Under the pieces are notes generated by a model. That model was not told where the DNA came from. It worked only from the letters and a program-made list of their open reading frames with translations, and did not search any database. From Natrialba swarupiae (lineage in GTDB: Archaea > Halobacteriota > Halobacteria > Halobacteriales > Natrialbaceae): a stretch of 55,282 bases of DNA. The position numbers and the translations under genes are program-made. The stretch lies in contig NZ_VTAW01000024.1 of assembly GCF_008245225.1 (NCBI RefSeq), positions 1 through 55,282 on the forward strand, read 5' to 3'. Below, piece by piece: positions 1-55,282 of the stretch. Position 1 is the stretch's first letter; each line of letters begins with the position of its first letter.

Positions 1-51
1 CGAACGAAGCTCCACCGCCTCTATCCGACTCTCGAAGAGGTCGAGAACTAG
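1..51 (+). CDS. C-terminal end of an unidentified protein (partial)
   Basis: An open frame enters from the left edge and runs 16 codons (RTKLHRLYPTLEEVEN) to a TAG stop. Too little is left to assign a family. The 229 bases after it, up to the stop of the convergent chorismate mutase, hold no convincing gene and are less GC-rich than the neighbouring coding DNA. Confidence 0.45.
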   Translation, partial: RTKLHRLYPTLEEVEN

Positions 52-280
52 TCACTCGACGCTTGGGAAGGTACTAGATCCGTCACTGACCGATTCGCGC
101 TGTGCATTCATCACGACTCTTCAAACAGATGCGCTGATTGTCAGGAATTCGAGTGGTCAATAAGCACGTGTAGTGTCCGCCAGTTCCAATGTACTCACTC
201 TACTGAACCAACTGGACAGCAACCGGAAGATTTCTGTTCGTTGATCGGGCAGTACACGCACTCAGAGGCCCCGCTTAACG

Positions 281-604
281 CTATCTACTATTCCTTTGTT
301 CAACCTTGTTCAACTCGATCAGCAGTCGGAAAATCGCTTTCACGAGATTGGCGTCGACATCGAACTGATCAGCATTGTCGCCCGCGCGATCCATCACCTG
401 CTGTTCTTGGGATTCGTCCGTTGTCGGCAGGCCCTGTTCCTCTTTGACCTGGGCGATCGCGTCCGCCACGTACGTTCGCTGTGCGATCAGTTCGACGATC
501 TCGCGGTCGATCGTCTCGATCTCTTCGCGGAGTTCGTCCAGGCTCATCTCCTCCGGGGTTCGACCCCTCGTCTCCTCTCCCGTGGCTGTGGATTCTCGAG
601 TCAT
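281..604 (-). CDS. aroQ: Chorismate mutase, AroQ type
   Basis: A 107-residue protein. It rearranges chorismate to prephenate, the branch step to phenylalanine and tyrosine. The core MSLDELREEIETIDREIVEL, a conserved Arg in IAQRTYVADAIAQVKEEQG and the C-terminal helix ending LNKVEQRNSR give the all-helical AroQ pattern. I placed the start at the ATG at 604: it overlaps the TGA of the upstream shikimate kinase gene (ATGA), a usual translational coupling. A much longer Arg-rich reading frame extends upstream but is only a shadow of the kinase gene. The first ~20 residues are a Thr/Glu-rich extension before the fold. Confidence 0.9.
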   Translation of the reverse strand: MTRESTATGEETRGRTPEEMSLDELREEIETIDREIVELIAQRTYVADAIAQVKEEQGLPTTDESQEQQVMDRAGDNADQFDVDANLVKAIFRLLIELNKVEQRNSR

Positions 605-1473
605 ATCGTTCGTGTTCCGTCGGTCCGCGTTTGCAATAGTCGCATCGTTCCATCGCGTTCGTTCCACCGCTCCGACACCGCCTCGAGCGTTTCGCGGTCG
701 CCGACTGCGACGTAGCTTGGCCCCGTTCCGGACAGCGAGACGCCCGTCACGTCGGGCAAGGCGTCGATCATCGGCCCGGTCGAAAAGCCAAGCGCCCCGC
801 AGAACGCGAAGCCGTTGACGGTCATCGCCTCGCCGTATCGTCCCTCGAGGGCGAGTTCGGCGACGAGGTCGGCCATCGGCGCGATTCGCTCGCAGGCGGA
901 GACGTCGGCGTCGGCGCTGTAGGCCCGTTCGGGCGGTGTGAAGACGAGCGCGTGCCAGTCGAGTTCGTCGCGAGCGAGCAACTCGTCGGTCTCGTTGTCG
1001 GTGACTGTGACGCCGCCGAGCATGCTCGCGCTGGCGTCGTCGAACGCACCGGTCACGGTAACGCCGGCCTCGCGGGCCGCGCGGACACCGAGACGGCAGG
1101 CGTCGATTCGCTCGACGGCGTCGGCGACGGCGAGCGCGTCGAGAGTCGCGAGCACCGTCGCGTTTGCTGCGGCGCTCGAACTCTTCAGCCCGCCGGCCAT
1201 CGGGACCTCGCTTTCGGTTCTGACGCTGGCACCGACGGTCGACGGATCGAGCCCGGCGGTCTCGGCGTACTCGTCGACTGTCACCTCGACGCAGCGCTCG
1301 ATGAGTGTCGTATCCGCGTCGGGCTGTTCGTCGACGTCGCCGACGACCTCGCCGTCGTCGGTGAGTTCGACCGTGGCTGTCGTCTCGAGGTCGATCGCGA
1401 ACGCGGATCCGGTTCCGGTGGCGAGTGCGTTGAGAACCGTTCCGGCTGCGGGTGCGACGGCGCGGCCGTCCAT
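601..1473 (-). CDS. aroK: Shikimate kinase, archaeal GHMP type
   Basis: A 290-residue cytosolic kinase that phosphorylates shikimate with ATP. Archaea use a GHMP-superfamily enzyme unrelated to bacterial AroK. The GHMP ATP-binding loop appears as PMAGGLKSSSAAANAT near residue 95, and the C-terminal GHMP motif as VSLSGTGPSYVAVGD. The N-terminus MDGRAVAPAAGTVLNALATG is the usual start of this family. It lies directly before chorismate mutase with a 4-base overlap, so both shikimate-pathway enzymes are co-transcribed on the minus strand. The divergent gene at 1618 begins 144 bp away. Confidence 0.92.
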   Translation of the reverse strand: MDGRAVAPAAGTVLNALATGTGSAFAIDLETTATVELTDDGEVVGDVDEQPDADTTLIERCVEVTVDEYAETAGLDPSTVGASVRTESEVPMAGGLKSSSAAANATVLATLDALAVADAVERIDACRLGVRAAREAGVTVTGAFDDASASMLGGVTVTDNETDELLARDELDWHALVFTPPERAYSADADVSACERIAPMADLVAELALEGRYGEAMTVNGFAFCGALGFSTGPMIDALPDVTGVSLSGTGPSYVAVGDRETLEAVSERWNERDGTMRLLQTRTDGTRTI

Positions 1474-1617
1474 ACGAAATCACTCACAGAGGGCGTATTT
1501 ACGGCTGACGGTCTCGACAGATCGTGTCCCCTCCCGGATAGCGATCGGTTTCGCCGACGAGCGGACGAAGCCGCGAGAACACACCGCTTTTCCCCCGTCC
1601 GATCGAACATCGGGGCG

Positions 1618-2055
1618 ATGAGCACACGGAACAACGTCGCACCCAGTACGATCGGCGTCGACTTCGTCGAGGGCGGCGTCGTCGTCCAGTATCTCGACGG
1701 GCGGGAAGTCTTCTACCATGGTCCGCCCGAACCCGTCACGGGGTGGATCAAAACGCCCCCCGGCAAGGATGTCCACGTCCTCGTCACCGATCCCGACGGC
1801 GTCGAGGGCGTCATGACCTACGTCAACGACCGCGACACCCACGACGGCATCCTCGAGACGACCGGGGTCGGGCGGGTGATGCTCGAGGGAGACGACGAGG
1901 AGGTCCTCTTTCCGGGCGTGACGGTGTCTACGGAGGCGTACTCGATCCGCGTCGAGGCGGACCTCTCGGCCGTCGATGGCCGGGTGTTCGTCTTCGCCGA
2001 GGACGAGATGAGCGAACACGCTTACGAACTGGTCGACGAGGACCACGACGCCTGA
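1618..2055 (+). CDS. Conserved haloarchaeal protein (DUF5796-like)
   Basis: A 145-residue acidic soluble protein with no signal peptide or membrane segment. The pattern IGVDFVEGGVVVQYLDGREVFYHGPP and a beta-rich remainder resemble a small family found only in halophilic archaea (DUF5796 from memory, not searched). The ATG at 1618 is preferred because the longer in-frame extension overlaps the shikimate kinase gene as antisense shadow. The next gene starts 3 bases after its stop, so the two probably form an operon. Function unknown. Confidence 0.75.
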   Translation: MSTRNNVAPSTIGVDFVEGGVVVQYLDGREVFYHGPPEPVTGWIKTPPGKDVHVLVTDPDGVEGVMTYVNDRDTHDGILETTGVGRVMLEGDDEEVLFPGVTVSTEAYSIRVEADLSAVDGRVFVFAEDEMSEHAYELVDEDHDA

Positions 2056-2058
2056 CCA

Positions 2059-2304
2059 ATGCCACTCCAAAAACCCTGGCGCGACCTCGATCGATCGACG
2101 GTCTCGAGCGCACCCGACCGCCCCGGCGTCTACGAACTGGGGGATTCGTCGGGGACCGTACTCGCCGTCGAGAGCGGCGTCCTCCGCGACGAACTCAAGA
2201 CGGCCCTGGCTTACGGCGACGGCGACCAGGTTCGCTGGACGGAGACACACACCCTCGAGCGAGCCCGCGAGATCGCAAGCGAACACCGCGACCGCCTCGA
2301 GTGA
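2059..2304 (+). CDS. Small haloarchaeal protein with GIY-YIG-like N-terminal strand
   Basis: An 81-residue protein starting 3 bases after the preceding stop. Residues ~18-27 (APDRPGVYEL) resemble the first strand of a GIY-YIG nuclease fold (compare PGVYxL in UvrC), but no catalytic Arg/Glu set follows. It is probably a stand-alone structural relative of unknown role. The high G/C at third positions and tight spacing to the upstream gene support a real gene. Confidence 0.65.
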   Translation: MPLQKPWRDLDRSTVSSAPDRPGVYELGDSSGTVLAVESGVLRDELKTALAYGDGDQVRWTETHTLERAREIASEHRDRLE

Positions 2305-2491
2305 CGAATCGTCTTCGACGACGGCGGCCGTCGACTCGAGTACGGAAACCCCGAACGAACTGGCGTCGCTTGCGCGTCGTCGACTTCTCTTTTCATCGAT
2401 CGTGCAACAACCTCTCGACCTGTAATTCGTCCAATCGGTCTGGTACACGAATAACTGAATCTTTTTTACCCCGGTCACTCTCGAGACGGGT

Positions 2492-3556
2492 ATGCGGGAG
2501 ACGCTTGCCGAGTGGCGGCCGGCCGTAGACGAGGCGATCGACGACCTCGTCCCACGGGAGATCGACGCCGAATACCTCGAGTCGTTTTTCGGCGAGCCGA
2601 CCTACGAGTACGATCCCGAGGGGATCCAGCGGGCGCTGTCGGATCCCCTCTGGGATCTGCTCAATCGGGGCGGCAAACGCTGGCGTGCAGTGCTCTTTCT
2701 CGTTTTCGTTGACGGGTTCGGACACGATCCGTCCGAGTATTTGCCGTACGCGTGTATTCCGGAGATCCTCCACAACGGGACGATCATCGTCGACGACGTC
2801 GAAGACGAGGCATCGATGCGCCGGGGAGAACCGGCGTTACATCACATCTACGGAGAGGACGTCGCGTTGAACGCCGGCAACGCGATGTACTTCCTACCGC
2901 TCAAGATCCTGACCGAGAATCCGGCGGATCTCCCGGCCGACAGACGGCTCGCTGCCTACGAGATGCTGATGTACGAACTCAACCGCACCCACCTCGGCCA
3001 GGGGATGGACATCTGCTGGCACAACGAACGTGAAGTGCGGATCACGCCCGAACAGTACCTCGAGATGTGTGCGTGCAAGACCGGCTGTCTCGGCCGCATC
3101 GTCGCCCGGCTCGCGGCGATCATCACCGACCAGCCCCTGGAGGTCGAGGAAGCCGTTGCCAGCTATGCCGAGCTGACGTCCGTCGCGTTCCAGATCGGCG
3201 ACGACATCTTAGACGTCGAGAACTCGCTCGGACGGGCCGGCGAGTTCGGCAAGGAGTTCGGCAACGATGTCCGCGAGGGAAAAAAGACGTTGCTCGTGAT
3301 CGATGCTATCGAGGGGAGTCCACCCGAGCAGGCCGACCGACTGCAGGAGATCCTCGAGGCCGACACTAACACGGACGAGGAGGTACTCGAGGCGCTCTCG
3401 ATCATCGAGGAGGCCGGAAGTATCGACGACGCTCGCGAACGCGCACTGGAACTCGCGGCACAGGCTCGCGCGGAGATCGACGGGCTCGACTTCGACGAGG
3501 AGACGTCGGAATCGCTTCGCGAGTTTACTCGGTTCGTCGTCGACCGCGACGTGTAG
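2492..3556 (+). CDS. idsA: Polyprenyl (farnesyl/geranylgeranyl) diphosphate synthase
   Basis: A 354-residue all-helical trans-prenyltransferase that condenses isopentenyl diphosphate with allylic diphosphates to make lipid and carotenoid precursors. The first Asp-rich motif is DDVED at residues 101-105, followed by MRRG. The second is GDDILD at 236-241, with the downstream K-T pair in EGKKTLL. GGKRWR near residue 60 is the diphosphate-binding region. Product chain length cannot be read safely. A T-rich box (TTTTTTACC at about 2462-2470) lies about 25 bp before the ATG and fits a leaderless promoter. Confidence 0.92.
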   Translation: MRETLAEWRPAVDEAIDDLVPREIDAEYLESFFGEPTYEYDPEGIQRALSDPLWDLLNRGGKRWRAVLFLVFVDGFGHDPSEYLPYACIPEILHNGTIIVDDVEDEASMRRGEPALHHIYGEDVALNAGNAMYFLPLKILTENPADLPADRRLAAYEMLMYELNRTHLGQGMDICWHNEREVRITPEQYLEMCACKTGCLGRIVARLAAIITDQPLEVEEAVASYAELTSVAFQIGDDILDVENSLGRAGEFGKEFGNDVREGKKTLLVIDAIEGSPPEQADRLQEILEADTNTDEEVLEALSIIEEAGSIDDARERALELAAQARAEIDGLDFDEETSESLREFTRFVVDRDV

Positions 3557-3705
3557 ATACGGTCTGCGATGACTGATTACCGGTCGATCGCCCGCCGGTG
3601 TGCGATCGGCCGGGCCACGTCGCAGTCCGTATGATACGCACTGCTGTCTCGATTCCTTACTTGGATCGCCGTCTGGCACTCTCCGGAAGACGGACAGAAG
3701 GGGTG

Positions 3706-4314
3706 TCAGGAGTGCAATGAATCGAGGATGAACTCGTCGATAGCTCGGCGGGTTTCCTCGGGGGCGTCTTCGTGACCGAGTGAGATCCGCCGTCCGCGGG
3801 CAGCGTGGATGACGTCGGTGATCAACTGTCCCATTCGTTCGGCGTCGACCGATCGGAACTGGCCCTGCTCGATTCCGTCTTCGACGACCTCGACGATGCT
3901 TCCGCGGATACGTTCGTAGTGGTCGTCGAAAATCTCTCTGTGTTCGCCGTCGTTCTGGGCGTACGTGTACAGTTCGTGATACACTTTCATCCGATCCCAG
4001 TGGGTGAACTCCTCGAACTCCGGTCCGAACAGACACTGGTCGATCCGGGCGTCGAGTTCGGACCGTGGATCGGTCTCTTCGTCGACCTGAACGCTCCCTT
4101 CGTACTGTTCGATGACGTACTCGAGAAACGACGACATCAGATCGTACTTCCCGTCGAAGTGGTAGTGGATGACCTGTCGGGTGAGGTCCATCTCTTCGCC
4201 GATGTCGCGCATCCGGAGGTCGGTGTAGCCGTGCTTGCTCAACGCACGAAACGTCGCTTCCATGATCACCTCCTCGGTGTCTTTCGCGGAGACCGTCTCG
4301 CTGGAGTCGCTCAT
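3706..4314 (-). CDS. TetR-family transcriptional regulator
   Basis: A 202-residue regulator. The N-terminal helix-turn-helix spans about residues 12-60, with MEATFRALSKHGYTDLRMRD, then IGEEMDLTRQVIHYHFDGKYDL, the classic TetR layout with the YHF recognition-helix end. The C-terminal two thirds form an acidic helical ligand-binding domain. I chose ATG 4314 (MSDSSETV) over a longer frame because 4314 sits next to the divergent promoter and the extension has no family features. It is divergent from the amidohydrolase gene at 4422, with an inverted repeat at 4372-4387 between them. It probably represses itself and that cluster. Confidence 0.88.
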   Translation of the reverse strand: MSDSSETVSAKDTEEVIMEATFRALSKHGYTDLRMRDIGEEMDLTRQVIHYHFDGKYDLMSSFLEYVIEQYEGSVQVDEETDPRSELDARIDQCLFGPEFEEFTHWDRMKVYHELYTYAQNDGEHREIFDDHYERIRGSIVEVVEDGIEQGQFRSVDAERMGQLITDVIHAARGRRISLGHEDAPEETRRAIDEFILDSLHS

Positions 4315-4371
4315 ACGATCACTCGGGGCGAGAGGTACATAATACGACTGTTCCGATCGGCGAACCAGTCT

Positions 4372-4387
4372 TTTACCGAGCGGTAAA
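4372..4387. promoter_or_regulatory. Candidate TetR operator 1
   Basis: TTTACCGAGCGGTAAA is an inverted repeat with 7-base arms around AG, between the divergent tetR and amidohydrolase genes. It ends 34 bases before the amidohydrolase ATG and abuts the T-rich box CTTTTACC that would serve as its promoter. The same TTTAC-N6-GTAAA layout recurs at 7852-7867. Confidence 0.6.
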
Positions 4388-4421
4388 CTTTTACCCTCTT
4401 GGTCAGATCCTTTAACTGAGC

Positions 4422-5777
4422 ATGACACGAACAATCATACGGAACGGAACGGTCGTCTCCCTCGATCCGGACGTCGGACAACACGACGAGGCGGACATCC
4501 TCATCGAGGACGGCGAAATCGTCGAGATCGGCCACGGGCTCTCGACGTCTAACGCGGAGGTCATCGACGCGGAGAACCACATCGTCCTCCCTGGATTCGT
4601 CGACTCACACATCCACCTCGCACAGACCCAGGTACGGGGCATCGCCGGTGACTGGTCGCTCATGGGCGAATACTTCGAGCACATGCTCGGCAACATCACC
4701 GGGCTCTACCAGCCCGAAGACATGTATCTCGGCGGCCTCTTCGGGGCCTTCGAGAAGCTCTATACGGGGACGACGACGGCACTGGACTGGTCGTACCCCA
4801 ACACGCTCGAGCACGGCGAACGGGCCGTCGACGCGTTGCAGGATGCTGGACTGCGCGCAGTCTATACCTACGGGCCGCCGGGTGACGACGCGGCGAAGTG
4901 GTGGTTCGACAGCGACGTCGGCCTCCCCGAAGCGAAGATCCGCGACCTCTACACCGAACAGATCCGCGACGACGACCTGCTCAGCCTCGCACTCGGGCTC
5001 CGAGGGCCGGATTTCTGTACCGACGAAACCGCCCGCAGCGATCTGGAACTAGCACGAGACGTGGGGGCGCTCGCAACCGTCCACATGGGGGCGACGGTGT
5101 GGCCGTCCTCGGTCTATGGCGAGGACTACCAGGGCTTTGGCTGTCTCCACGACATGCTCGGCCCGGACGTCAACGTCGCCCACGGGAACCACTTCGCCCA
5201 GGAGGACATCGACCACGCCGTCGAGCAGGGCGTCTCCTTCTCGGCGACGCCGGAGGTCGAGATGCAGATGGGCCACGGCATTCCCGTGACGGGGAAGGTC
5301 CTGGAAGCCGGCGGTCGACCGGCCTGGGGCGTCGACGTCTGTTCGAACATCAGCGGGGACATGGGTACCCAGATGCGGGTCGGGCTGCAGGTCCAGCGGA
5401 TGTTCGAGAATCAGGCGATCCTCGAGAGCGACGAGGAAGTCACCGGCGTCCAGACGACGGCCAGGGACACCCTCGAGATGGCGACCATCGAAGGCGCGAA
5501 GGCGCTCGGTCTGGAAGACGAGATCGGGACGCTCACGCCCGGCAAGCGCGCGGACATCGTCATGGTGCGTGCCGACGACTTCATGACGGCACCGTGTCAC
5601 TCACCGATTCAGACCGTCGTCTTCCAGTCCGATCCGTCCCACATCGACACCGTGCTCGTAGATGGCGAACCGGTCAAACGCGACGGCGAACTCCAGAACC
5701 CTCTCGTCCACGAGGAGTTCGATCGGTTCGTCGAGTCCGGTTGCCGACTGATCGACGAAGCCGGTATCGACCGCTAA
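4422..5777 (+). CDS. Amidohydrolase (cytosine/guanine deaminase-like, metal-dependent)
   Basis: A 451-residue cytosolic hydrolase of the amidohydrolase superfamily. The N-terminal small beta domain is followed by PGFVDSHIHLAQTQ, with metal ligands H63 and H65. Further ligands lie in VHMGA, HGNHF and the late Asp of GVDVCSN. The C-terminal TPGKRADIVMV closes the small domain, as in TRZ/ATZ, SAH/MTA deaminase and guanine deaminase relatives. The substrate cannot be told from sequence. It is the first gene after the TetR operator, and the next gene starts 2 bases after its stop. Confidence 0.88.
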   Translation: MTRTIIRNGTVVSLDPDVGQHDEADILIEDGEIVEIGHGLSTSNAEVIDAENHIVLPGFVDSHIHLAQTQVRGIAGDWSLMGEYFEHMLGNITGLYQPEDMYLGGLFGAFEKLYTGTTTALDWSYPNTLEHGERAVDALQDAGLRAVYTYGPPGDDAAKWWFDSDVGLPEAKIRDLYTEQIRDDDLLSLALGLRGPDFCTDETARSDLELARDVGALATVHMGATVWPSSVYGEDYQGFGCLHDMLGPDVNVAHGNHFAQEDIDHAVEQGVSFSATPEVEMQMGHGIPVTGKVLEAGGRPAWGVDVCSNISGDMGTQMRVGLQVQRMFENQAILESDEEVTGVQTTARDTLEMATIEGAKALGLEDEIGTLTPGKRADIVMVRADDFMTAPCHSPIQTVVFQSDPSHIDTVLVDGEPVKRDGELQNPLVHEEFDRFVESGCRLIDEAGIDR

Positions 5778-5779
5778 CC

Positions 5780-6673
5780 ATGCGACTCGGACAGTATCAG
5801 ACCCAAACGGGGACGACGGACGAACCGTGGTGTGGCGTCGCGGCCGACGACGAAACGGTCGTCAACCTCTCGGAAGCGGGAGCAGCGATCGACGTTGCCC
5901 TTCCCGAGCGCAGTGTCGCCCTCCTCGAGACGTGGGAGTGGGAACGAAAGGCCGAACTCGCCCTCGAGTACGCCGCAGCGACTGGGGTCGGCGTCTACGA
6001 CCGCGACGAAGTGACGGCGCTCGCGCCGATCACGGAGCCGGAGAAGATCGTCTGCGTCGGCCTCAACTATCGGGACCACGCGGAGGAAGGAGACAATCCG
6101 ATTCCCGACGAACCCGTCCTCTTCTCGAAGTTCCCGACAGCGGTGACCGGCCCCGGCGAGACGATCTCGTGGGACCCAGACTACACTGAGAAGGTCGACT
6201 ACGAGGCGGAACTGGTCGTCGTGATCGGCGAGGAGGCACGGCGAGTCAGCGAGGACGAGGCGATGGACCACGTCGCCGGTTTCCTCGTCGGCAACGACGT
6301 CTCGGCGCGTGACCTCCAGCACGGCGACGGCCAGTGGGTTCGGGGCAAGAGCCTCGACACCTTCGCACCGATCGGCCCGGAACTCGTCACGCCCGAGGAG
6401 GTCTCCGACCCGCACGACCTCGAGATCTGGACGGAAGTAAACGGCGAGCGCCTCCAGGAGTCGACGACGTCGAACCTGATCTTCGGGATCGACGAACTCG
6501 TCTCGTTCTGTAGTCAGGCGTTTACGCTGCGCCCCGGCGATCTGCTCTTCACCGGGACGCCACCCGGCGTCGGTGTCTACCGCGAGCCGCCGACGCTGCT
6601 CGAGGACGGCGACAGCGTGACGGTCGGTATCGAGGAACTCGGGACGTTGACGAACGACTGCGCGTTCGAGTAG
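5780..6673 (+). CDS. Fumarylacetoacetate hydrolase family protein
   Basis: A 297-residue enzyme of the FAH superfamily, whose members cleave C-C bonds in or decarboxylate acylpyruvate-type and catechol-catabolic intermediates. Characteristic stretches are VCVGLNYRDHAEE, the metal-binding E...E and D of VDYEAELVVVIGEEARR, NDVSARDLQ, GKSLDTFAPIGP and GDLLFTGTPPGVG. The ATG at 5780 follows the amidohydrolase stop by two bases, so the two genes are almost certainly one transcript and probably one pathway. The actual substrate is unknown. Confidence 0.9.
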   Translation: MRLGQYQTQTGTTDEPWCGVAADDETVVNLSEAGAAIDVALPERSVALLETWEWERKAELALEYAAATGVGVYDRDEVTALAPITEPEKIVCVGLNYRDHAEEGDNPIPDEPVLFSKFPTAVTGPGETISWDPDYTEKVDYEAELVVVIGEEARRVSEDEAMDHVAGFLVGNDVSARDLQHGDGQWVRGKSLDTFAPIGPELVTPEEVSDPHDLEIWTEVNGERLQESTTSNLIFGIDELVSFCSQAFTLRPGDLLFTGTPPGVGVYREPPTLLEDGDSVTVGIEELGTLTNDCAFE

Positions 6674-6731
6674 CAGCGAACTGGCGAGCGGACAGAACGG
6701 TCCGTCGTCTGCCTGTTCGTGGTTCGTCTGG

Positions 6732-7745
6732 TTACGCCGAACCGCCGTCGGCAAGTCCGAAGACCTCGCGCGGGTTCTCGTAGACGACCTGTCGAATCGC
6801 GTCGACATCGATTCCGTACCGGTACAGCTCGAAGATCGCCCGTTTCAGCGCGTATGGGTCCGTTCTGAGGACGTTGGCGCAGTCGGTATCGACCATGATC
6901 CGCTCCGGGCCGTAGGCGTCGATCGCGTCCGCGACGTCGGCGGCGTCGACGCCGATCAGCCACGAGTGGCCGATCGTATAGCTCAGGTAGCAGTCGGTTT
7001 CTACCATCAGGTACTCGGTGTTGTTGCCGTCGGCGTGGGAGGCGACGACCCGCTCCTCGTCGAGTCCCGCCGAATGCGCCGCCTCGAGGTCCAGTTTCAC
7101 CGCCTCGAGGGCGGGATTCTCGCCCTCCAGCACCGGCTCCTGACCGAGGGTGGTGTTCTTCTCGTAGCCCGGCGTCCCGAGTTCAGGCCGGTAGGAGCGA
7201 CTCGAGTCGCTCGACTGGTTCGGCGTGTGCAGGATGGCCGGGAGGTCGTGGCGTGCCGCGAGTTCCAGCTGGGCCTCGACGACGGCCTGCTGGTGGTCGA
7301 CGCCCCAGCGTTCGACGTGCTGGGCGGGCGTGACGCCGGTTTCGCCGACCGCGACGACTTCCTCGAGTTGGCAGTAGTCGTCCATCGCCTCGAGCAGTTC
7401 GTCGGGGTTCTCGATTCGGACGCCGGTGTGGGCGCCAAGGCCGAGTTTGGCCTCGAAGAAGTGGTTGCGCTCGATCGCTGCGCGGCGGTTGATCGCGTCG
7501 CCCCAGAGATAGCGGATGTCCGCGGCACGGACGGGTTTGTACGGCGTCCAGTGGTAACCCGAGGCGACCATCACCATCGATCGACAGCCCGAGAGGGCGT
7601 AGCGCTCGCGGTCGTCCCACGAGAGGGTGTGGGCGTGGTTGTGGCAGTCGATCCACGGCAGGTTCAGGAGTTCTCTCGGGAGGTCGGGTTCGTCCTCGAG
7701 ATGCGCTGCGTCCGTCGGGCGTCGGGTCGGCTGTGTCGAAGTCAT
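6732..7745 (-). CDS. TatD-like metal-dependent hydrolase
   Basis: A 337-residue TIM-barrel hydrolase. The N-terminal WIDCHNHAHTLSW carries the HxH metal ligands. GETGVTPAQH matches the GExGLD-type Glu of TatD, and ILHTPN, VVASHADG and MVDTDCANV supply the later His and Asp positions. It is convergent with the FAH gene and divergent from the beta-propeller gene at 7900, with the second TTTAC-N6-GTAAA repeat between. Start chosen at ATG 7745 (MTSTQPTRR); the upstream extension runs into that promoter. Substrate unknown. Confidence 0.82.
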   Translation of the reverse strand: MTSTQPTRRPTDAAHLEDEPDLPRELLNLPWIDCHNHAHTLSWDDRERYALSGCRSMVMVASGYHWTPYKPVRAADIRYLWGDAINRRAAIERNHFFEAKLGLGAHTGVRIENPDELLEAMDDYCQLEEVVAVGETGVTPAQHVERWGVDHQQAVVEAQLELAARHDLPAILHTPNQSSDSSRSYRPELGTPGYEKNTTLGQEPVLEGENPALEAVKLDLEAAHSAGLDEERVVASHADGNNTEYLMVETDCYLSYTIGHSWLIGVDAADVADAIDAYGPERIMVDTDCANVLRTDPYALKRAIFELYRYGIDVDAIRQVVYENPREVFGLADGGSA

Positions 7746-7851
7746 GGCTTGTGTGGGTGCGTCGGCGTCATCGCTGATGTGAAGACCGGGATATCGCCGC
7801 TCGCGGACGGTCCGCCGCGATCGTCCCGTTCGACTCGGTCTAACGTAGCGT

Positions 7852-7867
7852 TTTACAGCTTGGTAAA
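7852..7867. promoter_or_regulatory. Candidate TetR operator 2
   Basis: TTTACAGCTTGGTAAA has the same TTTAC-N6-GTAAA arms as 4372-4387; flanking bases extend the arms to GTTTTAC/GTAAAAC. It ends 32 bases before the ATG of the beta-propeller gene and is followed at once by the TATA-like CTTTATTATG, matching the geometry of operator 1. Confidence 0.58.
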
Positions 7868-7899
7868 ACTTTATTATGTGAGCAGGGCTCACACGTAGT

Positions 7900-8946
7900 A
7901 TGTCACTGTTGATCGGTACAGACGACGGACTGTATCGGGTCGGGGAGGTGCCGTTCGACCGCGACGAGGCCGAACAGGTACTCGACTGCGGCGTGGTAAC
8001 TGCCGTCGAGTCGTGGGACCACACCGAGGGCGCGTTCGTCGCCTCTTCGACCGGCGCGTACCGCTCTAGAGACGGAGGTCAGTCGTGGGAGGATCTGGGG
8101 GTACCGCTCGGCGATCGCTTCTGGCACGCCGGCGAGAGCGAGGTCTGGTCGATTCTGGCAACCGCCGAGGGCGCGCTCTACGCCGGCACGAACGACCCCT
8201 ATCTGTTCCGCTCGACCGACGACGGGGAGACGTGGGCCGAACTGAAGGGGTTTCGCGAACTGCCCTCGAGAGGCCACTGGGAGTCACCGATCGACCCCCA
8301 CTACGCGCGCTTGCGGGCGCTCGAGACCGTGCCGGGGCGACCGGACCAGTTGATCGCCGGCGTCGAGGCCGGTGGGATCCACCTGAGCAGGGACGGCGGG
8401 CAGACGTGGATCGACCGGCGCGACACGATCGTCGACGACGTCCATCAGGTGCTCCCCATTTCGGAAGATGTCTGGCTGGCGTCGACCGGCTACCTGGATC
8501 TGGATCTCGAGAATCTCGGTCTCGGCCACGCAGTCGGCGAGGGCGGGCTGTACCGGACGACCGACGCCGGCGAGTCGTGGACCCGGCTCGATCGGGGCAA
8601 CGACTTTTCCTACATCCGGTGTGCGTTCGTTCACGACGGGACGCTCTTTTTCTGTGGCGGCGAGGAGGCGCCGCCGGCGTGGGTCAACGACGACCACGAC
8701 GTGGCGCTGTTCGAATCGACGAACTTCGGTCGCGACTTCGAACGGGTCCCGTTCCCGGGCGAGCCACACGAGATCGTCGAGGCGTGGGTCGTCCACGACG
8801 GCGACGTCGTCTGTGGCTCGGGGCTGTTCGACGTCCCCGACCAGCGCGACGACGTCGAGGGACGAATCATGCGCCGCACCGACGACGGCGAGTACGAAAC
8901 TGTCGGCCATCTCCCCGCAAACGTCAGCCGCCTCGAGGTGGTCTGA
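7900..8946 (+). CDS. Asp-box (BNR/VPS10-like) beta-propeller protein
   Basis: A 348-residue protein with recurring Asp-box motifs SxDxGxTW: RDGGQSWEDL, TDDGETWAEL, RDGGQTWIDR and TDAGESWTRL, spaced as blades of a sialidase/VPS10-like propeller. No signal peptide or membrane helix is seen, so it is probably cytosolic, unlike most Asp-box proteins. No sialidase catalytic Arg triad is evident. The next gene starts 3 bases after its stop. Its position behind operator 2 suggests regulation by the TetR protein. It could be a binding module or a lyase/lactonase-type enzyme. Confidence 0.8.
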   Translation: MSLLIGTDDGLYRVGEVPFDRDEAEQVLDCGVVTAVESWDHTEGAFVASSTGAYRSRDGGQSWEDLGVPLGDRFWHAGESEVWSILATAEGALYAGTNDPYLFRSTDDGETWAELKGFRELPSRGHWESPIDPHYARLRALETVPGRPDQLIAGVEAGGIHLSRDGGQTWIDRRDTIVDDVHQVLPISEDVWLASTGYLDLDLENLGLGHAVGEGGLYRTTDAGESWTRLDRGNDFSYIRCAFVHDGTLFFCGGEEAPPAWVNDDHDVALFESTNFGRDFERVPFPGEPHEIVEAWVVHDGDVVCGSGLFDVPDQRDDVEGRIMRRTDDGEYETVGHLPANVSRLEVV

Positions 8947-8949
8947 TCG

Positions 8950-9390
8950 ATGACGAAGACACGATCGCGATCATCGTCGGCATCGGCGTCCTCGAGCGAG
9001 AGTGGGGCCGGAAGCGAACGTCAGCCCCCGTCACGTCTCGGCCGCACGCTGTACAGCGGGATCCTCATGTACATGGCCATCGATGGCTTCCAGAACAACG
9101 ACAAACGAGTCGCGGTCGCCGAAGAGAAGGGCGTCCCGATGGCGGACGTGCTCGTCCCCTTTGTCACCGGGATGCTCTTCGTCGCCAACCTCGGCGTCCT
9201 GTGCTGGAAGTTCCCGCGAGCGTCCGCCGGCGCGCTCATCGTCTTCTTCCTCGGGACGACGCCTGGAATCCACGATTTCTGGACGATGGAAGGCGAGAAG
9301 CGACAGGCCAACAAGATCAACTTCTGTAAGAACGTCGCGTTGCTCGGCGGCGCACTCGTCTTCCTCGAGGAGGCGAACCGCCACGAGTAG
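8950..9390 (+). CDS. DoxX-like small membrane protein
   Basis: A 146-residue protein. The first ~30 residues are a Ser/Arg-rich cytoplasmic tail. Membrane segments follow at roughly LGRTLYSGILMYMAIDGF, VLVPFVTGMLFVANLGVLC, SAGALIVFFLGTTPGI and NVALLGGALVFLEEA. This four-helix layout with a central PxxxG fits the DoxX family of quinone- or redox-linked membrane proteins. It follows the propeller gene by 3 bases and is probably co-transcribed with it. Its link to the catabolic genes is inferred from location only. Confidence 0.75.
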   Translation: MTKTRSRSSSASASSSESGAGSERQPPSRLGRTLYSGILMYMAIDGFQNNDKRVAVAEEKGVPMADVLVPFVTGMLFVANLGVLCWKFPRASAGALIVFFLGTTPGIHDFWTMEGEKRQANKINFCKNVALLGGALVFLEEANRHE

Positions 9391-9475
9391 GCTCGACCTC
9401 CGTGGCGACGTCACGGATCGGCCCCCGAGATCCCGTACGCACACGAACGGTTGCTGGCGACAGTCGATTTCGGGC

Positions 9476-10282
9476 TCAGCCGTCCGACTGGAGGCGTTTC
9501 GTCGTCTGCACCAGCGGGTGTCGGGCGTAGTCGACGATATCGATATCCTGTATACCCTCGAGTCCCTCCTTCTCTGCCGTTTCGGCCATGCCGAGTTCGA
9601 TCTCGTAATCGATGACGATCACGTAGGCGTCCATCTCGTCGATGCCCAGTTGGTCCGCTGCGAGCACGCGGTGGTGGCCGTCCGCGAGCAACAGCGTGCC
9701 GTCGTTGTCGATCACCACCAGCGGTTCGGCCAGTCCACGCTCGAGTTCGTAGCGCCGCCCCTCGAGTTCGTCGGCGTACACCCGGCCCTGCGTCGGTGTG
9801 AGCTCGGCAAGCGCGACCGTTCGCCGATCTTCTTCGAGGTCGACACCGTGGATCTGCTCGAGTGTTCGAGTGAGTTTACCGACTTTTTCTGGGGTTGCGC
9901 GTTCGATCTGGCTCCGGATCACATCGGCGTTCGAGATGATCCCGACGAGGTTCCCGGCGTCGTCGACGACGGGTAGCTTCTGGATGCCCGACCGGAGGAT
10001 GACGCGAGCCGCGTCGGTGACCTTCATTTCGGGATGGGCGACCAGGAGGTCGGTCGTCATCACTTTGAAGATCGGTTCGTCGTCGTCTGCCAGCAACAGG
10101 TCGCGGGCGCTGACGAACCCCTCGACGCGACGGCGCTCACAGACGGGGAAGCCGCTGTGTTTCTCGCTCTCTGCGATCTGCGTTGCGACCGTCCCGACGG
10201 TGGTGTCGGGCGAAACCGTCACCACGTCCTGGGTCATGTACTCTTCGACCTGGGGTTTTCTCCTTTCCGACACGACGTCCAT
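9476..10282 (-). CDS. CBS-pair protein fused to a ParB/SerK-like domain
   Basis: A 268-residue protein. Residues ~10-130 hold two CBS motifs (YMTQDVVTVSPDTTVGTVA and VMTTDLLVAHPEMKVTDAA), an adenylate-binding regulatory pair. Residues ~150-230 form a ParB/sulfiredoxin-like fold with LLLADGHHRVLAADQLG; DGHHR is the signature shared with archaeal free L-serine kinase SerK. SerK of Thermococcus uses ADP to make O-phosphoserine. A CBS pair in front suggests adenylate control. Serine kinase activity is an inference; a DNA-binding ParB role seems less likely because no helix-turn-helix is seen. Confidence 0.78.
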   Translation of the reverse strand: MDVVSERRKPQVEEYMTQDVVTVSPDTTVGTVATQIAESEKHSGFPVCERRRVEGFVSARDLLLADDDEPIFKVMTTDLLVAHPEMKVTDAARVILRSGIQKLPVVDDAGNLVGIISNADVIRSQIERATPEKVGKLTRTLEQIHGVDLEEDRRTVALAELTPTQGRVYADELEGRRYELERGLAEPLVVIDNDGTLLLADGHHRVLAADQLGIDEMDAYVIVIDYEIELGMAETAEKEGLEGIQDIDIVDYARHPLVQTTKRLQSDG

Positions 10283-10354
10283 ACGTGGATCGTAAGCGGT
10301 CCGTGCGCAAAAGCGCTGTCACCGAGTTGCGGGGACGATCGGTGTCGACGTCGA

Positions 10355-11857
10355 CTACGCTGACTCGCCGTCTTCGGGATCGCCGGTTCGAGTGAACAGC
10401 CACTCGCTCGTCTGCGTGTAGGCACCGACGGGGACGCCGGGACGCGTCTCGATCGCCTCGAAAAACCGGTTCGTGATGACCTCCTCGACGACGCTGACGA
10501 TCGACTCGACCTCGTCGGCGTCGTCGACGTCGCCGAGAATGCCGATCTCGAGTTGGGCACCCGCCATGTCGGCGTGTCCGCCCGCGCTGCCGATCCTGTC
10601 GAAGGCATCCCGGAGCGTCTCGCCGAGGTCGATCTCGCTGGCTCTCGAGCGCGCGGAGAGAAACGCCATCTCGTCTCTGAACCCGAACACGAGCGTCGTG
10701 TCGACGCCGTTCATCGCGAGTAACTGATCCGCCGCCTGCGGTAAGGCGTCCCGGTTCGTGATCCGGCCGGCGCTCGCCACGACGATCGATCCGTCCTGTG
10801 TTCGGTTCTTGATCGCTCGAGCGATCGTCTCGAGCGTGTCGCCCTCGATCGTTGGCTGTTCGACCCGCTCAAGGACGGAGGTGTCGACGTGGGGCCAGAG
10901 GATCGATGCCGCACGAAAGTCCGCCGGAGAGACTTCGCGTGTGAAGTCGTTCGTATCGACGCGGATCCCATAGAGTAACGCGGTCGCCGTCGTCGGGTCG
11001 AATCCGACGCCGAACTGATCGATGTACTCCGTCAGCACGGTACTCGTCGCGCCGGCGTGTTCGCGCAGGTCGACGAACGCGGCTGAAACCGGGGCGCGCG
11101 GTGGGTGGTGGTCGATGACGATCTCGATCGGCAGCGTCTCCGGCAACTGGTCGTTTACCCCTGGTCGGGAGTGATCGACCAGCGCGAACGCGTCGTACCG
11201 TTCGAGGGAGTCACCGGCGACGAGGTTTCGAAGGTCGAGCGAGAGCAAGTTGATCATCGCCCGGTTCTCCTGGTGGGAGATCTCCCCGAAGTAACAGGCT
11301 TCAGCCTCGATACCGACGGATTCGGCGAGATCGACGAGTGCAACGGCGCTCGCGATCGCGTCCGGATCTGGATTGTCGTGCATGACGACGCCCAGACGGC
11401 CGTCGATCGACTCGAGGTGGGAACGTAACTCGATCGCGGCCTCGGTCGTCGGTCGGGCGACCTCGTCTAAGACGCCGTCGACGAGGGCGTCGTTCGGATC
11501 GACGACGTGGTCTGCGAGGTCGTCGAAGCTCCGTCGGTCGGCCGTGGTCGGGTTCCCGCCGATGTGTGCGACGATCGAGGCCGCAGGGAATCGATCACTG
11601 GCTGCCTCGAGCGTCGCGCGGTTGACGTCGGTTCGATCGCCGCCGACGAAGATCACGTCCGGCTGCTCGATGTTCTCGAGAACTGTCGGATCGGTTGGAT
11701 CGGCGTGTCGTGCTGGAACGCTCTCGTCTCGAAGCGCACCGACGACGCTCTCGTCGTCCGTCACGACCAGCAACCGTCCAGCGCTGTCGCGCTCGGCGAG
11801 CTGTTCGACGACGTGGCGGCCAACGGTCCCACAGCCGAGCACGAGCCGGAAAACCAT
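10355..11857 (-). CDS. RCK (TrkA-N) - DHH phosphoesterase fusion
   Basis: A 500-residue protein. Residues 1-~130 form a Rossmann TrkA-N/RCK domain (FRLVLGCGTVGRHVVEQLAE). Residues ~150-480 are a DHH/DHHA1 phosphoesterase with HDNPDPDAIASA, VDHSRPG, IDHHPPRAP, DTNDFTR and GSAGGHADMAGAQ, which together bind two Mn ions. Related DHH enzymes hydrolyse cyclic dinucleotides or nanoRNA. The fusion is common in haloarchaea; its substrate is not settled from sequence. A T-rich box on the minus strand at about 11886-11890 lies 30 bp before the start. Confidence 0.88.
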   Translation of the reverse strand: MVFRLVLGCGTVGRHVVEQLAERDSAGRLLVVTDDESVVGALRDESVPARHADPTDPTVLENIEQPDVIFVGGDRTDVNRATLEAASDRFPAASIVAHIGGNPTTADRRSFDDLADHVVDPNDALVDGVLDEVARPTTEAAIELRSHLESIDGRLGVVMHDNPDPDAIASAVALVDLAESVGIEAEACYFGEISHQENRAMINLLSLDLRNLVAGDSLERYDAFALVDHSRPGVNDQLPETLPIEIVIDHHPPRAPVSAAFVDLREHAGATSTVLTEYIDQFGVGFDPTTATALLYGIRVDTNDFTREVSPADFRAASILWPHVDTSVLERVEQPTIEGDTLETIARAIKNRTQDGSIVVASAGRITNRDALPQAADQLLAMNGVDTTLVFGFRDEMAFLSARSRASEIDLGETLRDAFDRIGSAGGHADMAGAQLEIGILGDVDDADEVESIVSVVEEVITNRFFEAIETRPGVPVGAYTQTSEWLFTRTGDPEDGESA

Positions 11858-11909
11858 CTGTCGCGGGTTGGAACGCCGCCGGGTAAAAAGTACCGGGTCT
11901 GCGCGCAGA

Positions 11910-13433
11910 TCAAGCGATCATGGCCGCCGCCGCGTCGAGGGCGGTCTCGACGACCGGTCCGAAGCCGGGGAGCAAGACGACCGTCATCACGGCGGCGAAG
12001 ACGATCGCCGCGTACAGCCCCGTCGGCTGTCCGAGCGAGTCGCGGGCGGCGGGTGGCTCCTCGAACCAGACCGCCTTCACCAGGCGCGAGTAGTAGTACA
12101 GCGAGAGCGCGCTGTTGACGATCAGCGCGGCCGCGACCACCAGCAAGCCGGCCTCGATCGCGCCGGTAAATAGGAAGTACTTGCTCCAGAAGCCACCGAG
12201 TGGCGGGATGCCCGCCAGACTGAACATGAAGATGACGAGCGCGAAACAAGCGACCGGTGCTCGCTGACCCAGGCCGTTGTAATCCTCGAAGGTCCGTCCG
12301 ACGCCCCAGTGTTCTGCGAGCGCGACGAAGAGGAACGCGCCGGTGTTCATGAAGCCATAGACCAGCAGGTGCATCATCGCCGCACCCATCACGAGCTCGC
12401 TTCCCGCGCCGAGTCCGGCGAGGCCGATCAGCGCGTAGCCGGCGTGGCCGATCGAGGAGTACGCGAGCATCCGCTTGACGTTTTGCTGGGTCGCCGCGGC
12501 GAAGTTACCGACCGTCATCGTGACGATCGCCAGGATGACGAACGCGAGCGTCCAGTCGACGCCGATCAACGCCGAGGTCGCATCGAGTGGGAACGCCGTC
12601 GTGAACACGCGAAACGCGATGACGAAGCCGGCGGCCTTCGAGGCCGAGGAGAGAAACGCCGCGATCGGCGCGGGCGCGCCCTCGTAGGCCTCGGGCGCCC
12701 AGAAGTGAAACGGGACGCTGGCGGTCTTGAACGCGAAGCCGCCGATCAGCATGAGGATCCCGAGTCCGAGCAGCCCGCCGTAGGCGAACTCGCCGTCGGC
12801 GGCACCCGTCTCGAGTTGGGTCGCGATCGCGTCGAGTTGCAGGTAGCCGGTCGCACCGTAGACCAGCGAGATGCCGTAGACGAAGATGGCCGACGACAGC
12901 GCGCCGATCAGGAAGTACTTCAGCCCTGCCTCGATGCTTCCGCGATTGTCCTTCAAGATTGCGACGAGCGCGTACGACGGCAGGCTCGCTAACTCGAGGG
13001 CGATGAGAATGGTGACGAGGCTGTTGGCCGCGGCCATCGTCGCCATTCCGGTCGCCGCAAGCATAACCAGCGAGTAGTACTCGGCCTGGTAGGTGTGGCC
13101 CTCCATGTAGTCGTAGCTCGCGACCGAGACGAGCGCCGTCACGACGGCGACGATGATCATGAAGTAAAGCGCCATCTGATCGACGACGAGCTGGCCGTCG
13201 AACAGCTCGATGGCGCCGAAGCCCTCGAGACCGGACGCACCGACGCCGGCGACGGTGAACCAGACGGCGACGCCGAGGGCGACCAACGAGCCGATGGCTG
13301 CGGTGCCGGCGAGTACCGTCCGGTTGGTCGATCGCGGGTTGATGCTGTCGAAGACGAACAGCGCCAGGGCCGTCCCGGCGAGGATCAACACCGGTGCGAG
13401 CGCGGCCCACTCGGGGAGTTCGACGACCGCCAT
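11910..13433 (-). CDS. nuoN: Complex I proton-pumping subunit N
   Basis: A 507-residue antiporter-like membrane subunit and the last gene of the nuo operon. Fourteen or so hydrophobic segments are visible. The core includes ASYDYMEGHTYQAEYYSLVM, IALELASLPSYALVAIL (the conserved Glu of TM5) and FKTASVPFHFWAPEAYEGAP with its pumping Lys. Its ATG overlaps the nuoM stop by one base (TAATG). In haloarchaea this enzyme takes electrons from a donor other than NADH, probably ferredoxin or an F420-like carrier, and reduces menaquinone. Confidence 0.95.
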   Translation of the reverse strand: MAVVELPEWAALAPVLILAGTALALFVFDSINPRSTNRTVLAGTAAIGSLVALGVAVWFTVAGVGASGLEGFGAIELFDGQLVVDQMALYFMIIVAVVTALVSVASYDYMEGHTYQAEYYSLVMLAATGMATMAAANSLVTILIALELASLPSYALVAILKDNRGSIEAGLKYFLIGALSSAIFVYGISLVYGATGYLQLDAIATQLETGAADGEFAYGGLLGLGILMLIGGFAFKTASVPFHFWAPEAYEGAPAPIAAFLSSASKAAGFVIAFRVFTTAFPLDATSALIGVDWTLAFVILAIVTMTVGNFAAATQQNVKRMLAYSSIGHAGYALIGLAGLGAGSELVMGAAMMHLLVYGFMNTGAFLFVALAEHWGVGRTFEDYNGLGQRAPVACFALVIFMFSLAGIPPLGGFWSKYFLFTGAIEAGLLVVAAALIVNSALSLYYYSRLVKAVWFEEPPAARDSLGQPTGLYAAIVFAAVMTVVLLPGFGPVVETALDAAAAMIA

Positions 13434-14962
13434 TACAGCTCACCTCCGTCGAGGATCGGATCGACTGCGTCGGTTATCATCTCGAATATCAGTTCGGGGG
13501 CCACGCCCAGGGCGATGATCAGCCCGAGCAACACGAACATCGGCGCGACGTCGTGAAGCGGCGCTCGACCCACCTCGTAGTCAGTTTCTAAGTTGTACGG
13601 TCCGAAGACGGCTCGTTGCATCGCAAACAGCAGGTAGCCGGCGACGACGACGATGCCGAACATCGCCAGTGCCGTGAATATCGGCGCGTACTCGAGGAAC
13701 GTCGATTCGAACGCGCCGAAGAAGATGTAGAACTCCGCGGCGAAGCCGCTCATCAGCGGCAGCCCCATGTAGCCGAACGCGCCGGCGATCAGGATGCCGA
13801 CGGCGACGGGCATTCGGTCGGCCATCCCGGACATGTCGGTGACCATCCGGGTGTGGGTGGCGTTGTAGATGACGCCGACGGCCATGAACATCAGCCCGGA
13901 TATGAGTCCGTGGCTAACCATCTGGAAGGTTGCGCCGCCGATCCCGAACTGGGTGAACGCGATCAGTCCGAGGATGACGTACCCCATCGAGGAGACCGAC
14001 GAGTAGGCGACGATCCGCTTTAGGTCCGTCTGTGCGAGTGCGAGCATCGCGCCGTAGATGACGCTGATCACGGCGATGGCCGCGATCGGAAGCACGAACG
14101 GTTCGATAATCTCCGTCGGGAACATCGTGAAGTTGAACCGGAGTAAGGCGTACGTCCCCATCTTCAGGAGGACGCCGGCCAGCAACACCGAGGCCGGCGT
14201 CGGCGCCTCGACGTGAGCGTCGGGAAGCCACGTGTGGAACGGCACTATCGGTACCTTGACCGCGAATCCGACGAACATCGCGACGAAGACGGCCGAGGCG
14301 AGCGTCGTCGGGCCGAGACCGTAGAAACTCCCGAGTTCGCCCGCCGCCATGGCGGCCGTGATCTCGGGTAAGGCGAAACTCGTCACGGAGTCACCGAGAC
14401 CGAAGACGAGCGCGATGAACGCACCGAACATCAGAAGCGACGCCACGTTCGTGTAGACGAAGAACTTGATCGCGGCGTACTTCCGGCGCGGGCCGCCCCA
14501 GATCCCGATCAGCAGGTACATCGGGATCAACACGGCCTCCCAGAAGACGAACCAGAGGAAGAAATCCAGCGCCGCGAAGACGCCGATCAGGTTCGCCTCG
14601 ATGAACAACACGAGCCCGTAGAACTGTGACTCGCGGTCGTCGATCGGCGTCCACGAGCTAACGATCGCCAGCGTGACGAGGATCGTCGTCAACACGACCA
14701 ACGGCAGGCTGCTCCCGTCGAGACCGACGAACCACGTGATGTCGTATGCGCCGAGCGTGATCCACGCCGCCTGTGATTCGAAGGCGAGATCACCGCCGAG
14801 CAAGGCGTTTCCGCTGCCGTCGAACGCCGAGAACATCCATATCGACAGCCCCGCGGGAATCAGACTGATCGCGAACGCCAGCTTGCCAGCGATGCGATTC
14901 GGCGCGAGGAACGTCGCGAACGCGCCGATCAGTGCGACCCCGATCAGTATCTCGATCATCAT
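13433..14962 (-). CDS. nuoM: Complex I proton-pumping subunit M
   Basis: A 509-residue antiporter-like subunit. Hallmarks are FFLWFVFWEAVLIPMYLLIG with the essential TM5 Glu, KVPIVPFHTWLPDAHVEAPT with the Lys, and LKRIVAYSSVSSMGYVILG. I placed the start at ATG 14962, where it overlaps the nuoL TGA by four bases. A GTG three codons earlier is possible but would break that coupling geometry. Between nuoL and nuoN in the operon. Confidence 0.95.
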   Translation of the reverse strand: MMIEILIGVALIGAFATFLAPNRIAGKLAFAISLIPAGLSIWMFSAFDGSGNALLGGDLAFESQAAWITLGAYDITWFVGLDGSSLPLVVLTTILVTLAIVSSWTPIDDRESQFYGLVLFIEANLIGVFAALDFFLWFVFWEAVLIPMYLLIGIWGGPRRKYAAIKFFVYTNVASLLMFGAFIALVFGLGDSVTSFALPEITAAMAAGELGSFYGLGPTTLASAVFVAMFVGFAVKVPIVPFHTWLPDAHVEAPTPASVLLAGVLLKMGTYALLRFNFTMFPTEIIEPFVLPIAAIAVISVIYGAMLALAQTDLKRIVAYSSVSSMGYVILGLIAFTQFGIGGATFQMVSHGLISGLMFMAVGVIYNATHTRMVTDMSGMADRMPVAVGILIAGAFGYMGLPLMSGFAAEFYIFFGAFESTFLEYAPIFTALAMFGIVVVAGYLLFAMQRAVFGPYNLETDYEVGRAPLHDVAPMFVLLGLIIALGVAPELIFEMITDAVDPILDGGEL

Positions 14963-16995
14963 AGGAACCACCCTCCAGCGTAGCCGAGGACGAGTAAGAG
15001 GACGATGAAGCCGGTCACGAGGAGTGCCGCGTAGTTCGTCACGATACCCGTCTGGATTCGTTTCAGCCGATCACTGCCGAACAGACTCGCAGTCGAAACG
15101 CCGTCGACAGCGCCGTCGATCGCCGTCTGGTCGAACCGGTCGGCCGCTCGAGCCAGCGGAAGCGTCACGCCTTCGGCGAGCCAGACCTGGTACTCGTCCT
15201 GGTAGTAGTTGGCCTCGATGACGTCGCCCACGCGGCCGAGTCGGTCGCGGTAGACGACCGGCTCCGGGACGTTGTACAGTTTCCAGGCGACTCCGGCACC
15301 GGAGAACGCGAGCAACAGCGAGAGCCCGGCGGCAATCATGACTGTCAGCTGTTCCGTGCCGACGACGCCGGTCTCGTAGGCGAGTAACTCGCCGTAGGCG
15401 CCGTACGTCAGTCCCTCGATTGCGCCGTACTCGCCGTCGAGCCAGGACTCGAGGAACGTCAACTCGAGGCCGGTGAGTTTGTACACCGGCGCGAGGTTAG
15501 CCGCTCCTGCGACGACCGCGAGGACGCCGAGGACGATCAGCGGCGCCTTGATCGACCAGCCGACCGGGTGTGGGTCTTCGGCCGCTTCGGACCGTGGCTC
15601 GCCGTGGAACGTCAGGAAGACCATCCGGAACGTGTAGAAGCCGGTGAAGAAGACGGCCGCGAGCCCCATCGCGTAGGCGGCCATGATCACCGGCTCCTCC
15701 AGGCCCACGATGAACGCGTCGTAGAGGATCTCGTCTTTGGACCAAAAGCCCGAGAACGGGATGATTCCCGCGAGTGCGAGCGCGCCGGCGAGGAACGTGT
15801 AGTAGGTAACGGGCGCTTTGTCCTTCAAGCCGCCCATCTTCCACATGTCCTGTTCGTGGTGCATGAGGACGATGACGGAGCCGGCACCGAGGAACAGCAG
15901 GGCCTTGAAGAAGGCGTGGTTCATGAGGTGGAAGACTCCGGCGACGTAGCCGCCGACGCCGAGTCCGAGCATCATGTAGCCGTACTGGCTGATCGTCGAG
16001 TACGCCAGCACCTGCTTGATGTCGTCTTTGACGACGCCCATCGTCGCGGCAAAGAGCGCGGTGAAACCGCCGACGAACGCGATGATCGCGAGCGTCGTCG
16101 GGGAGAGCGCGTAGTAACCGAACATCCGGGCGACGAGGTAGACGCCCGCGGCGACCATCGTCGCCGCGTGGATGAGCGCGGAGACGGTCGTCGGGCCCTC
16201 CATCGCGTCGGGGAGCCAGGTGTGAAGCGGGAACTGTGCGGACTTGCCGAGCACGCCGCCCAGCACCAGCAGTCCCGTGATCGTCACCCACGTCTGTGCG
16301 TCGAAGCCGAACAGCGTCCCACCGTCGTCGATGGCCGTCTGTGCGGCCGCGACGAACGACTCGTCGCCGGCGAACTGGAGCGTACCGAACGTCGCCGCGA
16401 TGGCGACGACCCCGATCAGGAAGAAGTAGTCCCCGAATCGGGTGACCAGGAACGCCTTCTTCGCCGCCGAGGGGGCAGATTTCGTGCGGAACCAGAAGCC
16501 GATCAGCAGGAACGAACACAGCCCCACGAGTTCGAAGAACATAAAGGCCATCAGCAGATTGTCCGCGTAGACGAACGCGAGCATGCTGAACGTAAAGAGG
16601 CCGAGACCGGCGTAATATCGGGGCAGCCCGGTCTCTCCCTCGGCGTTCATGTAGCCGAGGCTGAAGACGTGGACGAGGAACGCGACGAGCGAGACGATAA
16701 CCAGCATCAACGCAGCGAGCGGATCGATCAGGATCCCGAACGTGAACGCGATCCCCTCGACACCGGTTGCACTCGTCGCGTCGCCAGCCGCCCACTCGTA
16801 CAACGTTTCGTGATACACTTCGCCACTCGAGACGGCCACGAGCATCAACGCAGAGAGGAGCAACGAGCCCCCCGTCGCGAGGATACCCGGTATCGCCCCC
16901 TTCTTCGGCAGATGTTTGCCGAAGGCGAGCGCGATGACGAACGCCACGAGCGGGAACACCGCGATCGCCGGCGCGAAGTCGAATACACCTTCCAT
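14959..16995 (-). CDS. nuoL: Complex I proton-pumping subunit L
   Basis: A 678-residue subunit, the longest of the three antiporter-like proteins. It shows FVYADNLLMAFMFFELVGLC, GKSAQFPLHTWLPDAMEGPT, DDIKQVLAYSTISQYGYMML and a long C-terminal region of the lateral helix type ending in a final membrane segment. The stop of nuoK lies two bases before its ATG. Length is slightly above the usual ~610-660. No disruption seen. Confidence 0.95.
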   Translation of the reverse strand: MEGVFDFAPAIAVFPLVAFVIALAFGKHLPKKGAIPGILATGGSLLLSALMLVAVSSGEVYHETLYEWAAGDATSATGVEGIAFTFGILIDPLAALMLVIVSLVAFLVHVFSLGYMNAEGETGLPRYYAGLGLFTFSMLAFVYADNLLMAFMFFELVGLCSFLLIGFWFRTKSAPSAAKKAFLVTRFGDYFFLIGVVAIAATFGTLQFAGDESFVAAAQTAIDDGGTLFGFDAQTWVTITGLLVLGGVLGKSAQFPLHTWLPDAMEGPTTVSALIHAATMVAAGVYLVARMFGYYALSPTTLAIIAFVGGFTALFAATMGVVKDDIKQVLAYSTISQYGYMMLGLGVGGYVAGVFHLMNHAFFKALLFLGAGSVIVLMHHEQDMWKMGGLKDKAPVTYYTFLAGALALAGIIPFSGFWSKDEILYDAFIVGLEEPVIMAAYAMGLAAVFFTGFYTFRMVFLTFHGEPRSEAAEDPHPVGWSIKAPLIVLGVLAVVAGAANLAPVYKLTGLELTFLESWLDGEYGAIEGLTYGAYGELLAYETGVVGTEQLTVMIAAGLSLLLAFSGAGVAWKLYNVPEPVVYRDRLGRVGDVIEANYYQDEYQVWLAEGVTLPLARAADRFDQTAIDGAVDGVSTASLFGSDRLKRIQTGIVTNYAALLVTGFIVLLLVLGYAGGWFL

Positions 16996-16996
16996 C

Positions 16997-17302
16997 TTAC
17001 CACCTCATCGTCGTCGGAACCGTGACGTCGACGTCACGGAAGTTGCGGTACAACACCAGGATGATCCCGAGTCCGATCGCGACCTCCGCGGCGGCAAGTG
17101 CCATCACGAACAGCGCGAGCACCTGCCCGGTGAGATTGCCGTGGTAGAACGCAAAGGCGATCAGATTGATGTTCGCCGCGTTCACCATGAGCTCGACGGA
17201 CATCAGGAACATCAGTGCGTTTCGGCGCGTCAGAATACCGAACAGCCCGATGCAGAACAACAGCATCGAGAGAAGCACGTAGTACTCGATCCCGACCGTC
17301 AT
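16997..17302 (-). CDS. nuoK: Complex I membrane subunit K
   Basis: A 101-residue protein with three membrane helices. MFLMSVELMVNAANINLIAF carries the conserved Glu of helix 2, and ALAAAEVAIGLGIILVLYRN the second conserved Glu of helix 3, both part of the membrane-arm proton path. Overlaps the nuoJ2 stop by four bases. Confidence 0.94.
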   Translation of the reverse strand: MTVGIEYYVLLSMLLFCIGLFGILTRRNALMFLMSVELMVNAANINLIAFAFYHGNLTGQVLALFVMALAAAEVAIGLGIILVLYRNFRDVDVTVPTTMRW

Positions 17303-17763
17303 CGGGACTCACCTCCCTCGCTCGAGTCGGCGGTCGCCGTCGACGCGTCGGAGTCACGACCGCCGTCGGTGGCAGTCGATCGGTCGTCCGCGGCCGCGGC
17401 TCCGGTGGCGGCGCTCGTGGAATCCCCACTCCGGCTGATGAGTGCCGTGACGGACTCACCGCTTTCCTCGCGTTTCGCGAGGACGAGCGAGGCGTCGAGC
17501 GCCGCGTCGAGCGTGATCGCGATCAGCAAGAACGCCGCGAGAAACGCTTCGGTCTCGCCGATCGCGCCCTCCTCGGATTGCAGCGGCTCGAGGTCGAACA
17601 TGGCGTAACCGATCTCGGAGGTGATCGAGATCCCATCTGGAAAGCCGGCCATCCCGCCGAACTGTGTGTTCCACGCGATCAGTCCCATCATGCCGAAGAG
17701 GACGACCGCGAGGATGCCTGGGGCGAGCGTGGTGCCGAGCCTGAGTTCCGGTCGTCTCGTCAT
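17299..17763 (-). CDS. nuoJ2: Complex I subunit J, C-terminal half (J2)
   Basis: A 154-residue protein with two or three membrane segments (APGILAVVLFGMMGLIAWNT and AFLAAFLLIAITLDAALDAS), corresponding to the C-terminal half of NuoJ. The last ~55 residues are a hydrophilic Ser/Thr/Asp/Gly-rich tail probably exposed to the cytoplasm. Splitting of NuoJ into two cistrons is known in haloarchaea. Four-base overlaps on both sides tie it into the operon. Confidence 0.88.
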   Translation of the reverse strand: MTRRPELRLGTTLAPGILAVVLFGMMGLIAWNTQFGGMAGFPDGISITSEIGYAMFDLEPLQSEEGAIGETEAFLAAFLLIAITLDAALDASLVLAKREESGESVTALISRSGDSTSAATGAAAADDRSTATDGGRDSDASTATADSSEGGESR

Positions 17764-18041
17764 GGCTGTACCACCTCGTCGGAGTCCGCGGCTGTCTCGG
17801 GTTCGTCACGCTGGGTCAACATCACGGCGAACGTGATGAGGATGAGCACCCCGCCGACGTAGACGAGGATCTGCATCATGGCGACGAACTCCGCCGCCAG
17901 CATCACGTAGTGGACGGCGACGCTGAGTAGTGCGACGCCGAGCATCAGCGCCGAGTGCCAGGGGTCCTTCAGGAGGACCACGCCCAGCGCGCTGGCGACC
18001 GTCAGGAACGCAAACAGCGCGAACGCGATCGTTTCCATCAT
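17760..18041 (-). CDS. nuoJ1: Complex I subunit J, N-terminal half (J1)
   Basis: A 93-residue protein with three membrane helices. VLLKDPWHSALMLGVALLSV and AEFVAMMQILVYVGGVLILI match the conserved helix-2 and helix-3 region of NuoJ, including the flexible helix around YVGGV that forms a pi-bulge in known structures. It is followed by J2 with a four-base overlap. Confidence 0.9.
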   Translation of the reverse strand: MMETIAFALFAFLTVASALGVVLLKDPWHSALMLGVALLSVAVHYVMLAAEFVAMMQILVYVGGVLILITFAVMLTQRDEPETAADSDEVVQP

Positions 18042-18043
18042 TG

Positions 18044-18505
18044 TTACTGGTAGTCGACCTCCCCTTCACCTTCGCCGATCCACGCGCCCCGGTCGGGTTC
18101 GCGCGACTCGAGCGGGTCGATGTCCTTGTACCACGGGACGGCCTTGAGCTGTTCTTTGTTGTAGACGAACTCGTGTTTCGTGTCGGCGGTGAACTCGAAG
18201 TTCTGCGTGAGCAAGATGGCGTCGACGGGACAGACCTCCTCACAGAGCCGACAGTAGATACACTGTCCGATGTGGAGGTTGTACTGTTCGCCGTTTCGCT
18301 GGTCGTCCATCACGATCTGGATCGTGTCGTTCGGACAGACATTCTCACACTGACGACACCAGATACAGCGCTCCTGGCTGAACTTGTGGACGCCTCGGAA
18401 CCGGGGTGAGACGTCCGGTGCGGTCTCGGGGTACTCGACGGTGAACGTCGAGCCGCTCAGTGCGTGTTTCATCGTCGTCGCCATGGATTTGAGTAGTCCG
18501 ATCAT
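18044..18505 (-). CDS. nuoI: Complex I [4Fe-4S] subunit I
   Basis: A 153-residue ferredoxin-like subunit carrying clusters N6a and N6b. The two motifs are CIWCRQCENVCPND and CIYCRLCEEVCPVD, each CxxCxxCxxxCP. An amphipathic N-terminal helix (MIGLLKSMATTMKHALSG) docks it to the membrane arm. ATG 18505 was chosen because it overlaps the nuoH stop by four bases; a longer frame upstream only mirrors nuoH. Confidence 0.95.
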   Translation of the reverse strand: MIGLLKSMATTMKHALSGSTFTVEYPETAPDVSPRFRGVHKFSQERCIWCRQCENVCPNDTIQIVMDDQRNGEQYNLHIGQCIYCRLCEEVCPVDAILLTQNFEFTADTKHEFVYNKEQLKAVPWYKDIDPLESREPDRGAWIGEGEGEVDYQ

Positions 18506-19587
18506 GCGATCACCCCCACGATTGCCGCGGTGAGTGCAAGGTTCGCAAAGGAGAGGACCAGGAGGCCCTTCCAGCCGATTTCGATCAGTTGGTCGATACG
18601 TACGCGCGGGATCGCCGAGCGGAGCCACTGCGTGAGCAAGAAGACGGCCCAGATCTTCAGTAGGAACCAGACGATGCCCAGTTCGGCCGGACCGGGTCCA
18701 GCGGGTCCGCCGAGGAAGATCGTCGCGATGATCGCCCCGCCGAGGAAGATGTGGAGGAACTCGCCTAAGTAGACGAGCACGAAGTAGACCGAGGAGTACT
18801 CAGTCTGGTAGCCAGCGATCAGCTCCGCAGGTGCTTCGGGCATGTCGAACGGGTTCCGTCCGACCTCGGCGAAGTTCGCGATCAGGAAGAGGACGAACGC
18901 GAACGGGTTGACCAGCGCGTACCACGACGGGATCGAGACCACGCCGAGGTCGACGAGCGGTTGTGCCTGCGCTTCGACGATCGTCCCCATCTGAAGCGAG
19001 CCGGCAAAGAGGACGACCGACATCCCGGTCACCACGAGCGGAATCTCGTAGGCAACGTTCTGTGCGACCGCCCGCAACCCGCCGAGCATCGAGTACTTGT
19101 TGCCCGACGCGTAGCCGGCCATCACCAGTCCGATCGATGCGATACCGGCGACAGCGAAGACGAACACGAGTCCGACTTCGGGATCCGCGAGGTGGATACC
19201 GCTTCCCATCGGAATTACCGCAAAGCCGAGCAACGCCGAGCCCGCGATGACGATCGGCGCGAGATCGTACGCCGGGCGGTCCGCGTTCTCCGGGATAATG
19301 TTCTCTTTCGAGAGGAGTCGGACCGCGTCGGCGACGATAATGAAGATACCGGCCGGGCCGAGGTGGTTGACCGCGATCCGGTCGGTGAACGCGGCAGTAA
19401 TCTTTCGTTTCGCCCACGGGCCGGCAACGCCGGTCATCGCCATCATCAGGTTAGCGATGACGAACGCGCCCAGAAAGGCCGCGAGTAACTCGCCGGCGAC
19501 ACCGAATTCGCCGAGCCCGGTCAGGTCGGCGATCCGCTCGGGCAACAACACCGTGTCGCCGTTTTGAAGGGGAGTCACCGCGCTCAT
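18502..19587 (-). CDS. nuoH: Complex I membrane subunit H
   Basis: A 361-residue subunit forming the quinone-chamber floor. About eight hydrophobic segments are visible. Signature stretches include RNPFDMPEAPAELIAGYQTE, the conserved loop facing the quinone, and LRSAIPRVRIDQLIEIGWK near the C-terminus. Overlaps nuoCD and nuoI by four bases each. Confidence 0.95.
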   Translation of the reverse strand: MSAVTPLQNGDTVLLPERIADLTGLGEFGVAGELLAAFLGAFVIANLMMAMTGVAGPWAKRKITAAFTDRIAVNHLGPAGIFIIVADAVRLLSKENIIPENADRPAYDLAPIVIAGSALLGFAVIPMGSGIHLADPEVGLVFVFAVAGIASIGLVMAGYASGNKYSMLGGLRAVAQNVAYEIPLVVTGMSVVLFAGSLQMGTIVEAQAQPLVDLGVVSIPSWYALVNPFAFVLFLIANFAEVGRNPFDMPEAPAELIAGYQTEYSSVYFVLVYLGEFLHIFLGGAIIATIFLGGPAGPGPAELGIVWFLLKIWAVFLLTQWLRSAIPRVRIDQLIEIGWKGLLVLSFANLALTAAIVGVIA

Positions 19588-21242
19588 CGATCCACCTCTC
19601 CGAGTACGATGTCCAGGCTGCCAAGCGATGCGATCAGGTCAGGGATGTACTCTCCCTGTGACATCTCCTCTAGGGCTTGCAGGTTCGAAAAGCAGGGGCT
19701 GCGAATCTTGAACCGTCCCGGCTTGTCCGTCCCGTCCGAGCGGATGTAGATGCCGAGTTCGCCCTTCGCGGCCTCGACCGCCCGGTAGACTTCCGCGTCC
19801 GCATCCGGTTTCAACGTTCGCGGCACGTTCGCCTGCACCTCACGGTCGTCCTCGGGCCACCCCTCGAGTACGTCGAGACACTGTTCGACGATCTTCGCCG
19901 ACTCCTCGACTTCCTCCATCCGACAGAGCACCCGGGCGTAGTTGTCACAGCCGTCGCGGGTGACGACGTCCCACTCCAAGTTCTCGTAGTAGCCGTAGGG
20001 ATCGTCGCGCCGAAGGTCGTAGTCGACGCCGGAGCCGCGGGCGACCGGTCCCGTACAGCCGTAGTCCTTCGCGACGTCGGGCTCTAGGACCCCGGTGTCG
20101 ATACACCGCGTCTGGAAGATCTCGTTCGTGGTGATCAGGTCGTTGTACTCGGCGACTTTCGCGGGCAGTTCGTCGAGGAAGTCCCGCGTCTGCTCGAAAA
20201 ACTCCTCGCGGGGTTCGGGCAGGTCCCAGGCGACGCCGCCGACGCGGAAGTAGTTGAACATCATCCGCTGACCCGTCAGGTCCTCTAAGATGTCCTGGAC
20301 GAGTTCGCGGTCGCGGAACGTGTACATGAACGTCGCGGTGAACTCGCCGTAGACGTCGAGTGCGAACGTCCCGAGTGCGAGCATGTGCGAGGCGATTCGA
20401 CACAGTTCGGAGCCGAGCGTCCTGATGATCTGTGCGTACTCCGGAACCTCGATCTCCGCGAGATCCTCGATCGCTCGGGCGTACGCCCACTCGTTCAACA
20501 GGCCGGAGGAGACGTAGTCCCAGCGGTCGGGATACGGCATGATCTGATGGCGGTAGGTCCCCTGTTGGCACATCTGCTCCTCACAGCGGTGGAGGTAGCC
20601 GATGTCCGGCTCGATGTGGGCGATCGTCTCGCCGTCGAGAACCGTCTTGACGTGGAGGACGCCGTGGGTCGCCGGGTGGTGTGGCCCGACGTTCAGGAAC
20701 ATCGTATCCGACTCGGGGTCCTCGTGGTCCGGCTCGAGCGGGTTCGCGTGTTCCGAGAGGGTGACGACCTGTGGTTTCTCCTGGTCATAGCTCGCGGAGA
20801 GCGGGTGGCCCTGCCAGGTCTCCGGAAGCAGGATTCGACGGAGATCCGGATGGTCCTCGTACTCAATGCCGACGAGGTCGTAGGCTTCGCGCTCGTGCCA
20901 GTCCGCCGTCCGGTAGACCGGTTCGGCACTCTGGCTGACCGGCTCGTCGAGTGGCGTCGGGACGACGATACTCACCTCGTCGGTCGGATCGGCGTACTTC
21001 TTCAAGTGATAGATCGTCTCGAAGCGGTCCTCGTATTGCTGTGCGGTGACACACGAGCAGTGGTCGTAGCCGGCTTTCTCGCGCAGATCGAAGAGGACGT
21101 CCTGTACGTCTCCCGGGTTGACGACGAATCCGGGTGCGTTAACGTGATCTTCGCGCGTGAGTGCGCGAGAGCCAAGCAGGTCGGCCAGTTCGTCGACCCT
21201 GTCCGTCGCGTCCTCCGGCATCGACTCCGTTCCCGTGCTCAT
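19584..21242 (-). CDS. nuoCD: Complex I fused subunits C and D
   Basis: A 552-residue fusion. The NuoC part covers about residues 1-165 (TADWHEREAYDLVGIEYEDH). The NuoD part follows, with NVGPHHPATHGVLHVKTVLD and the quinone-site His in HHPATHG, EQMCQQGTYRHQIMPYPDRW, and a C-terminal RSPCFSNLQALEEMSQG. NuoD is a degenerate NiFe-hydrogenase large subunit and forms the quinone pocket with NuoB. C-D fusion occurs in several lineages. Four-base overlaps on both sides. Confidence 0.95.
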   Translation of the reverse strand: MSTGTESMPEDATDRVDELADLLGSRALTREDHVNAPGFVVNPGDVQDVLFDLREKAGYDHCSCVTAQQYEDRFETIYHLKKYADPTDEVSIVVPTPLDEPVSQSAEPVYRTADWHEREAYDLVGIEYEDHPDLRRILLPETWQGHPLSASYDQEKPQVVTLSEHANPLEPDHEDPESDTMFLNVGPHHPATHGVLHVKTVLDGETIAHIEPDIGYLHRCEEQMCQQGTYRHQIMPYPDRWDYVSSGLLNEWAYARAIEDLAEIEVPEYAQIIRTLGSELCRIASHMLALGTFALDVYGEFTATFMYTFRDRELVQDILEDLTGQRMMFNYFRVGGVAWDLPEPREEFFEQTRDFLDELPAKVAEYNDLITTNEIFQTRCIDTGVLEPDVAKDYGCTGPVARGSGVDYDLRRDDPYGYYENLEWDVVTRDGCDNYARVLCRMEEVEESAKIVEQCLDVLEGWPEDDREVQANVPRTLKPDADAEVYRAVEAAKGELGIYIRSDGTDKPGRFKIRSPCFSNLQALEEMSQGEYIPDLIASLGSLDIVLGEVDR

Positions 21243-21946
21243 GGCGAATCAGCCCAGTTATAGCGCATGACCAGGTCGTCTTCGTCGATCTCGCTTGCGA
21301 GTTTCTGGACGAGTTCGTCCTCCGGAAGGTCGCCAAACTCCTCAAGTTCGTAGGGCTTGACGACGACGGGAGAGGACTCGCCGTTCTGGATCCGCTCTTG
21401 GAGTTTGAGGATGCCGTAGATCAGCGCCTCGGGCCGTGGTGGACAGCCCGGGACGTGGATGTCGATCGGGATGATCTCCTCGGCACCTTTCACGACGTTG
21501 TACCCTTCCTGGAACGGACCGCCGGAGATCGTACACGATCCCATCCCGACGACGAACTTGGGTTCGGGCATCTGGTCGTAGACGCGTTTCATGCGCGGCC
21601 CGAACTTCGAGACGATCGTCCCGGGGACGATCATGACGTCGGCCTGCCGCGGCGAGGCGCGGGGGACGCCAGCGCCGTAGCGGTCGACGTCGTGTTTGAT
21701 CGCGTAGGTGTGGATCATCTCGATGCTACAGCAGGCGATCCCGAACTGTAGCATGAACATCGAGTTGCCGCGAACCCAGTTCATGAACTGGTCGAACTTC
21801 GTGAGGATAAACGGCGACGTGCCGAACGCCTCCCGAAGCTTCGAGTTGAAGCGGTCGTCGGCCCCTTCACCCATCCGCGCCTCGCGGGTATCCGTCGACG
21901 GTGCGGTGCTCCCGTGGATCGTCTGTCGTGGTTCGTCGCTACTCAT
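21239..21946 (-). CDS. nuoB: Complex I N2 cluster subunit B
   Basis: A 235-residue subunit holding the terminal [4Fe-4S] cluster N2. Ligands are the adjacent Cys pair in FGIACCSIEMIHTY, the Cys in VGMGSCTISGG and the Cys in VPGCPPRPEALI. The first ~45 residues are an acidic extension of low conservation, so the true start could lie later, but ATG 21946 overlaps the nuoA stop by four bases and is favoured. Confidence 0.94.
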   Translation of the reverse strand: MSSDEPRQTIHGSTAPSTDTREARMGEGADDRFNSKLREAFGTSPFILTKFDQFMNWVRGNSMFMLQFGIACCSIEMIHTYAIKHDVDRYGAGVPRASPRQADVMIVPGTIVSKFGPRMKRVYDQMPEPKFVVGMGSCTISGGPFQEGYNVVKGAEEIIPIDIHVPGCPPRPEALIYGILKLQERIQNGESSPVVVKPYELEEFGDLPEDELVQKLASEIDEDDLVMRYNWADSP

Positions 21947-22356
21947 GATCGATTACCTTCCGCGTCCACCTGACGAGTCGTCTGTGCCCACTCTACCGCG
22001 CCGTTTCGCCACGCCCACGCGAGACCAATGAGCAAGATGACGACGAACGCGACCATCGGCGCGAGGATCTCGAACAGCGAGACGGCATCGGATTCGACGG
22101 CATCCAGATACACGACCGCCCACGGAAACAGGAGGACGGTCTCGATATCGAAGACGAGGAACAGAAGCGCAACCATGTAGTACTGGATGTTGAATCGGAT
22201 GCGCGTCCCGCCCGTCGGGACCTCGCCACTCTCGTAGGTGGCACGTTTACTCGTTTCCGGAACGCTCGGCCGCAGGAGATACGATACCGCCATCATACCG
22301 AGCGGTATCAGAAGTCCCACGAGCGCCAGCGCCCCAATAGCTATCCAGTCGTTCAT
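21943..22356 (-). CDS. nuoA: Complex I membrane subunit A (first gene of operon)
   Basis: A 137-residue protein with three membrane helices. YESGEVPTGGTRIRFNIQYY and LFLVFDIETVLLFPWAV are the conserved loop and second helix. It opens the eleven-gene nuo operon. Genes for the NADH-oxidising E, F and G subunits are absent from the operon, as in other haloarchaea. A perfect 16-bp palindrome begins six bases upstream of the ATG, where a leaderless transcript would start. Confidence 0.95.
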   Translation of the reverse strand: MNDWIAIGALALVGLLIPLGMMAVSYLLRPSVPETSKRATYESGEVPTGGTRIRFNIQYYMVALLFLVFDIETVLLFPWAVVYLDAVESDAVSLFEILAPMVAFVVILLIGLAWAWRNGAVEWAQTTRQVDAEGNRS

Positions 22357-22361
22357 CTCCG

Positions 22362-22377
22362 TAACGTCCGGACGTTA
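22362..22377. repeat. Perfect 16-bp palindrome before nuoA
   Basis: TAACGTCCGGACGTTA reads the same on both strands and ends 6 bases upstream of the nuoA start codon. At this place it would cover the transcription start of a leaderless mRNA and could act as an operator. Confidence 0.6.
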
Positions 22378-22529
22378 AAACCGCACCCACATAAGGGTTG
22401 ATTGTTCGTTTTTCCGGCCAAAACGGGCCAAGCAGTGGCTTCTGTCGAAGCGAAATTTCCCAGACGTTCACTCCAAACGACCAGCAGGTATCGAACGGTC
22501 GACCGCGTCGGTATCGTTCTGTTACTCTT

Positions 22530-22552
22530 GAACGTCAGATCGAGTGACGTTC
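22530..22552. repeat. Inverted repeat GAACGTCA-N7-TGACGTTC
   Basis: Perfect 8-base arms separated by GATCGAG, about 175 bp upstream of nuoA. The arms contain the same AACGTC core as the palindrome at 22362-22377. Confidence 0.55.
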
Positions 22553-22744
22553 CAGTCGAATCGCCGACGGGAATTAAATCGACGACGCACTCCGTCCGCC
22601 GAGTTCGACGCCTGGGCACCAACAACGTCAGGCTCCTGATAGGTCTGCCGAATCGGTCGGCCACCGTTCGTTCGGAAAAGGGAATGTTACCGGTGAAACC
22701 GATCTCCGGAAGGGACGCTCACGACGCCAGACCGGCCGAACCGG

Positions 22745-23383
22745 TTACTCGGTAGTGTTCGAGAAGCGCTTCGTTCCGGCGTCGTGCAGTTCTCTCGAGA
22801 CGTCGCCAACGCCGCCTCGAAGCCCCTCGTGATAGGCGACGAGCCGTTCACGAACGTCGTCGTGCTGGCGGGCGAGAATCTGGGCTGCCGACAGCGCGGC
22901 GTTGAACGACTTGCCCGCGTCGACGGCGACCAGCGGTGCACCGGTCGGCATCCCGATGACGCTGTCGACTGACTTCTCCTGGACCGGCACGCCGATCACC
23001 GGCAGCGGGTACGCGATCGACGCCGTCATGTTCGGCAGATCGGCCGACTTCCCACCTGCTCCCGCGATGATGACCTCGAGTCCCCGTTCTTCGGCCGTCT
23101 CCGCGTACGCCGTCATCAGGTCGGGCGTGCGGTGGGCGGAAGTGACGTACGTCTCGAAGGTAAAGCGTTCGTCCGGCGGAGACTCGAAGTCGGTCTGCTC
23201 GGCGAAGTCGAGTTCGTCGACGAACGCGTCGTAGGCCCCCCGACGCTTCCCGCCGGTCATCATCGTCTCGAGATCCGAGTCACTGCCCATCACGATGCCG
23301 ACGTCGGGCGTCTCCTCGTCCGGACGGTCCTGGTCGGCCTCGCGGTGCAACCGATCGATCAGGCCGCGAACGCTGTCGCTCAT
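22745..23383 (-). CDS. purE: N5-carboxyaminoimidazole ribonucleotide mutase
   Basis: A 212-residue class I PurE that converts N5-CAIR to CAIR in purine synthesis. Motifs are VGIVMGSDSDLETM, YVTSAHRTPDLM, IIAGAGGKSADLPNMTAS and PVIGVPVQ. It is longer than the usual ~160 residues. An insertion of roughly 25-30 residues (about 50-85, TGGKRRGAYD...SPPDERF) separates the first two motifs, and there is an acidic N-terminal extension. Both are likely halophile-type additions. It lies 66 bp after purK on the same strand, so the two steps are co-expressed. Confidence 0.92.
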   Translation of the reverse strand: MSDSVRGLIDRLHREADQDRPDEETPDVGIVMGSDSDLETMMTGGKRRGAYDAFVDELDFAEQTDFESPPDERFTFETYVTSAHRTPDLMTAYAETAEERGLEVIIAGAGGKSADLPNMTASIAYPLPVIGVPVQEKSVDSVIGMPTGAPLVAVDAGKSFNAALSAAQILARQHDDVRERLVAYHEGLRGGVGDVSRELHDAGTKRFSNTTE

Positions 23384-23449
23384 GTCCGACACTGCTCGGG
23401 GCGAGAACTTCAATTGGCAGCAATCGGATCGATGGCGGACGTCGAGTCG

Positions 23450-24625
23450 CTACGAACGGAACGTCACGTCTTCCTCGAGGCTTCGTGCCGTCTCGAGTAA
23501 CTCCTCGACGCCGGTTTCGTCGTCGCGAGCGCACACGGTGACGTGTCCCATCTTTCGGAGGGGGCGGGCCTCGCGCTTGCCGTACCAGTGGAGGTGTGCG
23601 GCGGGCGTCTCGTGGATCCGCTCGACGTTGTGAAGCGCCGCCGCCCGTTCTTGGTCGACGTCGGCGAGGAGGTTCGCCGTGACGGTCGGATTCCGGAGGT
23701 CTGTCGCGGCCAGCGGCCACCCGAGCACCGCCCGGACGTGTTGTTCGAACTGCGAACTGTGTGCGCCTTCGATCGTCCAGTGTCCCGAATTGTGCGGACG
23801 GGGGGCGATCTCGTTGAGGAGCATCTCGCTCTCCGCGTCGTCGCCAGCCACCTCGAACAGTTCGATCCCGTAGACACCTCGCCCCTCCATCACCTCGAGA
23901 ACGTCCGTGGCAACCTCTCGGGCGCGCTCCGCGGCGGCGTCGCTCGAGCGCGCGGGCACGATCGTCTCCCGGAGGATCTCCTCCTCGTGGACGTTCTCCC
24001 CGATGGGGAACGTCGCGGTCTCGCCGTACCCCTTGGTGGCGATCACCGACACCTCGCGTTCGAACTCCACGAACGCCTCGACCATCGCGGGGCCGGCGAC
24101 CGACTCGAGAGCCTCTTCGGTCTCGTCTTTCGACTCCACGGGGACGTTTCCGCGGCCGTCGTAGCCGCCGGTCCGTGCTTTGAGCATCACCGGCGCGCCG
24201 TAGTCGTCGATCGCCGCCCGGACGTCGTCGGCGTCGGAGACCTCGCGAAACGGCGGGACCGGAACGCCGGCGGCCTCGAGTTCGCGCTTCTGGACGAGTT
24301 TGTCGTGGATCGTCTCGAGCGTCGACGGCTTCGGGTGAACCAGCGTTCCGGTGTCGTTGCTCACGCGCTCGAGGACGGTCTGGTCGGCCAGTTCGATCTC
24401 GAACGTGAGGACGTCGGCCCGCTCGGCGAGTTCGCGGATCCCCGCCTCGTCGTCGAAGTCGGCGACGATCTGGTCGCGGGCGACCAGCGAGGCAGGACAC
24501 TCGGGCGTCGGATCGAGCACGACGATCTCGACGCCGAGCGGCGCGGCCGCCTCGGCGAGCATCCGACCGAGCTGTCCCCCACCGACGACGCCGACCGTCG
24601 GTCCCGGCGTCTCGAGCGTAGTCAT
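23450..24625 (-). CDS. purK: N5-carboxyaminoimidazole ribonucleotide synthetase
   Basis: A 391-residue ATP-grasp enzyme that carboxylates AIR with bicarbonate and ATP to N5-CAIR, feeding PurE. The N-terminal fold begins VGVVGGGQLGRMLAEAA. The ATP-grasp core has VMLKARTGGYDGRGN, VEAFVEFEREVSVIA and the metal site LLNEIAPRPHNSGHW. The C-terminus has LHWYGKREARPLRKMGHVTV. The start ATG 24625 begins directly at the family's first strand. It is followed by purE. Confidence 0.95.
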   Translation of the reverse strand: MTTLETPGPTVGVVGGGQLGRMLAEAAAPLGVEIVVLDPTPECPASLVARDQIVADFDDEAGIRELAERADVLTFEIELADQTVLERVSNDTGTLVHPKPSTLETIHDKLVQKRELEAAGVPVPPFREVSDADDVRAAIDDYGAPVMLKARTGGYDGRGNVPVESKDETEEALESVAGPAMVEAFVEFEREVSVIATKGYGETATFPIGENVHEEEILRETIVPARSSDAAAERAREVATDVLEVMEGRGVYGIELFEVAGDDAESEMLLNEIAPRPHNSGHWTIEGAHSSQFEQHVRAVLGWPLAATDLRNPTVTANLLADVDQERAAALHNVERIHETPAAHLHWYGKREARPLRKMGHVTVCARDDETGVEELLETARSLEEDVTFRS

Positions 24626-24706
24626 TGCGCGGCGGTTGACGACGGCCGCGCTTAAGCATTCGCAAAGAGTACGGTGGGGATGGGTAGGGACGAGCTACGA
24701 TACTCC

Positions 24707-24712
24707 TTTATA
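24707..24712 (+). promoter_or_regulatory. TATA box of the methyltransferase gene
   Basis: TTTATA lies 23-28 bases before the ATG at 24735, the spacing of a leaderless haloarchaeal promoter, which also supports that start. Confidence 0.5.
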
Positions 24713-24734
24713 CACGTCTTACCTCCGTTGGGGA

Positions 24735-25529
24735 ATGCGAACCGTGGCCGACGTAATTGATGCCGTCTCAACCGAACGCCGATCCCCATCAGGTGACGTT
24801 TACAGGCACCTCGCTCCGGTGTACGACGTTTTCGCACGAACGATTGATTACGATGCGTATGCATCGTTCATCAGGACGCACGAGCCCGAAGATACGACCG
24901 CTATTGGACTGTTCGCCTGCGGGACGGGCCGGCTCCTTGCGACCGTCGCGGATCGTTACGAGATCGCTGTAGGGTTCGACAGAAGTTCCGCGATGCTTTC
25001 GCAGGCGACCGCGCGGACCGACGCGCCGACCGTCGTCGCTGACCTCCGCACGTGCGTCGTTCCCGGGCGCTTCGACGTCGTCACGATCCTCGGCAATTCG
25101 CTCGTTCACCTCGCCCCCCAGGACAATGGCCCCGACCCGTTCCAGATCGTGCTTTCAAACGCGTTCGAGTCACTCCGACCAGGCGGCGTGTTGCTCTGTG
25201 ACTTCATCCCACCATCATCCGTAATCGACGGGCACGTCATGGAGGCAGTCGCGACAGATGATCCATACCAGATTACACGTACGATCGTGACCCGAGTGAC
25301 CAACCCGGACGCAGGCGGGCTCGGGCCGGCCGGTCGGTATACGTACGCCTACAAGATCGAGGATCGCCGAACCAACCGAACCGCCCGCGTGAGTGCGACC
25401 GCCCCAATCCGTGGGTACCGACCGGCCAGCGTGTTGCGGACGGCGCTCGATGTCGGCTTCACGGAAGCGGCACTGGTCGAGTCGTCACCTGAAAGTGATG
25501 AAGCGCTCGCCGCGAGAAAACCAACGTAA
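24735..25529 (+). CDS. Class I SAM-dependent methyltransferase
   Basis: A 264-residue soluble methyltransferase. HLAPVYDVFARTIDYDAYASF is the usual N-terminal helix. Motif I is AIGLFACGTGRLLATVAD, followed by an acidic loop (VGFDRSSAMLSQA), motif II/III around FDVVTILGNSLVHLAP and ESLRPGGVLLCDF. It resembles the small-molecule YdjC/UbiE-like group, but the substrate is not clear. Start at ATG 24735; the long upstream frame is antisense to purK. It is divergent from purK and ends just before a repeat-rich gap. Confidence 0.82.
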   Translation: MRTVADVIDAVSTERRSPSGDVYRHLAPVYDVFARTIDYDAYASFIRTHEPEDTTAIGLFACGTGRLLATVADRYEIAVGFDRSSAMLSQATARTDAPTVVADLRTCVVPGRFDVVTILGNSLVHLAPQDNGPDPFQIVLSNAFESLRPGGVLLCDFIPPSSVIDGHVMEAVATDDPYQITRTIVTRVTNPDAGGLGPAGRYTYAYKIEDRRTNRTARVSATAPIRGYRPASVLRTALDVGFTEAALVESSPESDEALAARKPT

Positions 25530-25641
25530 TCAAAAGCCCTCGCCGGTGGTTCCGAGATCGGTCTCGGATTATCGTAGCCACTGCAGGTCTTGCACACCTG
25601 ATCGCCAGACGAAAAGCGCGGTTCGGAGTGTGCGCGGTTCG

Positions 25642-25755
25642 GAGCGAACGAAGTGAGCGAGAACCGCGGGAATGCGAACGGGGAACCCAGTGACCCGTGA
25701 GCGAACGAAGTGAGCGAGAACCGCGGGAATGCGAACGGGGAACCCAGTGACCCGT
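25642..25755. repeat. Tandem duplication of a 57-bp unit
   Basis: Two exact copies, 25642-25698 and 25699-25755, with GAG beginning a third. The unit includes GAGCGAACGAAGTGAGCGAG, a word often seen scattered in haloarchaeal intergenic DNA. The unit is a multiple of three, so a minus-strand frame shows a repeated peptide, but it lacks other gene features. Confidence 0.9.
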
Positions 25756-25794
25756 GAGCTCGTCGATCAGTGTGTACATCGTTGCAGTTGTTAC

Positions 25795-25876
25795 TATGGC
25801 TGGTATAGAGGGCGCTAAGCCCCTGTCCCAAGGAACGGACGGCGGTAGCCACAGTGAGTAGCCAGGGGGAGTTTAC
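25795..25876. mobile_element. Possible IS200/IS605-type right-end remnant
   Basis: A compact block of nested stems: CCCCTG (25820-25825) with CAGGGG (25863-25868); inside it GTCC (25825-25828) with GGAC (25837-25840), and GGC (25841-25843) with GCC (25848-25850), ending GGGGGAGTTTAC. From memory this resembles structured right ends and guide-RNA scaffolds of haloarchaeal tnpB elements. No tnpB or tnpA gene is present. It ends on the stop codon of the minus-strand gene at 25873. Identification is tentative. Confidence 0.35.
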
Positions 25877-27054
25877 CGGTCGCCGCCAGCTTTACGGAGC
25901 GTCACCATCGTCGCAGTAGTCAGTTCACGTGCTCGAGTGAGTGTCTCCCCGTCGAGCACACCGGTCGCATCTGTATCGGCGACGGGTCGGCGGTTGATGC
26001 CCGTGGCAAGTACGATATCGTCGTCAACTAGTCGTGCGGCGTGGATAGCGATCGCCCAGGGGCCGACTTGCCCGTTCAACACGCCAACAAATGTTCGGAG
26101 GTCGACCTCGTCGTCGAGCAGTGTCGTGGCGGGATCGGCCTCGAGGATCGGATCCGGATTCGCCACGAGCGGCGGGACGCGGTCACCATCGACGGCGTCG
26201 GGCCCGACGAGCCACTCGACTGTTCGCGCGTCGGTAACTCCGGCCCGGCGCAGCACGTCGCGAACCTCCTCGTGGGCGAAAATTTCCTCGAACTCGAGCC
26301 CGGCAAGGGGGTTGAGGTTCTGTCCGGCGACGCTCGCGTTTGGCGTAGCGAGAACGCTGAAGCCGAACGTCGCTCCCGACAACGGGGCGGATATGCCCGC
26401 ATTGAACAACTGCCCGATATCGATCCGGTCGGGCGACGTCAGCGGTGTTGATGGGAATGTGCGGTCGTCCGTGAACGCAGCGATCAACAACTCGTCGGTT
26501 CGAAGCTCCTCGTCCGCTTCGACTGTCCGATACGGGCCAAATCGGTCGCGGAGTTCACGCGTCTCGACACCCAGCCGAGAGGCGAACGTAGCCTCATCGG
26601 TCGGAATAAACGTGGAGACTGATTTGGATTCGTTGGGATCCCAAGTGCTGCCAGGGATCCACGCGGTGCTTGGGCTCCACCCCTCGCCAGTCTCGTCGTC
26701 GTATTCCTCGGTCCAGGACTCGTTTGGAAACACGCGCCACGGCTGCTCGATGAGGAGTCCCTCACCGCCGGTGTTCTGGAACGCGTCGACGCCAGTCGAC
26801 GTCGCGCTCGCGAACAGCATACCCGGCAGCGGCTCGCCGTCCATTGCGCGTGCTTCCGTCGGGACGAGAAACGACGCCTCCGTGCCGAGGAGATCAACTG
26901 CGCCGCCGTCGGCGAAACCGAGTTCGATCGTTTCAGCGCCGACATCCGCTGGCGTGACGATGAGGCCGCCGTCGCTGAGGCCACCCGCGTTGGTTTCGTG
27001 GGTGAAACTACCGATGACGTTTTTCCAAATGCCCTTTTGTTTTCTCGCCGCCAT
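25873..27054 (-). CDS. Uncharacterised haloarchaeal protein with a DUF6517-like C-terminus
   Basis: A 393-residue acidic protein without signal peptide. I do not recognise the first ~230 residues (a Trp-rich stretch WTEEYDDETGEGWSPSTAW lies near 115). The last ~170 residues (FGFSVLATPNASVAGQNLNP, RTVEWLVG, GPWAIAIHAARLVDDDIVLA) recall the beta-rich C-terminal part of haloarchaeal DUF6517 lipoproteins. Its ATG overlaps the TGA of the upstream lipoprotein by one base, so the two are translated together and may form one functional unit. A stem-rich remnant abuts its stop. Confidence 0.68.
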   Translation of the reverse strand: MAARKQKGIWKNVIGSFTHETNAGGLSDGGLIVTPADVGAETIELGFADGGAVDLLGTEASFLVPTEARAMDGEPLPGMLFASATSTGVDAFQNTGGEGLLIEQPWRVFPNESWTEEYDDETGEGWSPSTAWIPGSTWDPNESKSVSTFIPTDEATFASRLGVETRELRDRFGPYRTVEADEELRTDELLIAAFTDDRTFPSTPLTSPDRIDIGQLFNAGISAPLSGATFGFSVLATPNASVAGQNLNPLAGLEFEEIFAHEEVRDVLRRAGVTDARTVEWLVGPDAVDGDRVPPLVANPDPILEADPATTLLDDEVDLRTFVGVLNGQVGPWAIAIHAARLVDDDIVLATGINRRPVADTDATGVLDGETLTRARELTTATMVTLRKAGGDR

Positions 27055-27344
27055 CAGTCGTCCTCATCGAAGTCGGGTGCGTACACTGCCCCGTGGCTCG
27101 TAATTGTGACGGAAATACCGGCTTGCTCGCGCTCGAGCGTGGTCGACTCGTCGGCTAGTGTGGCGTATCCAAACGCCTCGCGGTCGGCCTCCGGAATAAC
27201 CACGGGTGTCGCTTCGAATCGTTGATCCCTGAGATCTGAACACCCCGCCAACCCAGTTGCGACAATAAGACCGGCTCCCGCCAGCAAGCGTCGTCTCGTC
27301 GGTTTCGCACCCTCATCAACTGTCTTCCCACCCCTGTCAATCAT
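27054..27344 (-). CDS. Small Tat-type lipoprotein, DUF6517-like N-terminal piece
   Basis: A 96-residue protein with a twin-arginine signal (RRRLLAGAGLIVATGLAGCSD) whose lipobox LAGC gives a lipidated Cys at about residue 34, so it sits on the outer membrane face. The mature part (FEATPVVIPEADREAFGY, then TTLEREQAGISVTITSHGAVY) looks like the first strands of DUF6517 proteins, then stops where those normally continue. The GTG at 27350 is an alternative start. TTTATATAAG at 27376-27385 is a clear TATA box on this strand. Confidence 0.7.
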   Translation of the reverse strand: MIDRGGKTVDEGAKPTRRRLLAGAGLIVATGLAGCSDLRDQRFEATPVVIPEADREAFGYATLADESTTLEREQAGISVTITSHGAVYAPDFDEDD

Positions 27345-27647
27345 TTCCACGTTCTAATCGAAACACATTCTTCATTTTATATAAGTATTCCCATAATTAT
27401 GTTGGATCGATTAGAGGCATGTTTCCCAGGGCATCCGAATTTTCGGACGAGGGAACGGCGAACGCTTCCGAGGGGTGAGAGACAACCCACGCTAAAATCG
27501 GTCACTCCTTCACCCGGAGATCCACTGGTGAGAGGCTTATACGTGTTCGGTGACCACCTACGCTGTCCCGTCTACCTTCAGCCTCGGTGCGAATCTCGAG
27601 TGTGATAGAACGACGGAACTAATGCCAATATATTTGATACGAGAACC
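27345..27647. other. Intergenic region with divergent promoters
   Basis: 303 bases, markedly AT-rich near 27360-27400. The TTTATATAAG box (27376-27385) serves the minus-strand lipoprotein gene. A second AT block, CAATATATTTG at about 27626-27636, precedes the plus-strand lipoprotein-like frame. A 68-codon plus frame at 27399 has poor codon bias and was not accepted. Confidence 0.5.
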
Positions 27648-28031
27648 ATGTGCCGATGTTCTGTTCTCTCGACAGGGGCGATCCTGGTGGGAGGTGCGAT
27701 AGCTGGCTGTAGCGCCAACTCGAGTCGTGCAGAGATAGCGGTCGTAGACGGGTACGTCGAACGCGAGAACGACGTTTCCGAGGACGTCAGAAGATGGACC
27801 GAGTCCGCACAGACGACACCTCCCGACGAGATGGGGGCTGTCGACGAGGAGTACGATGCAACCGCGACGATCTTCGAAGAGTCCACCCCATCGAAGAGTT
27901 CGACCTCGAGACGCGGTGAAACACCGCAACTCGAGGCGAGGAGTCGACCCAACCAACCGCGTCGAGCGATCCGGCGAGTTCGACGGAGAACGGTACCTCT
28001 TTTACCCGCCCTCTCTACCGCTCGCGTATGA
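27648..28031 (+). CDS. Putative lipoprotein, possibly decaying
   Basis: A 127-residue frame. The first 22 residues (MCRCSVLSTGAILVGGAIAG then CSAN) form a lipoprotein signal with lipobox IAGC, and the next ~55 residues are acidic and plausible for a secreted halophilic protein. From about residue 84 the sequence turns Arg/Pro-rich with poor third-position bias, as if frameshifted. The stop overlaps the ribH ATG (ATGA), but ribH has its own TTTTA box at about 28000. Either a short lipoprotein or the head of a broken gene. Confidence 0.4.
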   Translation: MCRCSVLSTGAILVGGAIAGCSANSSRAEIAVVDGYVERENDVSEDVRRWTESAQTTPPDEMGAVDEEYDATATIFEESTPSKSSTSRRGETPQLEARSRPNQPRRAIRRVRRRTVPLLPALSTARV

Positions 28032-28441
28032 CCACGCTCGGACTGGTAGTCGCGCAGTTCAACCGGCCGATCACCGAGCAGATGGAGCAGGAGGCGCTCG
28101 ATGCTGCACACGCCGCTGGTGTGGAGGTCTTCGAGACCGTCCGCGTGCCGGGCGTCTACGACGCGCCGCTTGCCGCCGACCGACTCGCGCGCAGGGAGGC
28201 GGTCGACGCCGTCGCCGTCGTCGGGAGCGTCATCACCGGCGACACCGACCACGATCAGGTGATCACCGATGCCGCCGCACAGCGACTCGCAGACGTCAGT
28301 CTCGAGCGTGATACTCCCGTTACCCTCGGCGTGACGGGCCCCGGAATGTCAGCCGCCGAAGCACGGGAACGCGTCGAGAACGCGGCGAAAGCCGTCGACG
28401 GCGCGCTCGATCTCGTGTCCGAACTACCCGACCCACAGTGA
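28028..28441 (+). CDS. ribH: 6,7-dimethyl-8-ribityllumazine synthase
   Basis: A 137-residue lumazine synthase that condenses 5-amino-6-ribitylaminouracil with dihydroxybutanone phosphate, the penultimate step to riboflavin. It shows LGLVVAQFNRPITEQM, the substrate loop RVPGVYDAPLAADRL, VGSVITGDTDHDQVI with the conserved His, and VTLGVTGPGMSAAEA. Archaeal enzymes of this length assemble into icosahedral shells. Four bases separate its stop from the aminotransferase start. Confidence 0.92.
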   Translation: MTTLGLVVAQFNRPITEQMEQEALDAAHAAGVEVFETVRVPGVYDAPLAADRLARREAVDAVAVVGSVITGDTDHDQVITDAAAQRLADVSLERDTPVTLGVTGPGMSAAEARERVENAAKAVDGALDLVSELPDPQ

Positions 28442-28445
28442 TACG

Positions 28446-29594
28446 ATGACGATGGAATTCACCGACCGCGTAACCCGAGTCGAACCGTCCGCAACCCTCG
28501 CGATCTCAGCACTCGCCACCGAACTCGAGGCCGACGGCGCAGACGTCGTCGACCTCTCCGTCGGCGAACCCGACTTCCCGACGCCGCAAAACATCGTCGA
28601 CGCCGGACAAGACGCGATGGACGCCGGCCACACCGGCTACACCACGTCGGCCGGCATCCTCGACCTGCGAGAGGCGATTTCGGAGAAGCTCGCAGCCGAC
28701 GGCCTCGATCACAGCACGGACGAGATCATCGTCACACCCGGCGCGAAGCAGGCACTGTACGAAATCGTCCAGGCACTCATTCAGGACGGCGACGAGGTCG
28801 CACTGCTCGACCCCGCGTGGGTCTCCTACGAGGCGATGGTGAAGATGGCCGGCGGCTCGCTTTCGCGGGTCAATCTCTCCGATTCCGGCTTCCAACTCGA
28901 GCCAGCACTCGAGGACCTCGCCGACGCAGTATCGGACGAGACGGAACTGCTGATCGTCAACTCGCCGTCGAACCCCACCGGTGCGGTCTACTCCGACGAG
29001 GCGCTCGAGGGCGTCCGTGATCTTGCCGTCGAGCATGATATTACGGTGATCTCGGACGAGATCTACAAGGAGATTACCTACGGCGTTTCCCCGACGAGTC
29101 TCGGCACGCTCGAGGGAATGGCCGACCGGACGGTCACGGTCAACGGCTTCTCGAAGGCCTACTCGATGACCGGCTGGCGACTCGGCTACTTCGCCGGTCC
29201 CGAGGAGCTGATCGACCAGGCTGGCAAACTCCACAGCCACTCCGTCTCCTCCGCGGTGAACTTCGTCCAGCACGCCGGTATCGAAGCACTCGAGAACACC
29301 GACGACGCCGTCGAAGAGATGACCGACGCCTTCGAAGACCGGCGCGACCTCGTCATCGACCTGCTCGAAGACCACGGCGTCGACGTCGCCGAACCCGAGG
29401 GCGCGTTCTACATGATGTTGCCCGTCGACGACGACGATCAGGCCTGGTGTGAAGGTGCCATCGAGGACGCCCACGTCGCGACGGTTCCGGGCAGCGCCTT
29501 TGGGACGCCCGGCTACGCGCGAATCTCCTACGCCGCGAGCGAAGAGCGACTCGAGGAGGGTATCGAGCGGCTGGCTGAGGAAGGCTATCTGTAG
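28446..29594 (+). CDS. Class I/II aminotransferase (aspartate aminotransferase-like)
   Basis: A 382-residue PLP enzyme of fold type I. Evidence: VVDLSVGEPDFPTPQNI, HTGYTTSAGILDLREAI, TPGAKQALYEIVQAL, NSPSNPTGAVYSDE, ISDEIYKEITY, the Schiff-base Lys in GFSKAYSMTGWRLGY, and the carboxylate-binding Arg in YARISYAAS. The family (AspC, subgroup Ib) transaminates aspartate and sometimes aromatic amino acids or prephenate; sequence alone does not choose. ATG 28452 is an equally possible start. Confidence 0.9.
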   Translation: MTMEFTDRVTRVEPSATLAISALATELEADGADVVDLSVGEPDFPTPQNIVDAGQDAMDAGHTGYTTSAGILDLREAISEKLAADGLDHSTDEIIVTPGAKQALYEIVQALIQDGDEVALLDPAWVSYEAMVKMAGGSLSRVNLSDSGFQLEPALEDLADAVSDETELLIVNSPSNPTGAVYSDEALEGVRDLAVEHDITVISDEIYKEITYGVSPTSLGTLEGMADRTVTVNGFSKAYSMTGWRLGYFAGPEELIDQAGKLHSHSVSSAVNFVQHAGIEALENTDDAVEEMTDAFEDRRDLVIDLLEDHGVDVAEPEGAFYMMLPVDDDDQAWCEGAIEDAHVATVPGSAFGTPGYARISYAASEERLEEGIERLAEEGYL

Positions 29595-29698
29595 TTCGGT
29601 TTCCACGGCTTTTCGTGTCGTCTTTTGTGGCTGGGTAGCCTCGCGGCTTCGCCCTCGAGTTTGAGAGTTCGAGTATCGCAGACTCGGTTCGCCTCGAG

Positions 29699-29704
29699 TT
29701 TATA
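29699..29704 (+). promoter_or_regulatory. TATA box of the HNH gene
   Basis: TTTATA lies 25-30 bases before the ATG at 29729, matching a leaderless promoter. Confidence 0.45.
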
Positions 29705-29728
29705 CGCGATGGCGCAACCAACGTCCGC

Positions 29729-30478
29729 ATGGATTGCCCGACCTGTGGCACGTCGCTCAGTTCCGAACGGGGAATGCGCCAACACCACACGAAGGTCTAC
29801 GGCGAGCCGCTGCCGAATCGAACCTGTAACGGCTGTGGGATCGAGTTCTACGACCCGAAGGCGCGCCTCGAGTATTATGACGACTGCAATCCGAACGCGG
29901 GCGAACACAACGGCAACTGCAGCGACGCGAGAGAAACCACGACGTGTGAGTGTTGCGGCGACTCGTTCTCCTACTATCCATCCGACAAGGACGGCGTGTA
30001 CTGTTCGGTGTGTGTTGCAGAGGCGATCGGACTGCTTCCCGAAAACCCGTCGGAGAAAGGCGAACGGGTTATCATCGAGTGTGAATGCTTTGGGTCCGAT
30101 CTCGAGGTCCGCCCCGCGAAAGCCGACAAACGGGAGCGTGGTTGTTTCTGCACCCTCGAGTGTTACGGCGAGTGGCTCTCGGAGAACGTCGTCGGCCCTG
30201 ATCACCACCAGTGGGAGGGAGGTGCGATCGACTACGGACAGGAATGGTGGCAGATTCGACGACAGGCGCTCGAGCGCGACGGATACGAGTGCCAGCACTG
30301 TAGCGCGGACGCGGACGACCTCGGCCGGAATCCGGATGTCCACCATCTCGAGCCTGTACGGTCGTTCGATCAGCCTGCGGATGCACACACGATGAACAAC
30401 GTCGTCACCCTCTGTCGGAGCTGCCACCGACGTGCCGATGAGGGTGAAATAGAGGTTTCGCCCCGAAGCGAAAAGTAA
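29729..30478 (+). CDS. Cys-rich zinc-finger HNH endonuclease
   Basis: A 249-residue protein. The first ~150 residues carry several Cys pairs that look like zinc ribbons (CPTCG at 3-7, CNGCG, CECCG, CSVC, CFC/CTLEC). The C-terminal HNH domain (about 175-242) has RRQALERDGYECQHCSADAD, DVHHLEPVRSF, MNNVVTLCRSCHRRADEG, keeping the two catalytic His, the Asn and both CxxC zinc knuckles. It lies 110 bp upstream of tRNA-Gln, beside duplicated tRNA fragments. Such stand-alone HNH proteins in haloarchaea may be mobile or defensive; the role is unproven. Confidence 0.85.
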   Translation: MDCPTCGTSLSSERGMRQHHTKVYGEPLPNRTCNGCGIEFYDPKARLEYYDDCNPNAGEHNGNCSDARETTTCECCGDSFSYYPSDKDGVYCSVCVAEAIGLLPENPSEKGERVIIECECFGSDLEVRPAKADKRERGCFCTLECYGEWLSENVVGPDHHQWEGGAIDYGQEWWQIRRQALERDGYECQHCSADADDLGRNPDVHHLEPVRSFDQPADAHTMNNVVTLCRSCHRRADEGEIEVSPRSEK

Positions 30479-30521
30479 CACTATTGTGCGACGGCGGTCT
30501 ATCCGAGAAGTGAAGTCCGAA

Positions 30522-30575
30522 GGAGTCCCGTGGTGGTGAGCAGTTCCACAGGAACTGCGAGCTACACGGGGCTTC
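30522..30575 (+). other. Long hairpin containing a copy of the tRNA-Gln 5' end
   Basis: An outer stem of about 11 pairs (GGAGTCCCGTG at 30522-30532 with CACGGGGCTTC at 30565-30575, two G-U pairs) encloses a perfect inner stem CAGTTCC-ACA-GGAACTG (30541-30557). The outer left arm contains AGTCCCGTGGTG, identical to the first 12 bases of the tRNA that starts 65 bases downstream. It could be a transcription end of the HNH gene or a structured RNA. Confidence 0.45.
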
Positions 30576-30588
30576 GAACGGAGTGAGA

Positions 30589-30690
30589 AGTCCCGTGGTG
30601 TAGTGGCCAATCATCTGAGCCTTTGGACGTGTCCGGTTCCGGCCGTCACGGAAGTGAGCTCAGGACGGCGGTTCGAATCCGCCCGGGACT
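30589..30690 (+). tRNA. tRNA-Gln (UUG) with a 30-base intron
   Basis: Acceptor arms AGTCCCG (30589-30595) and CGGGACT (30684-30690) pair; the T arm is GGCGGTTCGAATCCGCC. The anticodon stem TGAGC pairs with GCTCA (30658-30662), and the loop reads CTTTGG plus A, giving anticodon TTG at 30623-30625. The intron is about 30627-30656, between positions 37 and 38, the canonical archaeal place, leaving a 72-base mature tRNA without encoded CCA. A similar ~31-base intron in haloarchaeal tRNA-Gln is known. Splice ends may shift by a base. Confidence 0.88.
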
Positions 30691-30769
30691 ACTTTTGCGC
30701 CGAACAAACCCGTGAGGCGCAAGTATCCTCGGCGGTTCGAGCCCAGCAGACGAGAGGATTCGAGTCTGC

Positions 30770-30790
30770 GCGGTTCGAATCCGCCCGGGA
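30770..30790 (+). repeat. Second copy of the tRNA-Gln 3' end (att-like)
   Basis: 21 bases identical to 30668-30688 inside the tRNA T arm and acceptor (GCGGTTCGAAT...CGGGA), 102 bp downstream. A partial third copy, GGCGGTTCGA, is at 30731-30740 (compare 30667-30676). Repeats of a tRNA 3' end are the usual footprint of integrase-mediated insertion; here no integrase gene remains between them. Confidence 0.7.
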
Positions 30791-30927
30791 ATATATAATA
30801 TTTTTGATGTATTTCGGATCGTGAGCGGATACGATACCGATCCGATGAGCCTCGAGTCGACCTGCCGCTACACGGGACGCATCGTCCGCGATACCCCCAG
30901 CGATGACCCGCACCCGGGTAGCCGATC

Positions 30928-32091
30928 TCAGGGCTCGCCGAGGTGTCTGTGCCGATGAAGGACGTAGACGATGGGCGGAACGAGGGGGCTCACCAGGACG
31001 GAGCCGACCGCGTAAGCGAGCACGGAGGGCTGCCAGTTTCCGCCGGCCTCGCGGATGGCCGTCGCGTCCAGGTATATCGCCAGCACCGAGGCGTAACCAG
31101 CGACCGCGAGAACGAGCATTACTGGGACGAAAAACAGGAGCACAAGCACGGCGGAGACATTCGTTGCAACGACGACGCCGACGGTCCCGATTCCGACGAG
31201 AGCGGAGGCCACGGTCACTCCAGCCGTAATCGCTGGCACGTACCACCAGTTGGAGTCGACGTCCGCAGCGGTGACTGGCTGGTCGTCGTTCGTACTCCGA
31301 TCGTTACCCGCCGTTCGGTCGGCTTTCATCCGACGATCACCGCTCGAGGGGCCCGCTTTCGGCTCCGTCGGAGCGCGAGTCGAGGCGGTCAGTTCGCCGT
31401 CCGTCGAATCGGAGTTCTCGTCGTCGAGGACCGAAAACGGTGCGTCGGGATTCCGTTTTGCGACGTACGCGGGGACCACGACGACGTTGAGAAGCGGGAT
31501 CGCCCCACCGGCGACCCACAGCCACGTTTCGGGCTCCCACTCGTACCGATCCGTGACGTACGCAATGTCGTATCTTACGGCCACGGGCACCAGAAACACC
31601 GTGAGAAGGAAGACGAGAAAGCTGAGCTCGGCGAGTACGACGTCGACGAGTGCGGACTCGAGTGCGAGCACGTCGACGATTAGAATGTCGACGAGGATCA
31701 ACACGAGAAACAGGGCCACCCCAGCGCCCGCGAGTCGCCACCAGAAATCCCACGCTTCCCGTCGATTCAGCCGTTCGTACCGTCTGAGCAGGTACGGAAT
31801 CGTGACGCTTACGTTGAACAGCGGGAGGAGAGACCCGAGGACCCAAAGCGGTGCTGTCGGCTGCCAGTCGACGCTCCGGCGTACGATTCGGATGTCGAGG
31901 TAGACCGCGATGGGCAACGTGATCCAGGAGAGGAAAAACAGGGAGTCGAGTGTGGTGACTACCTCGTCAGGAACCCACGTAACCGGAACGAACAACCACG
32001 TCGTGATCACAGCTCCGAGCAGTAGTATCACGAACGCGGTCAGATTCGAACTTCGGGTGGCCTGTGGCGGATCTTCTACGGCCTGTGACAT
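30928..32091 (-). CDS. Multi-pass membrane protein with three internal repeats
   Basis: A 387-residue integral membrane protein of unknown function. A motif recurs three times: at about 63-108 (VYLDIRIVR..VDWQPTAPLWVLGSLLP...YLLRRYER), 172-214 (VRYDIAYVT..YEWEPETWLWVAGGAIP...YVAKRN) and near the C-terminus (IYLDATAIR..GNWQPSVLAYAVGSVLV...YVLHRHRH). A hydrophilic linker of ~75 residues rich in Asp, Ser and Thr separates repeats 2 and 3. Codon use is typical. It lies between the tRNA-Gln repeats and an AT-richer gap. Confidence 0.75.
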   Translation of the reverse strand: MSQAVEDPPQATRSSNLTAFVILLLGAVITTWLFVPVTWVPDEVVTTLDSLFFLSWITLPIAVYLDIRIVRRSVDWQPTAPLWVLGSLLPLFNVSVTIPYLLRRYERLNRREAWDFWWRLAGAGVALFLVLILVDILIVDVLALESALVDVVLAELSFLVFLLTVFLVPVAVRYDIAYVTDRYEWEPETWLWVAGGAIPLLNVVVVPAYVAKRNPDAPFSVLDDENSDSTDGELTASTRAPTEPKAGPSSGDRRMKADRTAGNDRSTNDDQPVTAADVDSNWWYVPAITAGVTVASALVGIGTVGVVVATNVSAVLVLLFFVPVMLVLAVAGYASVLAIYLDATAIREAGGNWQPSVLAYAVGSVLVSPLVPPIVYVLHRHRHLGEP

Positions 32092-32605
32092 TCACGGGTA
32101 GTTTACACCGAGAATACTTCAAATTTGATGCAATATCTGTATCAGCAAAAATCCTCGTCTACATCTGTATCGAGCGCCGTTTCACACTCACACCGCCGTT
32201 GTCACCTCACACGTTCAAACCGGTCTCTCTCTCTCCAAGTTGGACGAACGGTCGGTCGAGCTGCCGCCCACAGGAATAACGCGTACTGAAGAAGACACTC
32301 CGACTCGAGTCACCTTTCGCTCGAGCGTAGACGGTCGGGACCGAGTCCGCACGAATCTCGTCCGGAGTCGGGCCATCGACCGAGTCGTATCGCGTCGCCG
32401 CATTCGGGGCACGATCGTCCAGACGGAGAGCGTCGCGTGTCAGTAACCGATCGTTACCGGCCGAAGTAACCCGATCTTAGCGATGCCAACCTCGAGTCGA
32501 TCGATCGGAACAGATCACCGCGTGAGCGGGTTTCGAGGGCGTTGCTGGAAACAGTCACCGCGCTTTTTGAGCGACGATGGGCTATCGCCGGCCTGGCGAT
32601 CGATC
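32092..32605. other. 514-bp intergenic region
   Basis: No gene accepted. The left third is AT-rich and holds the promoter of the minus-strand membrane protein. At 32443-32470 the word GTAAC/GTTAC occurs three times in alternating orientation (32443, 32453, 32466). A 6-bp hairpin, ATCGCC-GGCCT-GGCGAT (32584-32600), sits immediately before the SPW gene start. A 68-codon frame at 32240 lacks supporting features. Confidence 0.45.
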
Positions 32606-33067
32606 ATGAGTGAATCCACGACGAGCGACCCGGAAACAGGGGATGCACAGATGCGAGACCAGGGCGAACCGGAGGGACAGAAGTGGTTGAGCGGGGTCGT
32701 CTCCCTCGTCGGTCTGTGGATCGCGATCTCACCGTTCGTCTACGAGGCGGCCGCGGAGTTCGCGTGGAACAACGTCGCAGTCGGCGGAGCGATCTTCCTC
32801 TTAGCTGGCTACAACTTCTACCGGATCATCACGGCACACCCGACCAGTACGAGCGTGATGTCACTCGTCGCCTTACTGGCGCTGTGGATACTGGTCTCTC
32901 CGTTTGCACTCGAGGGCCAGTTCGCGATGGAAGGACTCGAGGTGGCCGCGGAGGCGCTCGTCTGGAGTAACGTCGTCTCGGGACTCGTCGGCGCTGTGTT
33001 GGCGGCGTACGTCGCGTACGCTGCCGGACGCAGGGCACCGGCCGGAACGCCCGCTGGGGCGCGGTGA
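32606..33067 (+). CDS. SPW-repeat membrane protein
   Basis: A 153-residue protein with four membrane helices in two SPW-type repeats: KWLSGVVSLVGLWIAISPFV followed by a second helix, then TSVMSLVALLALWILVSPFA followed by a fourth. The first ~25 residues are a Ser/Thr/Glu-rich tail. The family is widespread but of unknown function. Start ATG 32606 is just after a small hairpin; the longer upstream frame has weaker coding character. Confidence 0.85.
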   Translation: MSESTTSDPETGDAQMRDQGEPEGQKWLSGVVSLVGLWIAISPFVYEAAAEFAWNNVAVGGAIFLLAGYNFYRIITAHPTSTSVMSLVALLALWILVSPFALEGQFAMEGLEVAAEALVWSNVVSGLVGAVLAAYVAYAAGRRAPAGTPAGAR

Positions 33068-33174
33068 ACGGTCGGCGGTCTCTCACGAACTCTCCCATCC
33101 GGCCCGCTCGTTCGTGCCTCGAGTGGCCAACAATGATATAGCCGGCACTCCGAGTGGTGGACAACGGGGTCCCA

Positions 33175-35859
33175 ATGCCGAGTCATTACGATCACGCGCA
33201 GGTACAGGAGTTTTGGCAGTACGTTTGGGAGCGCGACGACGTCTACGAGCTTCCGGACGACGCGACGGACCCGACGTACGTCCTGGGGATGTTTCCGTAC
33301 ACCTCCGGGACGCTTCACATGGGCCACGTTCGCAACTACGCGATCACCGACGCCTACGCCCGATATCGGCGGATGTGTGGCGACGACGTCCTCCATCCGA
33401 TGGGGTGGGACGCGTTCGGTCTCCCCGCGGAGAACGCCGCCTACGAGCGTGCGAGCGATCCGGAGTCGTGGACCAAAGCGTGTATCCGCCGGATGCGAGA
33501 GGAACTCGAGACGCTGGGCTTTGGCTACGACTGGTCCCGAGAAATCACGACCTGTGAGCCGGAGTACTACCGGTGGAACCAGTGGCTGTTCAAACGCCTC
33601 TACGAGGCGGGGCTCGTCGAGTACGAGGCGGCGACGGTCAACTGGTGTCCCGACTGCGAGACGGTACTCGCCGACGCACAGGTCGACGAACGGGACGATG
33701 ATCGGATCTGCTGGCGGTGTGATACGCCTGTCGAGCAACGCGAACTCGACCAGTGGTTTTTCACGATCACGGAGTACGCCGAGGAGCTCCACGACGGTCT
33801 CGAGGACCTCGAGGGGTGGCCCGAGGGCGTCCGCGAGATTCAGCGAAACTGGATCGGCCGCCAGGAAGGCGCGAAAATCGACTTCGAACTGTCGGCACCT
33901 GTCACGGGCGACGAATCGAACGGGGCGATCGACGCTGTCGACGTCTTCAGCACCCGGCCGGAGACGATCTACGGGGCGACGTACCTCGCCGTCTCGCCCG
34001 GACACGACCTCGCCCGAGCGCTCGCCGACCGAGACGACGACATCGCCGACTACGTGGAGACGGTCCGCGAGCGCGGGCCCGACGAGGTCGGCTTCTCCGG
34101 CGTCGAGACCGACGTGACGGCGGTCCATCCCCTGACGGGAGCGAAACTGCCGGTGTACGTCGCCGGCTACGTGCTGGAGGACGTCGGGACGGGTGCCGTC
34201 ATGGGCGTTCCCGGCCACAACGAGCGCGATCACGGGTTCGCACTCGAGCACGACCTGCCGATCGAACGCGTGGTCGTCACCGGGACCGAAGACGACACTG
34301 CTGGTGACGAGACGTTCGAGGACGGACCGTACACGGGCGAGGGCATCCTCGAGGGAAGCGGCGAGTACGACGGCCTCGAGACCGAACGTGTGCGAGACCG
34401 GCTGATCGCGGACCACGACGCGATTCAGGCAGACGTCACCTATCGGCTCCGGGACTGGCTGATCTCGCGACAGCGCTACTGGGGGACGCCGATCCCGGTC
34501 GTCCACTGTGACGACTGTGGACACGTGCTCGTCCCCGACGAGGAGCTTCCGGTCGAACTCCCGGAGTTCGTCCGCACGACGGGGAACCCACTCGAGGAAC
34601 ACGACTCGTTCCGGCACACGACCTGTCCCGAGTGTGGCGGCCCCGCTCGCCGGGAGACCGACACGATGGACACGTTCGTCGACTCCTCGTGGTACTTCCT
34701 GCGATTTCTCTCCCCCGATCTCGCGGAGGCACCGTTCGACGCCGAACGTGCAGACGAGTGGCTCCCGATCGACGTCTACGTTGGCGGCGACGAGCACGCG
34801 ATCCTCCACCTGCTGTACATCCGGTTTATGACCCGTGCACTCGCCGATATCGGCCTGATCGAGAAGCGAGAGCCGGTCGAGCGACTCGTCAGTCAGGGGA
34901 CGGTGCTCTACGACGGCGAGAAGATGTCCACGTCGAAGGGCAACGTGGTCGCGCCCCTCGAGTACGGTGCGGAGACGACGCGGCTGTTCGTCCTCTCTGC
35001 GGCCCATCCCGAACAGGACTTCGAGTGGACCGCGAACAACGTTCGCGGTGCGTACGACCTCCAGCAGGACCTCTACCGGATGGCGACCGAGTTCGTCGAG
35101 GCGGCGGATACCCGCGTCGAACGACGCGACCACGACGAGTACATCGCACGCGAAATCGATCGAACCATCGTCGCGGTCACCGAGGAGTACGAACGGTTCC
35201 GGTTCCACCGTGTTGCGACCGAGATTCGAGAACTCGCGCGACTCCTTCGCCGGTATCTGGCGTACGATCGTCCACACGACGAGGTCTATCGTCGCGGTCT
35301 GTTGACCCTCGCGGCGTTGATATCACCGATGGCTCCTCACCTCGGCGAGGAACTGTGGAACAAGCTTCGGGGGGAAGGGCTGGTCGTGGAAGCCGACTGG
35401 CCGGAGCCGCAAACGGAGCCGTCGAACTACGCGAGCGAGCGTCGACTCGTCGAGCGAACCCTCGAGGACGTCCGCGACATCGTCGACGTGGCCGACATCG
35501 ACGAACCCCAGCGGATCGAACTCATCGTCGCTCCGGCGTGGACTTACCGCGTCGCGGCGGTGCTCACAGAAGAGACCGACGGAGACGTGGACGTCCCAGG
35601 CGTGGTCGATCGCGTATCCGCCACCGATCTCGAGACACCGCCTCGAGAGACCGTCGCGACGGTCGTCGGGACGCTACTCGATCGTGCGTCCAAAGGCGGC
35701 ATCGATCAACCCTTGACGTTCGACGACGAGCGAACGCTGCTCGAGCGTGCCCGGTGGCTGGTCGCCGACGAGTTCGGTGCGGACGTCGTCGTTCGCTGTG
35801 CGGAGGGCTCGGAGACGACGAAAGCCCGCCCGGGGAAGCCGGCGATCCGAATCGATTGA
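33175..35859 (+). CDS. leuS: Leucyl-tRNA synthetase, bacterial-type core
   Basis: An 894-residue class I synthetase. Catalytic motifs are HMGH (48-51) in PYTSGTLHMGHVRNY, MGWDAFGLPAENAA, NWCPDCETVLADAQV (zinc module), DSSWYFLRF and KMSTS (583-587). The order and wording follow bacterial LeuRS rather than the archaeal/eukaryotic form, while the C-terminal end (GADVVVRC...KARPGKPAIRID) looks archaeal. The CP1 editing domain has STRPETIYGATYLAV but GHNERDHGFA where bacterial enzymes have GHDxRD, so the editing Asp is Asn349. ATG 33175 fits a TATA at ~33133 better than the GTG at 33154. Some haloarchaea carry two LeuRS genes. Confidence 0.93.
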   Translation: MPSHYDHAQVQEFWQYVWERDDVYELPDDATDPTYVLGMFPYTSGTLHMGHVRNYAITDAYARYRRMCGDDVLHPMGWDAFGLPAENAAYERASDPESWTKACIRRMREELETLGFGYDWSREITTCEPEYYRWNQWLFKRLYEAGLVEYEAATVNWCPDCETVLADAQVDERDDDRICWRCDTPVEQRELDQWFFTITEYAEELHDGLEDLEGWPEGVREIQRNWIGRQEGAKIDFELSAPVTGDESNGAIDAVDVFSTRPETIYGATYLAVSPGHDLARALADRDDDIADYVETVRERGPDEVGFSGVETDVTAVHPLTGAKLPVYVAGYVLEDVGTGAVMGVPGHNERDHGFALEHDLPIERVVVTGTEDDTAGDETFEDGPYTGEGILEGSGEYDGLETERVRDRLIADHDAIQADVTYRLRDWLISRQRYWGTPIPVVHCDDCGHVLVPDEELPVELPEFVRTTGNPLEEHDSFRHTTCPECGGPARRETDTMDTFVDSSWYFLRFLSPDLAEAPFDAERADEWLPIDVYVGGDEHAILHLLYIRFMTRALADIGLIEKREPVERLVSQGTVLYDGEKMSTSKGNVVAPLEYGAETTRLFVLSAAHPEQDFEWTANNVRGAYDLQQDLYRMATEFVEAADTRVERRDHDEYIAREIDRTIVAVTEEYERFRFHRVATEIRELARLLRRYLAYDRPHDEVYRRGLLTLAALISPMAPHLGEELWNKLRGEGLVVEADWPEPQTEPSNYASERRLVERTLEDVRDIVDVADIDEPQRIELIVAPAWTYRVAAVLTEETDGDVDVPGVVDRVSATDLETPPRETVATVVGTLLDRASKGGIDQPLTFDDERTLLERARWLVADEFGADVVVRCAEGSETTKARPGKPAIRID

Positions 35860-35933
35860 GGACGGTCGCCGGTTCGTTTCTCTCGAGGGATGAACCGATC
35901 GTTCAGACGGGTTGCCATCACGATGGACCGACA

Positions 35934-35957
35934 CACCTGCCCCAGGGGTCGCAGGTG
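35934..35957. terminator. Hairpin between convergent genes
   Basis: CACCTGC (35934-35940) pairs with GCAGGTG (35951-35957) around a CCC/GGGG inner stem, in the short gap between the ends of leuS and the sensor kinase gene. It could slow transcription from both sides. No T-run follows, so terminator function is uncertain. Confidence 0.3.
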
Positions 35958-35985
35958 CGCCGGCACTGACCGACAGGAAACCGTA

Positions 35986-37959
35986 TCAGGCCGACCTCGT
36001 CACCGTCGATTCGGGATGGGCCGGAAGCGAAAACGAGAACGTCGATCCCTCGCCTGGCTCGGATTCCACCCAGATGTCGCCGCCGTGACGTTCGACGATG
36101 CGTTCACAGAGCGCGAGGCCGATCCCGCTCCCGGAGCGCTCGTCGACCGAGTGGAGTCGTTCGAAAACACCGAATATCCGGTCCGTGTCGGCGGGATCGA
36201 TACCGATCCCGTCGTCGCTAACCGAGAGGATCCACTCGTCGCCGTCGCGTTTCGCGGAGACGTGAACCGTGGGCGGTTCGTCGTCTGCGTACTCGATCGC
36301 GTTCGAGAGCAGGTTCTGGAAGACCTGCCGTAACTGGTTGCCGTCGCCCTGAACGCGTGGAAGTGATTCGGCGGTGATCTCCGCATCGCTCTCCTCGATC
36401 TGAAACCACAGATCCTGCCGGACGTCTGTGAGCACGTCGTCCAGGTCGACCGGCTCGAACGGTCTACCCGCGCTCTCGACCCGTGAAAACGCCAGCAAGC
36501 CATCGATCATCTCGCGCATGCGGTCGGCACCGTCGACGGCGTACTCGATGAACTCCTCGCCGTCCTCGTCTAACTCGTCGCCGTAGCGGTCCTCGATCAA
36601 CCGGAGGTAGCTCGAGACCATCCGCAACGGCTCCTGGAGATCGTGAGAGGCCGCGTACGCGAACTGCTCGAGTCGTTCGTTCGACTCCTCGAGGCGTCGG
36701 CGATACTCCTTTCGCTCGGTAACGTCCCGGAAGTAGACCGACGCTCCCGTCTCGGAGGGATAGATCGTCACCTCGAGCCAGCGGTCGGCCAGATCGAAGT
36801 AGTGGACGTAGCTGGTCGGCTCCTGGGTGTCCATCGCCGTCTCGAAGCTCTCACGGACGATCTCCTGGTTCGCCGCCTCCGGAAACTGCTCCCAGAGCTG
36901 CTCTCCCAGGAGTTCGGACTCCGAGCGCTGGAGAAGTTCCTCCGCGCGGTCGTTGACGTGCGTATACCGAAACTCCTCGTCGAACGCACAGACAGCGTCG
37001 TCTATCCGTCCGAGAATCTCCTCCAGTCTGGTCTCGAGGTGCTTTCGTTCGGTGATATCCTGAAGGGCGTACACCGCGCCGTCGAACGAGCCGTCGGCGT
37101 CGAACAGTGGACGACAGTGTGTAGAGAGCCAGACGCGGGTTCCGTCGGGTTGGTCGAAGCCGATGACTTCGCCGTACACTGGCTCTTCCGTCTCTTCGAC
37201 GATCGAAAACGGAAGCGCTTCACTGGCCAGCGGATCGCCCGATTCGTCGACGAGATTCCACCGATCGTCGTCGTGTGTGTACGTCCGCAACTCCTCGATC
37301 GGTCGGCCGAGCAGCTCTTCGGCTCGCTCGTTTGCAAACACGTTCGTCCCGTCCGAATCGACGAGCGTGATTCCGATCGGAGTCGTTTCGACGATTTCGT
37401 CCGTTAGTTCCATCTCCTCGTGATGTCGTCGGTTCGCTCGTTCGTGCTCGATCGCAGAAGCGAGAACGTTCGCAACGGTCCTGACGAAGATCACGTCAGG
37501 GTCCGTGTACTCGGTATACGCCTCGTTGCGCACGTCGAGAACACCCCAGGGATCGTCCTCCGGTCCGACAACCACACTGATGCCACTTTGTACGTTGCGT
37601 TCGTATCCGCGATCGAGATCGGCGACGCGTTCGTCCGTTCGGACGTCTTCGACGACGACGGGGGCGTCGACCGTCAACGCCTGTCGGATGCGAGTGTTCG
37701 GATCCGGCACGACGACCGTCGACGTGGTGTCTTCGTCGACCGCGCCGCTGACACCCTGTACGTGAAACCGGCCGTCCGACAGCGACTCGAGGGCTACACA
37801 CGAATCCACCGACAGCGTCTCGGCGATCGCGTCGGTGGCTCGCTCGAGCAGCTCCTCGAGTGGCCCCTCCGACAGCGCGAGATCGGAGAGGTCCGCGACC
37901 AGTTGCTGTTGGCGGTCCCGACGCTCGAGTTCCGAGCCGGTTCCGTTGGGCGACGCCAT
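35986..37959 (-). CDS. Sensor histidine kinase (GAF-PAS-PAS-HisKA-HATPase)
   Basis: A 657-residue soluble kinase with no membrane helix. A GAF domain covers about 15-175, PAS domains about 185-310 and 315-425 (ITERKHLE and VTERKEYR mark their ends), then HisKA with the phosphorylated His in FAYAASHDLQEPLRMVSSYL. The ATP-binding domain has QNLLSNAIEYA (N box), SDDGIGIDP (G1) and SGSGIGLALCERI (G2). No response-regulator gene is adjacent, which is common in haloarchaea. The signal is unknown; the PAS/GAF set suggests light, redox or a small ligand. Confidence 0.93.
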   Translation of the reverse strand: MASPNGTGSELERRDRQQQLVADLSDLALSEGPLEELLERATDAIAETLSVDSCVALESLSDGRFHVQGVSGAVDEDTTSTVVVPDPNTRIRQALTVDAPVVVEDVRTDERVADLDRGYERNVQSGISVVVGPEDDPWGVLDVRNEAYTEYTDPDVIFVRTVANVLASAIEHERANRRHHEEMELTDEIVETTPIGITLVDSDGTNVFANERAEELLGRPIEELRTYTHDDDRWNLVDESGDPLASEALPFSIVEETEEPVYGEVIGFDQPDGTRVWLSTHCRPLFDADGSFDGAVYALQDITERKHLETRLEEILGRIDDAVCAFDEEFRYTHVNDRAEELLQRSESELLGEQLWEQFPEAANQEIVRESFETAMDTQEPTSYVHYFDLADRWLEVTIYPSETGASVYFRDVTERKEYRRRLEESNERLEQFAYAASHDLQEPLRMVSSYLRLIEDRYGDELDEDGEEFIEYAVDGADRMREMIDGLLAFSRVESAGRPFEPVDLDDVLTDVRQDLWFQIEESDAEITAESLPRVQGDGNQLRQVFQNLLSNAIEYADDEPPTVHVSAKRDGDEWILSVSDDGIGIDPADTDRIFGVFERLHSVDERSGSGIGLALCERIVERHGGDIWVESEPGEGSTFSFSLPAHPESTVTRSA

Positions 37960-38008
37960 TTTGACTGGACTAGTCGTGAGCCACGCGTAAAGAGGCTCCG
38001 CTGGACAG

Positions 38009-38605
38009 TCACACCACGAGCATCGAACTGAACTCGTAGCTGTAGATGTGGTTGAGCATCAGGTATGTAACGATTCCGAGAAAGAGACTCAGAATCCACG
38101 AGCCGGCGGCGATGCGCCCGACTCGAGCGTGAGAGGTCTCCCGAAGCTCCGAGGGAGTATGTGTGAGCCCGAGGATCAACGCGTAGAGGACGACCGGAAC
38201 GGCGACGATCGAGAGGACGATGTGGATCCCCAGCATGATCAGGTAGGCGTAGTAGACGGCATCCGGCCCGACGAAGAGTTTCTCGCCGCCCCCGCCGACG
38301 CGAATCAGATAGACGACCAGAAAGAAGATGATGAGTACGAACCCACCGACCATCGCGAACCGATGTTTCTCGATTTCGTTCGTTCGGATCCAGTACCACC
38401 CGAGTACGAGGAGAACCAGCGTCACCGAGTTGATGGCTGCGATCGCGTGGGTAAGTGCGTTTATCTGTGCGTTCGTGAGATCCGGATAGATCGGAATATC
38501 AAGGACGAACGTCCCGATAACCAACGCGTATCCGACGATCGTCAACAGGATCGTAACTCCGATCGGGCGCTCCCGAAGTCGCCGTCTCGCACCCGCAGTT
38601 GCCAT
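38009..38605 (-). CDS. DUF420 membrane protein (CtaM-like)
   Basis: A 198-residue protein with five membrane helices. NAQINALTHAIAAINSVTLVLLVLGWYWIR, EIEKHRFAM and the His-bearing helices (LMLGIHIVLSIVAVPVVLYALILG, SHARVGRIAAGSWILSLFLGIVTYLML) match DUF420. Bacterial CtaM of this family is needed to mature heme-copper oxidases, so the haloarchaeal protein probably assists oxidase assembly along with the CtaA-CtaB fusion at 43945-45366. The sensor kinase gene follows 49 bp downstream on the same strand. Confidence 0.85.
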   Translation of the reverse strand: MATAGARRRLRERPIGVTILLTIVGYALVIGTFVLDIPIYPDLTNAQINALTHAIAAINSVTLVLLVLGWYWIRTNEIEKHRFAMVGGFVLIIFFLVVYLIRVGGGGEKLFVGPDAVYYAYLIMLGIHIVLSIVAVPVVLYALILGLTHTPSELRETSHARVGRIAAGSWILSLFLGIVTYLMLNHIYSYEFSSMLVV

Positions 38606-38656
38606 TGGTCTCGATTGGACGGGACGTCGTATCTGTCTTGCTGTTTCCGAACGCGA

Positions 38657-38944
38657 TCAGTCGGAGTCCCCGTCGGTGGTGTTCGCTGTGAGCGCGACCG
38701 TCCCGTCCTCGCCGACGGTGACCTCGTATCCACAGAACTGAAACGAGACTTCACAGTCCGTCGTGGGCCGATTGGCGCACAACGAATCGAGTGCATCCGG
38801 GTCGACGACCGCGTGGAGCGGTTCGTACTCCGGCGGTTGCAACTCGTCCGGTGAAATCCCCTCCGCCTCCGCGACTGCCTCGACGACCGCACGGCTCGGT
38901 GGTTTTCGAACGGTTTCGCCAGCATTGTCGCCACCACCATCCAT
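38657..38944 (-). CDS. HalOD1 output-domain protein
   Basis: A 95-residue acidic protein. PPSRAVVEAVAEAEGISPDE, PPEYEPLHAVVDPDALDSL and VSFQFCGYEVTVGEDGTVAL form the whole HalOD1 domain, found only in halophilic archaea as a stand-alone protein or attached to response regulators. Its action is undefined; a signalling output role is assumed from domain combinations. The start at ATG 38944 lies about 30 bp after a TTTTATT box on the minus strand (near 38976). Confidence 0.82.
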   Translation of the reverse strand: MDGGGDNAGETVRKPPSRAVVEAVAEAEGISPDELQPPEYEPLHAVVDPDALDSLCANRPTTDCEVSFQFCGYEVTVGEDGTVALTANTTDGDSD

Positions 38945-39145
38945 CGTAATGCTCGCTTTCGAACCCCATCGAATAAAACTGTCCTTCTCCGTTTCGATTC
39001 GGGTGTCCGCCGACGTGAGAGCCTTCGATATCGAAGGATAAATCGTCCGATCCGATTCGGCCCGGAGTGCGATGGTCCGTCGATCCACGGGGAGAGACAG
39101 CGTTACCTCAGCAATATATCAACTTTCGGTGGCGACGGCGTCGAA

Positions 39146-39919
39146 TCAATCCGTCCGCGGAATCGAGCGCGCGCCGAGGGCGAAGGCGACGATTGCGATC
39201 GTTGCGAGGACGGCGAGGTTTGCAAGTACGGGGTCGACACCGGCGACGCCGGCCGGGTCTGCCTCCGGGAAGGTCGCCGCCCGCACCCCTCGAGCGAAGT
39301 AGGTCAGCGGTGAGAGTTCGACGAGCGGTCCGAACCAGCCGGGCAGTTGCTCGAGTGGAACGAACGTCTCGGAGAGAAAGAGCAACGGGAGCCCGATGGC
39401 GTTACTCGCGGCGACCGCGCCGTCCTGGGAGTCAGTGTAACTGCCGAGCATCGCACCGACGCCACAGAAACAGACGACGCCGACGAGGACGTAGGGAACG
39501 AGTACCGGAGAGAGAACGATGTCGGCGCCGGTCAGTACGACCACGAGAACAAGGATGAGGACGCTCGCGAGCCCGATGATGATCGCGTTCACGAGCGTCT
39601 GAGAGAGCAACCACTCGCCGCGAGTCAACGGCGTCGTCGCGAGCTTCTCGAATCGGTTCCCCTCTCGGTGGCGGGCGACCTCGCTTCCCATCCGCGAGAG
39701 CGGCGTAAAGAGGACGACGACGGCCAGATACCCCGGCACGTAGTAGGCTGCGGGCTCGGCGAAGAGTCCGCCGCCGGTCGGGTCGGTCTGGACCAACGCA
39801 CCGAAGATGACGATCAGGATCACCGGGAAGAAAAACGTAAAGAAGACGGCGGTTCGCCGACGGACGAACGAGCGCCAGCCGGCGTTCGTCTCCGCACGCA
39901 CCCGATCGATCCGGCTCAC
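39146..39919 (-). CDS. ABC-2 type exporter permease
   Basis: A 257-residue membrane protein with six helices. The first helix (RRTAVFFTFFFPVILIVIFGALV) lies after a short amphipathic start, and the ABC-2 signature region is LPLLFLSETFVPLEQLPGWFGPLVELSPLTYFARGVRA. It pairs with the ATPase gene, which it overlaps by four bases. NodJ/DrrB-like exporters of this form move lipids, drugs or polysaccharides; the cargo here is unknown. Confidence 0.9.
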   Translation of the reverse strand: MSRIDRVRAETNAGWRSFVRRRTAVFFTFFFPVILIVIFGALVQTDPTGGGLFAEPAAYYVPGYLAVVVLFTPLSRMGSEVARHREGNRFEKLATTPLTRGEWLLSQTLVNAIIIGLASVLILVLVVVLTGADIVLSPVLVPYVLVGVVCFCGVGAMLGSYTDSQDGAVAASNAIGLPLLFLSETFVPLEQLPGWFGPLVELSPLTYFARGVRAATFPEADPAGVAGVDPVLANLAVLATIAIVAFALGARSIPRTD

Positions 39920-40932
39920 GCGGTCTCACCCGCCGACGTCTGTTCGTCGTCCCGCGTTTCGGTTTCGGTCCCGCCAGCGCGGTTTCGATCCGCCGCGTCC
40001 GTCCGGCCGAGTTCGGCCCGGGACGCGAGTTCGAGATAGACCTCCTCGAGTCCGGGTTCTGTCCACTCGAGTCCCGAGTACGCGATTTCCCGTTCCTCGA
40101 GGTAGTCGACGACGTCGCCGATCTCTGGAGGGGTGACGGCCCGGACGACGATCGAGTCCGTCGTGGGCGAGCGGCTCTCGCCCCCTCTCGAGTCGCTCGG
40201 CTGTTCCACCGGATACGCTAGCTCGTCGAACGCCGCCGGTTTCGCAGCCGTCTCGATCGTCAGCCGACTCGAGCCGCCGTGTTCGTCCACGAGATCGGTC
40301 GGCGTTCCGTCGGCGACGAGCGCGCCGTCGGCCAGCAAGCCGACGCGGTCGGCGAGACGTTCGGCTTCCGCCATGTCGTGTGTCGTGAGGACGACGGTCG
40401 TCCCGCCCGCGGAGAGCGACTCGATCAGACGCCAGACCGTCCGCCGACCCGCGGGGTCGATACCGGTCGTCGGCTCGTCCAGAAAGAGGACGTCGGGATC
40501 GTTGACGAGCGTCGCCCCGACGCAGACCCGCCGCTGTTGCCCGCCGGAGAGGGCCTCGTACCACGTGTCGCCGGCGTCGGCGAGGCCCACGTCTGCGAGT
40601 ACCTCCTCGGGATCGCGAGCGTCGTCGTACAGCCCCGCGTAGTAGCTGAGCAACTCGTGGGCGGTGAGCCGATCTGGCGGCGAGAACGCTTGCGGGAGGA
40701 CCGCAAGCCGGTTTCGGTCGGTCGCCGGCGGTGGGTCACCCAGTACTCGTGCGGTTCCCGAATCTGGCTCCGTCGTCCCCGTCAGCGCCCGGACCAGCGT
40801 CGTCTTTCCGGCTCCGTTCGGTCCGATCAACCCGAAGATTTCACCGCGTTCGATCGCCACGGAAACGCCCGCCAGGGCGACCGTCTCGCCGTAGGATTTC
40901 CGAAGCTCACTCGCCTCGACGACGGCTTCCAT
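39916..40932 (-). CDS. ABC transporter ATP-binding protein
   Basis: A 338-residue ATPase of the DrrA/CcmA group. Walker A is GPNGAGKTT, the Q-loop is VLPQAFSPPDRLT, the signature LSGGQQRR, Walker B VLFLDEPTTGIDP, and the H-loop LTTHDM. A C-terminal extension of ~115 residues with a beta-rich regulatory part and a Glu/Thr-rich tail follows, typical of exporters of this class. It is translated just before the permease. Confidence 0.93.
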   Translation of the reverse strand: MEAVVEASELRKSYGETVALAGVSVAIERGEIFGLIGPNGAGKTTLVRALTGTTEPDSGTARVLGDPPPATDRNRLAVLPQAFSPPDRLTAHELLSYYAGLYDDARDPEEVLADVGLADAGDTWYEALSGGQQRRVCVGATLVNDPDVLFLDEPTTGIDPAGRRTVWRLIESLSAGGTTVVLTTHDMAEAERLADRVGLLADGALVADGTPTDLVDEHGGSSRLTIETAAKPAAFDELAYPVEQPSDSRGGESRSPTTDSIVVRAVTPPEIGDVVDYLEEREIAYSGLEWTEPGLEEVYLELASRAELGRTDAADRNRAGGTETETRDDEQTSAGETA

Positions 40933-41062
40933 GCGCGTCGATACCCATCCGGAGCGGGTAAGGGGTTCGATTCTCGCTGGAACACACCCGGTTGCGACTC
41001 GAGGTGCGTTCTTGCCGTCGCAGGCTCAACTGTTACCGACGGGTTCGTCGTAGGCGTGTCGC

Positions 41063-42019
41063 ATGGTCGAACTGGGATACACGCTCTCGAGCGAGGAGCA
41101 CGGACCGATGGAGCTCGTCGAATACGCCCGCCGCGCGGAGGAGATCGGCTTCGATTTCGTCTCGATCTCGGATCACTTCCACCCCTGGATCTCGGCGCAG
41201 GGCGAGTCGCCGTTCGTCTGGTCGACTCTCGGCGCGATCGCGGTGGCGACCGACGAGATCGAGGTCGGCGTCGGCGTCACCTGTCCGACGATGCGCATCC
41301 ACCCCGTCAACGTCGCCCACGCCGTCGCCACCGTCGCCGAGATGTTCGACGGTCGTTTCACCTTCGGCGTCGGGACCGGTGAAAATCTGAACGAACACGT
41401 CACCGGCCACCGCTGGCCCGAACACGACGTCCGCCTCGAGATGCTCGAGGAGGCGATGGCGGTCATGCGTAACCTCTGGTCCGGTGAGACGACGAGTCAC
41501 CGCGGCGAACACTACACCGTCGAGAACGCCCGCCTCTATACGATTCCCGACGAGGAGCCGGAGACGATCGCGAGCGCCTTCGGGCCACAGACGGCTCGGT
41601 GGGCCGCCGAACACGCCGACGGTCTCTGGTGTTCGGGGCCGAACGGAGACGTCGTCGAGGCGTACCGGGACGCTGGCGGGGACGGGCCCGCGTACACACA
41701 GCTTCACACGTGTTACGCCGAAACCGAAGACGAGGCGATCGACACCGTCCTCGAGTACTGGCCCAACGGCTCCCTGCCGGGCGAACTCGCCCAGGAACTC
41801 CCGACCCCCGCTCACTTCGCGCAGGCGGCACGACTGGTCGACCGTGAGGACGTCGCCGAGTCGGGCACGACCACCGATCCAGATCCGCAAGCACACGTCG
41901 AGAGCATCGAGCAGGCGATCGACGCCGGCTACGATCACGTCTACGTCCACCAGATCGGCCCCGACCAGGAGCACGCCCTCGAGTTCTACCAGGAAGACGT
42001 GTTGCCGTCGGTTCGGTAG
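41063..42019 (+). CDS. F420-dependent LLM-class oxidoreductase (G6PDH-like family)
   Basis: A 318-residue TIM-barrel flavin/F420 oxidoreductase. MVELGYTLSSEEHGPMELVE, the active-site His in FVSISDHFHPWISAQGESPF, FTFGVGTGENLNEHV and EDVLPSVR at the C-terminus match the subgroup named for F420-dependent glucose-6-phosphate dehydrogenase (TIGR03557-like). Many haloarchaeal members have no known substrate. It is divergent from the ABC ATPase gene, with 130 bp between. Confidence 0.9.
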   Translation: MVELGYTLSSEEHGPMELVEYARRAEEIGFDFVSISDHFHPWISAQGESPFVWSTLGAIAVATDEIEVGVGVTCPTMRIHPVNVAHAVATVAEMFDGRFTFGVGTGENLNEHVTGHRWPEHDVRLEMLEEAMAVMRNLWSGETTSHRGEHYTVENARLYTIPDEEPETIASAFGPQTARWAAEHADGLWCSGPNGDVVEAYRDAGGDGPAYTQLHTCYAETEDEAIDTVLEYWPNGSLPGELAQELPTPAHFAQAARLVDREDVAESGTTTDPDPQAHVESIEQAIDAGYDHVYVHQIGPDQEHALEFYQEDVLPSVR

Positions 42020-42163
42020 CGGTTCCCGTGGACCAGGGAGACGATTGTGTACGGAACCACCCGGCGTTCGCCCCTCTCGAAAATATACTACATTTGTACT
42101 CACTTTCACGACGAATTCACCGGTTCCCGACCCGTTTTATTTCCCGCGGAGAGACCGTCGTGT

Positions 42164-43162
42164 ATGGAGTACACCACGCTCGGAAACACCGGCACGACAG
42201 TCTCACAGATCTGTTTCGGCACCTGGCGCTTCGGGATGCAATCCGGCGGCGTCGTCGAAACCGACCGCGGGGAAGCCCACGACCTCCTCGATACTGCCTG
42301 GGACAACGGGATCAACTTCATCGACACCGCGAACGTCTACGGCAACCCGAACGGCCTCAGCGAGGAGTGGATCGGCGAGTGGCTCGCCGACCACGACCGG
42401 GAGGACGTCGTTCTCGCCTCGAAGGTGTACTTCCCTTTCGACGGCTGGGGCGAACCTGGGCCCAACGACTCCGGGCTCGGTCGCAAGCACATCCGTGCAC
42501 AGATCGAGGGCACCCTGGATCGTCTCGACACGGACTACCTCGACCTCTACTACATCCACCGCTGGGACGAGAACACGCCCATCCGCGAGACGCTCCGAAC
42601 GTTGACCACGCTCGTCGAGGAGGGGAAGGTCCACTACCTCGGCGCGAGTACGATGGCTGCCTGGCAGCTGACGAAGGCGCTGTGGACCGCCGACGTCGAG
42701 GGACTCGAGCGCTTCGACGTCACCCAGCCGATGGTCAACGCGGCCCAGTACGACGAGGTGGCCGACTACCTCGACGTCTGTGCCGACCAGGATCTCGCGG
42801 TCTGTCCGTACTCGCCGCTCGCGGGTGGCTTCCTCACTGGCAAGTACGACCGCGCCGAGGACGGCACGGTCGAGGCACCTGACGGTTCCCGCGGGAGCCT
42901 AGACGAGATGTTCGACGAGTGGTACACGACCGAGCAGGCCTGGGACGTCCTCGAGGCCGTCGAAGCGGTCGCCGACGAGGTCGACGCGACGCCTGCCCAA
43001 GTTTCGGTCCGCTGGCTCGTCGAACAGGACCGGTTCACGTGCGTCCCGATCGTCGGCGCTCGAACGCCCGACCAACTCGAGGAGAACGTCGGCGCGGTCG
43101 AGATCGAGCTCACCGACGACCAGTTCGAGCGGATCGACGAGGCGCGCCAGCTCGAGCAGTAA
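42164..43162 (+). CDS. Aldo/keto reductase
   Basis: A 332-residue NADPH-dependent (alpha/beta)8 barrel reductase. YTTLGNTGTTVSQICFGTW is the typical start. Catalytic residues appear as Asp in NFIDTANVYGNPNG (with the Tyr), Lys in VVLASKVYFPF and His in YYIHRWD. The cofactor loop is VPIVGARTPDQLEENVGAV. Start ATG 42164 sits 24 bases after a TTTTAT box (42135-42140), a leaderless promoter. Physiological substrate unknown. Confidence 0.9.
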   Translation: MEYTTLGNTGTTVSQICFGTWRFGMQSGGVVETDRGEAHDLLDTAWDNGINFIDTANVYGNPNGLSEEWIGEWLADHDREDVVLASKVYFPFDGWGEPGPNDSGLGRKHIRAQIEGTLDRLDTDYLDLYYIHRWDENTPIRETLRTLTTLVEEGKVHYLGASTMAAWQLTKALWTADVEGLERFDVTQPMVNAAQYDEVADYLDVCADQDLAVCPYSPLAGGFLTGKYDRAEDGTVEAPDGSRGSLDEMFDEWYTTEQAWDVLEAVEAVADEVDATPAQVSVRWLVEQDRFTCVPIVGARTPDQLEENVGAVEIELTDDQFERIDEARQLEQ

Positions 43163-43236
43163 GTGGTTCGTTCGTCACCGACTCGTCGTTTCTCGGCGAA
43201 TCGAACCGTCTCAGTACCGAATCGTCACCAATACCG

Positions 43237-43875
43237 TCAGGATGCGTCGTCGATCGCGGCCGCAATTTCGTCGAACTCGAGCGGTTCGTCGACGATCTCG
43301 CCGTCGACGACGACCGTCGGCGTGCGTTCGACGCCCCCTTCCGCGCCACGCTCCCAGTCTGCGGCGAGCGTCGGATAGTACGTGTCGTCTGCGAGCGCAC
43401 TCGAGACCGACGCCGGATCGACGCCGACCGGTTCGGCGAGTTCTGCAAGCGCCTCGTCGTTCCAGTCGTCGTGTTCCATGACGGCGGATTTGTACTCGAA
43501 GAACTGGCCGTTCGAGTCGTCGTCGGTTCCCGTCTCGGCCTGGACGGCACGAGCGGCGTTGGCCATCGCGACGGACTCGTCGGCGGCCTCGACGGGAAAG
43601 TCGAAGTGGCGGTAGGTGATCCCGCCAGTTTCGAGATACGAGTCCTCGAGATCGGGGAAGACGTCGGCCTGAAACTCGTGGCAGTACCGACAGCCCAGGT
43701 CCTCGTAGACGTCGACGGTCACGTCGCCAGATCCGAGCGTCGGCGTCGGAAGCTGACTCTCTGGGTCGGTGCCCTCGAGTTCGTCCGGTCGAGAGGCCTC
43801 GAGCAGCGAGCTACAGCCGGCCACCGCGGTGACTCCACAGCCGACGGCGGAGACGAGAAACGCGCGGCGATTCAT
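43237..43875 (-). CDS. DsbA-like thioredoxin-fold lipoprotein
   Basis: A 212-residue exported protein. The Tat signal NRRAFLVSAVGCGVTAVAG ends in lipobox Cys21, so it is anchored outside the membrane. The thioredoxin-like domain has the active site C62-R-Y-C65 in YEDLGCRYCHEF and a cis-Pro in VERTPTVVVDGE, with a helical insert between. It probably forms or shuffles disulfides in exported proteins or works on cytochrome maturation. It lies 69 bp after the CtaA-CtaB gene on the same strand. Confidence 0.88.
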   Translation of the reverse strand: MNRRAFLVSAVGCGVTAVAGCSSLLEASRPDELEGTDPESQLPTPTLGSGDVTVDVYEDLGCRYCHEFQADVFPDLEDSYLETGGITYRHFDFPVEAADESVAMANAARAVQAETGTDDDSNGQFFEYKSAVMEHDDWNDEALAELAEPVGVDPASVSSALADDTYYPTLAADWERGAEGGVERTPTVVVDGEIVDEPLEFDEIAAAIDDAS

Positions 43876-43944
43876 GTCTCGAACTACGAAATCGGATCGG
43901 TTAGAGGTGTCGTCTTCGACGTCCGAAATCGACGGCGTTCGGGG

Positions 43945-45366
43945 TTACAGGACGAGCGCGTCGACGACGATGACGACGAGTGCAGCGCCGAGGAAGGCGT
44001 TGGAGGCGTGAAACGCCCGGAACGCCGCTGACTCGGTCTGCTCGAAGTGTAAGCTGACGGCAGCCCAGAGGAAGATCCCGCCGAAGATTGCGACCGTCGC
44101 GGCGTACAGCGCCCCGAGGTCGGTGATCCAGGCGAGTCCGACCGTCGCGACGAGCGTCGCCGCGATGTAGTAGACGATGTGCTTTCGCGTCTCCGTCTCG
44201 CCGCGGACGACGGGCATCATCGGGAACCCCCCGCGGGCGTAATCGTCCCGGTAGGCGAGCGCGAGGTTGTAGAAGTGCGCCGGCGTCCAGAGGAAGATGA
44301 CACCCGCGAGTGCAAGCGCGGGGAGACCGATCTCGTTGGTGACGGCGGCCCAACCGATAAGTGCGGGTAACGCACCCGCAGCACCGCCGATGACCGTGTT
44401 CTGGACGGTGTTGGGTTTGAGCAACAGCGTGTAGACGACGCTGTAAAAGAGGATCGCCGCCAGCCCGAGTGCCGCGGCGAGGGCGTTGATCGTCAGGAAG
44501 ACGGCGATCGAGGCGACGGTCAGCGCCAGCCCGAAGACCATCGCGTTCCTGACGGGGATCAGGTCGGTCGCGAGCGGTCGATCGGCCGTCCGCGACATCT
44601 GTTGGTCGACGTCGCGCTCTAAGACGTGGTTGAACGTCCCCGACGCGCCGATCGCGAGCACGCCGCCGCCGAGGGTCGCGACGATCGTCGCGGCGTCGAG
44701 GGCTGGTCCGGCGGCGAGGGCCATCCCAGCTGCGGCGACGAGACAGAGCAACCACATCAGCCGCGGCTTCATCATCTTGAAGTACGCAAACGCGGTGAGT
44801 TTCGCTCTCGCGAGCCCCCCCGCGGGGAGTGACCGTTCGCCAGCCACTGCGTCGGGTTCGACCGGTTCCGGCTCCGGGGACGCGATCGCGTCGTCGTCAC
44901 TACCGGTTGAGATCTCGAGATCCCAGGCAAGCGCGAGGACGATGGCGGTGAAGACGACGACGCCGAGTCCGAGGTGTAAGCCGGGTGTGATCGCGGCCGG
45001 GCCGAGCGTCGCGGTCGCGGCACCGATGGCGACCTGAACTGCGTACAGAATCGCACCGGCGACGATGGCCACGCGGACTCGCGTCGCCGCGTCGCCGAAG
45101 ACGGCGGCGACGGCGGTCGTCGCGACGAGTATGCCGACGACGAAGGCGGTGAGTCGGTGGCCCCAGGCGATCGCCAGCTCGGTCTGATTCAACGGATCTG
45201 CTGGGGGATGGCAGGTCGGCCAGGTCGAACACGCCGAGGCGGCGTCCGTCAGCGACGTCGTCGCGCCGACGATCAACAGCAGATAGACGCCGAGTGCGGT
45301 CGCTGCCAGCAGTCCGGAGAACCGCCGACGCGTGTGGATCGGTCGGGGGAACGAATCTGGGGCCAC
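43945..45366 (-). CDS. ctaB: Heme A synthase-like half fused to heme O synthase (CtaA-CtaB)
   Basis: A 473-residue membrane protein. Residues 1-~150 form four helices of a half-size CtaA, with the Cys pair in ACSTWPTCHPP and heme-ligand-type His in AWGHRLTAF and GLHLGLG. After an acidic linker (~150-185), residues ~190-473 are UbiA-type protoheme IX farnesyltransferase with ERDVDQQMSRTADRP and AYRDDYARGGFPMMP as the two Asp-rich motifs. CtaB farnesylates heme B to heme O and CtaA oxidises it to heme A. The fusion would couple both steps. Confidence 0.92.
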   Translation of the reverse strand: MAPDSFPRPIHTRRRFSGLLAATALGVYLLLIVGATTSLTDAASACSTWPTCHPPADPLNQTELAIAWGHRLTAFVVGILVATTAVAAVFGDAATRVRVAIVAGAILYAVQVAIGAATATLGPAAITPGLHLGLGVVVFTAIVLALAWDLEISTGSDDDAIASPEPEPVEPDAVAGERSLPAGGLARAKLTAFAYFKMMKPRLMWLLCLVAAAGMALAAGPALDAATIVATLGGGVLAIGASGTFNHVLERDVDQQMSRTADRPLATDLIPVRNAMVFGLALTVASIAVFLTINALAAALGLAAILFYSVVYTLLLKPNTVQNTVIGGAAGALPALIGWAAVTNEIGLPALALAGVIFLWTPAHFYNLALAYRDDYARGGFPMMPVVRGETETRKHIVYYIAATLVATVGLAWITDLGALYAATVAIFGGIFLWAAVSLHFEQTESAAFRAFHASNAFLGAALVVIVVDALVL

Positions 45367-45555
45367 GACTATTCTCGTCTGAACCTTCGCCTCCGCGTAT
45401 TTATGATTCCCGCTTTTGACGACCTTCTGGGAGTCAACTCGAGTGGATCCGGTTTTCGATCGGCGAACCGGTTCGGTCGAGTGCGACTGGCGATTCGCTG
45501 GTGGTCACGGCTACGGAGCCGCGGGGACGGACACGGCCAAAGCCGTCGGAACGGA

Positions 45556-45586
45556 ACGTCCCCCAACCCGTGAGATCGGGGGACGT
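45556..45586. repeat. Perfect 9-bp inverted repeat in an intergenic gap
   Basis: ACGTCCCCC (45556-45564) pairs with GGGGGACGT (45578-45586) over a 13-base loop AACCCGTGAGATC. It lies in the 285-bp gap between the start of the CtaA-CtaB gene and the end of the 45652 gene. No open frame here is convincing. It could be a terminator for the 45652 gene or an end hairpin of a small mobile element. Confidence 0.45.
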
Positions 45587-45651
45587 CTCCAGTCCGGCGG
45601 CGAGCCTCGCTGCTCGCCTGACCCGGTCGTCCTCGACGGACGTCAGACAGC

Positions 45652-45978
45652 TTACATTCCCATGTCGCTCGCCGCCTCCGGTACCGGGAGGTCGTGGGGG
45701 GAGACGCCGAGTAGGTCGGCGACGTGGTCGAGCGCCATGTCGAATCCGTAGTAGCGCTCGAGTTCGTCGCCCTCGGCCGTCGGCCTGACCTTCAACATGG
45801 CGTACCCGTCGCGGTTCTGGGCGATCGCTGCCGTCGACCCTGGCGGGGCATCGGTTCGCTGACTCGAGTCGTCTGGGTTTCTCTCGCCTGCCGCCCGAAA
45901 CTCGAGCACTCGCTCCGTCTCGGTCTCGTCGTAGCTCGCCACAATCCCGTTTTCTTCGGCCGTTCGCTCCTCGGTCAT
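45652..45978 (-). CDS. Small haloarchaeal protein of unknown function
   Basis: A 108-residue acidic soluble protein (MTEERTAEENGIVASYDETE, then VLEFRAAGERNP, AMLKVRPTAEGDELERYYGF, DMALDHVADLLGVSPHDLPV). It looks like a conserved haloarchaeal family (DUF7111-like, from memory). Start at ATG 45978 rather than nine codons upstream, because the extension is Arg-rich and overlaps the likely promoter. Divergent from the 46077 gene. Confidence 0.7.
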   Translation of the reverse strand: MTEERTAEENGIVASYDETETERVLEFRAAGERNPDDSSQRTDAPPGSTAAIAQNRDGYAMLKVRPTAEGDELERYYGFDMALDHVADLLGVSPHDLPVPEAASDMGM

Positions 45979-46076
45979 ACGCGACCGTCGGTGGGCAACC
46001 ACCGGGAATCTGTCGGTCTTCGTCGACGGCGATCGATACCGATACCGATTTTTCGCCCGCCTCTGGAGTCGGGTGC

Positions 46077-46979
46077 GTGGACCGATCGCCCGGCAACAGG
46101 ACCGCCCGCCCGCTCGCGACGATTCGTCTCACGTCAAGGGTCGCCATCGCGTGGCTCGCAGTCTCGGTGGTCGGCTTCTTCGTCTCCGCCTACGCGTTCG
46201 GGCACGTTCTCGCGGTGGCACGCGGACGGCCACTCGAGCCGATCGTGATCGCGCCGCCGTCGCCCACGGGCACGGTCCTCTGGCTTCTCGCGTCGGGCGT
46301 CCTCGTCGCGCTCGTCGTCGTCCTCCACGAGACGATCCACGGATTCGCGATGGCACGGTTCGGGAACGCGCCGCGATTCGGAATCGGCGTGTCGCACTTC
46401 CTGTTGCCGTACGCCTACGCCGAAACCGAGGGCACGAACTACACCCGAACGCAACTGATCGTCGTCTTGCTCGCGCCGCTCGCGCTGATTACGGCGGGCG
46501 GAGTGGCCCTCGTGGCGATCTATCCAACGCCGCTTCTCCTCGTTGTCCTCGCGGCCAACGTCGCCGGTTCGGTGGGAGACGTCTGGATCGCCGCCGCGCT
46601 GTGTCGGTACCCCGCCGACGTTCGCGTGTCGGGGCTTCCCGACGGCGAGCAAGGGTTCGGGGTGTATCCCCCACCGGATCGGCCAATCGAATTCGATCCC
46701 GGTTCGTCGCTTCTCTCCTCGGTGACCGCGGGCGCAGTCGGGACGCTCACCCTGCTCGTGACGGCTCTCTTCGGGATCGTCATCCTCTCGCTCGCGTTCG
46801 GCTCGGGAACCGTCGTGATCGGTGACCCGGACGGACGCTGGTTTCTCGTCCGCCACGAGCTTCGAACCCACGGCCGCGGTGCCCTCCTCGAGGTCGGCAC
46901 CCCACTCGTCCTCGCGATCACGCTCGCTGGCGCTATCTTCTGGGCGATCGTCACCGAACTCCGACGACGGGCGGCGTGA
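46077..46979 (+). CDS. DUF3267 membrane protein with HExxH-type motif
   Basis: A 300-residue protein with five or six membrane segments. VVLHETIHGFAMARFGNAPR contains HETIH, a zinc-protease-like HExxH within a helix, as in DUF3267 proteins related to M50 site-2 proteases. The second ligand motif is less clear; NVAGSVGDVWIA may be its remnant. Start is GTG 46077. Peptidase activity is possible but not shown. The PadR-type regulator follows 94 bp downstream. Confidence 0.78.
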   Translation: MDRSPGNRTARPLATIRLTSRVAIAWLAVSVVGFFVSAYAFGHVLAVARGRPLEPIVIAPPSPTGTVLWLLASGVLVALVVVLHETIHGFAMARFGNAPRFGIGVSHFLLPYAYAETEGTNYTRTQLIVVLLAPLALITAGGVALVAIYPTPLLLVVLAANVAGSVGDVWIAAALCRYPADVRVSGLPDGEQGFGVYPPPDRPIEFDPGSSLLSSVTAGAVGTLTLLVTALFGIVILSLAFGSGTVVIGDPDGRWFLVRHELRTHGRGALLEVGTPLVLAITLAGAIFWAIVTELRRRAA

Positions 46980-47073
46980 TCCGCCGCTGTGGCCCCGCAG
47001 ACCATCGGTTCGGGTGAAAACCGATCTCGAGCAAAACCGTAACGTTCGACTCGATCGCCGCCCGTCAAGCGGT

Positions 47074-47367
47074 ATGAGCAAGTGGCTCCAGAGCGGACGT
47101 CGCCGGGACGTCTGTTTTCTTCTCGTGGCCGACGGGCCGTTGCGCGGACAGCAACTCAAATCTCGACTCGAGGCCCACTACGACGACCGCCTCGAGCCGA
47201 AGTCGTTCTACGGCTCGCTGTCGGCACTCGTGGACGCGGGGTTCGTCGAGAAGCGGACGGAGGGCATCCACGACGTCTACGCGCTCACCGACCCGGGTGA
47301 ACGTCGGATGCGAGAACACGTCGCGTGGGTTCGTGAGTGCGTCGACGCCGAGGATCCAAATCGGTAG
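47074..47367 (+). CDS. PadR-like winged-helix regulator
   Basis: A 97-residue DNA-binding protein. DGPLRGQQLKSRLEAHYDDR, LEPKSFYGSLSALVDAGFVE and YALTDPGERRMREHVAWVRE give the winged helix and dimer helix of the PadR family, in a minimal form lacking the long C-terminal coiled coil. Start at ATG 47074. Targets unknown; the upstream DUF3267 gene is one candidate. Confidence 0.82.
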   Translation: MSKWLQSGRRRDVCFLLVADGPLRGQQLKSRLEAHYDDRLEPKSFYGSLSALVDAGFVEKRTEGIHDVYALTDPGERRMREHVAWVRECVDAEDPNR

Positions 47368-47503
47368 CCGACGGGAGGGGGCCGAACGCCAACTCGAAGC
47401 CGACGAGAGGCGTCCGAACCTCGAGTCGGTCGTGCGCTCGGAGAGAGACCCGACCGAATCGAGAAAACATATATGATTTTACGATCATTCTTCTCTCACA
47501 ACC

Positions 47504-47827
47504 GTGCTCCCGTTTCCACCCCTGATCTCCCGCGAATCGATGCTCTCCGAGGACGACCTCCCGTTCACGTCGGCGTACCAGGAGGCAGTCGTCTACGACG
47601 AGGCCACCTCCCAGGACCCGCTCTACGAGGGGCCGATCATCGTCCACGCCAACGGCTGGATCGAACTGGAGGGCAACCGACTGCTCTCACCGAGTGCGAT
47701 CCACCACATCGACGTCTTCGACGACGACCGTCTGGGCGGCGACGCAGACGACGCCGGAACCGGACGGCGACCCGACGACGGACACGGCCCAGGAGGCGAG
47801 CGAACGGGTCGGTACAGCCCCCGATAG
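47504..47827 (+). CDS. Small haloarchaeal protein of unknown function
   Basis: A 107-residue acidic protein with the conserved-looking core DLPFTSAYQEAVVYDEATSQ, DPLYEGPIIVHANGWIELEG and LLSPSAIHHIDVFDDD. The last ~30 residues are Asp/Gly/Arg-rich and low-complexity. The start is GTG 47504, with ATG 47540 (MLSEDDLPF) an alternative that would remove a Pro-rich head. An AT-rich box (ATATATG near 47469) lies upstream. Not recognised. Confidence 0.65.
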   Translation: MLPFPPLISRESMLSEDDLPFTSAYQEAVVYDEATSQDPLYEGPIIVHANGWIELEGNRLLSPSAIHHIDVFDDDRLGGDADDAGTGRRPDDGHGPGGERTGRYSPR

Positions 47828-47923
47828 TTCGATCGGCTGTTCGTTCCTCGAGGACCCGACGCCATACCTGATGATCGATGCCAGATTCCTCGAGCGACCG
47901 ACGGCACGCCTCGAACCGGTCGG

Positions 47924-49069
47924 CTACGTTTCGAGCAACTGATCGCCGATCGTGTTCCGTAACACTTCGCTCGTGCCCTCGTAGATCTCGTTGAGTTTGG
48001 CGTCCCGGTAGAACCGCTCTGCGGGGAAGTCCTTCGTATAGCCGTAGCCGCCGTGGATCTGGATTCCCTCGTTGGCGACCTCGCGGCTGACCTCCGAGGC
48101 GTAGAGTTTGGCCTGGGCGGCATCTTTGATGTACTCTTCGCCGCGGATCTTCTTGTCTGCGGCCTTGTGCATGAGCAGTGTGGCGGCCTGAATCTTCGTG
48201 TCCATATCCGCGAGCTTGTGCTTGATCGACTGGAACTCGCCGATCGGCTGGCCGAACTGCTCGCGTTCGTTCGCGTAGTCCCGGGCCTCCTCGAAAGCCG
48301 CGCGGGCGATGCCGACGCCGCGTGCGGCGATGGTGATCCGGCCGCCGTTGAGCGTTTTCAGCGCCTGCACGAAGCCCTCACCCTCCTCGCCGATGAGCCG
48401 GTCTTCGGGGAGTCGCATGTCGTCGAACCGCAACTCGGCTGTGGGACAGCCCTTGTCACCGAGTTTCTCCTCCGTGCCCTCGACGATGAAGCCGTCGTCC
48501 TCCTCGGGGCGGACGATAAACGAGGAGATGCCCTTGTTGCCCGCTTCGGGATCGGTTTTCGCGAACAGCGTGATCGTGTCCGCGACGGAGCCGTTCGAGA
48601 TCCAGAGTTTGCCACCGTTGACGACGTACTCGTCTCCGTCTTTTTCCGCCGTAGTCGCCATCGCGGGCACGTCACTCCCTGCGCCCGCTTCGGAGAGCGC
48701 GAACGCGCCGATATCTCGGCCTTCCGCGAGCGGGACGAGGTACTCCTGTTTCTGGTCTTCGTCCCCGAACTCGTAGAGCATGTTCCCCGCGAGCGAGATG
48801 TGGGCTGCGACCACCGTTCCGAGGCCACCAGAGCCACGAGAGATCTCCTCGAGGCCGATCGCGTAGGAGTGGTAGTCCAGTCCCGCGCCGCCGTACTTCT
48901 CGGGGAACGGCATCCCCATGAGCCCGAGTTCGGCCATCTCGCTCACGAGATCGCGGGGAAACTCGTCGTCGTGGTCGATCTCGCTTGCGACGGGAACGAC
49001 CTCCTCGTCGACGAACTCGGCGACCATATCCCGAATCTGTGCCTGTTCGGCCGAGAGTGTAAAGTCCAT
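47924..49069 (-). CDS. Acyl-CoA dehydrogenase
   Basis: A 381-residue FAD enzyme for alpha-beta dehydrogenation of acyl-CoA in beta-oxidation or amino-acid breakdown. MDFTLSAEQAQIRDMVAEFV is the usual first helix. FALSEAGAGSDVPAM and KLWISNGSVADTITLFAKT form the flavin loop, REQFGQPIGEFQSIKHKLAD follows, and the catalytic Glu is in AKLNEIYEGTSEVLRNTIG. Start ATG 49069. Chain-length preference (short/branched type) is not resolved. Confidence 0.93.
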   Translation of the reverse strand: MDFTLSAEQAQIRDMVAEFVDEEVVPVASEIDHDDEFPRDLVSEMAELGLMGMPFPEKYGGAGLDYHSYAIGLEEISRGSGGLGTVVAAHISLAGNMLYEFGDEDQKQEYLVPLAEGRDIGAFALSEAGAGSDVPAMATTAEKDGDEYVVNGGKLWISNGSVADTITLFAKTDPEAGNKGISSFIVRPEEDDGFIVEGTEEKLGDKGCPTAELRFDDMRLPEDRLIGEEGEGFVQALKTLNGGRITIAARGVGIARAAFEEARDYANEREQFGQPIGEFQSIKHKLADMDTKIQAATLLMHKAADKKIRGEEYIKDAAQAKLYASEVSREVANEGIQIHGGYGYTKDFPAERFYRDAKLNEIYEGTSEVLRNTIGDQLLET

Positions 49070-49311
49070 ACATGGGCCAACGGGCGGGTCATCCTTTACT
49101 GTTAGCGCCCGAAAACGACCACCTCGAGCGGGTTTATTTCGGTTTCCGGCCACCATCCCGATCGTACGGAGAGGGAAGAATCGAGGGGACGGTCGGCATC
49201 GAAGAGACGATACGATCGGAGCCGGCAACATCTATCGACCGCACGAGGACCGATACCACCGTTTCACCCGGTTTCAAAACTATTAGGCTCGGCCTCGAAC
49301 AAGGGGCGGGT

Positions 49312-50328
49312 ATGAAAGAACGGTTCATCGAGGCAGCCCGAGGCGGGCGGACCGACCGGCCACCGGTATGGATGATGCGACAGGCCGGCCGGTACCTCCC
49401 CGAATATCGCGAGCTGCGGGCGGAGTACTCCTTTCTCGAGGCGATTTCGACGCCCGAGCTCGCCGCCGAGATCTCGCTCCAGCCCTGGGAGCGGTTCCAG
49501 CCCGACGGCATCGTCATGTACTCCGACATTCTGACCGTCCTCGAGCCGCTGGACTTCGCCTATCACCTCGAGTCGGGCGTCGGCCCGGTCGTCGAGAACC
49601 CCGTCGAGTCGCCGGCCGACACCGACCGACCGCGCGGCGACGTCCGCGAGGAACTGTGGTACGTCGGCGACCTCCTCGAGCGACTCTCGTCGGAGTTGGG
49701 CGAGGAGGCGGCCGTGCTCGGTTTCGCCGGTGGGCCGTTTACGCTCGGGGCCTACGCGTGTGAGGGGACGCCCTCGCGGACGTTCATGGAAATCCGGCGG
49801 CTCCGTGCGGAACACCCCGACGCGTTCCGACGGCTGCTGCGGGCCTTTACGGACGTGCTCGTCGACTACGTCACCTACCAGGTCGAGGCTGGTGCGGACG
49901 CGCTCCAGCTGTTCGATACCTACGCTGGACTGCTCTCGCCGGCGGACTACCGCGAGTTCCTCCTGCCGCTCCATCAGGAAATCCTCGAGGCCGTCGACGT
50001 CCCGACGATCGTCTTCGCCCGGAACATGGGGGCCAATCTCGAGTTGCTGGCCGAGAGCGGCGCCGATGTGGTCGCGCTGGACTGGACGGTCGACATCGCC
50101 GAGGCTCGCGAGACGCTCGCGGCGGTCGGCGACGTCGCGATTCAGGGGAACCTCGATCCGGCGCTGCTGTACGGCGATCCCGAGGACGTTCGCGAGCGCA
50201 CCCGCGAGGTCATCGACGCCGCCGGCGAGGAGGGACACATCCTCAATCTCGGTCACGGAGTCGATCGAAACACGCCGGTCGAGAACGTCGCTGCCTTCTT
50301 CGAGACGGCGAAAAACGCGTCGCAGTAA
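49312..50328 (+). CDS. hemE: Uroporphyrinogen III decarboxylase
   Basis: A 338-residue cytosolic enzyme that removes four carboxyl groups from uroporphyrinogen III to give coproporphyrinogen III. Motifs: PPVWMMRQAGRYLPEYRELR with the essential Arg pair, PDGIVMYSDILTVLEPL with the catalytic Asp, FAGGPFTLGAY, and the C-terminal LNLGHGVDRNTPVENV. Start ATG 49312 lies about 30 bp after an AT box (AAACTATTAG). It is convergent with the ferrochelatase gene, 9 bp away. Confidence 0.95.
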   Translation: MKERFIEAARGGRTDRPPVWMMRQAGRYLPEYRELRAEYSFLEAISTPELAAEISLQPWERFQPDGIVMYSDILTVLEPLDFAYHLESGVGPVVENPVESPADTDRPRGDVREELWYVGDLLERLSSELGEEAAVLGFAGGPFTLGAYACEGTPSRTFMEIRRLRAEHPDAFRRLLRAFTDVLVDYVTYQVEAGADALQLFDTYAGLLSPADYREFLLPLHQEILEAVDVPTIVFARNMGANLELLAESGADVVALDWTVDIAEARETLAAVGDVAIQGNLDPALLYGDPEDVRERTREVIDAAGEEGHILNLGHGVDRNTPVENVAAFFETAKNASQ

Positions 50329-50337
50329 TACGATTTC

Positions 50338-51411
50338 CTACTGCTGGGGCGGTAGCCCCGCGTTCAGACAGTACGTCCCCGGCTCGTCGCGACACTGACA
50401 CTGCCGGAGGTTGTAGTACGACGGCTCGAGCCCCGACACGAACGGTTCGGCGAGATCCGAAAGCAGTTCCCCAAAGCGCGGATCGTCGTGTGGCACCGGG
50501 ACGCGGTGAAGCTCGAGACCGACTTCTTCGGCGTCCTCGCGGAGGTCGACGTCGAGTTCGACCAGCGTCTCGGACTGTTCGTGCATGAAGCTCATCGGTT
50601 CCACGATGACGCGCTCGGCCGCGTCGGCACGGCCCAGTTCTTCGACGACGTCTTCGGTCTCGGGTTCGGTCCAGTCGATATCCCGATTCGAGTGGTTCTG
50701 ATACCCGATCTCGTACTCGTCGAGACCGAGGAGCCGGCCGATCGCCTCGGCGTGTTCCTCGACGTACTGGTCGTACCGGCTGCCTTCCTCGAGGTACTTC
50801 GTCGGCGTGCCGTGAGCGGAGAAGACGAACGCGGTATCGGGATCGTTCGGATCGAGTCCCTCTTCGTCGAGGAACTCCCTGATTCCGTCGGCTCTGAGCC
50901 GGTTGTAGATCGGCGAGCGGTGCCAGCCGGTCAGCGACTGGAACTCGGGCTCGTAGCCGTCGACGTCGTCGATCGACGACTCGAGCGAGTCGATCGACGA
51001 GACCGTCGTCGACGGCCCACAGAGCGGGTAGATCGGAACCGCGAGCACCCTGCCGATATCGTCGCCAGCGAGCTCCGCGGCGACGTCGGGAATCAACGGC
51101 TCCATGAACTGCATCGCGCGGTAGACGGTCACGTCGTCGTGACCACGCGTCGCCAGTTCCTCCTCGAGAGCGGCCGCCTGGGCGTCGGCTTGCTCTTGCA
51201 GCGGCGAGCCGCCGATCTCCTCGTACTCTTCCATCAGGCTTGGCAGTCGGCGCTTGGCGAGTTCGCGAGAGCGCTCCCACGCCGCCTCGTCCGACTCGAC
51301 GTCCTCGAGCGAGGCGTTGTCGTAGAAGATGCGCGTGAGGTACTCGAGGACGACCTCGCGGTCGGGCGTCGCTGGTTCGCCGAAGTTCAGCAGGACGATC
51401 CCTGTTTCCAT
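50338..51411 (-). CDS. hemH: Ferrochelatase (proto- or coproporphyrin type)
   Basis: A 357-residue ferrochelatase. GIVLLNFGEPATP starts the fold, FSAHGTPTKYLEEG has the metal-binding His, and EPMSFMHEQSETLVELD the conserved Glu. There are exactly four Cys: C131 in IYPLCGPSTT, and C338, C340 and C348 at the C-terminus (CQCRDEPGTYC). One internal plus three C-terminal Cys is the pattern of [2Fe-2S] actinobacterial enzymes. With hemE and hemG beside it, and no copro-oxidase in view, insertion of iron into coproporphyrin III is plausible. Confidence 0.92.
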   Translation of the reverse strand: METGIVLLNFGEPATPDREVVLEYLTRIFYDNASLEDVESDEAAWERSRELAKRRLPSLMEEYEEIGGSPLQEQADAQAAALEEELATRGHDDVTVYRAMQFMEPLIPDVAAELAGDDIGRVLAVPIYPLCGPSTTVSSIDSLESSIDDVDGYEPEFQSLTGWHRSPIYNRLRADGIREFLDEEGLDPNDPDTAFVFSAHGTPTKYLEEGSRYDQYVEEHAEAIGRLLGLDEYEIGYQNHSNRDIDWTEPETEDVVEELGRADAAERVIVEPMSFMHEQSETLVELDVDLREDAEEVGLELHRVPVPHDDPRFGELLSDLAEPFVSGLEPSYYNLRQCQCRDEPGTYCLNAGLPPQQ

Positions 51412-51501
51412 ACGAGGGGCTGAGGACGCGACTGGTATAGATACTTCGGAGCCGGAACGAAACCGGGGTTCGACCGAATCGGTTCCCCTCCTCCGTACCC
51501 A

Positions 51502-52776
51502 TTACTTGCCGCCCGCGAGCGTGTCTGCGAGACGGGTGCCGTTTCGAATCCGACCGGGAATCCCCGCGCGGCCGACGTAATTCGCACAGAGGTGGATTCC
51601 GTCAGGTAACTCGAGGTCGTCCATCGCCGTCCACGAGCGGTCGTACGCTGGCATACCGGGCGTCCAGACGTGGACGTCGAGGGGCGTCGCGTCCGCGCCG
51701 GTGATGCGCTCGAACTCAGTCGTTGCGACAGCGGCGAGTTCGTCGTCGCTGGCGTCGATCAGGTCGGGATACCGTCCAGGATCGATGTAGCAGGTGAACA
51801 CCCGATCGCGATCGAGGAAACTCGCGTTCCAGGTGAGACCGCTGATCTGACTCGGCTCCGTCGACGGCACGAGTGTCCCGATCCCCTCGCGGTCGAACGC
51901 CGATTCGAGGAACACAATCGCGATCGGGTTGTAATTGAATCGGTCGAGCGTCGCTGCGAGCCCCGAGTCGACCGACTCGAGGAGGTCGGCACTCGTTCCG
52001 GCGGGCGTGGTCAGGACGACGTCGTCGACGACAGCGGCGTCGTTCTCGGTGACGAGTTCGAAGCCCTCCTCGTGCTCACAGTTCCGTATTTGCGTGACCG
52101 GCGTCTCGAGGGCGATCGAATCGGCGTGGGCCTCGTACAGTCGTCTGGGGAGTTCGCCCAGCCCGTCGTCGAACGTACACACCGGCGGCGTCTCGCTGCC
52201 GGAGAGTAGCTTTCGAACGATCCAGAGGAGGATGCTGCCGTCGATCCCCCGCTTCTCGAGAACGCGGCCGAGCGAGTACTGCATCGGCATCTCCTGGGTT
52301 TCGGTGCCGTACAGGCCGCTGTACAGCGGGCCGAAGAAGCGACGCGCGGCCTGCGGGCCGAACTTGCGAACGAGAAACTCGTCGACAGTTTCCCCCGGCC
52401 GTGCTGGGTCGGTAAACGGCTCCTTCAGGATCCGGAGTTTCCCGCGCAGGCTGAGCAGGTTCGTGGTCAGCGCCTCGCGGACGGACAGCGGGACGACGCG
52501 CAACTCGCCGTCGTAGTAGAGATAGAGCGGCTGGTCGTCGTCGCCGAACCGAAGCTGGTCGCGAAGCCCGAGGTCGTCGATAAGGGAGTCGATGCCAGGG
52601 GTCAGCCGAAGCCGCTGTGGCCCCAGTTCGACGACGCGACCGTCGACGTGGCGGCTTCGCATGACCCCACCTGGCTCGTCGCGGGCTTCGTACGCGAGGA
52701 CGTCCGCGCCTCGGTTCTCGAGTTCGTGAACGACCGTTAGTCCGGAGATCCCGGCACCGACGACGCCGACGGTCAT
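51502..52776 (-). CDS. hemG: FAD-dependent (copro/proto)porphyrinogen oxidase
   Basis: A 424-residue flavoenzyme of the HemY/PPOX type, using oxygen to aromatise the porphyrinogen ring. The FAD Rossmann motif is VGVVGAGISGLTVVHELE with YEARDEPGGVMRS. FGPQAARRFFGPLYSGLYGT and the C-terminal HLCANYVGRAGIPGRIRNG match the family. It follows the hemH start by 90 bp on the same strand and is probably co-transcribed with it. Copro- or protoporphyrinogen as substrate cannot be decided here. Confidence 0.92.
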   Translation of the reverse strand: MTVGVVGAGISGLTVVHELENRGADVLAYEARDEPGGVMRSRHVDGRVVELGPQRLRLTPGIDSLIDDLGLRDQLRFGDDDQPLYLYYDGELRVVPLSVREALTTNLLSLRGKLRILKEPFTDPARPGETVDEFLVRKFGPQAARRFFGPLYSGLYGTETQEMPMQYSLGRVLEKRGIDGSILLWIVRKLLSGSETPPVCTFDDGLGELPRRLYEAHADSIALETPVTQIRNCEHEEGFELVTENDAAVVDDVVLTTPAGTSADLLESVDSGLAATLDRFNYNPIAIVFLESAFDREGIGTLVPSTEPSQISGLTWNASFLDRDRVFTCYIDPGRYPDLIDASDDELAAVATTEFERITGADATPLDVHVWTPGMPAYDRSWTAMDDLELPDGIHLCANYVGRAGIPGRIRNGTRLADTLAGGK

Positions 52777-53138
52777 CTCGGATCACCGTTCGGTCGACGA
52801 AAACCAACAGAAGCGACAGCGACGACACCGGATGGGTGGATCCCGTTTACGGTCATTCGTAGTGTCGCGAGTCTTTGCCCTACTGGTTCCTAAAGGAGTC
52901 GAATTACGTATCGGGACGCTCGAGTCGTACCGCTCGGTACTGGGTCCCTTCGTCTTCCCCTGTCCGTCAGTGCCGGTGTAGCCGCCCCAGAGGTCGTGGT
53001 CGCGCCAGCAGATCGGGATAGCAATCCGTGTAAGTCGTCTCACACGAGCGCATAATTTTAGCGATCAATTCAGCGAGCGGAACATTACGCCGCGACCACG
53101 ATATTTTTCTGGGAAGCCCCCAAAGTAGCATCGAGTAG
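52777..53138. promoter_or_regulatory. Divergent promoter region of hemG and the squalene/phytoene synthase gene
   Basis: 362 bases without an acceptable gene. It must hold the promoters of hemG (minus) and of the synthase (plus). A 14-bp palindrome lies at 52927-52940. The 86-codon minus-strand frame from 53043 has no family features and weak codon bias. Confidence 0.5.
52927..52940. repeat. Palindrome sharing a 12-bp core with TetR operator 1
   Basis: GTACCGCTCGGTAC has 6-base arms around CT. On the minus strand its core TACCGAGCGGTA is identical to 12 bases of the operator at 4372-4387. It lies about 150 bp before hemG. Confidence 0.45.
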
Positions 53139-54191
53139 ATGACCACCGGCCAGCCCGAATTCACAACCGACGCCGACCTAGAGTGGTGTTACGACGCGGT
53201 ACACGGCGTTTCGCGGACCTTCTCGATTACGATCGATCGGCTCGAGGAGCCGATGGCGAGACACATCTGTATCGGATATCTTCTCTGTCGTGTCGCGGAC
53301 ACTATCGAGGACGCGGGACACATCCCCCCGGGGGACCAGACCGACCTGCTCGAGACGTACGACCGACTGCTCGATCCCGACGCGGATCAGTCGGTCGAGA
53401 CGTTCATGGACGACGTCGAGCCCTGGATCCCCGGGGGCGAGGCACGCACCGACGACTGGGAGGTCGTCGCTCACACGCCGCGGGTCCTTCGCACGTTCGA
53501 ATCCCTCGAGGAGGAGCCCCGCGAGATCATGCGCAAACCGGTTCGCGAACTCGTCGACGGGATGGCCATGTTTACCGATCGCTACGCCGACGAGGGCGGA
53601 CTGCGTCTACAGACTCTCGACGAACTCGAGGAGTACTGTTGGTACGCCGCCGGCACCGTCGGAACGCTCATCACTGGCCTCGTCGCTCGCGGGGCCTCTC
53701 CCGAGCGTGCCGAGGAGATGCGTGCGAACGCCCGCTCGTTCGCGTTGCTCTTGCAACTCGTGAACATCGCCAAAGACGTCGACTCCGATTACCACGAGGA
53801 GAACAACGTCTATCTCCCCGCCGAGTGGCTCGCAGAGGAGGATGTCGACATCGAACGCGTCACCCACGAGGAAAACCACAGCGGCGTCACGAACGTCATC
53901 CGCCGCGTGACCGGACGCGCCGAGACCTATCTCGACGACGCACAGCGCTATCTCGAGGTCGTCCCGGAGCAACACGGGAACCGCCTCTCCGCGTGGGCGA
54001 TTCCCTACCTGCTCGCGGTCGGAACGATGCGCGAACTCCGGGAGCGACCGGAGGACGTCGTCCGCGAAGGTGACGTGAAAGTCCCTCGAGCGGAGGTGTA
54101 CGCGCTCCTCCAGCAGTTCGAGGAGGGAGTCTCACGCCACCGACTTGCCGACCTTCGAAACGAGATGGCAGAGGAACCGCTCCATCAGTGA
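53139..54191 (+). CDS. Squalene/phytoene synthase family protein
   Basis: A 350-residue head-to-head prenyltransferase joining two farnesyl or geranylgeranyl diphosphates. SRTFSITIDRL is the family start. The first Asp-rich motif is CRVADTIED near residue 54, and the second NIAKDVDSDYHEENNVYLP near 210, which also carries the conserved Lys-Asp-x-x-x-Asp. The wording fits squalene synthase somewhat better than phytoene synthase. Either product would serve bacterioruberin or squalene formation. Convergent with the 54246 gene. Confidence 0.9.
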   Translation: MTTGQPEFTTDADLEWCYDAVHGVSRTFSITIDRLEEPMARHICIGYLLCRVADTIEDAGHIPPGDQTDLLETYDRLLDPDADQSVETFMDDVEPWIPGGEARTDDWEVVAHTPRVLRTFESLEEEPREIMRKPVRELVDGMAMFTDRYADEGGLRLQTLDELEEYCWYAAGTVGTLITGLVARGASPERAEEMRANARSFALLLQLVNIAKDVDSDYHEENNVYLPAEWLAEEDVDIERVTHEENHSGVTNVIRRVTGRAETYLDDAQRYLEVVPEQHGNRLSAWAIPYLLAVGTMRELRERPEDVVREGDVKVPRAEVYALLQQFEEGVSRHRLADLRNEMAEEPLHQ

Positions 54192-54245
54192 GTCCGGAGT
54201 CTCGTCACGTCGGTGGCTATTATCCGTCTTCCAGGTCAGTCGCTA

Positions 54246-55100
54246 TCACTCGTACTCGTAGAACCCGCGTCCGGTCTTTTTCCCGAGATCACCGGCCTCG
54301 ACCTTCCGTTTGAGGAGGTAGGCGGGTTTGTACCGGTCCCCGAGTTCTTCGTACAGGGTCTCGGAGGCGTGCAAGCAGACGTCGAGTCCGATGTGATCGG
54401 CGAGCGTAAGCGGCCCCATCGGGACGTTCGTCCCGAGTTCCATGCCGGCGTCGATATCCGCCTTCGAGGCGACGCCCTCGTCGTAGACGCGGATCCCCTC
54501 GTTGATCCACGGCATCAGAATTCGGTTTGTGACGAAGCCGGGTTTGTCGTCCGACTCCCAGGTCGTCTTCTCGAGGTCGGCGGCGATCTCGTGGGCGAGG
54601 TCGATCGTCGCGTCGGTCGTCCGCTCGCCGACGACGACCTCGACGCCCTCCATTAGCGGGACGGGATTCATGAAGTGGAGTCCGATCACCCGCTCGGGCC
54701 GGTCGAGGTCGGATGCGATCGACGTGATCGAGAGCGTACTCGTGTTCGTCGCGAGCACGACGTCCGAATCGCAGACTCGTTCGAGGTCGGCGAAGACGTC
54801 TTTTTTGACCTCGAGGTCCTCCAGTACGGCTTCGATCGCCAGGTCACACTCTGAGAACGCGTCGACGTCGGTCGTGCCGTCGATTCGCTCGCGAATCGTC
54901 TCCGGTTTCTCCTCGAGTACGCCCTTCGAAGCGAGGCGCTCGAGGCTGTCCTCGATGGTCTCGAAACCACTCTCGACGAGTTCGGATTCGACGTCGCACA
55001 GGACGACGTCGAAGTCGTGAGTGGCGGCGACCTGTGCGATTCCGCTGCCCATCGTTCCCGCGCCGACGACGCCGATCCGATCGATTCGCTCTCGAACCAT
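54246..55100 (-). CDS. 3-hydroxyacyl-CoA dehydrogenase
   Basis: A 284-residue NAD-dependent enzyme of beta-oxidation or polyester/ketone metabolism. The Rossmann motif is IGVVGAGTMGSGIAQVAATH, followed by VVLCDVE. The catalytic pair is His in VIGLHFMNPVPLMEGVEVV and Asn in GFVTNRILMPWINEGIRVYD. GPLTLADHIGLDVCLHASET and KTGRGFYEY close the C-terminal dimer domain. Start ATG 55100; the frame extends further but without family features. Length is standard for the short form. Confidence 0.94.
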   Translation of the reverse strand: MVRERIDRIGVVGAGTMGSGIAQVAATHDFDVVLCDVESELVESGFETIEDSLERLASKGVLEEKPETIRERIDGTTDVDAFSECDLAIEAVLEDLEVKKDVFADLERVCDSDVVLATNTSTLSITSIASDLDRPERVIGLHFMNPVPLMEGVEVVVGERTTDATIDLAHEIAADLEKTTWESDDKPGFVTNRILMPWINEGIRVYDEGVASKADIDAGMELGTNVPMGPLTLADHIGLDVCLHASETLYEELGDRYKPAYLLKRKVEAGDLGKKTGRGFYEYE

Positions 55101-55228
55101 ACGGTCGAGTTCCGCAGTCACGACCGTAAACGTGCTGGAGACTGTCGGATTCCGAACTCGGAACGACTCGCGATCGATGGGGCCGATCCGAATTCGTCGG
55201 GCAATTTCATCGGCGGTCGAGGCGGATA

Positions 55229-55249
55229 CCCCGACCCTTGGGGTCGGGG
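55229..55249. mobile_element. Strong hairpin resembling an IS200/IS605 end
   Basis: CCCCGACCC (55229-55237) pairs perfectly with GGGTCGGGG (55241-55249) over a 3-base loop, followed by AGGAAGCC. Many IS200/IS605 (tnpB) elements end in a G/C hairpin followed by a GAGGA-type sequence. No transposase gene is in view on either side, so this would be a solo end or small non-autonomous element, or simply a terminator near the window edge. Confidence 0.35.
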
Positions 55250-55282
55250 AGGAAGCCGACACTCGATGACACAAACCACGCC

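Follow-up and report, generated by a model that had tools for sequence, protein, structure and literature searches.

Bacterial-type leucyl-tRNA synthetases (LeuRS) of haloarchaea occur in two forms, B' and B'' (Andam et al. 2012, PMC3436685), and that study depicts LeuRS-B'' as a divergent bacterial-type enzyme that is sister to B' and often present as a second copy. Halobacterial LeuRS2, as summarized in PMC9437257 (from Fang et al. 2014), shows drastically reduced aminoacylation with preserved tRNA affinity, and its function is given as unknown. The same source describes the Sulfolobaceae enzyme LeuRS-I (Weitzel et al. 2020), an archaeal LeuRS paralogue with impaired charging, raises the possibility that LeuRS2 and LeuRS-I have roles beyond protein synthesis, and describes IleRS2 as a low-activity, mupirocin-resistant IleRS. 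Here, we analyze a gene from a 55,282-nucleotide stretch of Natrialba swarupiae DNA (contig NZ_VTAW01000024.1, referred to below as the window) that belongs with these enzymes. It encodes an intact, selected, accessory chimeric LeuRS that retains the canonical editing aspartate. Like LeuRS2 as described there, it is a second LeuRS with a bacterial-type body and an archaeal tRNA-binding part, and it resembles LeuRS-I in being an archaeal LeuRS paralogue, although the CP1 domain is described as disrupted in LeuRS-I and is complete here. The features discussed are collected in Table 1.

Table 1. Features of the leuS-B'' gene in the window (Eco, E. coli; Tth, T. thermophilus)
Feature	Residues	Position	Strand	Basis
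leuS-B'' gene, chimeric LeuRS	894 aa + stop	33175..35859	+	Open frame; TIGR00396; B'' clade support 100
HIGH motif HMGH	48-51	33316..33327	+	Aligns to Eco H49/H52; kept in all B'' covering it
Ala at CP1-hairpin Glu169 position	168	33676..33678	+	All 116 B'' have Ala; all 55 B' and all 65 others have Glu
CP1 editing domain	224-411	33844..34407	+	PF13603, profile positions 1-181 of 185
Thr-rich editing segment STRPET	259-264	33949..33966	+	T247S, D251E; T248, R249, T252 kept
Asn349 (codon AAC), equivalent to Eco Asp342, not Asp345	349	34219..34221	+	Gap-free alignment
Asp352, amino-group-binding Asp, equivalent to Eco Asp345/Tth Asp347	352	34228..34230	+	Alignment; invariant in 36 aligned proteins
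KMSTS; Thr586 replaces second KMSKS Lys	583-587	34921..34935	+	Second Lys kept in 22/116 B'' against 54/55 B'
Anticodon-binding domain	654-775	35134..35499	+	PF08264
C-terminal part, archaeal type	776-894	35500..35856	+	Archaeal LeuRS models; 1wz2

Chimeric architecture, placement and genomic setting

The initial annotation had described a bacterial-type LeuRS layout in an archaeon, and this was borne out: the reading frame contains PYTSGTLHMGHVRNY, GTGAVMGVPGHNERD and KMSTS, it scores 806 bits against the bacterial model TIGR00396 (leuS_bact, cut-off 548), and the host belongs to the class Halobacteria, in which relatives carrying the gene include Natrinema, Natronolimnohabitans, and Halorhabdus. 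Alignment to the E. coli enzyme located equivalents of the core catalytic residues M40, Y43, H49, H52, D80, E532, H533, and H537. The C-terminal domain is not of the bacterial type, as archaeal LeuRS models cover residues 529-893 up to the models' ends, P. horikoshii LeuRS (1wz2) matches residues 524-893, and the matches of bacterial relatives end near residue 743-822. The product is a chimera in which the synthetic and CP1 parts are bacterial-type and the C-terminal part is archaeal-type, and the leucine-specific insert is absent ahead of KMSTS (QGTVLYDGEKMSTS). An AlphaFold2 model (mean pLDDT 89.3, with CP1 mostly at high confidence) gave Z values of about 42-48 in whole-fold alignments with solved bacterial LeuRS. 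One of these is T. thermophilus 1obc, which has a post-transfer editing analogue bound and aligned over 727 residues at Z 44.4 and 3.8 Å, and this alignment of the predicted structure supports a bacterial LeuRS fold. The T. thermophilus and E. coli enzymes (1h3n, 4aq7) share the fold over about 720 residues, together with HIGH, CP1, and Asp345, but differ from the window enzyme in its archaeal-type C-terminus, its lack of the leucine-specific insert, and its B'' substitutions.

In a quick mixture-model tree of 66 proteins, the window LeuRS fell inside a B'' clade (support 100) that is monophyletic, separate from B', and sister to most B' sequences, in agreement with the two forms published in PMC3436685. 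As the initial annotation had anticipated, its genome encodes another LeuRS, which is of the archaeal type (LeuRS-A, contig C40), and many genomes of the class likewise pair two LeuRS genes. A B' LeuRS was not found in this genome, and a partner of the LeuRS-A type in place of B' sets the gene apart from the LeuRS-B'' of PMC3436685. Of 391 Halobacteria genomes, 106 gave the B'' pattern, 269 gave the B' pattern, and 141 had LeuRS-A. B' accompanied B'' in 82 genomes and LeuRS-A was present in 23 of the other 24, so that 105 of the 106 carry B' or A, which implies that B'' is accessory and able to pair with either. Neither was found in the one remaining B''-bearing genome (G359), a draft that is 89% complete.

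Several other arrangements of LeuRS genes were seen. In G222, from another family, LeuRS-A and LeuRS-B'' lie a few kilobases apart on contig C1 (1251204-1254005 and 1258055; L279). In four genomes (G146, G211, G227, and G319), the B' editing-motif pattern matched twice, which suggests that each has two B'-like copies. A LeuRS-A that has diverged to about 60% identity with the others is encoded in G050 (C4:96071-98848, L266), G053, and G261 (L267), and in G050 and G053 it co-occurs with both B' and B''. B'-like enzymes from Ods04, a euryarchaeal MAG (L052), and Halorutilus salinus (L053) branch below the B'/B'' split, which suggests that the split came after these lineages had separated. Full-length matches that include the archaeal-type C-terminus (L054, L055, L056, L058, L059, L064, L067, and L078) come from DPANN archaea (Woesearchaeota, Micrarchaeota, and Nanohaloarchaeota) and a Methanosarcinales MAG. 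In the quick tree, the LeuRS of these hosts group with the B forms of haloarchaea and fall outside the bacterial sequences, which form a monophyletic clade, and the donor termed unsampled in PMC3436685 may therefore lie among such archaea.

At loci of the host family, a small ORF and a DUF420 gene recur 3' of leuS-B'', with ABC-transporter-like genes farther on; these neighbors are all absent at loci from other families, and no leucine- or tRNA-related genes were seen among the recurrent ones. An attempt to derive a function from the neighborhood was dropped, as the recurrent small ORF and DUF420 gene suggest no pathway. In the window, a GAF/PAS histidine kinase gene (35986-37959) separates leuS-B'' from the small ORF and DUF420 gene, whose orientation is opposite to that in other family members, and this arrangement (35986-39102) is a local inversion or insertion.

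The editing site

The initial annotation had placed Asn349 at the position of the aspartate that binds the amino group of mischarged amino acids in CP1, and from mutants of that aspartate, E. coli Asp345, it had suggested possibly altered proofreading. The asparagine is indeed encoded at the codon given. In the E. coli motif GHDQRD, with the numbering verified via T247, T248, and T252, the first aspartate is residue 342 and the second residue 345, the published editing residue; counting along the 1h3n alignment gives Asp344 and Asp347 as the T. thermophilus equivalents. The window motif, GHNERD, aligns to GHDQRD without gaps, and Asn349 thus corresponds to Asp342 of E. coli (Asp344 of T. thermophilus) and Asp352 to Asp345 (Asp347). 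The substitution lies three positions away from the canonical residue, the sequence alignment places a different aspartate, Asp352, in the pocket, and conclusions from Asp345 mutants do not carry over to Asn349. All five editing residues considered here (T248, R249, T252, R344, and D345) are retained. Two other synthetases of this genome also differ at position 342, LeuRS-A having Ser (AHSPDD) and IleRS having Gly (GHGEED), and both keep the second aspartate. Human Asp399, the equivalent of Asp345, forms a salt bridge with the amino group (PMC7229842), and the IleRS counterpart of LeuRS Asp345 is Asp342 (PMC9023258); a search for literature on contacts of Asp342/Asp344 returned nothing usable.

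Asn349 is a marker of the clade. Position 342 is Asn in 115 and Asp in 1 of 116 B'' sequences, and it is Asp in all 121 comparison LeuRS (B' in 55 cases, bacterial or DPANN in 66). The DNA pattern used to collect 30 of the B'' loci itself demands Asn342 and Asp345, which biases the counts at both positions for these loci. Protein searches supplied the other 86, and counts at position 169, position 248, and KMSKS are free of this selection. Parsimony assigns two changes to position 342, which fits a single gain followed by a single reversal, and on these alignments Asn349 is real and fixed in the clade beyond chance.

Editing residues do change in other members of the clade. Along the tree, T248, R249, T252, R344, and D345 changed 11 times in B'' and never in B' or bacteria. 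Losses in single B'' enzymes are D345G (L031), T252I (L137), T248K (L041), T248A with R249E (L135), and T248I (L250), and T248A is found in L139, L141, L142, L160, L226, L227, and L231. To judge from their sequences, these 12 enzymes are better candidates for a loss of editing than the window LeuRS. The suggestion that the gene is a second LeuRS with altered proofreading therefore fared unevenly: the second, divergent LeuRS is present and the argument from Asn349 fails, but altered proofreading in B'' is possible through clade-wide relaxed substitution at the other editing residues. The best reading is that Asn349 does not abolish editing and that editing in B'' is probably under relaxed constraint. 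In the B' editing motif, the conserved Met336 is replaced by Tyr (GALYAVP) in 19 proteins (most of L172-L174, L176, and L184-L198) and by Phe in L050.

Activation-site substitutions and selection

The Ala at position 169 throughout B'' bears on amino acid activation. In the Neisseria enzyme, the CP1 hairpin can no longer close when E169G is introduced, and the efficiency of leucine activation falls 24-fold while the transfer step is not slowed, and K637, the second KMSKS lysine, touches the ATP phosphates (PMC9424281). The B'' change, E169A, differs from the measured E169G, and a clade that has carried Ala since its origin may compensate for it. The second KMSKS lysine is kept in 22 and lost in 94 of the 116 B'' sequences, compared with 54 of 55 B' sequences that keep it. 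Haloarchaeal LeuRS-A, however, carries KMSSS, which indicates that losing this lysine alone need not weaken the enzyme and rules out KMSTS as proof of inactivity. The HIGH motif, D80, E532, H533, and H537 are retained throughout B'', one sequence being without its N-terminal part. No description of the fixed B'' substitutions E169A, D342N, D640E, and M568T was found in the available text of PMC3436685.

In nine genomes with both forms, protein divergence of B'' was 1.95 times that of B' (36 of 36 matched pairs), the excess being greatest, at 2.96 times, in the second catalytic segment. For 45 pairs of close B'' sequences, the median dN/dS was nevertheless 0.13, which indicates that the protein is maintained and, with the intact frame, rules out a pseudogene. 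For CP1 the difference was modest, with a dN/dS of 0.20 in B'' compared with 0.15 in B'.

Possible roles of the second LeuRS

With a probability of roughly 0.72, the gene is an accessory haloarchaeal B'' LeuRS, very probably LeuRS2, serving as an attenuated spare enzyme that has kept the canonical editing aspartate. Its identity with LeuRS2 is probable, as we infer it from the match to the description in PMC9437257, and the low aminoacylation with preserved tRNA affinity reported there fits the site changes in B''. In such an enzyme, Ala168 would remove a hairpin contact that stabilizes the closed activation state and thereby slow formation of Leu-AMP, and Thr586 would, perhaps, remove a phosphate-binding lysine, with slower leucine activation as the result. 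The enzyme would still bind tRNA-Leu, and the other LeuRS would carry most charging. Editing probably persists in a less constrained form, and Asn349, fixed next to the catalytic aspartate, may tune the pocket. The cell might benefit from a condition-specific isozyme, from tolerance of an inhibitor, or from a form of regulation that depends on tRNA-Leu.

That the enzyme is editing-defective because Asp345 became Asn, as the initial annotation read it, is very improbable. An asparagine does stand in the GHxxRD motif, and some B'' enzymes have lost editing residues, Asp345 itself in one, but the asparagine aligns to Asp342, a position where LeuRS-A naturally has Ser and IleRS has Gly, and T248, R249, T252, and D345 are intact. 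A duplicate decaying toward loss is less credible still: faster divergence than B' and the sporadic loss of editing residues would fit it, and yet frames are intact across many genomes, dN/dS is about 0.13, and B'' has been retained clade-wide over several families.

It is possible, though tentative, that B'' no longer serves mainly in charging and is a tRNA-Leu-binding or Leu-AMP-forming factor outside translation whose proofreading has been freed from selection. On that account, E169A and the altered KMSKS would have weakened activation in B'' and become fixed long ago, and the enzyme would have been retained for some task that depends on tRNA-Leu but is not bulk charging. The accessory distribution, the two activation-site changes, and the concentration of editing-residue changes in B'' are consistent with this, as is the view in PMC9437257 that LeuRS2 and LeuRS-I possibly act outside protein synthesis. 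The retained HIGH motif and catalytic residues, the low dN/dS in the catalytic segments, the editing residues kept in most B'' enzymes, and the lack of a conserved neighbor pointing to another pathway argue against it. An inhibitor-tolerant or condition-specific isozyme that would charge tRNA-Leu when the main LeuRS is blocked seems rather unlikely. Its active-site changes, accessory distribution, and low activity would resemble the case of IleRS2 as outlined in PMC9437257, but no resistance or biosynthesis gene was seen adjoining, the recurrent neighbors in the family being the small ORF and the DUF420 gene.

An attenuated spare LeuRS bears on why many haloarchaea keep two LeuRS, which PMC9437257 treats as an open question. 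The corrected residue assignment spares experimenters work on the wrong aspartate, and the sporadic editing-residue losses mark which B'' enzymes merit assay. With the clade-fixed E169A, a single residue becomes a hypothesis for why LeuRS2 has low activity. The gene described here is thus of a known kind, but its clade carries informative substitutions that provide a testable account of that reported low activity.
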